From a candidate division Zixibacteria bacterium SM23_81 (GTDB lineage Bacteria; SM23-81), in NCBI GenBank assembly GCA_001304015.1, contig LJUY01000028.1, positions 1 through 36,018 of the forward strand: a stretch of DNA of 36,018 bases, in the 5' to 3' direction. The notes beneath the pieces were generated by a model. It had not been told where the DNA came from. It saw only the letters and a list, made by a program, of their open reading frames with translations, and did no database searches. The translations under genes were made by a program, and so were the position numbers. Position 1 is the stretch's first letter, and every line of letters begins with the position of its first letter. Shown piece after piece: positions 1-36,018 of the stretch.

Positions 1-2969
1 GTCATAAGGCCGGTATGAATGAGAATGGTTCCGACAAACTCTACATCGCCAATGGTCCCGATACCAGCGATGTGCTCATTTATGGGGATTTTTCCACCGG
101 CAATGTGGGCTTGGGGACGCTGGATGCTTCATCTAAGCTGGATGTCAGCGGAGATATCAACGCCGATTCGGCCTATAAGATAGGAGGACACACTGTTCTA
201 TCAACCTCGGGCACCACGACTCTCCTCGTGGGCGTCGACGCCGGAGGGAACAATACCGGCAGTTATGTGACCTTTGTGGGTGATAGCGCCGGCTATAACA
301 ACCAGGGCGTTTGGAACACCTTTTTGGGATATCAAGCTGGTTACGCCAACACCACAGGATCTTCCAACACGTTCTTGGGAATAGGGACTGGCGGTTTCAA
401 CACAGAAGGTGAGATGAATACTTATGTGGGCCATCTTGCTGGGACTCATAATGTCTTGGGCACTGGCAACGTCTTCATCGGCCATGAGGCCGGGTATCGT
501 GAAGAAGGTTCCAATAAGCTCTACATAGCCAATAGCCGAGATACCAGCCGTGTATTGATCTATGGTGATTTTTCCAACGGAAATGTGGGTCTTGGAACGT
601 TGAGCCCTGCGTACAAACTCGATGTCAACGGAGCTGTCAACGCCACCACCTACTACGGCGATGGCTCCAACCTCACCGGAATCGCCGGGATGCCGGACGG
701 CGATTGGACCATCTCGGGAAGCGATATGTATTCCGCTGTGTCGGGCAATGTGGGTGTTGGAACGGCGACACCCGGTGCCAAAGTGCACATCCTAAGCACC
801 GACGATACCACCAGGGCAGGATATTTTCTGATCGATAATGCCAGCAACGCTGTTTCCGCGCTCTATGCCGAGACCAATGGTTCTGGTTATGGCATGAGGG
901 GTAAGCACAGCACCATTGGCAACTACGGTGCCCTTGGTGGCTTCGGTTATGGTGTATTGGGGTACGGTCTGGGCGATACCAGCAGTGGAGTGTATGGTTA
1001 CAGCACGTATTCAAATGGTATGTACGGTCGAAGCATCAACAGCACAGGTGTCCGTGGTGACAGCGACAGCGGCACAGGTATATCTGGATCCAGCGCAAGT
1101 GGCTACGGCGTGTACGGCTGGAGCAGCAGCGGGTACGCAGGATATTTTGCCGGTGACGTTCGGATGACTGGGTTCGAGATGCCCACCGGAGCAAATGATG
1201 GGTATGTGTTAACCTCAGATGCATCGGGAGTGGGAAGCTGGCAACCAGCCGCTGCAGGGGCCGATAGTGACTGGACCCTCTCAGGCGACGATATGTATTC
1301 GGCCGTGTCGGGCAATGTGGGCGTTGGCACGTCCAGTCCAGAAGGCCCATTGCATGTGGATGTGAGTGGAAGCGCCACCGATCTCTATAATGCAGATCAA
1401 GCCCTTGCTATTGCAAATAATGATGTGACCCCTGGAAATATCGCCAGCTTGCTATTCTTACATTCTGATGATGAGGTATCGGGAAGAGGCGCCGCACTTA
1501 TGGCTCAGTTTACAGATCGCTCAGAGGGCTCCGAATCTGTTGATTTGCATTTTATTACCAAGAATGCTGGGATTATCACTAAAAAAATGACAATAAAGTC
1601 CAATGGTGATCTGGGCATTGGAACGACGACGCCCTCGTCCAGACTGGATGTCAGCGGAGGTATCAACGCCGATTCGGTTTATCAGATAGAAGGCAACACA
1701 GTTTTATCCACCTCAGGCACCAAGGCTCTCCTGGTGGGCGTCGACGCTGGAGGGAACAATACCGGGAGTTATGTGACCTTTGTGGGTGATAGCGCCGGAT
1801 ATAACAACCAGGGCATTTGGAACACCTTTTTAGGATATCAAGCTGGCTATGCCAACACTACAGGTTCTTCCAATACGTTCTTGGGAACAGGTACGGGCGG
1901 TTTCAACACGGACGGTGACAGCAACACATATGTTGGTCACCTGGCTGGGACCCATAACGTTTTGGGATCTGGCAATATCTTTATCGGTCATGAAGCTGGA
2001 TATCGTGAAGAAGGTTCTAACAAGCTCTACATCGCCAACAGTCGAGATACAAGCGATGTGTTGATCTATGGCGATTTTTCCACGGGAAATGTGGGCTTGG
2101 GGTCGCTGGATCCGACGGTGAAACTGGACGTGACTGGAACGGTCCAGATGGAAGGATTCAGGATGCCCACCGGTGCCATTTATGGCTATGTGATGACCGC
2201 AGATACCGGTGGAGTGGGGCGCTGGCAGCCAGCTGCCGGGGTGACTGATGGTGACTGGACGATCTCGGGTATCGACATGTATTCCGCTGTATCGGGGAAA
2301 GTAGGTATTGGAGTTACAAGTCCAAAAAAGAAGTTGCACATTAGAGAAGGGGGAGCACTCCTGGATGGAAACATCTCGGGAGTGTTGTATTTGGGAGATT
2401 ATAGCGACGCCGTTGATGAAAAGTACTTCGGTATACACTCAGATGGAGAGACGTTAAACCTAGGCCGAGCTGATGATGCATTAGCCTCACTGACATCAGC
2501 GCTAAGCATTCTCCGAAATAGTAATGTGGGCATTGGGACAATGGAGCCAGATTATAAACTCGATGTCGATGGCAATGCCGGTTTTAACGACTATATCTTT
2601 CATAATGATGACGAAGACACTTACTTCTTATTCACGACTGATAAGATAAATTTGAATGCTGGGAATGTGCCCATGATCACAGCCGAGGAGGCCACTCAGG
2701 ATGTAGTCATTATTAATGAGAGCAGCGCAGATGTCGACTTTAGAGTGAAATCTGACATCGATGCCAATACGCTATTTGTTCAAGGCAGTGATGGCCATGT
2801 GGGCATCGGAACGGGGATTCCCGCGAGAGCGTTGCATGTCAACGACGTCATGAGACTGGAGCCCAGATCATCCGCTCCATCAAGCCCATCGGAAGGTGAC
2901 ATGTACATGGACAGCACCACTCATAAGCTGATGGTCTATGACGGGAGCACCTGGCAGGCTTGTTGGTGA
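1..2969 (+). CDS. Large repeat-rich surface/fibre-like protein (5' end outside window)
   Basis: The reading frame is open to the left window edge, so the N-terminus and any signal peptide are missing; at least 988 residues are visible. The protein is built from about nine 'G-N-V-G-(I/L)-G-T-x-x-P-x-x-K-L-D-V-x-G' units, as in bacterial fibre and surface proteins. Between them lie Gly/Asn/Thr-rich blocks with 'NTFxG..AG..N' repeats that suggest a beta-roll or beta-helix. A ~160-residue cassette (nt ~138-620) recurs at nt ~1644-2125, and the tail of another copy lies at nt 3-150. The end (nt ~2850-2966) is a compact module rich in Ser/Pro/Gly and ending in Trp-Gln-Ala-Cys-Trp. I see no beta-barrel anchor, S74 chaperone or sorting signal. 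It is probably exported by analogy with the two downstream paralogues, which have signal peptides. The exact function is unknown. Confidence 0.85.
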   Translation, partial: HKAGMNENGSDKLYIANGPDTSDVLIYGDFSTGNVGLGTLDASSKLDVSGDINADSAYKIGGHTVLSTSGTTTLLVGVDAGGNNTGSYVTFVGDSAGYNNQGVWNTFLGYQAGYANTTGSSNTFLGIGTGGFNTEGEMNTYVGHLAGTHNVLGTGNVFIGHEAGYREEGSNKLYIANSRDTSRVLIYGDFSNGNVGLGTLSPAYKLDVNGAVNATTYYGDGSNLTGIAGMPDGDWTISGSDMYSAVSGNVGVGTATPGAKVHILSTDDTTRAGYFLIDNASNAVSALYAETNGSGYGMRGKHSTIGNYGALGGFGYGVLGYGLGDTSSGVYGYSTYSNGMYGRSINSTGVRGDSDSGTGISGSSASGYGVYGWSSSGYAGYFAGDVRMTGFEMPTGANDGYVLTSDASGVGSWQPAAAGADSDWTLSGDDMYSAVSGNVGVGTSSPEGPLHVDVSGSATDLYNADQALAIANNDVTPGNIASLLFLHSDDEVSGRGAALMAQFTDRSEGSESVDLHFITKNAGIITKKMTIKSNGDLGIGTTTPSSRLDVSGGINADSVYQIEGNTVLSTSGTKALLVGVDAGGNNTGSYVTFVGDSAGYNNQGIWNTFLGYQAGYANTTGSSNTFLGTGTGGFNTDGDSNTYVGHLAGTHNVLGSGNIFIGHEAGYREEGSNKLYIANSRDTSDVLIYGDFSTGNVGLGSLDPTVKLDVTGTVQMEGFRMPTGAIYGYVMTADTGGVGRWQPAAGVTDGDWTISGIDMYSAVSGKVGIGVTSPKKKLHIREGGALLDGNISGVLYLGDYSDAVDEKYFGIHSDGETLNLGRADDALASLTSALSILRNSNVGIGTMEPDYKLDVDGNAGFNDYIFHNDDEDTYFLFTTDKINLNAGNVPMITAEEATQDVVIINESSADVDFRVKSDIDANTLFVQGSDGHVGIGTGIPARALHVNDVMRLEPRSSAPSSPSEGDMYMDSTTHKLMVYDGSTWQACW
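138..620 (+). repeat. Intragenic cassette repeat, copy A
   Basis: This stretch encodes a ~160-residue module that starts at 'LDVSG', contains the 'LLVGVDAGGNNTG' and 'NTFLGYQAGYANTTGSSNTF' blocks, and ends at 'YGDFSNGNVGLGT'. It is closely repeated about 1506 bp downstream. By eye most codons match, and differences are mostly single bases. A more diverged version is in the next gene (nt ~3890-4440). The tail of a further copy begins the window. Confidence 0.85.
1644..2125 (+). repeat. Intragenic cassette repeat, copy B
   Basis: This is the second copy of the ~160-residue cassette, aligned to copy A at an offset of about 1506 bp. The blocks 'SYVTFVGDSAGYNNQG' and 'GHEAGYREEGSNKLYIANSR' are the same in both copies. 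It reads in frame, so the duplication lengthened the protein without breaking it. Confidence 0.85.
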
Positions 2970-3057
2970 TACAGCAGCCAGAATGTAAGCAGCTAAAATT
3001 GGCATTGCACTGTGCTAATTGCTGTTTTATAGGCAGGTGATGACCGTATGATTTTTG

Positions 3058-3084
3058 CTTTCTCGGCTCAGATAGCTGAGAGAG
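3058..3084 (+). promoter_or_regulatory. 27-nt hairpin element upstream of second surface gene
   Basis: CTTTCTC, ten bases, then GCTGAGAGAG. The arms at 3060-3068 and 3074-3082 can form a nine-pair stem with a five-base loop. An element of identical length and layout (CTTTCTC-N10-GCTGAGAAAG) lies at 6028-6054 before the next surface gene. No U-tract follows, so it is not a standard intrinsic terminator. A leader-RNA or regulatory role is inference. Confidence 0.4.
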
Positions 3085-3152
3085 TATTCCTATAACTTCA
3101 GGAACCACAGCTTAAACCTTTTTAAAAACCATAACTCAAAAGGGGGTGCGCC

Positions 3153-3650
3153 ATGAGAGTGACCGCTTTCGTGCTCTTGCTGTCGTTGGTTTTTTTGTCG
3201 TTTGCAGCCCTGGCTGGGGGCTCAATCACACCGGCGGCCCGGACAGAAGCATCTAGCGTGATTCTGGCCGATAATCATGCATCCAGAGGAGCGAAGACAG
3301 AAGTGCCAGGCCTGATGAGCTTTCAGGGTACGTTGACAGATGAACATGGGGTGGCTATGGACACGACGGTTTCCATGGCCTTTTCAATTTATACCGATTC
3401 TACAGGGGGATCCTTAATATGGACGGAGACACAAACAGCGGTGGTGGTGAGCAGTGGGATGTTCAACGTTCTTTTGGGAAGAGTGAACAGCATCTCGGAC
3501 ACGGTCTTCAAAGATCCTGAGCGCTGGATTGGAGTGCAGGTGGGAGCTGATCCTGATATCGGGCAATGTGGGCATTGGAATGGCCAGCCCTCAGGCGAAG
3601 TTACACGTCGACGGGACTATGAGATTGGGGGCTGGAGCTGCTCGGTATGA
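3153..3650 (+). CDS. N-terminal fragment of frameshifted surface protein
   Basis: The start is ATG behind AAAGGGGGTG. Residues 1-22 form a clear Sec signal peptide (MRVTAF, hydrophobic core, then Ala-Gly-Gly). Next comes a ~90-residue domain with 'GLMSFQGTLTDEHG', 'SMAFSIYTDSTGG' and 'WIGVQVGADP'. This is the N-terminal domain often met in large repeat proteins ('YQG.LTD..G.....T...FS.Y'). After 'GADPD' at nt ~3556 the frame turns into unrelated sequence and stops at 3650. The natural continuation (SGNVGIGMASPQAKLHVDG) lies in the +1 frame from nt ~3559. Together with 3529-5829 this is one broken gene, unless the break is an assembly or sequencing error. Confidence 0.8.
   Translation: MRVTAFVLLLSLVFLSFAALAGGSITPAARTEASSVILADNHASRGAKTEVPGLMSFQGTLTDEHGVAMDTTVSMAFSIYTDSTGGSLIWTETQTAVVVSSGMFNVLLGRVNSISDTVFKDPERWIGVQVGADPDIGQCGHWNGQPSGEVTRRRDYEIGGWSCSV
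3374..3556 (+). repeat. 183-bp near-identical tract shared with downstream paralogue (copy 1)
   Basis: This tract matches 6483-6665 with a single difference (C at 3452, T at 6561), while flanking sequence in the same genes is clearly diverged. It covers the second half of the N-terminal domain. It ends exactly at TCCTGA, where the reading frame of this gene is lost. Recent gene conversion or recombination is the simplest reading. Confidence 0.9.
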
Positions 3651-5829
3651 GATTCGGGAAGTCACTCCCTGGAGTGGTGGAGGTTGGCAGAATTACATCG
3701 ATTATGGTGGCATCGGCATTGGCAGCAATGATGGCAACCAGCGCCAGATGATTATGTTCACCGACGGCGCCGGTTCGAACAATATCTTCACCGCGGCCAC
3801 CAGCGAGAATGGAGGCAGCACCTGGGAGGCGGATTTCGTGATTCAGCAGGATGGCAACGTGGGCATCGGGACGGAGAGTCCCGCTGCTAAGCTGGATGTC
3901 AGTGGGGACGTCAACATCAATTCGGTTTATAAGATCGGTACAGAAACAGTGCTTTCCGCTCGAGGGACAGACAATATCTTCGTGGGTGCCGGGGCCGGAG
4001 AAAATAATGCCGGAGACAATGGAACCTTTGTGGGCTTCGCAGCCGGCGCAAGCAACGAAGGCAACGATAACACTTTCGTAGGCCGGGAGGTGGGTAAGAA
4101 CCACACAACAGGTTCGATAAATACGTATATAGGAACCATTGCTGGCTATTTTGACACCGAAGGACAGAACAACACCTTCATCGGAGGTGGGGCAGGCTTC
4201 TTGAACACCACCGGCAGTGAGAACACGTATGTGGGAACGTTCGCAGGCAACTCCAACCAGGTTGGTGTCGGCAATGTCTTCATCGGCTATCAAGCCGGAT
4301 ACAATGAGACCGATTCCAGCAAGCTCTACATCGCCAACGGACCGGATACCAGCGATGTGTTGATCTATGGTGATTTCTCCACCGGAAACGTTGGACTCGG
4401 GACGCTGGATCCAGCGGAGAAGCTTGATATAAATGGTACTACCCAGATGACCGGGTTCAAGATGCCCACGGGCGCTTCTGATGGGTATGTGTTGACTTCC
4501 GATGGATCTGGGGTAGGGAGTTGGCAAACCCCTTCAGCAACGGATAATGATTGGGTTCGGAGCACTCCGGACAGTGTCCTGTTTACCGCTCACCTTCTCG
4601 GCATTGCCCGGGGTGGTGCGGGTAACAGGCTGTATGGTGATGAAGTCCATACGCATATCAATTTCGGGATTACCTGTACCACCGGGACATCAGGTGAAAA
4701 TGATAGCTACTGTACTATTGGTGGGGGAATTTGCAACAGCGCCGGCGCGGGTGCGACCGTAGCCGGCGGATATCACAATGCCGCCAGAGACTACTGGGCG
4801 ACCGTGGGCGGCGGAGTTGACAACACCGCCAGCGGAGGAGTTGCGACCGTGGGTGGAGGAAATAGCAACACCGCCAGTGGAGACTATGCGATCGTGAGCG
4901 GTGGATATAACAACACCGCCGGCGGCGCCGATGCGACCGTGGGCGGCGGATATTTCAACGCCGCCAACGGAGACTGGTCTACCGTTGGCGGAGGAGCTCA
5001 GAATACCGCCAGCGGTGCCGATGCGACCGTGGGGGGAGGAGAAAGCAATACTGCTAGCGACCAATATGCGACCGTGGGTGGCGGAGCTAGTAACACCGCC
5101 AGCTACTTAGCTGCTACCGTGGGTGGTGGAGAATTCAACTTAGCCAGCGGCTACGCTGCGACCGTGGGCGGTGGATATCGCGACACTTCTGCTGCGGGCT
5201 ATAGCTTTACGGTGGGTAGTTATTCTATGGTTGCCGCCGACTATAGCAACTCGGTGGCATTTAATGGCCAGACAGCAACCGCTTCAGGGCAGACCCGGGT
5301 GGGCACCATCTCCAAGGCCTCGGGAACGTTCACCATAGACCACCCCCTTGATCCCACGGACAAGATCCTGAACCACTACTTTGTGGAATCCCCTGAGATG
5401 GTCCTCATCTACCGGGGTGCTGCCACTATTGGGGCTGACAGCCGTGCTGAGGTTCACCTGCCCGATTACTTCGATGCCCTCAATCAGAACCCCATGGTGC
5501 AGTTAACCGGGGTGGGAACCGCCGAAGTTGTCTATGTCGCCGAGAAGGTTAAAGGCAACCGCTTTGTCATAGGAGGTAAGCCAGGCACAGAGGTCTATTG
5601 GACCGTCACGGCAGAGCGTAAGGACCAGTCTGCGGAAATCACCAAGATTCTCATGCCTGTGGAGCAGCCCAAAGATGGAAGTCTAGCCGGTCGTTCCCTG
5701 GACGACGATTTCCTGGCCACCACCATGATGCAGCTTGAACGGATGGGCCAGGCAGACATGTTCGACTTCCGCACCCAGAGAGGCCGGGCGAGATATGAGG
5801 ATTCCCGACGGGCCATTGAAAACAGGTAG
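3529..5829 (+). CDS. Main body of frameshifted surface protein (YadA-head-like repeats)
   Basis: The frame opens inside the preceding fragment. Sequence from nt ~3559 (SGNVGIGMASPQAKLHVDG) is the true continuation of that protein. In order it has: NVGIG/KLDV units; a diverged copy of the 'NTFVG...AG' cassette (nt ~3890-4440); eleven tandem 15-residue repeats of type A-T-V-G-G-G-x-x-N-T-A-S-G-x-x (nt 4714-5205), resembling the beta-roll repeats of YadA-type adhesin heads; then a ~130-residue C-terminal domain with 'FTIDHPLDPTDKILNHYFVE', a pattern I know from other uncharacterised environmental surface proteins. The ATG at 3529 has no good ribosome binding site and would yield a protein without a signal peptide, so this half is probably not expressed alone in a functional form. 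No sortase, PEP-CTERM or barrel anchor is visible. Confidence 0.8.
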   Translation: MECRWELILISGNVGIGMASPQAKLHVDGTMRLGAGAARYEIREVTPWSGGGWQNYIDYGGIGIGSNDGNQRQMIMFTDGAGSNNIFTAATSENGGSTWEADFVIQQDGNVGIGTESPAAKLDVSGDVNINSVYKIGTETVLSARGTDNIFVGAGAGENNAGDNGTFVGFAAGASNEGNDNTFVGREVGKNHTTGSINTYIGTIAGYFDTEGQNNTFIGGGAGFLNTTGSENTYVGTFAGNSNQVGVGNVFIGYQAGYNETDSSKLYIANGPDTSDVLIYGDFSTGNVGLGTLDPAEKLDINGTTQMTGFKMPTGASDGYVLTSDGSGVGSWQTPSATDNDWVRSTPDSVLFTAHLLGIARGGAGNRLYGDEVHTHINFGITCTTGTSGENDSYCTIGGGICNSAGAGATVAGGYHNAARDYWATVGGGVDNTASGGVATVGGGNSNTASGDYAIVSGGYNNTAGGADATVGGGYFNAANGDWSTVGGGAQNTASGADATVGGGESNTASDQYATVGGGASNTASYLAATVGGGEFNLASGYAATVGGGYRDTSAAGYSFTVGSYSMVAADYSNSVAFNGQTATASGQTRVGTISKASGTFTIDHPLDPTDKILNHYFVESPEMVLIYRGAATIGADSRAEVHLPDYFDALNQNPMVQLTGVGTAEVVYVAEKVKGNRFVIGGKPGTEVYWTVTAERKDQSAEITKILMPVEQPKDGSLAGRSLDDDFLATTMMQLERMGQADMFDFRTQRGRARYEDSRRAIENR
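4714..5205 (+). repeat. Eleven tandem ~45-bp coding repeats
   Basis: Units begin near 4714, 4756, 4801 and then every 45 bp to 5161. The first unit is 42 bp. Each encodes (A/S)-T-V-G-G-G-x-x-N-T-A-S-G-x-x with two to four variable positions, and a degenerate twelfth unit follows. The 45-bp period keeps frame, so units can be gained or lost without disrupting the gene. The repeats are coding, not CRISPR. Confidence 0.9.
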
Positions 5830-6261
5830 CCCGTCGAGCCATACTTGAGAGAAGAAGTCAAATAATGAAATTGCTCCTGCGATCATGGCCATACAGTTCT
5901 CGATTTTCTGCTCTCAATCGGTGAGAGGTCCCATCCAGATGTCGCATGGAACCGAACTGTGAGGCTGATAGCGTCAAGATTTGGTCGTCTTCTGAATCTT
6001 CGGGCGGGTGCCGAACATCTCAGCAGACTTTCTCATGATCGAAAGCTGAGAAAGTCATCTCATCGCCTCTGGAACCGGGACTTTCGGTGCCCACCACTGC
6101 ATCGCCTGTCATACTCGATAAAATGCACAAGGAGCCAAGGACCTCATTCTATTCAACACGCCATCTTCTCAAGACCTTTGCTTCAAAGGAGCTGATTTAT
6201 GGATTCGTATGCTTCCGAGCTTGTTCATCAGTAACCTTTCACCACAAAAGGAGGAGACTCC
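5830..6261 (+). other. Intergenic region with several inverted repeats
   Basis: These 432 bp separate the second and third surface genes. There is a CTCTCA-ATCGG-TGAGAG hairpin at 5911-5927 and a perfect 10-bp inverted repeat GACTTTCTCA/TGAGAAAGTC at 6026-6035 and 6047-6056. I see no convincing gene, tRNA or U-tract terminator. Open frames here (for example 5959-6195) are basic and low in recognisable composition, and I treat them as chance. Confidence 0.5.
6026..6056 (+). promoter_or_regulatory. Perfect 10-bp inverted repeat upstream of third surface gene
   Basis: GACTTTCTCA at 6026-6035 is the exact complement of TGAGAAAGTC at 6047-6056, with an 11-base loop. Its core shares the CTTTCTC-N10-GCTGAGARAG layout with 3058-3084 upstream of the neighbouring paralogue. 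It lies about 205 bp before the start codon and has no U-tract. It could be an operator or a leader-RNA hairpin. Confidence 0.45.
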
Positions 6262-8601
6262 ATGAAAGCGACCGCTTTTATGCTAGTGCTGTCGATGTTT
6301 CTTTTATCGACAGCAGCGATGGCCGGGGAGGCCGCCACAGAGGTGACCCGGACGGATGTGTCCCATGTGATTCTGACCGACCGCCCTGTATCGAGAGGGG
6401 CCAAGGCCGATGTACCCGGCCTGATGAGCTACCAGGGCACATTAACGGATCCGAGCGGTGTGGCTCTGGATACCACCGTTGACATGGCCTTTTCAATTTA
6501 TACCGATTCTACAGGGGGATCCTTAATATGGACGGAGACACAAACAGCGGTGGTGGTGAGTAGTGGGATGTTCAACGTTCTTTTGGGAAGAGTGAACAGC
6601 ATCTCGGACACGGTCTTCAAAGATCCTGAGCGCTGGATTGGAGTGCAGGTGGGAGCTGATCCTGAGGCGGATACTGCTGAATATGCCCGCAGCGGCGGTG
6701 GTGGTGGAGGCTGGGTAGATGATGGCTCGGTGATTAGGCTGGAGACGGACACCGATTCTGTGGGCATTGGCACGACCAGCCCCAAGGCCAGATTACATGT
6801 GCAAGCCTGGGGTTCCATAGCTGTTATTGGTAGACGCGGCACTGCCGGCAACAGCGGCCATCTTGGTACTGAATTTGCGGGCGTTTATGGCTATGATCAA
6901 AAGGAAATGGAATTGGGTTATGGTGTCTGGGGCGAGTCTGAACAGGGATGGGGTGTGTTTGGCAGATGCTTGGATAACGGCAACTACGGTTTCCTGGGAG
7001 CCAGACTTTGTGGGGTAAAAGGCCTTCACCTCGATTCTGGCAACTTAGGTTACCTGGGCCTTGACTCCTGTGGTGTTTTTGGCTACAGCGAAACCAGTTA
7101 CGCGGGATACTTTGATGGCCACGTCCATGTGTCGGGAAATATGGGCATTGGGACTATGAATCCCATAAAGAAGCTCCACGTTGTTGGTGACGACACATTG
7201 GGTTCGGTGATGATCGCTCCTGACGAGAGTGGAACTGGCGATGACGCCGAGCTTGTGTTGGCAGAAGATGATGATGGCACCTACAGCATGAATGTGAAGT
7301 ACGATGGAGGGGTCAATCAACTGCAAATTTTTGGGACATCACTTTCAACACTGTATGGCCCTCATGTTGTCGTGGAGAGAAATAGTGGAGATGTCGGCAT
7401 TGGGACCACGAGTCCGGATGCCAGACTGGATGTGGCTGGCGGTCAGTGGGATTTGAACACCACGGAGGGTGATTTCAAGATCGGCGATGACACCTATCGG
7501 TTGAAGATGGGTGTGGCCACCGGTGGCGGCGGTGCTGGCAGCGCCGGAATTCGAGTCCAAGGAGGCCTCGAGCGCCTTATTCTGGGAGCGGGTTCTTCCG
7601 AGGTGTTGGAGATTGACACAAGTGGTACAGTTAAAATCGGTTCGAGTTCACAAGATGGCTATGTTCATTTATATAGTAACGGTACTCCAGATCCGGTAGT
7701 TCGTCTTGGGGACTCCATGTCGGGGGCGGCCGAGGGATCGGTCCGTCTCTATACTCCTTCTGGTGAATGTCATACTTCACTCCTGCCTGTTCTCGCTGGG
7801 GGGAGTGAAGCAGGATCTATAGTTTTAAATGGATATGGCGATTTCGGTCCTCCTGATGGCATTTGGCTAATGGGCGACGATCTTTCTGGTGAACCGGGAC
7901 TTGATATCTTTGGCTCGAGTCGGTTAGTGCGGTTTCGGATGAGCGAGACGGGGACTTCGTCCGTTGTCTTGCCCAGCGATGCCATCTCGGCAAACGAGAT
8001 GTTTGATGAGCCGGGCGTGGCCAGCCATACGGGTTCTGGCATAACATTAACCGGGGGAGTTGAGGTGCAGCTTTCCCGCAGCATCACCTGTCCCACAGAT
8101 GGTTACGTGCTGGTTATGGGCACCTGCGAAGTGTCGGTGACTCATTCCACCGGCACCATAAGCAATGCTTATTTTGGTGTCTCGGATGTGAGCACCTCTT
8201 TCCCTACAAACCAGGATATCGAGCTGAGACTGAGCTCGGCCGCGCCCTCAGCGAGTTACGATTTTCCTGTGACGGTCCATGGGCTTTTCCAGGTCGGCCC
8301 CGGTACGAACACTTTTTACTTCCTGGCACAGGAGGTCTCTGGAGCTTTCATTACCTTAGACACGCAGCTTTCATTAGTTTTCGTGCCGACGGCCTACGGG
8401 ACTGTATCTCCTACCCTTGCGGTGGAGCCAAGCATTCCGGATGAACAGGCCCAGCGAGATTTACCTCTAACACCAGCGGATATTTCTGTTGAGCAAGCTG
8501 AGGCAGCGGCTTTCAATGCTGCCCGGATCGGGCGTGAACTGGCTGCCATGCGAGCCGAGCTGGAGAGCTTGAAGCGGGAGGTGGAGAATCGCAATCGGTA
8601 G
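6262..8601 (+). CDS. Large exported repeat protein with C-terminal coiled coil
   Basis: ATG follows AAAGGAGGAG. Residues 1-22 are a Sec signal peptide (MKATAF...AAMAG). Residues ~50-135 repeat the N-terminal 'GLMSYQGTLTD...WIGVQVGADP' domain of the upstream paralogue, here intact and followed by 'EADTAEYA'. A Gly run and NVGIGT/KLHV-type units follow, with Gly-rich blocks between ('GVFGYSETSYAGYF'). Residues ~605-720 form a non-repetitive domain ('VQLSRSITCPTDGYVLVMGT') that could be a C1q/TNF-like jelly roll; this is a guess from the pattern. The last ~35 residues are a charged heptad-like coiled coil (RIGRELAAMRAELESLKREV). It is probably a trimeric or fibrous cell-surface protein. Partner and ligand are unknown. 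Confidence 0.85.
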   Translation: MKATAFMLVLSMFLLSTAAMAGEAATEVTRTDVSHVILTDRPVSRGAKADVPGLMSYQGTLTDPSGVALDTTVDMAFSIYTDSTGGSLIWTETQTAVVVSSGMFNVLLGRVNSISDTVFKDPERWIGVQVGADPEADTAEYARSGGGGGGWVDDGSVIRLETDTDSVGIGTTSPKARLHVQAWGSIAVIGRRGTAGNSGHLGTEFAGVYGYDQKEMELGYGVWGESEQGWGVFGRCLDNGNYGFLGARLCGVKGLHLDSGNLGYLGLDSCGVFGYSETSYAGYFDGHVHVSGNMGIGTMNPIKKLHVVGDDTLGSVMIAPDESGTGDDAELVLAEDDDGTYSMNVKYDGGVNQLQIFGTSLSTLYGPHVVVERNSGDVGIGTTSPDARLDVAGGQWDLNTTEGDFKIGDDTYRLKMGVATGGGGAGSAGIRVQGGLERLILGAGSSEVLEIDTSGTVKIGSSSQDGYVHLYSNGTPDPVVRLGDSMSGAAEGSVRLYTPSGECHTSLLPVLAGGSEAGSIVLNGYGDFGPPDGIWLMGDDLSGEPGLDIFGSSRLVRFRMSETGTSSVVLPSDAISANEMFDEPGVASHTGSGITLTGGVEVQLSRSITCPTDGYVLVMGTCEVSVTHSTGTISNAYFGVSDVSTSFPTNQDIELRLSSAAPSASYDFPVTVHGLFQVGPGTNTFYFLAQEVSGAFITLDTQLSLVFVPTAYGTVSPTLAVEPSIPDEQAQRDLPLTPADISVEQAEAAAFNAARIGRELAAMRAELESLKREVENRNR
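6483..6665 (+). repeat. 183-bp near-identical tract (copy 2)
   Basis: This is the partner of 3374-3556, with one mismatch in 183 bp. Here the frame continues normally past the end of the tract (GADPEADTAEYA), so this copy shows what the upstream gene probably looked like before its break. Confidence 0.9.
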
Positions 8602-8653
8602 CACTAGGCGGAGAGCCTGACACGTGACAACAAAATCTGAAGGAGGCGGTGAC

Positions 8654-9229
8654 ATGATTATGAAATACTCGAGCTGGAGTCGATTGATTTGCCGTGTGGC
8701 TCTAGTGTCCTGGTTTGTACTGGTCTCATCACTATTGGTTCAAAAATCCGCCGCCGACACCCGGCTGGCCACCTCGGTGATGGCCTCTGCCGGTGGTGAG
8801 GCCGCTTCCACCAACTTCGTGGTGAAATCCACCCTGGGTCAGTCCACGCCCATTGGGCCTTCGACCAGCACCAACTTCGAGGTGGGCGCTGGATTTTGGT
8901 ACCAGGATCCCGTGGCGCCATCGGCCATCGAGGATTTGACGGCCAACCTATCGAAGAGCGACATCCTGCTGGAGTGGTCTCACGCCGCCGACAATGTGGC
9001 CATCGATCACTATGTGGTCTACCGGGCTACACAGCCGTATTTTCAGGCTCCCGGCGGCGATTCCATTGGCGGGACCAAGGGCACCTCGTATCTGGACCTC
9101 GGAGCTGTTGGTAACACCCTGACCAATTATTTCTACGTGGTTAAGGCGGCCGATCCCAGCCGCAATCTGGCGGAGGATTCGGACCAAGTGGGAGAATTTG
9201 ACAGGGGGACAACAGGAGGATCCAAATAG
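8654..9229 (+). CDS. Exported fibronectin type III-like protein
   Basis: ATG 8654 is preferred over the upstream in-frame ATG-less extension because AGGAGG at 8641-8646 sits 7 nt before it. The product is 191 residues. An N-terminal hydrophobic segment (~residues 12-33) looks like a signal peptide. Residues ~35-78 have the pattern 'SAGGEAASTNFVVKSTLGQS...FEVGAGFW', which recurs in secreted bacterial proteins. Residues ~82-180 resemble one fibronectin type III domain (I-x-D-L-T-A, LEWSHAADN, HYVVYRA, YFYVVKAAD). It lies 52 bp after the large surface gene in the same orientation, so a shared transcript is likely, and an intrinsic terminator follows. It probably binds protein or polysaccharide outside the cell. 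This is inferred from fold and context only. Confidence 0.8.
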   Translation: MIMKYSSWSRLICRVALVSWFVLVSSLLVQKSAADTRLATSVMASAGGEAASTNFVVKSTLGQSTPIGPSTSTNFEVGAGFWYQDPVAPSAIEDLTANLSKSDILLEWSHAADNVAIDHYVVYRATQPYFQAPGGDSIGGTKGTSYLDLGAVGNTLTNYFYVVKAADPSRNLAEDSDQVGEFDRGTTGGSK

Positions 9230-9258
9230 TTGATCGCAGGGCGCAGAGTTATTATGTA

Positions 9259-9286
9259 GGGGCACGACATGTCGTGCCCTTTTTTT
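9259..9286 (+). terminator. Intrinsic terminator with perfect palindromic stem
   Basis: GGGCACGACA/TGTCGTGCCC forms a perfect 20-nt palindrome at 9260-9279 followed by seven T residues. It ends the surface-gene transcript 30 bp after the FN3-like gene. The palindrome also resembles dispersed GTAGGGGCACG-type repeats seen in some bacterial genomes, so it may be a repeat reused as a terminator. Confidence 0.8.
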
Positions 9287-9814
9287 CGTCCATCGGTTCT
9301 CGTTTATCGGCCTCGAGATATGTTACGGTCGTTGTGGAGCGTCGATGGTGTATCGTCCTTTCTTGATTGTTTGTGGTTTTTAAGGCGATCAACGCCAGAC
9401 GACATCGAACAGACGTAACGCTCTTCGAGACCGCAAACCGCTAAACGAATATCTTGTAGGGTGGGTTTTAAACCTGCCCTGGCAGCTTTGAAATGAAAGT
9501 GTCGCCCCAGCGTCGAAATACTGACATCGATAACAGATTGATAAAATGAGACTTATGAGAATAAAGGAGCTACAGGCGTCGGATTAGTAAACAAAATGGC
9601 GTTGCATCCTGCCGCCAATTTTTTCTCTTAATCCATAGAAAGCTAATTTGTTAAAGCATATAATATTTGTATCTTGTTTGTAAACAACAGGATATGAGCA
9701 TAAGGAGCAACAAAAAAGGTGGCAGAGACAGCTTTGGCATGACTGTTGCATGAAACAGTGTTAGAAAGTTAATATTTCTGGTAACTGATGAGTTATTTGG
9801 AGAAGGAGAGTATT
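9287..9814 (+). other. AT-richer intergenic region before PEP-CTERM gene
   Basis: No gene is supported here. An 11-pair near-palindrome lies at 9458-9480 (AGGGTGGGTTT, one base, AAACCTGCCCT, with two G-T pairs). A TTGTTT-GT-AAACAA inverted repeat lies at 9674-9687, about 130 bp before the next start, and could be an operator. AT content rises towards 9640-9690 (AAGCATATAATATTTG), a plausible promoter area without a clear -35. Confidence 0.4.
9458..9480. repeat. REP-like near-palindrome
   Basis: The arms 9458-9468 and 9470-9480 pair along eleven positions, with two G-T wobbles and a single central base. No U-tract follows. The GTAGGGTGGGTTT-type sequence resembles dispersed extragenic palindromes, but only one copy is in this window. 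Confidence 0.4.
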
Positions 9815-10225
9815 ATGAAGATATCTCGGCTTTTCCTTTTGATGGCTTTAGTGCTTGTCTTGAGCACTAGTTCAGCTTATGGACTGCAATTGATTACCAA
9901 CGGTGGTTTCGAAATAGGCACCATCGCAGGTGGCGACCCAAGCTTCAATGTATATGAGTACTGGTCTGGTATGGACTTTGTCAGATTGGAAACTCCCAGC
10001 CGGCATATCTTTCATCGTAACTACAATATCTCAGGGATTTCTGGTCAAATTGCGGACACTATCGAATTTGGGGCGACCCCCACCGGCGACATTTGCTATC
10101 CTACCAGTCTCTATGCGGATAACGCTTCCGTGGATGCGGTACCCGAGCCGGCGACGCTGCTGCTTTTGGGAACTGGTCTGGTGGGCCTAGGAGCTGTCGG
10201 CACCGCCCGACGGCGTAAAAAATAA
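9815..10225 (+). CDS. Small PEP-CTERM domain protein
   Basis: ATG 9815 is chosen because GGAGAAGGAGAG ends 4 nt before it; an upstream ATG at 9788 lacks a site. The protein has 136 residues. Residues 1-23 are a signal peptide. 'LITNGGFE' follows, the usual opening of secreted PEP-CTERM proteins with a beta-sandwich. The C-terminus is a textbook PEP-CTERM tail: V-P-E-P-A-T, a hydrophobic helix, then A-R-R-R-K-K. In diderm bacteria such tails are recognised by exosortase, and the protein is processed to the surface or into exopolysaccharide. The middle (~85 residues) is much shorter than usual, so the sandwich domain may have been internally deleted. No exosortase gene is in the window. Confidence 0.85.
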   Translation: MKISRLFLLMALVLVLSTSSAYGLQLITNGGFEIGTIAGGDPSFNVYEYWSGMDFVRLETPSRHIFHRNYNISGISGQIADTIEFGATPTGDICYPTSLYADNASVDAVPEPATLLLLGTGLVGLGAVGTARRRKK

Positions 10226-10247
10226 AATCTGATTAGCAGATAGGAAT

Positions 10248-10275
10248 AAAAGGGGAGTCTTGCTCCCCTTTTTTT
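10248..10275 (+). terminator. Intrinsic terminator after PEP-CTERM gene
   Basis: AAAAGGGGAG at 10248-10257, loop TCTTG, then CTCCCCTTTT and further T residues. The stem is strong, the U-tract is directly attached, and it lies 22 bp after the stop codon. Confidence 0.9.
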
Positions 10276-10521
10276 ATTGGTGTAACGAACATGTCTCTTG
10301 GTTTGGGCCTCTTTCAATATTTCCTCTTCCCTCTCACCTCACGGATCTTAAGAGACAAATGGGTCCATGTTACCTCCCTCTTGTAGTGTCTTTGATAGGC
10401 GTAAAGAGGGATTTGCACTTGACTGCGGGAGGTCGATTTGGCTATATAAAAAGATAAGCGGGGCCGGCGGCTTTTGGCAGATGGAAGGTTGAGGAGAAAA
10501 CCCCCTAAATTCAAAAACAAG
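10276..10521 (+). other. Intergenic region with possible extra promoter
   Basis: No gene is supported. TTGACT at 10419-10424 and TATATA at 10443-10448 with an 18-bp spacer could be a plus-strand promoter about 100 bp ahead of the arsR promoter. What it would transcribe other than the downstream operon is not clear. Confidence 0.3.
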
Positions 10522-10550
10522 TTGACAGAGGTCTTCACTCTGTTTATGTT
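10522..10550 (+). promoter_or_regulatory. Promoter with inverted-repeat operator for arsR operon
   Basis: The -35 TTGACA (10522-10527), a 17-bp spacer and the -10 TATGTT (10545-10550) form a good sigma70-type promoter. Inside it, ACAGAG (10525-10530) and CTCTGT (10538-10543) are perfect inverted arms around seven bases. This is the right place for ArsR autorepression. The operator role is inference. Confidence 0.65.
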
Positions 10551-10595
10551 ACTTTGTTACTAAAAACTCACATAGACGCAATTCGTGGAACCGGA

Positions 10596-10928
10596 ATGGA
10601 TACGAAAAGCCCCTCTCCGGAGTTAAATCGCCTCACAGCAAGTGTCCTTAAAGCCCTAGCTCATCCCATACGCCTCCAGATTGTTGAGGTCCTCAGGGAG
10701 GGAGAGAGGTGTGTCTGCGAGATCGTGGACTCCATAGAGGGCCAGAGGTCAAATATCTCTCGCCATATCGGGATTCTGATGAGGGCAGGCTTGATCGAGG
10801 GTCGTAGGGAGGGCCTGCGCATCTTCTATCGTCTGAAGATGCCTTGTGTGCTGAGCTTTTTCGATTGCACCCATAAGGTGTTGATACAGCAGCTCAGAGA
10901 AAGAGCCAGGATGCTTGAGGAGCTATGA
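10596..10928 (+). CDS. ArsR/SmtB-family metal(loid)-responsive repressor
   Basis: ATG 10596 gives 110 residues, normal for the family; a longer frame from TTG 10554 would start at or before the predicted transcription start. The winged helix-turn-helix is clear: 'LKALAHPIRLQIVEVL' (~18-33), recognition region 'RSNISRHIGILMRAGLI' (~51-67), wing 'GRREGLRIFYRL'. Cys39 and Cys41 (R-C-V-C-E-I) sit in the alpha-3 metal-binding site known from ArsR and SmtB. Cys84 and Cys91 near the C-terminus could be further ligands. Family members leave DNA when they bind As(III), Sb(III), Cd, Zn or similar. It is the first gene of an operon with a permease and thiol-redox proteins, so a thiophilic inducer is likely. 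The exact metal cannot be read from sequence. Confidence 0.9.
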   Translation: MDTKSPSPELNRLTASVLKALAHPIRLQIVEVLREGERCVCEIVDSIEGQRSNISRHIGILMRAGLIEGRREGLRIFYRLKMPCVLSFFDCTHKVLIQQLRERARMLEEL

Positions 10929-12159
10929 GCTGTTTGAACCTACTTTTCCGAGTTTGTGCGTGGAAAAGCGCAGAGTGAGGGTGTTGTTCTTGAGGGAGAG
11001 AAAAGTTTTTCTTCTGTTGTTGGTGGTGTTCCTGGCCGCATATATGATCCCCTTCGGTCATCCCAGAGTTCGGACCTCAGGCCTGGAGGCTCTTGTGATG
11101 CTCCAGGAGTATGCGCGGGAGCATGTGCTTCTCTGTCTGATTCCCGCCCTTTTCATCGCTGGCGCTATCGCCGTTTTCATCTCAGGAGCCTCGGTGATGA
11201 AGTACTTGGGTTCTGCGGCGAAAAAATGGCTCTCATACAGCGTCGCCTCCGTGTCGGGTTCAATTCTGGCCGTGTGCTCTTGTACCGTCCTTCCGCTTTT
11301 CGCTGGCATCTATACACGGGGGGCGGGCATCGGCCCGGCGGCGACATTTCTTTACTCCGGCCCGGCCATCAATGTGTTGGCCATCATCCTGACGGCCAGA
11401 GTGTTGGGGCTCAAGCTGGGGATCGGTCGGGCTGTGGGAGCCATCCTCTTTAGTGTGATCATCGGGCTCCTCATGCACCTCATTTTTCACGAAAGAGACA
11501 GAGAGCAGGAGGAGATTGTCTCCGGAGCGGCTCCAGAGGAAGAGCGGCCACACACCCTATGGCAGAGCGTTCTCTATTTTGCCTCTCTGATTGGGATCCT
11601 CATGTTCGCCAATTGGGCACATCCCTCTGGAGGCAGCGGCCCCTTGATTTTTATCTACACGTTGAAGTGGTATCTCACAGGGGCTCTGGCCCTGTCCCTG
11701 GCGCTGATGCTGATTTTCTGGTTTCAGAGATCGGAACTAAAAGATTGGTGCCTCTCAACTTGGACATTTGCCAGACAAATGCTTCCGCTTCTCTTTGTGG
11801 GCGTCATGATAGCGGGCTTTCTCTTGGGGCGGCCGGGACATGAAGCCATGATACCCTCACGCTGGGTAGTGCGCCTGGTGGGCGGTAATTCTCTTTTGAC
11901 GAATTTATTTGCCTCTGTGGCCGGGGCGTTCATGTATTTCGCCACCCTCACCGAGGTTCCCATTCTACAGGGTTTGCTGGGGGCAGGCATGGGTCAAGGA
12001 CCGGCTCTAGCTCTCTTGCTGGCTGGGCCTGCGCTGTCCCTTCCCAATATGCTGGTGATTCGAAGCGTGATGGGCACCAGGAAAACGGTGGTGTACATCG
12101 TGTTAGTGGTCGTGATGGCCACGATCTCAGGGTTGATTTTTGGCCATCTCGTCCTGTGA
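10915..12159 (+). CDS. ArsP/COG0701-type permease
   Basis: This is a membrane protein with about ten or eleven hydrophobic helices in two halves. The first half has the family core C-S-C-T-V-L-P-L-F-A-G-I-Y (residues ~121-133), then 'GPAATFLYSGPAINVLAIIL'. The second half has a related 'GPALALLLAGPALSLPNML'. This matches the COG0701/DUF318 permeases, including ArsP, which exports trivalent organoarsenicals and related compounds. Cys121 and Cys123 fit a thiol-binding substrate. The longest frame starts at TTG 10915 and overlaps arsR by 14 nt; a start at TTG 10954 or GTG 10975/10981 is equally possible, since none has a strong ribosome binding site. Neighbouring thioredoxin-fold proteins suggest the substrate or the transporter is kept reduced. 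Confidence 0.85.
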   Translation: MRSYELFEPTFPSLCVEKRRVRVLFLRERKVFLLLLVVFLAAYMIPFGHPRVRTSGLEALVMLQEYAREHVLLCLIPALFIAGAIAVFISGASVMKYLGSAAKKWLSYSVASVSGSILAVCSCTVLPLFAGIYTRGAGIGPAATFLYSGPAINVLAIILTARVLGLKLGIGRAVGAILFSVIIGLLMHLIFHERDREQEEIVSGAAPEEERPHTLWQSVLYFASLIGILMFANWAHPSGGSGPLIFIYTLKWYLTGALALSLALMLIFWFQRSELKDWCLSTWTFARQMLPLLFVGVMIAGFLLGRPGHEAMIPSRWVVRLVGGNSLLTNLFASVAGAFMYFATLTEVPILQGLLGAGMGQGPALALLLAGPALSLPNMLVIRSVMGTRKTVVYIVLVVVMATISGLIFGHLVL

Positions 12160-12183
12160 AAAAATCACAGGAGGCCGCACCAG

Positions 12184-12426
12184 ATGAAGATTGAGATTCT
12201 GGGCACAGGCTGTTCAAAATGTGAAGGGTTGGCCGAAAATGTGCAAAAAGCCCTTCAAGAATTGGGCATTAAGACACAAGTTTCCAAGGTTACAGACATT
12301 CAGGAGATAGCCAGCCGCGGAGTCATGTTGACCCCCGGCCTGGTCGTGGATGGGGAGGTTAAGTCGGCCGGGAGAGTTTTGAGGGTCAAGCAGATTAAGG
12401 AGTTGCTATCCAAAAAGCAGAGCTGA
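12184..12426 (+). CDS. Small thioredoxin-fold redox protein (TM0996/MTH895 type)
   Basis: 80 residues, ATG behind AGGAGG with a 9-nt spacer. It has one thioredoxin fold: beta strand 'MKIEILG', redox pair Cys10-Ser-Lys-Cys13, helix, then 'VMLTPGLVVDGEV' with the cis-proline (T-P) that closes the active site. This is the small 'redox-active disulfide protein 2' family, often encoded next to ArsR and COG0701 permeases. It is cytoplasmic, with no signal peptide. In this operon it may reduce or hand over thiol-bound metalloid or keep the CSC motif of the permease reduced; that role is inferred from context. Confidence 0.9.
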   Translation: MKIEILGTGCSKCEGLAENVQKALQELGIKTQVSKVTDIQEIASRGVMLTPGLVVDGEVKSAGRVLRVKQIKELLSKKQS

Positions 12427-12493
12427 CCGCTGAGAGGTTAAGATGCAGAGCAAGGCCATTTCAGTCACCTTTGCGTCCTGAAAGGTTTTGCTG

Positions 12494-12979
12494 ATGTCCC
12501 AGGAAATGGGGTACATCGTAGTTGGTGAAAAATCAGTTGGCATCGCCGGACTTCACGCCATCCTGCAGGATGTGGCTGCCCAGAAGATCTGTGGAGAAGA
12601 GCCGTTGAAGACGGAGTTGCTCCGCAGAGTCAAGGTGGAGAATTACGTACCGGCCTCGATCGAAGCCGAATACACAGAGGCACTCCTGCGTGAGTACAAG
12701 AAATTCATAGGCCAACAGGTAGCAGAGAAGCCCACGGGATTGACCATCAGAATCCTGGGTCCAGGCTGCATGAATTGCCAGCGCCTGGCCTCGGAAACGA
12801 TGTCTGCTGTGGCTGAGCTGCAGTTGGCGGCGGATGTGGAGCACGTCCGAGATCCGGTAGCCATCTCAAGATATGGCGTTCTGGCGACCCCGACTTTGAT
12901 CATTAACGGGCAGATTCGATCTTCGGGTCGGGTGCCTTCCAGAGAAAAGATAAAAGACTGGCTGGAGGAATATCGTTGA
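12494..12979 (+). CDS. Two-part thioredoxin-fold protein with helical N-domain
   Basis: ATG 12494 is chosen because AAAGG at 12481-12485 lies 8 nt upstream; the in-frame TTG at 12488 would be too close. 161 residues. Residues ~8-75 form a mostly helical module with 'VGIAGLHAIL', 'LLRRVKVENYVP' and 'ALLREYKKFIG'. I have the impression that this module recurs in front of such proteins, but I cannot name it. Residues ~82-160 are a second TM0996-like thioredoxin domain with Cys92-Met-Asn-Cys95 and cis-Pro in 'LATPTLIINGQIRSSGRV'. It resembles the preceding 80-residue protein and probably arose by duplication. Its stop overlaps the next start (TTGA), which suggests translational coupling. Confidence 0.85.
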   Translation: MSQEMGYIVVGEKSVGIAGLHAILQDVAAQKICGEEPLKTELLRRVKVENYVPASIEAEYTEALLREYKKFIGQQVAEKPTGLTIRILGPGCMNCQRLASETMSAVAELQLAADVEHVRDPVAISRYGVLATPTLIINGQIRSSGRVPSREKIKDWLEEYR

Positions 12980-14556
12980 GGGCCCTCGAAGATAATGATA
13001 TGTATGAAGGGAGAATAGGCAGTCTTTCCCTGGGACGAGGATTGCTCTGGTTCTTTTCCTTGAGCTTAGCCTCTCTCTTGTTCTGCCTTTGGTCTGTTTT
13101 CGGAAAAGTTTCCGGAGAGCCACAAACCGAGCCCGTTGTGCATATCACCGTCTTTACCAGCCCGGATTGCCCGGAGTGTGCCTATGTGAGAAGCAGTCTT
13201 GTTCCCGAGTTAGAGCAACGCTATGGGGCTTCTTTGACGGTAAGCTACCTCAACGTTGATGAGGAAGAGAATTATGACCTACTGGAGGCTCTTGAACGAC
13301 AATTTGGGGACACCGATAACCAGTTCCCTGTCCTTTTTTGCGGAGAAACGGTTCTGGGTGGACGCCAGGAGGTGTCCGCAGACTTGGAGCAGGCCATCAT
13401 GGATTGTCTGCAGAGAGGTGGTTGCCCACCCGTTCAGCTGGAAAGGCTGCCGGAGCAGGAAGGTGCAACCGGAGAGCCAGTGTATCTTGCCTATTTCCAC
13501 AAGGCGAGCTGTCAAAAGTGCGGGCGAGTGGAGCGAATGTTGTCGGCCTTTGAGCGCAGACAGCCGAACCTTTCGGTGAGGAGGTTCGATATCTCATTGC
13601 CAGAGAACAAGAAGCTAGCTGAGGCCATGGGGCGTTTTTGTGAACTTCCTGAAGATCGTCGGCTTATAGCTCCCTCTCTGTTTGTCGGCCAAGAGGCTCT
13701 GGTTGGGGACGATATCCGAGAAGCCCGATTAAGGAGCCTGATCGAGAAATATCAAATCTCAGGTGCCGGACCTATCTGGGAGCTGGTCGCTGATGACACC
13801 TCACAGGCCGCCGGAGGAATCATTCAGCGATTTCAAGCTTTGGGCATCCTGACCATCATGTTCGCCGGGCTCATCGATGGGATCAACCCGTGCGCATTCG
13901 CCACCATCGTCTTCCTCATCTCCTACTTGGCCTTTGTCGGCCGCCAGAGAAGAGAGGTGCTGATGGCGGGATTAGCCTTTGCCTTGGCTGTTTTCTCCAC
14001 ATATCTCGCCGTTGGTTTGGGTTTCTTTCAATTTATTCGCCGGCTGACATTTATGGCCGTTATCTCTCAAGTCATTTACGGTTTGGCGGCGGCTCTTGTA
14101 TTCATCTTGGGTGTAGTCAGCTTATATGATTATGTTCTCATTCGACGAGGTCATAGGCCTTCGGAGATGAAGCTGCAGTTGCCTCTCTTTTTGAAGAGGC
14201 GCATACACGAAACTATCCGGAAGCAGTCCCGGTCTGGGAGATTGGCCTTGGGAGCCTTCATAACGGGTGCCATTGTGTCAATGTTGGAACTGGCCTGCAC
14301 CGGTCAGGTCTATTTGCCCACCATCGTTTTCGTTACGGGCGTTTCCGGTCTGAGGACTCATGCTTTCTTCTACCTAGTCCTCTATAATCTCCTTTTCATC
14401 CTTCCCCTGGCCCTTGTCTTTCTCGTGAGCTATATGGGGGTAACCTCTCAGCAGCTGGGTGCCGTTATGGAGGCCCACATAGACTGGGTGAAGCTGATCC
14501 TGGGCTTTTTCTTTTTCCTTCTCGGCGTGATTTTAATGTATGTGCTGCTGGCTTAA
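12976..14556 (+). CDS. Thioredoxin-thioredoxin-CcdA/DsbD-type membrane fusion
   Basis: TTG 12976 overlaps the previous stop and has GGAGGA 6 nt upstream, better than the ATG at 13000. 526 residues. One membrane anchor (~23-43) is followed by a first thioredoxin-like domain with Cys65-Pro-Glu-Cys68 and a second with Cys179-Gln-Lys-Cys182. From ~290 to 526 come about six helices of the CcdA/DsbD family, with the paired membrane cysteines Cys306 (D-G-I-N-P-C-A-F) and Cys441 (A-C-T-G-Q-V-Y). By analogy with DsbD/CcdA, electrons from cytoplasmic thiols cross the membrane at Cys306/Cys441. Here they would pass to two extracytoplasmic CxxC domains in the same chain. The operon context ties this to the permease and ArsR. 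The acceptor is unknown. Confidence 0.88.
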   Translation: MRALEDNDMYEGRIGSLSLGRGLLWFFSLSLASLLFCLWSVFGKVSGEPQTEPVVHITVFTSPDCPECAYVRSSLVPELEQRYGASLTVSYLNVDEEENYDLLEALERQFGDTDNQFPVLFCGETVLGGRQEVSADLEQAIMDCLQRGGCPPVQLERLPEQEGATGEPVYLAYFHKASCQKCGRVERMLSAFERRQPNLSVRRFDISLPENKKLAEAMGRFCELPEDRRLIAPSLFVGQEALVGDDIREARLRSLIEKYQISGAGPIWELVADDTSQAAGGIIQRFQALGILTIMFAGLIDGINPCAFATIVFLISYLAFVGRQRREVLMAGLAFALAVFSTYLAVGLGFFQFIRRLTFMAVISQVIYGLAAALVFILGVVSLYDYVLIRRGHRPSEMKLQLPLFLKRRIHETIRKQSRSGRLALGAFITGAIVSMLELACTGQVYLPTIVFVTGVSGLRTHAFFYLVLYNLLFILPLALVFLVSYMGVTSQQLGAVMEAHIDWVKLILGFFFFLLGVILMYVLLA

Positions 14557-14582
14557 TGGGTGGGGCTTGAAGGTAAAGAGCT

Positions 14583-14831
14583 ATGATTCCCAGAAAGAGG
14601 ATCAGGGTTCATACCTATTCCGGTTACCGAGCAGACGAACGGCCGGTTTCTTTCGGGTGGGGACAAAAAAAGATCCTTATCAAGAGGGTACTCAGGCAAT
14701 GGATCGAAGAGCGTGTCCCAGCAGGCGGGGAGAGAAAAACTCGGTTTCTGGTGGAGGGTCTCGACGGAGAAACCTACCAGCTCTGCTACCACCATCAGGA
14801 GGGGATCTGGATTCTCGAGGACAATCCGTAA
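14583..14831 (+). CDS. Small conserved-looking protein of unknown function
   Basis: 82 residues, ATG with GAAGG 9 nt upstream, 26 bp after the CcdA fusion, so probably the last gene of the ArsR operon. Visible features are 'IRVHTYSGYRADERPVSF' at the start, a basic middle, then 'FLVEGLDGETYQLCYHHQ' and 'WILED'. The beta-rich pattern fits a small single domain. I recall similar short proteins ('VETYSGYKADERP...') annotated only as hypothetical. No CxxC is present. The function is unknown. Confidence 0.7.
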   Translation: MIPRKRIRVHTYSGYRADERPVSFGWGQKKILIKRVLRQWIEERVPAGGERKTRFLVEGLDGETYQLCYHHQEGIWILEDNP

Positions 14832-14909
14832 TTCCGCTGGTGAGGTTGCCGAAGGCTGCTGTGGCCATTCCCCATCACTCCAAACAGGGCTTGCCTTGAC
14901 AGATGGCTG

Positions 14910-15905
14910 TTATCCCTGATCATCGTGCTCGTCCTTAATTTCCCCCACAATCTTCTCTAGCAGATCTTCCATGGTGACAATCCCCGTCACCACCCCTTTG
15001 TCATCGGTCACCATCGCCATATGTTCGTGTTTCCTCTGTAGCTCAAGAAACAGTCTTTCGATGCTGGTTTCCTGTTTCACTTTCAAGAGGGGATAGATGA
15101 GCTTTTTCAGGGGCGTGTTTCTTCTCGCCTGCAGAAGATGATTGATGTCTACCACGCCGACTATCTTATTCGGCTGTTCTTGGTAGACGGGAATTCGCGA
15201 ATAACCCTCTTTTCCAATGATTTTGGCGATCTGAGGGGGGGTGTTGTGTGTCTCAGCAGCAATGACTTTTTCCAAGGGAACCATCACCTCTTGTACCATC
15301 GTCTCAGCAAAATCGAAGATTTGACCAACTATGAACTGCTCCTGCTTTTCGATGAGCCCATATCGGTGGCTTTCCTTGGCCAAATAACGGAGTTCCTCCC
15401 GACTGACGAAGGGAGTTTTGTGTATGCCAGTTGCCATGCCTTTCTTGGTCACCAGGCGGGAAAAACCGGTAGTGACCTCGACGATGGGAGAGAGAATTCG
15501 GTAGCTCATCTGCACCCATGAGGCCAATCGCAAAACCAGAAAGTCAGCGTGGATTCGGGAGAGATTCTTGGGTACGATCTCGGCAAAGACGAGCACCAAT
15601 AACGTCATGATAACCGTCTCTGCCAGTGCTGCCAAGTTCGAGGTATGTCCCAGAATTTGACCGGCCAGCTTGGCCGCCACTACGGAACCGCCAACGATGG
15701 CCAGATTAGTGCCCACCAGAGTGGTGCCCAGAAATTTCTCCGGGCTCCTGAGCAGACCATCCACGATGAGGGCTCGCTTGTTCCCCTTTTCCACCAGATG
15801 ACGCAGCCTGATGCGATCGGCGCAGATTAGGGCCGTTTCAGCACCGGAGAAAAAGCCCGCTGCGCAGATGCAGATGATGATGAGAGAGGGTAAGAGAATA
15901 GGCAC
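14910..15905 (-). CDS. CNNM/CorC-type membrane protein with CBS pair (short form)
   Basis: GTG start at 15905, one base after the stop of the preceding minus-strand gene and behind AGGAGAAG; 331 residues. Residues ~1-175 are a DUF21/CNNM transmembrane domain with the marker 'GFFSGAETALICADRIRL' and 'VFAEIVPKNLSRIHAD'. Residues ~195-325 hold a CBS pair ('VMVPLEKVIAAE', 'GYSRIPVYQE', 'GIVTMEDLLEKIVGEI'). The C-terminal CorC_HlyC domain present in the neighbour is absent; the protein ends ~10 residues after the CBS pair. The family acts in Mg2+/Co2+ transport or efflux, and the older 'hemolysin' label is not supported as a function. It may work with the upstream paralogue as a heterodimer, since CNNM proteins dimerise. 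That pairing is inference. Confidence 0.85.
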   Translation of the reverse strand: MPILLPSLIIICICAAGFFSGAETALICADRIRLRHLVEKGNKRALIVDGLLRSPEKFLGTTLVGTNLAIVGGSVVAAKLAGQILGHTSNLAALAETVIMTLLVLVFAEIVPKNLSRIHADFLVLRLASWVQMSYRILSPIVEVTTGFSRLVTKKGMATGIHKTPFVSREELRYLAKESHRYGLIEKQEQFIVGQIFDFAETMVQEVMVPLEKVIAAETHNTPPQIAKIIGKEGYSRIPVYQEQPNKIVGVVDINHLLQARRNTPLKKLIYPLLKVKQETSIERLFLELQRKHEHMAMVTDDKGVVTGIVTMEDLLEKIVGEIKDEHDDQG

Positions 15906-15906
15906 T

Positions 15907-17196
15907 TCAGCTTCTCCTGAAAGGCGAGGACCGTGTCAACCTTCTGCGTCTGCCCTTTTTGATGCGCAGAGCAATAATCCTGTTGGGGCTGGCCTTGAGA
16001 ATCTTGAAGGCCATGCCGCTCAGCTCAAAAGAGTCACCTTCTCCGGGAATTTGCCCCAGGTTGCCGATGACATACCCGGCCACGGTCTTGTAGTTCGGAT
16101 GAATCAGTTTCGTCCGGAAGACCTTGTTGAATTCATCCAGCTCCATGGAGCCAGCCACCACCATGGTGTTTTTATCCAAAAGCTGATATTCGGCCTGCAA
16201 TCGCTCCTTGCGATCCACGATCTCACCCACGATCTCCTCCAGCAGATCCTCCATGGTGACAAGTCCGGAAAGGGTTCCGTGCTCGTCGATGACCATTGCC
16301 AAGTGGATTCTGTTTTTTTGGAATTCTCGAAGCAGTGGCCCCAGGCGCTTGCTCTCCGGAACGAAATAAGGATTATGGAGATATCGCTTTAGGCTTGTTC
16401 CGGGCGAGGCAAACATCTTAGCCACCAGGTCCTTGGCGAACAGGATGCCCACTATGTTGTCGGGGCTCTTACGGTAAACGGGGACGCGAGAAAGTCCCCG
16501 CTCTTTGAGCAGCCCCCTGGCTTTTGAAGGCCGGGTGCGAACGTTGAGGCTGAAGATTTCCGTCCGGGGCGTCATCACCTCCTCCACCGGCAGGTCCATA
16601 AACTCAAACACCCGCATGATCATCTCTCGCTCCACCCGGTCTACGATTCCCTCTCGATGACTTAGCTCAACAACCGTCATGAGCTCCTCCTGAGTGGGAG
16701 CAGGAGCCCTGGCCTCACGATTACCCTCAAGAGAGCGGATAATGGTATTGGTGGACATTTCCAGAAACCTGACAGCTGGTGCCACCAGCTTGGAGAAGAA
16801 AAACAGAGGTGTGACCACAGCTGACGCAAAGAGCGAGGGGCGGCCGACAGCCAAAAATTTCGGGGTGATCTCCCCAAAGATGAGAATGACCACGCTCATG
16901 GAGACGAAGGCGATGAGTTCGCCCCGCCGGGTCACAAGTGAGATGAACAAGACCGTGGCCAGGCTGGAGGCCAGGATGTTGACGAACATGTTGCCTATCA
17001 GGATGGAGATAAGCAAGCGGGAAGGCCGGGTCAGCATCCTTTCGATAAGTCCGGCTCTGGGATCTCCCCCCTGCTTCATCCTGCGCAGACGGAGCTTGCC
17101 CAGAGAAAATAGGGCCGTTTCCGACCCTGAGAAGAAGGCGGACAGAATCAGGAGGACGATGAGCCCTGCTAGCGTGAGGAGCATGCCGAGGGTCAA
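15907..17196 (-). CDS. CNNM/CorC-type membrane protein, full length
   Basis: TTG 17196 is chosen because GAGGTGA lies 7 nt before it; the frame could extend to 17280 but that would start inside the promoter. 429 residues. DUF21 transmembrane domain (~1-180, 'SAFFSGSETALFSLGKLRL', 'LIFGEITPKFLAVGRPSLF'), CBS pair (~200-330, 'VMTPRTEIFSLNVR', 'LSRVPVYRKSPDNIVGILFA', 'GLVTMEDLLEEIVGEI'), then a CorC_HlyC domain (~340-415, 'MELDEFNKVFRTKL', 'TVAGYVIGNLGQIPGEGDSF'). This is the full architecture of bacterial Mg2+/Co2+ exporters or regulators of the CorB/CorC/MpfA type. It is first in a two-gene minus-strand operon with its own strong promoter. Confidence 0.9.
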   Translation of the reverse strand: MTLGMLLTLAGLIVLLILSAFFSGSETALFSLGKLRLRRMKQGGDPRAGLIERMLTRPSRLLISILIGNMFVNILASSLATVLFISLVTRRGELIAFVSMSVVILIFGEITPKFLAVGRPSLFASAVVTPLFFFSKLVAPAVRFLEMSTNTIIRSLEGNREARAPAPTQEELMTVVELSHREGIVDRVEREMIMRVFEFMDLPVEEVMTPRTEIFSLNVRTRPSKARGLLKERGLSRVPVYRKSPDNIVGILFAKDLVAKMFASPGTSLKRYLHNPYFVPESKRLGPLLREFQKNRIHLAMVIDEHGTLSGLVTMEDLLEEIVGEIVDRKERLQAEYQLLDKNTMVVAGSMELDEFNKVFRTKLIHPNYKTVAGYVIGNLGQIPGEGDSFELSGMAFKILKASPNRIIALRIKKGRRRRLTRSSPFRRS

Positions 17197-17252
17197 GGAA
17201 CAATCACCTCTGGCGCAAGAGGTAAGAAAAGGTTTTTTGCGAGTCCGATGTA

Positions 17253-17280
17253 AATATATAGAGGCTGGTGTTTTTGTCAA
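17253..17280 (-). promoter_or_regulatory. Sigma70-type promoter for the CNNM operon
   Basis: Read on the minus strand, TTGACA (17280-17275), a 16-bp spacer and TATATT (17258-17253) match the consensus well. The predicted start of transcription near 17246 lies about 50 bp before the TTG start codon. Confidence 0.75.
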
Positions 17281-17343
17281 GGGAAAAAGGGGACCCAGGA
17301 AAACCGCAGATTTCCCGGTAGGTCAACGCGCTTCTTTTTCCCC

Positions 17344-17373
17344 TTGACTTTGCCGAGAGGGGCGTGTTACATT
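17344..17373 (+). promoter_or_regulatory. Candidate promoter for nadC-birA-coaX
   Basis: TTGACT at 17344-17349 and TACATT at 17368-17373 with an 18-bp spacer. The -35 is good and the -10 is moderate. It is divergent from the CNNM promoter and leaves about 30 bp of leader before the nadC ATG at 17410. Confidence 0.5.
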
Positions 17374-17409
17374 ACCTCCGAGCCGGGGGAGATTCCTCTA
17401 AATCGAGAA

Positions 17410-18297
17410 ATGGCATTGCTGGATTTAGAAAAAATGCACCTGGTGGTTCAACAGGCCTTGGAAGAGGACGTGGGCACAGGGGATGTGACCACCCAGGTTA
17501 CGGTGCCCGATGGAGTCATCGCCGAGGGGATTATCCTGGCAAAAGAAACGGGGGTTGTAGCGGGCATTCCGGTGGCCATGGCGACCTTCCAAACCATCTC
17601 CAAAGAGGTTCAGTTCCAGCCACACCTCAAGGACGGGCAACGAATTAATAAGGGAGCTGCGGTGGCCAGGATATGGGGACCAGCCAAAGACATCTTGACC
17701 GCCGAGCGTGTGGCCCTCAATTTCCTTCAGCGGCTTTCCGGCATCGCCACCCAAACGGCGCGCTACGTTCAGGCCGTAGCGGGAACCGGGGCTAAAATTC
17801 TGGACACCAGGAAAACCACCCCTGGCCTACGTTTTCTGGAGAAGTACGCTGTGAGAATGGGAGGGGGCCACAACCATCGCATGGGCCTGCACGACATGGT
17901 GCTCATCAAGGACAATCACATCAGGGCCGGGGGCAGCATCGCTCAGGCCGTGCAGAGGGTCAGGGCTCAGGGCATTGGCCTCCCGATGGAGGTGGAGGCC
18001 AGTGATCTGGAACAGGTAAACCAGGCCATTCAGGCTGGAGTGGACCGCATCATGCTGGATAATATGAACCTGGCCCAGCTGCAAGAGGCTGTAGCTCTGG
18101 TCCATAGCCAGAAGGAACGGGACCAGAAGCCTGAGCTGGAAGCCTCGGGCAAGATTGACCTGGCCAGGGTGCGACAGGTGGCCATGACCGGCGTTGATCT
18201 CATCTCTGTTGGGGCTTTGACCCACTCGGCGCCAGCCCTGGACATGAGCCTGACCATCACCGATCTCGTGGCCAGGAGAGAGCCTGAGGGGGAGTGA
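17410..18297 (+). CDS. nadC: Nicotinate-nucleotide pyrophosphorylase (quinolinate phosphoribosyltransferase)
   Basis: NadC condenses quinolinate with PRPP to give nicotinate mononucleotide and CO2, the entry to NAD from aspartate. ATG 17410 gives 295 residues, normal for the family; a frame from TTG 17344 would begin within the -35 box. Visible motifs are 'LEEDVGTGDVTT' (~17-28), 'ERVALNFLQRLSGIAT', the active-site stretch 'DTRKTTPGLRFLEKYAV' followed by 'GGGHNHRMGLHD' and 'IKDNHI', then 'VEASDLEQ', 'IMLDNM' and 'DLISVGALTHSAPALDMSL'. It is first in a cofactor operon with birA and coaX. No nadA or nadB is in the window. Confidence 0.96.
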   Translation: MALLDLEKMHLVVQQALEEDVGTGDVTTQVTVPDGVIAEGIILAKETGVVAGIPVAMATFQTISKEVQFQPHLKDGQRINKGAAVARIWGPAKDILTAERVALNFLQRLSGIATQTARYVQAVAGTGAKILDTRKTTPGLRFLEKYAVRMGGGHNHRMGLHDMVLIKDNHIRAGGSIAQAVQRVRAQGIGLPMEVEASDLEQVNQAIQAGVDRIMLDNMNLAQLQEAVALVHSQKERDQKPELEASGKIDLARVRQVAMTGVDLISVGALTHSAPALDMSLTITDLVARREPEGE

Positions 18298-18304
18298 GAT
18301 TGAC

Positions 18305-19294
18305 ATGGTCTTTTCTGGCCCAGGCCTGGACGAGCGGTTGCTGGCGTCGCTACGAGAAGCCACTGGTGAGTATCTCTCCGGAAGCCTGCTGTCCCAACGT
18401 CTTCGTGTCTCACCTGGTTTCATCCATCAAGAGGTGAGCGAACTCCGGAAGCAGGGCTACGAAATCGAGGGCCACCCCCACTTGGGCTATCGGCTCATCT
18501 CCAGCCCAGATCTGCTTCTGTCCCAGGAGATTCGTCATGGCCTCCAAACCGCGACCATGGCACGTCGGGTGCTCTCCTATCGACGCGTTCGGTCCACCAA
18601 CGAGGTGGCCCTCCAAATTGCTCACAACGGTGCTCCGGAAGGCACTTTGGTGGTGGCCGAGTCGCAGACCGCCGGAAAGGGACGGTTGGGCAAAACCTGG
18701 TACTCCCCCCCGGGCGTTGGCTTGTGGTTTTCTCTGGTCTTGCGACCCCATATGGAATCGAGCAAAGTTTTTCAACTTGCCATTTGTGGGGCTCTCGCTG
18801 TGGCTGAGGCCCTATATCAAAGAACCCATCTGCCTGTCAGGGTCAAATGGCCAAACGATGTACTCATCCGGGGAAAAAAGCTGGCCGGGGTTCTCACCGA
18901 GACTCAGGCTGATGGCGATCTCGTTCAACTGGTCATCTTGGGCATAGGGATCAACGTCAATCAGGGTGTCGACGATTTCCCTGAGGATTTGCGAGACAAA
19001 GCGACCTCCGTCCGAGCAGAGCTGGGGCGATCTATTTCTCGCCTCAACTTGCTCCAAGATGTGCTTATGGAGTTTGAGGAGAGGTATCAAAAGTTTCAGG
19101 AGCGAGGTCTGACGCCTTTTCTGGAGCGATGGCGGCAGCTCTCTTGGATTTTAAACCGAAGGGTGAGGGTTCAGGTGGGGGGAAGGTGGTTTTCTGGCCT
19201 GGCAGTGGACATCGAGGATACGGGGGCTTTGGTGTTGGAGGAGGCCTCGGGCAAACGGCAACGTCTCCTGGCCGGTGATGTCAGCTTCCAATAG
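18305..19294 (+). CDS. birA: Bifunctional biotin-[acetyl-CoA carboxylase] ligase / biotin repressor
   Basis: 329 residues. An N-terminal winged-helix module (~7-65, 'LSGSLLSQRLRVSPGFI...GYRLIS') is followed by the ligase domain: 'STNEVALQIA' (~98-107), biotinyl-AMP loop 'GKGRLGKTWYSPPGVGLWFS' (~124-143), 'VKWPNDVLIRGKKLAGVLTE' (~180-199) and 'GIGINVNQ'. The C-terminal SH3-like cap (~280-329) is present. The enzyme activates biotin and attaches it to the carboxyl-carrier protein. The DNA-binding domain suggests it also represses biotin genes, none of which is in the window. Seven bases separate it from nadC, so the two are co-transcribed. The HTH is slightly divergent from Escherichia coli, so repression is less certain than ligation. 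Confidence 0.93.
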   Translation: MVFSGPGLDERLLASLREATGEYLSGSLLSQRLRVSPGFIHQEVSELRKQGYEIEGHPHLGYRLISSPDLLLSQEIRHGLQTATMARRVLSYRRVRSTNEVALQIAHNGAPEGTLVVAESQTAGKGRLGKTWYSPPGVGLWFSLVLRPHMESSKVFQLAICGALAVAEALYQRTHLPVRVKWPNDVLIRGKKLAGVLTETQADGDLVQLVILGIGINVNQGVDDFPEDLRDKATSVRAELGRSISRLNLLQDVLMEFEERYQKFQERGLTPFLERWRQLSWILNRRVRVQVGGRWFSGLAVDIEDTGALVLEEASGKRQRLLAGDVSFQ

Positions 19295-19302
19295 GAGGAC
19301 CT

Positions 19303-20079
19303 ATGTGGTTGGTGGTCGATGTGGGCAACACCAATATAGTCATGGGAGTATATGACAGCAAAGAACTTTTGCATCGTTGGCGGATCGCCAGTGATAAAAG
19401 GCGCACCGCCGACGAACATGCTCTGCTGCTTCGACAATTATGTGACAGTGCTGGATTGAACCTCGAAAAAATCGACGGAATTGTCATCGGCTCTGTGGTT
19501 CCAGCTGTAACCCAGACCATTGCCCAGGCAGCCGAGACTTTGTTCGGCGTCGTTCCCATAGAGGTTTCTGCCAGTCTTGAGCTGGGTTTGGAAATTGGCT
19601 ACCAGGACCCGGGACAGATGGGAGCAGATAGGATTGCCAACGCCGTGGCGGCCAAGGAGAAATTTGCCGGTTCAGTCATCGTTGTCGATTTCGGCACGGC
19701 CACCACTTTCGATGTCATCTCGCAAGAGGGAAAATACCTGGGAGGAGTTATCGCCCCGGGGCTGCTCACCTCCGCGAGTGACTTGTTTGCCAGAGCAGCC
19801 AGGCTGCCTCGATTCGTGGAGATCAAGGTACCAGAGAGGATTCTGGGGAAGAACACCGAAGAAAGCGTTCAGGCCGGCATGTACTTTGGCGCCGTAGGCC
19901 AAGTGGATGAGATCGTGCGCAGAATTCAAAAGGAGCTGGGGGAGAAAGCCCTGGTGGTGGCTACGGGAGGTCTGGCAGAGCTCATCGCCCCTCAGTCTCA
20001 GACCATACAACAGGTATGCCCCACCTTAACCCTGGATGGATTGGCGGCCATCGCAGAAAAGGAGAGAAAATCGAGGTGA
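19303..20079 (+). CDS. coaX: Type III pantothenate kinase
   Basis: 258 residues, ATG behind AGGAGG, 8 bp after birA. CoaX phosphorylates pantothenate with ATP in the first step to CoA. It is the acetyl-CoA-insensitive type of the ASKHA fold. Motifs: phosphate-1 loop 'DVGNTN' (6-11), 'GADR' (107-110) for pantothenate contact, 'DFGTATT' (129-135) for phosphate-2, and 'ATGGLAELI' near the adenosine site. The pairing with birA is common. With panB and panC further downstream this gives much of the path from ketoisovalerate to phosphopantothenate (panD and a ketopantoate reductase are not seen here). Confidence 0.95.
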   Translation: MWLVVDVGNTNIVMGVYDSKELLHRWRIASDKRRTADEHALLLRQLCDSAGLNLEKIDGIVIGSVVPAVTQTIAQAAETLFGVVPIEVSASLELGLEIGYQDPGQMGADRIANAVAAKEKFAGSVIVVDFGTATTFDVISQEGKYLGGVIAPGLLTSASDLFARAARLPRFVEIKVPERILGKNTEESVQAGMYFGAVGQVDEIVRRIQKELGEKALVVATGGLAELIAPQSQTIQQVCPTLTLDGLAAIAEKERKSR

Positions 20080-20164
20080 GATGACCTCAAAATCGAAAAT
20101 TTCTATCTCCTATTTCAGCCCTCGTTCACCCCCCACTTTTTTTCTCACTTTGTGAATTTTTCCC

Positions 20165-20193
20165 TTGCTTTTATTCAAGACATTGATTATAAT
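20165..20193 (+). promoter_or_regulatory. groESL promoter
   Basis: TTGCTT (20165-20170), a 17-bp spacer and a perfect TATAAT (20188-20193). The predicted start falls at or just inside the CIRCE element that follows. Confidence 0.85.
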
Positions 20194-20198
20194 TAGTT

Positions 20199-20225
20199 TT
20201 AGCACTCCATCATTGGGAGTGCTAA
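20199..20225. promoter_or_regulatory. CIRCE operator (HrcA binding site)
   Basis: TTAGCACTC, nine bases, GAGTGCTAA: an exact match to the consensus inverted repeat. It covers the likely transcription start of groESL, so HrcA should repress it at normal temperature. The element predicts an hrcA gene elsewhere in this genome; none is in the window. Confidence 0.97.
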
Positions 20226-20308
20226 ATTTTAAATGTAACTGCGAATTTAAAAATTAAGTTACAAGAAGTGAACTGCAACGAGAAAGGAAAAGGAAAGGAG
20301 GTCGAACT

Positions 20309-20593
20309 ATGAAGGTGAAACCCCTTGCTGATCGCGTGTTGGTGAAGCCCCAGGAGGAGGAAGAGGTGAAGAAGGGTGGCATCATCATCCCCGACACCGC
20401 CAAGGAGAAACCTCAACAGGGTAAGGTGGTGGCTGTGGGTCCGGGAAAGCTCACCGAAACGGGCGAAAAGGTCACCCCAGAGGTGAAAAAAGGCGATATG
20501 ATTCTCTATGGCAAGTACTCGGGCACCGAGGTGACCATCGATGGGGAAGAGTACCTTATTATGCGCGAGAGCGACATTTTGGCAGTGATTTGA
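20309..20593 (+). CDS. groES: Co-chaperonin GroES
   Basis: 94 residues, ATG behind AAAGGAGGT. It forms the seven-fold lid of the GroEL chamber. The start '[14 protein letters not shown]', the mobile-loop region around '[20 protein letters not shown]' (~23-42) that contacts GroEL, and the C-terminal '[16 protein letters not shown]' are all typical. It is first in the groESL operon behind the CIRCE-controlled promoter with a ~105-nt leader, and is followed 54 bp later by groEL. Confidence 0.97.
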
Positions 20594-22267
<1,674 letters not shown>

Positions 22268-22292
22268 GCCGTCCAACTGAGAGACAAAGAGA

Positions 22293-22327
22293 CCCTCACC
22301 GGAGCGTTTTTCGGTGGGGGTTTTTTT
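22293..22327 (+). terminator. Intrinsic terminator after groEL
   Basis: CCCTCACCG (22293-22301) pairs with CGGTGGGGG (22312-22320) over nine positions including one T-G pair, with a 10-base loop and seven T residues. It ends the groESL transcript. Confidence 0.9.
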
Positions 22328-22363
22328 GCTCATTGACGGCCCGTGAACTTCTGAAAAGTTTTC

Positions 22364-22392
22364 TTGACAACATCGCCCACTTATTGTATTTT
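22364..22392 (+). promoter_or_regulatory. Promoter of the aminotransferase-like gene
   Basis: TTGACA at 22364-22369, a 17-bp spacer and TATTTT at 22387-22392. It opens a new transcript right after the groEL terminator and could also serve folB, folK and the deoxynucleoside kinase. Confidence 0.75.
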
Positions 22393-22466
22393 GGTGTTCA
22401 AGCCGACTTAACTTTATGTCCCTGTTGAGGTGAGCTTTCGGAACCGCCTTTCAGAAGAAGGTTCAG

Positions 22467-23687
22467 ATGCGAAAGACGATCGTTATCGAACGGGCTGAAA
22501 GGCTGCACCAGATCCCCGCTGATTTGTTCTTGGGTCTGAAGCGCAAGGCCCAGAGGGCGGTCCAGAGGGGTGTGGATGTGATCGATCTGAGCTTGGGCAA
22601 TCCTGATGAGTCTCCTTCTCAGGAGGTTGTGGATGAGCTCTGTGGGGCGGCCAGAGAGGTTGAATATAACCGGTATCTTATGGGCTATGGCCTGGAGCAG
22701 TTTCGGCGCAAAGTGGCGGAGTTCTTTGAGGCTCGGTTCGAGGTCTCTGTCAATCCAGAGTTAGAAGTGTTGCCCTTGCAGGGCGTCTGGGAGGGGCTAT
22801 GGGGGCTTCCCTTGGCCTTTGTCAATTCTGGCGAGATGGTGCTTCTCCCAGATCCGTGCTATCCCCTCTATCGCGCTGGGGCCATTCTGGCCGGCGCCCG
22901 GGTAGAGACCATGCCGCTGCTGGAAAGGAACGACTTTCTCCCCAATCTGCAGCACATTCCCGAGGCTGTGGCTCGCAGCGCCAAGTTGCTTTTCCTCAAC
23001 TATCCGAACAATCCCACCACCGCCGTGGCCGATCTCTCCTTCTTCCAGGAGGTGGTGGATTTCGCTCGGACTCATAACATAGCTGTGGTGCACGATGCCA
23101 CTTACTCTCAGATGACCTACGACGACTATCTGGCTCCCAGCTTCTTGCAGGCTCACGGGGCCAAAAAAGTGGGCCTCGAGCTTCATTCCTTTTCCATGAC
23201 CCATAACCTGGGGGGATGGCGTTTGGGCTTCGCGGTGGGCAACCGGCAGCTCATCTCCGGGCTAGCAGCTGTTCGTGGTTGCGGCTTTGTGGGTCCCTCC
23301 CCAGCTCTCCAACGGGCGGTGTGTAAGGCTCTCTGCTTGACGCGCACACAGAAGGATCGCTATGCGGATCGACGAAACATGGCCGTCCAGGGACTTCGCG
23401 ACCTGGGATTCAAACTATCTCGTCCCAAGGCCACCCCTTTTTTGTGGGTGCGAGTGCCAGGTCGCTATACTTCTCTGGGTTTTTCCCGCCGTCTGTTCCG
23501 TCGCAGCGGGATTTTGGTGACTCCGGGCAGTGGATTTGGTGAACGGGGGGAGGGCTTTGTGAGAATTTCTCTGACCGTATCTGAGGAGCGCCTCCGGTTG
23601 GCCCTGAAGAGGATGACAGCACATGCCTTCATCTGGCTGCGAAAACGCCGGACGCTGGAGAGTCAAGGAGCACAGCGCTCGTTATGA
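22467..23687 (+). CDS. Class I/II aminotransferase-like protein lacking the PLP lysine
   Basis: 406 residues, fold type I, closest in pattern to LL-diaminopimelate or alanine aminotransferases (DapL/AlaC type): 'IDLSLGNPDESPS', 'LPDPCYPLYRAGA', 'LNYPNNPTTAVAD', Asp210 and Tyr213 in 'VVHDATYSQMTYDDY', and the C-terminal arginine in 'FVRISL'. In the PLP-attachment motif, normally S-x-S-K-x-x-N-x-x-G-W-R, this gene reads S-F-S-M-T-H-N-L-G-G-W-R. Met244 (codon ATG at 23196-23198) replaces the catalytic lysine. The usual G-S-K/T-E-G phosphate-site motif is also altered to 'QGVWEG'. The rest is full length and in frame. It may be a pseudoenzyme or an enzyme with another role, or a single-base error (AAG to ATG). 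Calling it dapL would overstate the evidence. Confidence 0.85.
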   Translation: MRKTIVIERAERLHQIPADLFLGLKRKAQRAVQRGVDVIDLSLGNPDESPSQEVVDELCGAAREVEYNRYLMGYGLEQFRRKVAEFFEARFEVSVNPELEVLPLQGVWEGLWGLPLAFVNSGEMVLLPDPCYPLYRAGAILAGARVETMPLLERNDFLPNLQHIPEAVARSAKLLFLNYPNNPTTAVADLSFFQEVVDFARTHNIAVVHDATYSQMTYDDYLAPSFLQAHGAKKVGLELHSFSMTHNLGGWRLGFAVGNRQLISGLAAVRGCGFVGPSPALQRAVCKALCLTRTQKDRYADRRNMAVQGLRDLGFKLSRPKATPFLWVRVPGRYTSLGFSRRLFRRSGILVTPGSGFGERGEGFVRISLTVSEERLRLALKRMTAHAFIWLRKRRTLESQGAQRSL

Positions 23688-23711
23688 GCTGAGATTTGTC
23701 AAAGGCCGGTG

Positions 23712-24074
23712 ATGGCACTTATGGGCGTCATTCGCTTACAGAACATGACCTTTTATGCCCATCATGGAGTGAAGGCGGCAGAGCGAGAGCTAGGGCAGGT
23801 TTTTCAGGTAGATGTGGAGATCTCCCTGGACCTGAGCAGAGCTGTTTCCTCAGATGACCTCTCACAGACAATCGATTATGGAGAACTCTACGAGCTGGTG
23901 GAGGAGATAGTGCTGGAGCGAGAATTCTCACTCCTGGAGACCCTGGCTCAGGCCATCCTCACTGCAATTGCTCGGCGATACCGTTTGGAACAAGGGCTGG
24001 TGAGGGTACGCAAGCCTCATCCGCCCCTTCCAGGCAAACTGGATTGTGTGGAGGTGGAGCTTTCCACAGATTGA
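23712..24074 (+). CDS. folB: Dihydroneopterin aldolase
   Basis: 120 residues from ATG 23712, with AAAGG 6 nt upstream; a GTG three bases earlier is less likely. FolB cleaves dihydroneopterin to 6-hydroxymethyl-dihydropterin and glycolaldehyde in folate synthesis. It has the tunnelling fold with 'MTFYAHHGVKAAERELGQ' (~12-29), which holds the substrate-binding glutamate, 'TIDYGELYELV', 'FSLLETLAQAI' with the conserved glutamate, and the catalytic lysine in 'VRKPHPPLPG'. It sits directly before folK, which takes its product. Confidence 0.95.
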   Translation: MALMGVIRLQNMTFYAHHGVKAAERELGQVFQVDVEISLDLSRAVSSDDLSQTIDYGELYELVEEIVLEREFSLLETLAQAILTAIARRYRLEQGLVRVRKPHPPLPGKLDCVEVELSTD

Positions 24075-24099
24075 GGGGCTTAGAACAAGGAGCTCTTCC

Positions 24100-24609
24100 A
24101 TGGCTATAGCCTTTATAGGCCTGGGATCAAACCTGGGAATTCGCCAAGTCCAGATACAAGATGCTTTGGATCACCTCCAGCAAGATAGGAAGGTGAAGAT
24201 TTTGCGCCGATCTTCACTCTATGAGACGGAGCCGGTGGGATTTCGGGATCAGCCCCCTTTTTTGAACGCCGTGATTGAGATCTCCACCCAACACTCTCCC
24301 CAGCGTCTGCTGGCCTGTTTGCAGTCCATCGAGAGACGTATGGGGCGCCAGAGGATCTTCCCCTGGGGGCCCCGGCTCATCGATCTGGATCTGTTGCTCT
24401 ACGAGGATCAACTTGTGAATCAGCCGGATTTGATAGTCCCGCATCCCGAGTTGGCGAAAAGGGCTTTCGTGCTAGTGCCCCTGGTGGAGATTGCCCCGTC
24501 CACGGTTCATCCCCTGTTGGACAAGACCGTGGCCGAATTGTTGGCCTGCCTTGGCGATGCCACAGGGATTCGACGTTACCGCTCCCGGGAGAAATTCAAA
24601 CATGGTTGA
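24100..24609 (+). CDS. folK: 2-amino-4-hydroxy-6-hydroxymethyldihydropteridine pyrophosphokinase
   Basis: 169 residues from ATG 24100, chosen for AAGGAG 8 nt upstream and because the longer frame overlaps folB. FolK transfers pyrophosphate from ATP to the FolB product. Motifs: 'IGLGSNLG' at the start, 'SSLYETEPVGFRDQPPFLNA', 'ERRMGRQR', and the metal-binding aspartates in 'WGPRLIDLDLLLY' (~88-100), then 'VPHPELAKRAFVLVPL'. Its last eight bases overlap the start of the kinase gene (ATGGTTGA). Confidence 0.96.
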   Translation: MAIAFIGLGSNLGIRQVQIQDALDHLQQDRKVKILRRSSLYETEPVGFRDQPPFLNAVIEISTQHSPQRLLACLQSIERRMGRQRIFPWGPRLIDLDLLLYEDQLVNQPDLIVPHPELAKRAFVLVPLVEIAPSTVHPLLDKTVAELLACLGDATGIRRYRSREKFKHG

Positions 24610-25240
24610 GGCTAACTACATCGTCGTCGAGGGCGTCATCGGCGTCGGCAAGACAAGCTTAGCTAAGATCTTGGCTGAAAAGATCAACGCCCGCGTGGTT
24701 CTGGAGGAGGTGGAGGAAAATCCCTTTCTGGAGGATTTTTACCGAGATCCCGCTCGATTCGCCTTTCAGGTTCAGATCTTCTTCCTCCTGAGCCGATATC
24801 GCCAGCAAATGGAGTTTCCTCAACAGGATTTATTTCAGCAGAGGACTGTCAGCGATTACCTGTTCGATAAGGACAAGATCTTCGCCTATATCAACCTCAA
24901 CGAAAAGGAGCTCAGTCTCTACGAACGGCTGTGGTCATTCCTGTATAAAGATGTCCCCAGGCCGGACTTGGTCATTTATCTCCAGGCCAATACCGAGACC
25001 CTGATGCACCGTATCAGAGAGAGAAACCGCTCATACGAGCAGAACATCTCCAACGAGTATATCCAGCGCCTTAACGAAGCCTATAACTATTTTTTCTTTC
25101 ACTACACCGAATCCCCTCTTTTAGTCGTTAACACAGCCAAGATCGACTTCGTACACAATCCCGATGACTTGGAGGATCTTCTGGAGCAGATTCGGAGACC
25201 CCACCTGGGCACCAGGTATTACGTGCCCATGAGAGAATAA
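24602..25240 (+). CDS. Deoxynucleoside kinase family protein
   Basis: 212 residues from ATG 24602, overlapping the folK stop by 8 nt, so translation is coupled. P-loop 'GVIGVGKTSL' (11-20), 'EEVEENPFLEDFYRDP' (~35-50), 'FQVQIFFLLSRYRQQ', and 'RIRERNRSYEQNIS', the usual lid arginines. The fold matches bacterial dAK/dGK enzymes that phosphorylate deoxyadenosine or deoxyguanosine in salvage. In place of the usual D-R-S after the central strand it has 'QQRTVSDYLFDKDKIFA', common in this subfamily. The order folB-folK-deoxynucleoside kinase recurs in several bacterial groups. The exact nucleoside is not predictable here. Confidence 0.9.
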   Translation: MVEANYIVVEGVIGVGKTSLAKILAEKINARVVLEEVEENPFLEDFYRDPARFAFQVQIFFLLSRYRQQMEFPQQDLFQQRTVSDYLFDKDKIFAYINLNEKELSLYERLWSFLYKDVPRPDLVIYLQANTETLMHRIRERNRSYEQNISNEYIQRLNEAYNYFFFHYTESPLLVVNTAKIDFVHNPDDLEDLLEQIRRPHLGTRYYVPMRE

Positions 25241-25563
25241 TCGCCGAGCATCTCGGGCATGCGGATAGATGTGGGGTAAGTCCTCTGCCAGACCAATGGA
25301 GGAGATCACCGAGAGTAACTCAGCAGGTGTGGTCTGGGGAAATCGGAGTCCTGCTGGGAATGTGTTTCCCGACCTCAAGTTCACTTCAAGTCATGAAGAG
25401 CACGGACAGAACACCGGGAGAGCTTTTCTGAACTGGAAGAGGTCCGCGATAGGCGAAATAGAACCTTCAGCTATGAAAAAGAGAGCTGACACCTCATCGG
25501 CATGAGCCTAACAGAATCCCCATGGAACCGGGGGCTTTCTAACGGTCTTGAGGAGGCGGGGTT
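25241..25563 (+). other. panB leader region with RNA-structure potential
   Basis: 323 bp without a convincing gene; a 78-codon frame at 25269-25505 has unremarkable composition and no ribosome binding site. CCAGACCA (25288-25295) is the exact complement of TGGTCTGG (25330-25337). CAGCAGG inside that loop (25321-25327) complements CCTGCTG outside it (25350-25356), which would make a pseudoknot. A GGGAA/TTCCC hairpin follows (25356-25370). Just before the ribosome binding site a TCCCC...GGGGG hairpin with A-T extensions lies near 25513-25541. A regulatory RNA for pantothenate synthesis is possible (the published 'pan' motif lies upstream of panB). I cannot verify it by eye. Confidence 0.4.
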
Positions 25564-26361
25564 ATGAAGGATAAGGTGACCACCACGGTATTCCAACGGC
25601 TGAAGTCCCGGGAGAAGATTGCCGTTCTGACGGCCTACGATTATCTGGTGGCTCAATTGTTGGATGAGACGGGGATAGACGCTGTCTTGGTGGGCGATTC
25701 AGTTGGCATGGTTTTCTCCGGCTACCATACGACGCTGTCGGTGACTATGGACGAGATGATTTACCACACCAAGGCGGTTCGTCGCGGCGTCAAGAGAGCG
25801 CTGCTCATCGGGGACATGCCCTTCATGTCTTATCAGGCCAGTCCGGAAGATGCCGTGGCCAATGCCGGACGGTTTCTCCAAGAGGCCGGCGCCGAGGCGG
25901 TGAAGATCGAGGGTGGTCGAGAGATGGTCGAGACCATCGGTAAATTGACGCAGGTGGGAATTCCTGTGATGGGTCATTTGGGACTCACGCCACAGTCGAT
26001 TCATCAATTTGGAGGCTATCGGATACGCGGCAAATCCCAGGAGGAGGCTGCACGGCTGATCCAAGATGCTCAAGCCATAGAAGAGGCGGGTTGCTTCTCT
26101 GTGGTTTTGGAGAAGATTCCCAGCGATCTGGCCCGGGAGGTGACCCAACAGCTGAAGATCCCCACTATCGGAATCGGAGCTGGACCTCACTGCGATGGAC
26201 AGGTGCTGGTGGTTCACGACATGCTGGGGCTATTTGAGAGGTTTAAGCCTAAGTTCGTCAGGCGGTACGCACAACTGGCCGAGGAGATGCGGACAGCTTT
26301 TCGGGCCTACATCCAAGATGTCAAGAGGGGCAAATTCCCCCGTCAGGAGGAGAGTTACTAA
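25564..26361 (+). CDS. panB: 3-methyl-2-oxobutanoate hydroxymethyltransferase
   Basis: 265 residues, ATG behind GAGGAGG. PanB adds a hydroxymethyl group from methylene-tetrahydrofolate to ketoisovalerate, giving ketopantoate. TIM barrel with 'LTAYDYLVAQLLDETGID', the metal and substrate residues in 'VLVGDSVGMV', 'DMPFMSYQ', 'AEAVKIEGG', 'VMGHLGLTPQS' and 'TIGIGAGPHCDGQVLVVHDM'. It heads a pan operon with panC 27 bp downstream. The folate made by the nearby folB-folK products supplies its one-carbon donor. Confidence 0.97.
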   Translation: MKDKVTTTVFQRLKSREKIAVLTAYDYLVAQLLDETGIDAVLVGDSVGMVFSGYHTTLSVTMDEMIYHTKAVRRGVKRALLIGDMPFMSYQASPEDAVANAGRFLQEAGAEAVKIEGGREMVETIGKLTQVGIPVMGHLGLTPQSIHQFGGYRIRGKSQEEAARLIQDAQAIEEAGCFSVVLEKIPSDLAREVTQQLKIPTIGIGAGPHCDGQVLVVHDMLGLFERFKPKFVRRYAQLAEEMRTAFRAYIQDVKRGKFPRQEESY

Positions 26362-26388
26362 GCTTCACAGGCCAGGGAAAGGGCTTTC

Positions 26389-27234
26389 GTGAAGGTCATA
26401 AAAAAAATCCTACAGATGCAGAAGGTCGCCGATGAGGCCAGGTGTGCCGGACGGAAAGTGGGTTTTGTGCCCACCATGGGCTATTTGCATAAGGGGCACC
26501 TGAGCTTGATTCGGCAGGCTCGACAACTCAGTGAGCTCGTGGTGGTCAGCATTTTCGTCAACCCGACCCAGTTCGGTCCCCATGAGGACTATCAGAACTA
26601 TCCACGTGATCTGTCACGGGACGCGAAGCTATTGCGACAGGTAGGCTGCGATATTCTGTTCCTGCCTTCCGTTGAGGAGATGTATCCCCAGGGATACTGC
26701 TCATATGTGGACGTAGAGAACCTCACTCAGCTTCTGTGTGGAGCAAGTCGCCCCAGTCATTTTCGGGGAGTGGCTACAGTTGTGACCAAATTGTTCAACA
26801 TCGTCAAACCCCACTTGGCCGTGTTTGGTCAGAAAGACGCTCAGCAGGCCTTTGTGATAAGAAGGATGGTGACAGATTTGAACCAGGACCTGGAAATCGT
26901 GGTCGCACCCACCATCAGAGAGCCCGACGGGCTGGCCATGAGCTCCAGAAATGAATATCTCACGCCTCAGGAGCGAGCCGATGCGCTTGTTTTGTATCAG
27001 GCTCTAAAATGGGCTCATGAGCAAATCGTTGAAGGTCAGCGCAATATCGAATATCTGGTGCAGGGCATGACGAAAATGATCCAGAATAAAAAAACGGCCC
27101 AGATCGACTATATCTCCTTTGTGGACACGGAAAAACTCCATTCCCTGAAACGACTTGAGGGGGAGGTGCTCATCGCCCTTGCCGTGAAGTTCGGCCGGGC
27201 TCGCCTCATCGATAACTTGTTGATCAAGGTTTGA
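26389..27234 (+). CDS. panC: Pantothenate synthetase (pantoate-beta-alanine ligase)
   Basis: 281 residues from GTG 26389 behind GGGAAAGGG. PanC activates pantoate with ATP and joins beta-alanine to give pantothenate. Nucleotidyltransferase fold: 'VPTMGYLHKGHLSLI' with His34 and His37 of the HIGH-like motif, 'SIFVNPTQFGPHEDYQNYPR', 'HFRGVATVVTKLFNIVKPH', 'FGQKDAQQ' and the KMSKS-like 'LAMSSRNEYL'. Its stop lies 11 bases before the next start, so the three genes form one operon. Confidence 0.97.
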   Translation: MKVIKKILQMQKVADEARCAGRKVGFVPTMGYLHKGHLSLIRQARQLSELVVVSIFVNPTQFGPHEDYQNYPRDLSRDAKLLRQVGCDILFLPSVEEMYPQGYCSYVDVENLTQLLCGASRPSHFRGVATVVTKLFNIVKPHLAVFGQKDAQQAFVIRRMVTDLNQDLEIVVAPTIREPDGLAMSSRNEYLTPQERADALVLYQALKWAHEQIVEGQRNIEYLVQGMTKMIQNKKTAQIDYISFVDTEKLHSLKRLEGEVLIALAVKFGRARLIDNLLIKV

Positions 27235-27245
27235 GGGAGTGACTG

Positions 27246-27995
27246 GTGGGATCCCTGGCAACGGTTATACTCGCAGCTGGAAAGGGCAAGCGGATGAAAT
27301 CAGAGTTGGCCAAAGTGCTGCATCCTGTGTGCGGACGTCCCATGGTCTCCTATGTCATCAAAACGGCCAAGAAGCTGGGCTCACAGCAGGTCATCGTGGT
27401 GGTAGGATATCAGAGAGAGCGGGTTGTTCAGGCTCTTCAGGGAGAGGGTGTGGAGTTTGTCGTCCAGACGGAGCAGCTGGGTACAGCCCATGCTTTGTTG
27501 CAGGCGAGTCAGGCCTTAGCAGATTTCCATGGTGAGCTTCTCGTCCTGAGCGGTGACACGCCTCTGCTGTCTGAGCAAACCGTTTCTCAGCTGCTGGGTC
27601 AACATCGAGACTCAGGAGCTATGGCGACGGTGCTCACGGCTATTCTGGAGGACCCTTATGGGTATGGACGTGTCCTCCGCACTCGAGAGAATATGTTGGA
27701 GGCTATCGTGGAGGAGAAAGATGCCTCTGAGGAGCAGCGGGCCATCAAGGAGATCAATACGGGTACTTACTGTTTTCAAGCTCCCGGTATATTTGGCATC
27801 TTGAGCCAGATTAGCAGAGATAATCGTCAGGATGAATTTTACCTCACCGATGCCATCGCCATTCTGCGCCTGAGGGGATTGCCGGTGGCGGCGGTGGTGG
27901 CTGAAAATTCCTGGGAGACGCTGGGAGTGAACTCTGTGGACCAGCTCCTGATAGCAGAGGAAATCATGGCTCGGCATAAAGAACTTAAAAACTGA
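27246..27995 (+). CDS. GlmU N-domain-like nucleotidyltransferase (stand-alone)
   Basis: 249 residues from GTG 27246 with GAGGGAG upstream. Signature 'LAAGKGKRMKSELAKVLHPV' (9-27), 'QTEQLGTAHAL', 'LLVLSGDTPLL', 'EEKDASEEQRAIKEINTGTY' and 'EFYLTDAI' match the uridylyltransferase half of GlmU, which joins UTP to GlcNAc-1-phosphate. The acetyltransferase left-handed beta-helix that forms the second half of GlmU is absent. The protein ends normally after the linker helix, so it is not simply truncated by the window. It could make UDP-GlcNAc with a separate acetyltransferase or act on another sugar phosphate. Its place after panC has no obvious metabolic link. The GlmU substrate is likely but not proven. 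Confidence 0.85.
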   Translation: MGSLATVILAAGKGKRMKSELAKVLHPVCGRPMVSYVIKTAKKLGSQQVIVVVGYQRERVVQALQGEGVEFVVQTEQLGTAHALLQASQALADFHGELLVLSGDTPLLSEQTVSQLLGQHRDSGAMATVLTAILEDPYGYGRVLRTRENMLEAIVEEKDASEEQRAIKEINTGTYCFQAPGIFGILSQISRDNRQDEFYLTDAIAILRLRGLPVAAVVAENSWETLGVNSVDQLLIAEEIMARHKELKN

Positions 27996-28004
27996 AAAAA
28001 AAGG

Positions 28005-28032
28005 TTGACATTTGATGGCGGTATGTTATAGT
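28005..28032 (+). promoter_or_regulatory. Promoter of exported-protein gene
   Basis: TTGACA at 28005-28010, a 16-bp spacer and TATAGT at 28027-28032, with a short leader of about 35 nt before ATG 28074. This is one of the best promoter matches in the window. Confidence 0.8.
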
Positions 28033-28073
28033 TTAAAGGGTGAGAGGGCCACTTTAAAGAAGGTTAGTCTCCC

Positions 28074-28568
28074 ATGAGAATTGTTGCCAGCTGTTCGCTA
28101 TTGTGTATTCTGGTTCTGCTGCCCTCCGTGCTGCTTGCGGAGGAAGCGCAAGTCGCTAACCAAACGGGTCTCGCCCTTCCCGGTTTAAGCCGGGACGCGT
28201 TTTCCGGTTTCGGCCAGGGTATTTCTTTGTTGGATCCTCAGCGGCTGAGGATATCACAAAGCTATGGCTTAACGTATTCCTCCCGTGGAAAATCGGCGGA
28301 CCTGGTTGGTCTCTACCAGAACTGTCTGTCCTATCGCTTTTCCCCGAGGCTGAATGTGAAAGTTCACCTGGGATACCTCCACCAGCCCATAGCTGCCCTA
28401 TCTCACTCCTCTGCTATCCGCCGTGAGGCCCTGATGACCGCCTTTCAACTGGACTTTCAGCCAATCGATAACTTCTTCATTCATTTTAACTTCCGATCGC
28501 ACCCTGTGATCGACTATCGCGACTCGTTTTGGAGATTTCCTGGCGATTGGGATTCAATGGGAGATTGA
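28074..28568 (+). CDS. Small exported protein of unknown function
   Basis: 164 residues. Residues 1-22 are a Sec signal peptide (MRIVAS, hydrophobic core, L-L-A-E-E). The mature part has alternating strands such as 'LRISQSYGLTYSSRG', 'LVGLYQNCLSYRFSPRLNV', 'VHLGYLHQPIA' and 'NFFIHFNFRSHPV', which look like short membrane or sandwich beta strands, so an outer-membrane or envelope location is likely. I recall similar 'LDP.R....QSY...Y' proteins next to LytR_C genes in uncultured bacteria, but I cannot assign a function. After its stop the same frame stays open for 33 more codons, and another frame reads protein-like just before the next gene, so this gene may have lost its 3' end. Confidence 0.7.
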   Translation: MRIVASCSLLCILVLLPSVLLAEEAQVANQTGLALPGLSRDAFSGFGQGISLLDPQRLRISQSYGLTYSSRGKSADLVGLYQNCLSYRFSPRLNVKVHLGYLHQPIAALSHSSAIRREALMTAFQLDFQPIDNFFIHFNFRSHPVIDYRDSFWRFPGDWDSMGD

Positions 28569-28770
28569 GTCCCTGACCCTGCTAAAGGTCTCAAAGTAGA
28601 GACGTCTCCGCGAGAGCGGTTGAAATCCCACCCAGAACCTGTTTACTCCCCGAAATGGTTTCGCCATTGAGGAGTGACTCGCTGAGTCAGGCCTCGTTGA
28701 TATCACCGTCCGGATTGGCTATTCGGGAAACCTTTTCGACAACACCTTTAAGGGAGAGTTACGTTTCGCC

Positions 28771-29268
28771 ATGGTCAGGAAAAAAAGATTAATACCCAAG
28801 TCTCGGAAGCGAAAAGTCCGCAGGGGAGTGGGTCTTAAGGCTCGGGGTTTAGAGCTGGGCATTCTGTTTCTGGCTCTCGTTTTTATTGTGTTCATCTATT
28901 CCTTTGTGCATCGCCTATGGTTGACCCCAGCTTCCGAGAAGCCAATGCCTGTGGAGAGGAAAGTCGTGCGGGTCGAGGTGCTGAATGGCTGTGGAATAGC
29001 CGGTTTGGCAAAAAAAATTACTGATTTTCTGAGAATTAAAGGCTTTGACGTCGTCAATGTGGGCAACGCCGAGAGCTTTGAGTTCCCTGAGACCATTGTG
29101 GTGGATCGAGTAGGCGACATGGCCAGCGCTTGGAGTGTGGCCAGAGCTATAGGTGTAAACAACGTGATCCAGCAGAGAGACACAGATCTACTCCTGGAGG
29201 TGACCATCATTTTGGGAAAGGACTATGGAGACTTGGAGCCGCTCAGGGAAATTTTGGGAGGTGATTAG
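28771..29268 (+). CDS. Membrane-anchored LytR_C-domain protein
   Basis: 165 residues, with a weakly placed GGGAGAG 11 nt before the ATG. A very basic N-terminus (1-26), one transmembrane helix (~28-47), and a C-terminal LytR_C domain (~65-160) with 'VRVEVLNGCGIAGLAKKITD', 'LRIKGFDVVNVGNAESF', 'ETIVVDR' and 'VIQQRDTDLLLEVTIILGKD'. The domain is known from the C-termini of LytR/CpsA/Psr cell-wall ligases, but it also occurs alone. No LytR catalytic domain is present, so it is not a LytR enzyme. It lies directly before rsfS with no gap, a pairing I know from other bacteria. The function of the stand-alone form is not established. Confidence 0.88.
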   Translation: MVRKKRLIPKSRKRKVRRGVGLKARGLELGILFLALVFIVFIYSFVHRLWLTPASEKPMPVERKVVRVEVLNGCGIAGLAKKITDFLRIKGFDVVNVGNAESFEFPETIVVDRVGDMASAWSVARAIGVNNVIQQRDTDLLLEVTIILGKDYGDLEPLREILGGD

Positions 29269-29640
29269 TTGGAATTCACGGCCGGGGAGATTGCCGTTGC
29301 CTGTGGGGAAATCGCATTAAGCAAAAAAGCCATTGACGTTAAGATCCTGGATCTTCGTGAGATCACATCGGTTACTGATTATTTTGTAATTTGCACAGGA
29401 AGTATTGACCTTCATGTGAAAGCCATCAGCGACGCCATCGTGGAGGGCTTGGAGAAGAAGAAAATCAAGGTTTGGCACATCGAGGGTTATTCTGCCCTGA
29501 AGTGGGTGCTGTTAGATTACGTTGATGTGGTGGTGCATATTTTCAACGGAGACGTGCGCGATTTTTACGGCCTGGAGCGCCTGTGGGGTGATGCACCCAC
29601 AAAAGTTCTCTCCAAGCAGGAGATAGAAACGAGCAGGTGA
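29269..29640 (+). CDS. rsfS: Ribosomal silencing factor RsfS (Iojap family)
   Basis: 123 residues from TTG 29269, immediately after the previous stop and behind GGGAGGTGATT. RsfS binds uL14 on the 50S subunit and blocks subunit joining in starvation. Family marks: 'KAIDVKILDLREITSVTDYF' (~19-38), 'CTGSIDLHVKAISDAI', 'HIEGYSALKWVLLDYVDVVV' and 'RDFYGLERLWGDAP'. It is followed without a gap by argS. The TTG start probably limits expression relative to its neighbours. Confidence 0.95.
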   Translation: MEFTAGEIAVACGEIALSKKAIDVKILDLREITSVTDYFVICTGSIDLHVKAISDAIVEGLEKKKIKVWHIEGYSALKWVLLDYVDVVVHIFNGDVRDFYGLERLWGDAPTKVLSKQEIETSR

Positions 29641-31302
29641 ATGATGTCTAAGGAATATCTGGCTCAAAAAATAGGCAAGATAACCGCCCAGATAGAGGGA
29701 TGGCCGACTCTGTCGTCCGATGAAATTCAGCTGGGGCGTCCTAAAAAAGGCACTCACGGGGATCTCTCCACAAATGTGGCTATGGTGCTGGCGAAAAGGA
29801 CGGGAGAGGATCCCATGGCCATCGCCGAGGCTATTTCCCAAAAGCTCAGACTGAATCGTGGCTTGGTTAAAAACTGGTCCGTCTGTGCTCCCGGGTTTAT
29901 CAATTTCGTTTACGGCGGGCGTTATCTTCGAAATCAGCTTTTGGAGATTCACGAGCAGGGTAAGAATTTCGGCAAGTGCGATATTGGCAAAGGGCAGAGG
30001 GTCCAAGTGGAGTTCGTCAGTGCCAACCCAACAGGTCCCCTGAATGTGGTCAACGCCAGAGCGGCAGCGGTGGGCGACAGCATCGCTAATCTTCTCCAGA
30101 CAATAGGTTATCACGTTGAGCGAGAATACTATGTCAACGACACGGGCCTCCAGGTGAAGCTGCTGACCGAGTCAGTGGAGGTCAGGTATCGGCAGCTTTT
30201 GGGGGAATCGGTGCCTTTTCCCGAGGATGGCTATCACGGTGAGTACATCATCGATCTCGCCAGAGAGATCATCGACCGAGAAGGTGTCAAGTATCTCTCT
30301 CCTCCCACGGCCGAAACCAGGGAGAAGATCCGCCATGAAGCGCTGCATAAGTTGGTAACTAAGCAGCAGGAGGATTTACGGCGTTTTGGAGTGGAGTTCG
30401 ATGTGTGGTTTAGTGAACGAAGCCTGAAAAAATCGGGTATCCTGGAGGAGGTTCTGGCCTTGCTCACCGAAGGAGGTCACATCTACGAGAAGGATGGAGC
30501 TGTTTGGTTCCGCTCCTCCAGCTTTTACGATCAAGACGATCGAGTTCTCATCAAGGAGGACGGCGAGGCAACTTATTTTCTGCTGGACACGGCTTATCAT
30601 AAAAACAAGTTCGATCGCGGATTCCACCGGGTTATCGACCTTTGGGGTCCTGATCATCACGGCTATTTGCCACGCATGCGCTCGGCCGTGAAGGCCTTGG
30701 GTATCCAGCCTGACCTTCTAGACCTGCGCATCATCCAGCAGGTTAATTTGCTTCGGGGAGGTAAGCCGATGAGGATGTCCAAACGGGCGGGTTCCCTCAT
30801 CAGTATGGGGGAGTTGTTAGATGAGGTGGGTGTGGACGTGGCTCGCTTCTTTTTCTTGATGCGCCGAATGGATAGCCATCTTGATTTTGATATGGACGTA
30901 GCCGTGGAGGAATCCGAGGAGAATCCCGTTTACTATGTCCAGTATGCACATGCTCGCTGCTGCAGTATCCTGAAGTACTCGAAATCGCAGGGCGCCGTTC
31001 TCTCTCCCATAAAGGATGTTGATCTCTCTTTGTTGAAAAGAGGGGAGGAGCTGGATCTCATCAAAGAACTTGCTCTGTTACCCGAGGTCATACAGGGAGC
31101 CGCCCAAGCCTTGGAGCCTCACAGGATAACCGGTTATCTTCGAGATGTAGCCACCTCCTTCCATCAGTTCTACCACAAACATCGGGTGGTCACCGACAGC
31201 CCTGGTCTCACCGCCGCCCGTCTTGCCCTGGTGGAGGCCACCCGAATCGTTCTGAGAAATGCCCTGAGAATCATAGGCGTGAGCGCGCCCATTTCTATGT
31301 GA
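29641..31302 (+). CDS. argS: Arginyl-tRNA synthetase with altered HIGH motif
   Basis: 553 residues, normal for ArgRS. Class I enzyme that charges tRNA-Arg. N-terminal Add1-type tRNA-binding domain (~1-110, 'KKGTHGDLSTNVAMVLAK'), Rossmann core with 'VEFVSANPTGPL' then Asn135-Val-Val-Asn138, 'EYYVNDTGLQVKLL', 'DLWGPDHHGYLPRM', KMSKS equivalent 'MRMSKRAG' (~377-384), and C-terminal DALR anticodon domain ('VQYAHARCCSILK'). The usual HIGH signature (H-x-G-H, as in P-L-H-V-G-H-G-R-G) is here N-V-V-N-A-R-A: both histidines and the glycine are changed, in frame and without other damage. It may be a lineage variant. No other argS copy is in the window. Confidence 0.92.
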   Translation: MMSKEYLAQKIGKITAQIEGWPTLSSDEIQLGRPKKGTHGDLSTNVAMVLAKRTGEDPMAIAEAISQKLRLNRGLVKNWSVCAPGFINFVYGGRYLRNQLLEIHEQGKNFGKCDIGKGQRVQVEFVSANPTGPLNVVNARAAAVGDSIANLLQTIGYHVEREYYVNDTGLQVKLLTESVEVRYRQLLGESVPFPEDGYHGEYIIDLAREIIDREGVKYLSPPTAETREKIRHEALHKLVTKQQEDLRRFGVEFDVWFSERSLKKSGILEEVLALLTEGGHIYEKDGAVWFRSSSFYDQDDRVLIKEDGEATYFLLDTAYHKNKFDRGFHRVIDLWGPDHHGYLPRMRSAVKALGIQPDLLDLRIIQQVNLLRGGKPMRMSKRAGSLISMGELLDEVGVDVARFFFLMRRMDSHLDFDMDVAVEESEENPVYYVQYAHARCCSILKYSKSQGAVLSPIKDVDLSLLKRGEELDLIKELALLPEVIQGAAQALEPHRITGYLRDVATSFHQFYHKHRVVTDSPGLTAARLALVEATRIVLRNALRIIGVSAPISM

Positions 31303-31358
31303 ACGGGGGGCAACTAAGCTTCTGAGCACTGAAAATCTCTCTCTTAAGAGGTACAAAC

Positions 31359-32606
31359 ATGGATATTGTGGAGCTGAAGACGAAGACTATCTCCGAGCTG
31401 TTGGAGGTGGCCCAGGATTTGGACATCTCCGGAGTCAGCTCCCTGAGAAAACAGGAGCTGATCTTTAAAATTCTGGAAGCTCAGACGGAGAAAAACGGGT
31501 ACATCTTCGCCGCGGGAGTGCTGGAAATATTGCCAGAAGGATACGGATTTTTGCGATCTCCAGACTACAATTACTTGCCCGGTCCTGATGACATCTATGT
31601 TTCTCCATCCCAAATAAAGCGATTTGATCTTCGTACCGGAGACACCATCTCGGGTCAGATCCGGCCCCCTAAAGAGACGGAGAAGTATTTCGCCCTGCTG
31701 CGAGTGGAAGCGGTTAATTTTGAGAATCCCGAGCTGGCCAAGCAAAAAATTCTATTCGATAACCTGACACCGTTGTATCCTCAGGAGAAAATAAGACTTG
31801 AAGAACCCTCACGGGATCTATCCATGCGCATCATGGATCTCCTCACCCCCATTGGCATGGGACAGAGAGGTCTCATCGTGTCTCCATCGCGAGCTGGCAA
31901 GACCATTCTGCTACAGAAAGTGGCCAATAGCATCACCACAAATCATCCCAACATCAAGCTTATCGTTCTGCTCATCGACGAACGCCCAGAGGAGGTCACC
32001 GACATGGAGAGGTCGGTGAAGGGTGAGGTGATCAGCTCCACTTTCGATGAGCCCGCCGAGCGGCATGTTCAAGTAGCAGACATGGTGCTGGAGAAAGCAA
32101 AACGGCTCGTTGAGCACCAACACGATGTGGTCATCATTTTGGACAGCATCACACGGCTGGCTCGAGCCCATAATGCCGTGGTGCCCCATAGTGGTAAGAT
32201 TCTCTCCGGAGGCGTTGATTCCAATGCTCTCCACCGGCCCAAACGCTTTTTTGGCGCAGCCCGCAACATAGAGGAGGGCGGCAGTCTGACCATCATCGCC
32301 ACCGCCCTGATCGAAACTGGCAGCCGGATGGATGAGGTGATCTTCGAGGAGTTCAAAGGAACTGGCAACATGGAGCTGGTTCTGGATCGCCGGTTGGCCG
32401 ATCGCCGCATCTTTCCGGCTATCGATATCAACCGTTCGGGCACTCGGAAAGAGGAACTGCTGCTGGTCGAGGAAGAGTTGAACCGGGTTTGGATCCTGCG
32501 AAAATTTCTCAACGAGATGAACGCCATCGAGGCTATGGAGTTTTTGCTGGAAAAGATGGGATCCACCAAGAACAATAAAAAATTCTTGGAGTCCATGAGC
32601 CAGTAG
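31359..32606 (+). CDS. rho: Transcription termination factor Rho
   Basis: 415 residues, ATG behind AAGAGGT. Hexameric RNA-dependent ATPase that ends transcription. N-terminal Rho_N helical domain (~1-45), cold-shock-like RNA-binding domain (~48-118, '[16 protein letters not shown]'), ATPase domain with Walker A '[12 protein letters not shown]' (~176-187), Walker B-like '[14 protein letters not shown]', R-loop '[20 protein letters not shown]' and C-terminal '[18 protein letters not shown]'. There is no long insertion as in actinobacterial Rho. rpmE directly downstream is a common arrangement. Confidence 0.97.
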
Positions 32607-32627
32607 TACCACTGAGGGCCTTTTCTC

Positions 32628-32656
32628 TTGCACCAGGCATGCATTTTAGGTATATT
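32628..32656 (+). promoter_or_regulatory. Promoter for rpmE and downstream genes
   Basis: TTGCAC (32628-32633), a 17-bp spacer and TATATT (32651-32656), ending about 40 bp before the rpmE start. It allows rpmE, the DUF1385 gene, prfA and prmC to be transcribed independently of rho. Confidence 0.7.
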
Positions 32657-32698
32657 TTCAAAAGACTTTGTGCCAGAGGAAATTTGAAGGAGGTTGTT

Positions 32699-32989
32699 TT
32701 GAAGAAAGATATCCATCCCGAGTATAAAGAGACCACCATTACCTGTGCCTGTGGGAATGTCATTCACACCCGATCCACCAAAAGCAACATCCGAGTTGAA
32801 ATCTGCTCTCGCTGTCATCCCTTTTTCACCGGCAAACAGAAGCTGGTGGATACGGCTGGCCGTGTGGAGCGATTTCGGAAGAAATATGGCCTTGACGATT
32901 CTAAGGAGGAGAAGTCCTCGGACCAGGATCCCTCTGTTCAAAAAAAGGAAGAGGAGAATCAATCCTACACAAAGGCCAAAGATCAATAG
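32699..32989 (+). CDS. rpmE: 50S ribosomal protein L31 (zinc form, extended)
   Basis: TTG 32699 is chosen because AAGGAGG lies 5 nt upstream and the product then begins MKKDIHPEY, the usual L31 start; a longer frame from 32639 overlaps the promoter. 96 residues. The zinc ligands Cys16, Cys18, Cys36 and Cys39 are all present (T-C-A-C-G-N, C-S-R-C-H-P-F), so this is the zinc-binding C+ type. Residues ~66-96 are a highly charged Lys/Glu/Asp/Ser tail not found in typical ~70-residue L31; it is probably disordered. Confidence 0.95.
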
Positions 32990-33074
32990 CTCTTGGGGCG
33001 CTAAGGGGATATTCCAAGGGAAACACCCGGTTCGGCGCCCTTTTCTCATCTAGGTCAGGAGGAAGGTTGCGGAG

Positions 33075-33986
33075 ATGCCTCCAGATATCGATGTGGGGGG
33101 ACAGGCGGTTATTGAGGGGGTCATGATCCGCTCCCCGAAGCGAGTGGTGACCGCCATCCGTCTGAAAAATGGCGAGATTGTGGTGAAAAATGATCCCTAC
33201 ACGTCCTTGACGAAAAGATACCGCCTTCTCCAACTACCTGTTTTGCGAGGCGTGATCTCTTTCTTTGAGATGTTGGTGATAGGTCTGAAGACCTTGAATT
33301 ATTCGGCAGAGGTGGCCATGACCGACCTGGAGGAAGAACAGAAGGGAGAGAAGTCTCATTCTCGAAACGAGGGATATCTCGTGGTGAGTTTAGTTCTCGG
33401 CCTAGGATTGGGACTGGCCATTTTTTTCTTTACACCACTCCTGCTGGCTAGTTTGCTTCAAATTCAGAAGAGCGCCCTCGGTTTTAACCTCGTCGCCGGC
33501 GGTATTCGTATTCTCCTTTTTCTCGGTTACGTCTGGGTCATCTCGCTGTTCCGGGAACTGCGCCGGTTATTCGAATATCACGGAGCGGAGCACAAAACCA
33601 TCTTCGCATACGAGGGGGGCCAAGATCTGACCGTCGAGAAGGTCAGAAGTTTCAGCACCCGGCATCCCCGCTGTGGCACCAGCTATCTGCTCATCGTAGC
33701 CCTATTCGCCATCTTGATATTTGCGCTGGCCGATACTATTTACGCTTTGAGGATGGGCCAATTGCCAGGCCTGGCCCAACGGCTTTTGATTCATTTTATG
33801 CTCCTGCCTTTGGTTGCCGGGGCCTCCTATGAGCTCCTCAAGCTTTCGGGGCGAGCTCGCAAGTATCGGCTGGCCAGGGTGCTGATGGCCCCTGGTTTGT
33901 GGATTCAGAGAATCACCACTCGGGAGCCTGACGACAATCAGCTGGCTGTGGCTTTAGTGGCCTTAAAGGAAGCCGTGGCCCCCTGA
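33075..33986 (+). CDS. DUF1385 (YqhQ-like) membrane protein
   Basis: 303 residues, ATG behind AGGAGGAAGG. N-terminus '[20 protein letters not shown]' is the family signature, followed by '[20 protein letters not shown]'. Then come several membrane helices (~100-155, ~205-255) and the conserved '[14 protein letters not shown]' and '[12 protein letters not shown]' segments, whose His, Glu and Cys residues could bind a metal. The family, including Bacillus YqhQ, has no established biochemical role. It is regularly found between rpmE and prfA/prmC, as here, which hints at a link to translation or simply reflects a conserved operon. Confidence 0.93.
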
Positions 33987-34024
33987 TCTGGGCGCTCCCG
34001 TTCTACATAGGAGTCAAATATTCC

Positions 34025-35095
34025 ATGCTCAAAAAACTGGACAAAGCGATTGTGAGACATTCGACTCTGCACCAGAAGCTCAGTGACCCCCAAGTGGCGG
34101 CCAACCGTGAGCTATATCGAAAGCTGGCCCGTGAATATCGGGAGCTGTCGGAGATAGTGGACGTGGCCCATCGTTACAAGGAAGCGTGCCGGAATATTGA
34201 AGAGGATCAAAAACTGTTGTCCTCCTCCGATGAGGAGTTGGCCAAGCTGGCGCGAGAAGAAATTCTGGAGCTAAAGGCGAAGCGGCAGCAGTTGGAGGAG
34301 AAGCTGAAACTGATGCTGGTTCCAGAGAATCCACGAGACAAGGGAAATGCCATTGTGGAGATCCGGGCCGGGACTGGAGGTGAAGAAGCTAGCCTGTTCG
34401 CAGCCGATTTGCTTCGGATGTACTCGAAGTTTGCCGAAAGACAAGGGTGGCGCATTGAGATAATGAGCTCTAATCCCACAGGGATTGGTGGATTTAAAGA
34501 GGTTATCTTCGCTGTGGAAGGGGCCGGTGTATACGGTCAGATGAAGTTCGAGAGTGGCGTCCATCGGGTACAAAGAGTTCCCCTAACCGAGTCTAGTGGG
34601 CGCATACATACTTCCGCTGCTTCCGTAGTGGTCCTTCCAGAGCCCGAGGAGGTGGAGGTGCAGATCGATCCTAAAGATCTGCGGGTGGATGTGTTTAGAT
34701 CCTCTGGTCCTGGCGGACAGAGTGTAAACACCACCGATTCGGCAGTGCGCATCACCCATATCCCCACGGGGATCGTGGCCACCTGCCAGGACGAGAAATC
34801 ACAGCATAAGAACAAAGCCAAGGCTTTGAAAGTTCTTAGAGCCCGAATATTAGATCAAGCTCAAGAAGAAAACCGCCAAGCTTTGGCTCGGAGTCGGAAA
34901 TCACAGGTTGGGACCGGTGACCGGAGCGCAAAAATTCGGACCTACAACTTTCCTCAGGGTCGGTTGACCGACCATCGTGCCGGAATTACCCTCTACAAAC
35001 TGGAGCAGATTTTAACCGGAGAGCTAGAGGAAGTCATCCAGGCCTTGCAGACAGCGGAAAGAAAGGAGAGGTTAAGTGAGCTGGACAGCACTTGA
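34025..35095 (+). CDS. prfA: Peptide chain release factor 1
   Basis: 356 residues, the usual RF1 length. It reads UAA and UAG and triggers peptide release. Coiled N-terminal domain (~1-105), '[20 protein letters not shown]' (~112-131), tripeptide anticodon region '[14 protein letters not shown]' (~184-197; P-L-T where RF1 commonly has P-A-T or P-V-T), and the catalytic G-G-Q at 230-232 in '[20 protein letters not shown]'. The RF2-type S-P-F is absent. The prmC gene downstream encodes the enzyme that methylates the GGQ glutamine. The ribosome binding site AGGAG is 11 nt from the ATG. Confidence 0.96.
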
Positions 35096-35211
35096 GCTGG
35101 TCTGGGAAATCTGCCCTGCTTTGGGAAGATTTTTTCATCATCCGAGCATTTCGCAATAGACTGAAGATGGGTAGAGGGTCTTGGAGCGAGATTCCATTGA
35201 AGGGGGAATTC

Positions 35212-35514
35212 ATGTCGGAGAAAGCAGTCAGAGAGCGACAGAAAAAGGTGAATTCTCTGAAGGTTCGTCAGGAAAAGGTGTTGAAGCTGCGAGAATTTCT
35301 GATTTCGGAGAAGGAGATCGTCATAGGACTTTTGGAGAAATCCCTGGGGGGACAAAATGGCGATCGGATCGACAATCTGCGCAGAAGAATCCACGAAAAA
35401 GAACGGCAACTGCATCTGGTGGAGGAGGAGCTAAAGGAGATTCAGGCTCGACTGGCAGAAGCAGAGAGCCATTTGAAGGATACATGGGCTGGAGGCTCGA
35501 GGGGAGAAAAGTGA
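35212..35514 (+). CDS. Small coiled-coil protein between prfA and prmC
   Basis: 100 residues from ATG 35212 behind AAGGGGGAA; a longer frame to 35092 would overlap prfA and lacks a site. Nearly the whole chain is charged heptad-like helix: 'RERQKKVNSLKVRQEKVLKL', 'RIDNLRRRIHEKERQLHLVE', 'EELKEIQARLAEAESHL'. No metal ligands, signal peptide or known enzyme motif. It is probably a two-helix coiled coil. I do not recognise the family. The position within a prfA-prmC pair suggests co-expression with translation genes. Confidence 0.7.
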   Translation: MSEKAVRERQKKVNSLKVRQEKVLKLREFLISEKEIVIGLLEKSLGGQNGDRIDNLRRRIHEKERQLHLVEEELKEIQARLAEAESHLKDTWAGGSRGEK

Positions 35515-35557
35515 TGTGGGACCGGGGAATGTTCCATTAAGAGCGGAGAAAGCGCAA

Positions 35558-36018
35558 GTGCAGACTGTCGCGGAAATCTTGAATAAGACCTCCGGATATC
35601 TGAAGAGAAAGGGGCTGGAGAATCCACGACTCAACGCCGAAACGATGCTGGAGCACGTCTTGGGCCTCAAGCGTATCGATCTTTATCTGGATCACGATCG
35701 ACCCATGCAAGACCATGAACTGATAGCCTTTCGGTCGCTGGTGAAGCGTCGTCTGGCAGGCTGCCCTGTGCAATACTTGACGGGGGAGACGGAATTTTTC
35801 TCGCTGAGTTTTCAAATCAGCTCTGATGCCTTGATCCCCCGTCCAGAGACGGAGATCCTGGTGGAGGCGGTTCTGGACCTTCTCAAGTCTCGGGCTCGGC
35901 CCTTAAAAGTGGTCGACCTGGGGACGGGTTCTGGAATCATTGCCATCAATCTGGCCGTTCATCTTGGGTGCGCCCAATTGTGGGCAACCGATTGCTCTCG
36001 GGAGGCCTTAGCGTTGGC
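35558..36018 (+). CDS. prmC: Release factor glutamine methyltransferase (3' end outside window)
   Basis: GTG 35558 makes the product begin 'VQTVAEILNKTSGYLKRKGL', the normal PrmC start, with GGAG 9 nt upstream; GTG 35516 behind GGGGAG is an alternative that adds 14 residues. 153 residues are visible. PrmC uses S-adenosylmethionine to N5-methylate the glutamine of the GGQ motif in RF1 and RF2. Helical N-domain with 'NPRLNAETMLEHVLG' and 'RLAGCPVQYLTGETEFFSLS', then 'LIPRPETEILVEAVLDLL' and the SAM-binding 'VVDLGTGSGIIAINLA'. The catalytic N-P-P-Y lies beyond the window edge. It follows prfA, its substrate gene. Confidence 0.93.
   Translation, partial: MQTVAEILNKTSGYLKRKGLENPRLNAETMLEHVLGLKRIDLYLDHDRPMQDHELIAFRSLVKRRLAGCPVQYLTGETEFFSLSFQISSDALIPRPETEILVEAVLDLLKSRARPLKVVDLGTGSGIIAINLAVHLGCAQLWATDCSREALAL

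Follow-up and report, generated by a model that had tools for sequence, protein, structure and literature searches.

The window, a stretch of 36,018 nucleotides from the candidate division Zixibacteria bacterium SM23_81, harbors a gene for an aminotransferase-like protein, here called X, which is the first gene of a folate/pantothenate cluster. The following features, all on the forward strand, make up the locus:

22364–22392, forward strand: sigma-70-like promoter upstream of X, TTGACA-17-TATTTT (consensus match only, 10 of 12 positions)
22467–23687, forward strand: X, aminotransferase-like protein without the PLP lysine, 406 amino acids (open reading frame; PF00155, 1.2e-51)
23709–24074, forward strand: folB, dihydroneopterin aldolase (TIGR00525, 2.7e-34, above cut-off)
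24103–24609, forward strand: folK, HPPK (TIGR01498, 2.3e-44, above cut-off)
24605–25240, forward strand: deoxynucleoside kinase, dNK (PF01712, 2.1e-44)
25564–26361, forward strand: panB (TIGR00222, 1.2e-113)
26389–27234, forward strand: panC (TIGR00018, 8.4e-104)
27246–27995, forward strand: GlmU-like protein, uridylyltransferase half only, 249 amino acids (profile matches; also in G001 and G002)

The locus was compared across the four available genomes of the phylum, each in many contigs: that of the window (G000) and G001 form family f1, G002 and G003 form family f2. X is followed by folB, folK, dNK, panB and panC in all four; in three of them the contig extends further and the glmU-like half gene comes next. 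The acetyltransferase half of GlmU is absent from this gene and must be encoded elsewhere or replaced. Conservation around X is limited to the downstream side: groES-groEL lies directly upstream in the window (20309–22267), as does groEL in G001, and in G002 this place is taken by a putative MutS2-like gene, assigned by eye. Promoter matches were no more frequent than in shuffled sequences; the same hexamers and spacing precede X in G001, and TTGACT-17-TATGTT does so in G002. No riboswitch or other known RNA reached gathering scores in the window. At its start (15–8601), three long open reading frames of 984, 766 and 779 amino acids with many ‘GNVGIGTxxP’ and ‘GGGxxNTAS’-type repeats lack any Pfam match; they have the look of repetitive proteins that are secreted or located at the surface.

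By descent, X belongs to the class I/II aminotransferase superfamily. It matches PF00155 over its full length, and the f2 orthologues do so with E-values of 9.4e-32 and 2.3e-30. The top NCBIfam models, again over the full length, are PRK09276 (437 bits; curated cut-off 507 bits) and TIGR03540, DapC_direct (434.3 bits; cut-off 593.25 bits). X stays under both cut-offs and is thus not identified as an LL-diaminopimelate (LL-DAP) aminotransferase by TIGR03540. As the preliminary description had stated, the gene is full-length, with a frame open over 406 codons.

Around residue 244, X reads HSFS-M-THNLGGWRLGFA, and Met244 aligns with the Schiff-base lysine of the solved relatives 2x5d, BacF (6l1l) and 2dou, which read SKSYNMAGWR, SKTFNMAGWR and SKSYNLAGFR, respectively. 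The lysine required of a functional PLP-dependent aminotransferase is therefore missing. The ATG at 23196–23198 had previously been read as a methionine codon in place of this lysine; the reading frame, the codon and the alignment to solved relatives agree with that call in coordinates and reading. No realignment brings a lysine into the site, and a shift to a nearby residue is ruled out by the alignment. The lysine has not been relocated either, since the only lysines invariant across the four orthologues, K173 and K233, are both already part of the canonical consensus.

The same column was followed through the orthologues. Open, full-length frames for X are found in all four genomes of the phylum, with methionine at residue 244 in G000 and G001 and proline in G002 and G003; among aligned homologues from other phyla, lysine occupies this column in 55 of 55. 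The close relative in G001, 75% identical to X, carries methionine and not lysine in the segment SLSMDYNLAGWR and has a GVWEG motif in common with the window protein. The f2 orthologues are 45% and 41% identical to X, and their SLSKTxNMxGWRxGFA segment is rewritten to A-L/I-T/A-PPGDLLSPQPGYL. A compensated frameshift was considered for the f2 segment and rejected, as its other frames contain no recognizable aminotransferase motif. A profile built from the four X proteins separates its members (643–764 bits) from all other proteins in 386 genomes (at most 415 bits). A maximum-likelihood tree groups them in a single clade (SH-aLRT 99), in which the branch leading to f2 is long (2.41); the tree was built by a quick method, which leaves the exact neighbors of the clade unsure. 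That the change reflects real divergence and not a sequencing error, as had been argued, is borne out by methionine and GVWEG in G001 and by proline in G002 and G003. The best reading of the column is that the lysine loss would have become fixed in the ancestor of the phylum.

To describe what remains of the active site, 60 columns conserved to at least 94% among homologues outside the phylum served as a baseline. The main positions, all on the forward strand and assigned by alignment, are:

22674–22676, forward strand: Tyr70, kept in f1; the surrounding segment is deleted in G002 and G003
22782–22796, forward strand: GVWEG, residues 106–110, GSKEG in the family; GVWEG in G001, D-L-R-L/Q-G in G002 and G003
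23010–23012, forward strand: Asn182 of the NPT motif, present in all four
23094–23105, forward strand: Asp210 and Tyr213, PLP ring contacts, present in all four
23196–23198, forward strand: ATG codon, Met244 at the position of the PLP Schiff-base lysine (sequence and alignment)
23220–23222, forward strand: Arg252, the phosphate arginine, kept in G000 and G001, glutamine in G002 and G003
23274–23300, forward strand: loop 270–278, canonically K-x3-D-x3-F (100, 100 and 98% conserved), replaced in all four
23562–23564, forward strand: Arg366, C-terminal carboxylate-binding arginine, present in all four

Family f1 is altered at nine of the 60 columns, namely residues 19, 50, 108, 123, 244, 248, 270, 274 and 278. 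The residues contacting the PLP phosphate and ring (Tyr70, Tyr132, Asn182, Asp210, Tyr213, Ser241 and Arg252) are all present in X and in the G001 protein. Tyr70 we take to be the phosphate-binding tyrosine that fold-type-I dimers donate to the partner subunit, and loop 270–278 presumably corresponds to the loop of AspAT that carries Arg292* from the partner. Both this K270-D274-F278 loop and the N-terminal plug tyrosine (residue 19, assigned by position) are lost in all four proteins, losses that the preliminary description had not listed. In relatives, the plug tyrosine and a stacking tyrosine bind the distal carboxylate of the substrate (PMC4094517). In f1, then, the catalytic lysine is gone, as is part of the substrate site, while most cofactor contacts are kept. 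Family f2 additionally lacks Tyr70, Gly106, Tyr132, Ser241 and Arg252, the ring-stacking Tyr132 being replaced by asparagine, and retains Asn182, Asp210, Tyr213 and Arg366.

The aspartate, tyrosine and C-terminal arginine said earlier to be retained are thus present as D210, Y213 and R366, together with N182, and the phosphate-site motif said to be changed is indeed altered from GSKEG to GVWEG. The argument that two altered sites speak for real divergence holds in that both changes are real; its weight is lower than thought, as the GSKEG loop acts mainly via its backbone. In E. coli AlaA the equivalent Val104 and Ser105 contact the phosphate mainly through the backbone (PMC4094517), which makes the motif the weaker of the two altered sites, and S241, R252 and Y70 of the phosphate cup are retained in X. 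The decisive evidence for a real loss is provided by the orthologues, above all those of f2, in which the PLP pocket is dismantled. Six residues, Arg30, Glu147, Thr148, Arg154, Arg345 and Arg346, are invariant in the four X proteins and rare outside; on these four sequences they are candidates for a new function.

An AlphaFold2 model of the window protein, computed from a five-row alignment, reached a pLDDT of 81.6 and a pTM of 0.83. Its best structural match is BacF (6l1n; Z 50.0, rmsd 2.1 over 380 residues), followed by other class I aminotransferases, so that fold type I is predicted to be intact. The titles of entries 3ei9, 3ei8 and 3eia describe the K270N and K270Q variants of Arabidopsis LL-DAP aminotransferase as crystallized with external aldimines. 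Going by these titles, lack of the lysine does not prevent a pocket of this fold from holding PLP adducts. By analogy, f1 could bind PLP or an adduct; for f2 this is improbable, and non-covalent PLP almost certainly cannot be held there.

The gene is under constraint. With YN00, dN and dS of X were 0.162 and 1.060 for the f1 pair and 0.138 and 1.054 for the f2 pair, giving ratios of ~0.15 and ~0.13 that are approximate as dS is near 1. In f1, the comparison genes gave dN and dS of 0.153 and 1.143 (argS), 0.112 and 0.899 (panB), and 0.222 and 0.834 (folK). X is maintained by purifying selection of about the strength seen for ordinary enzymes in both families. Constraint extends to the rewritten lysine segment of f2, where 10 of 27 codons differ only synonymously and 2 non-synonymously. 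No other gene of the cluster has diverged as far between f1 and f2 as that of X (45% identity, against 50–68% for the others), as expected if constraint had shifted on the stem and later settled. A decaying pseudogene is ruled out by these ratios and the intact frames in all four genomes, and the retained non-transaminase role suggested before is supported by the ratios together with retention throughout the phylum. It is also unlikely that X is kept merely for translational coupling to folB, because X is still constrained in G003, where ~400 nt separate the two. A role as beta-alanine source in place of a missing panD is ruled out by the presence of panD in all four genomes.

Lysine-bearing homologues in many other lineages also adjoin folK, folB, dNK, panB or panC, folK above all, and those sharing the folK/panB/panC neighborhood are 38–48% identical to X. 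Since these occupy the same slot and the closest X paralogue in the phylum genomes has only 29% identity, X is by position the orthologue of an enzyme that is presumably active, and not a spare duplicate.

The state of the diaminopimelate pathway differs between the families. DapA, DapB, DapF and DAP dehydrogenase were not detectable in either f1 genome, and both nevertheless contain a strong LysA (489 and 487 bits). In f2, DapA adjoins DapB and DapF is present; DapE, DAP dehydrogenase and LysA were not found. The assemblies have an estimated completeness of 90–97%, but within each family both genomes lack the same genes. In f1, LL-DAP aminotransferase activity would have no pathway, and the ancestral reaction is probably without its substrate, which would explain why loss of the lysine was tolerable there. 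Family f2 needs some LL-DAP-forming aminotransferase, and on present evidence X would be unable to supply the step from THDP to LL-DAP. No lysine-bearing copy of the DapL family was seen in f2, where the class I aminotransferases scanned fell below every DapL cut-off; another aminotransferase has to be assumed for LL-DAP formation.

Taken together, X is probably a pseudo-transaminase with a non-catalytic role in binding a ligand or protein; from its sequence we infer that it lacks transaminase activity. It would have descended from a PLP-dependent class I aminotransferase of the LL-diaminopimelate-aminotransferase-like subfamily in the folK/folB/dNK/panB/panC slot. In the ancestor of the phylum, the Schiff-base lysine would have been lost together with some of the substrate site, and transaminase activity with them. 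The gene was retained, with its predicted fold, and is under purifying selection in f1 and f2. The likely function is binding of an amino acid, keto acid or partner on the old fold, possibly via the kept pocket floor N182-D210-Y213-R366 and the clade-specific E147, T148, R154, R345 and R346. Tentatively, X may be a PLP-independent regulatory or scaffold protein that senses an amino or keto acid via R366, N182, D210 and Y213 and tunes cofactor synthesis.

Some role for PLP is conceivable in f1, where Tyr132, Ser241, Arg252 and Tyr70 would allow non-covalent binding of PLP or of a PLP-amino-acid external aldimine, and residual PLP chemistry without the lysine is possible. X could then be a carrier or sensor that reports or buffers PLP or its amino-acid adducts, a reading consistent with Y70, Y132, N182, D210, Y213, S241 and R252 in f1 and, as far as the titles of 3ei8, 3ei9 and 3eia tell, with the external aldimines held by lysine variants of LL-DAP aminotransferase. 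We regard it as unlikely: f2 lacks Y70, G106, Y132, S241 and R252, so that this would not be a shared role unless f2 switched function again. As the phosphate cup is gone in f2, any function that the whole phylum shares should be independent of PLP.

Somewhat more doubtful is a heterodimer in which X, as the non-catalytic partner, would join a lysine-bearing aminotransferase from its own cell, in the manner of LCB1 and LCB2 in serine palmitoyltransferase. Human LCB1, which has no PLP lysine, functions with hLCB2a (PMC3794620), the phylum genomes do contain lysine-bearing class I aminotransferases, and f1 retains Tyr70, which serves the partner's active site in this fold. However, a close lysine-bearing paralogue was not found in these genomes (best identity 29%), and with the Tyr70 segment deleted in f2 and loop 270–278 altered in all four proteins, the residues usually provided in trans would not be offered. 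Altered catalysis with another residue as base is improbable. Fold-type-I dehydratases use a histidine as base, most cofactor contacts are kept in f1, and His246 lies near Met244 in the window protein; yet this histidine is tyrosine in G001, the four proteins share no new invariant lysine or histidine near the site, and the f2 site is dismantled. A single changed codon can be an error and many conserved residues are gone in f2, but with methionine and GVWEG recurring at 75% identity in G001, dN/dS of 0.13–0.15 and four open frames, a sequencing error or decaying pseudogene is hardly credible.

The pseudo-transaminase reading has consequences for annotation and evolution. Automatic annotation would probably label X an LL-diaminopimelate or aspartate aminotransferase and so fill a pathway hole that may be unfilled. 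The locus would preserve two stages from enzyme to non-enzyme in one slot, with the lysine lost and the pocket kept in f1, and the pocket dismantled and the protein constrained in f2. Why a dead enzyme is kept becomes testable with the two orthologues and the many lysine-bearing outgroup enzymes in a common neighborhood. Lysine-less fold-type-I proteins are already known. In the literature searched, which does not prove absence, we found neither a close case of a lysine-less bacterial class I aminotransferase nor a lysine-less positional orthologue that is fixed across a phylum in the folate/pantothenate cluster and shows pocket loss at two stages.

Among known systems, the LL-DAP aminotransferase-like subfamily (PRK09276/TIGR03540) provides the best full-length models for X, and its members share the folK/panB/panC neighborhood. 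X differs from it in scoring below the cut-offs, in lacking the PLP lysine and plug tyrosine, in its altered loop 270–278, and in the absence of the upstream DAP enzymes in f1. BacF (6l1l, 6l1n, 6l1o) and the P. aeruginosa protein 2x5d have the same fold as the X model (Z 50.0 and 44.6; ~35% identity), but carry the catalytic lysine. LCB1/SPTLC1 of serine palmitoyltransferase resembles X as a naturally occurring homologue of PLP enzymes that lacks the PLP lysine and is kept by selection (PMC3794620). It belongs to another subfamily and works with a homologous lysine-bearing subunit, whereas X has no close counterpart. The DapX of entry 9a7o we take to be PatA. This B. subtilis protein, DapX/PatA, has the class I aminotransferase fold (Z 44.0 to the X model) and was modelled in a complex with GpsB (9a7o). 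Unlike X it is an active enzyme, PatA being annotated as N-acetyl-LL-DAP aminotransferase (PMC6522883); its complex with GpsB indicates that an aminotransferase fold can offer a surface for binding.
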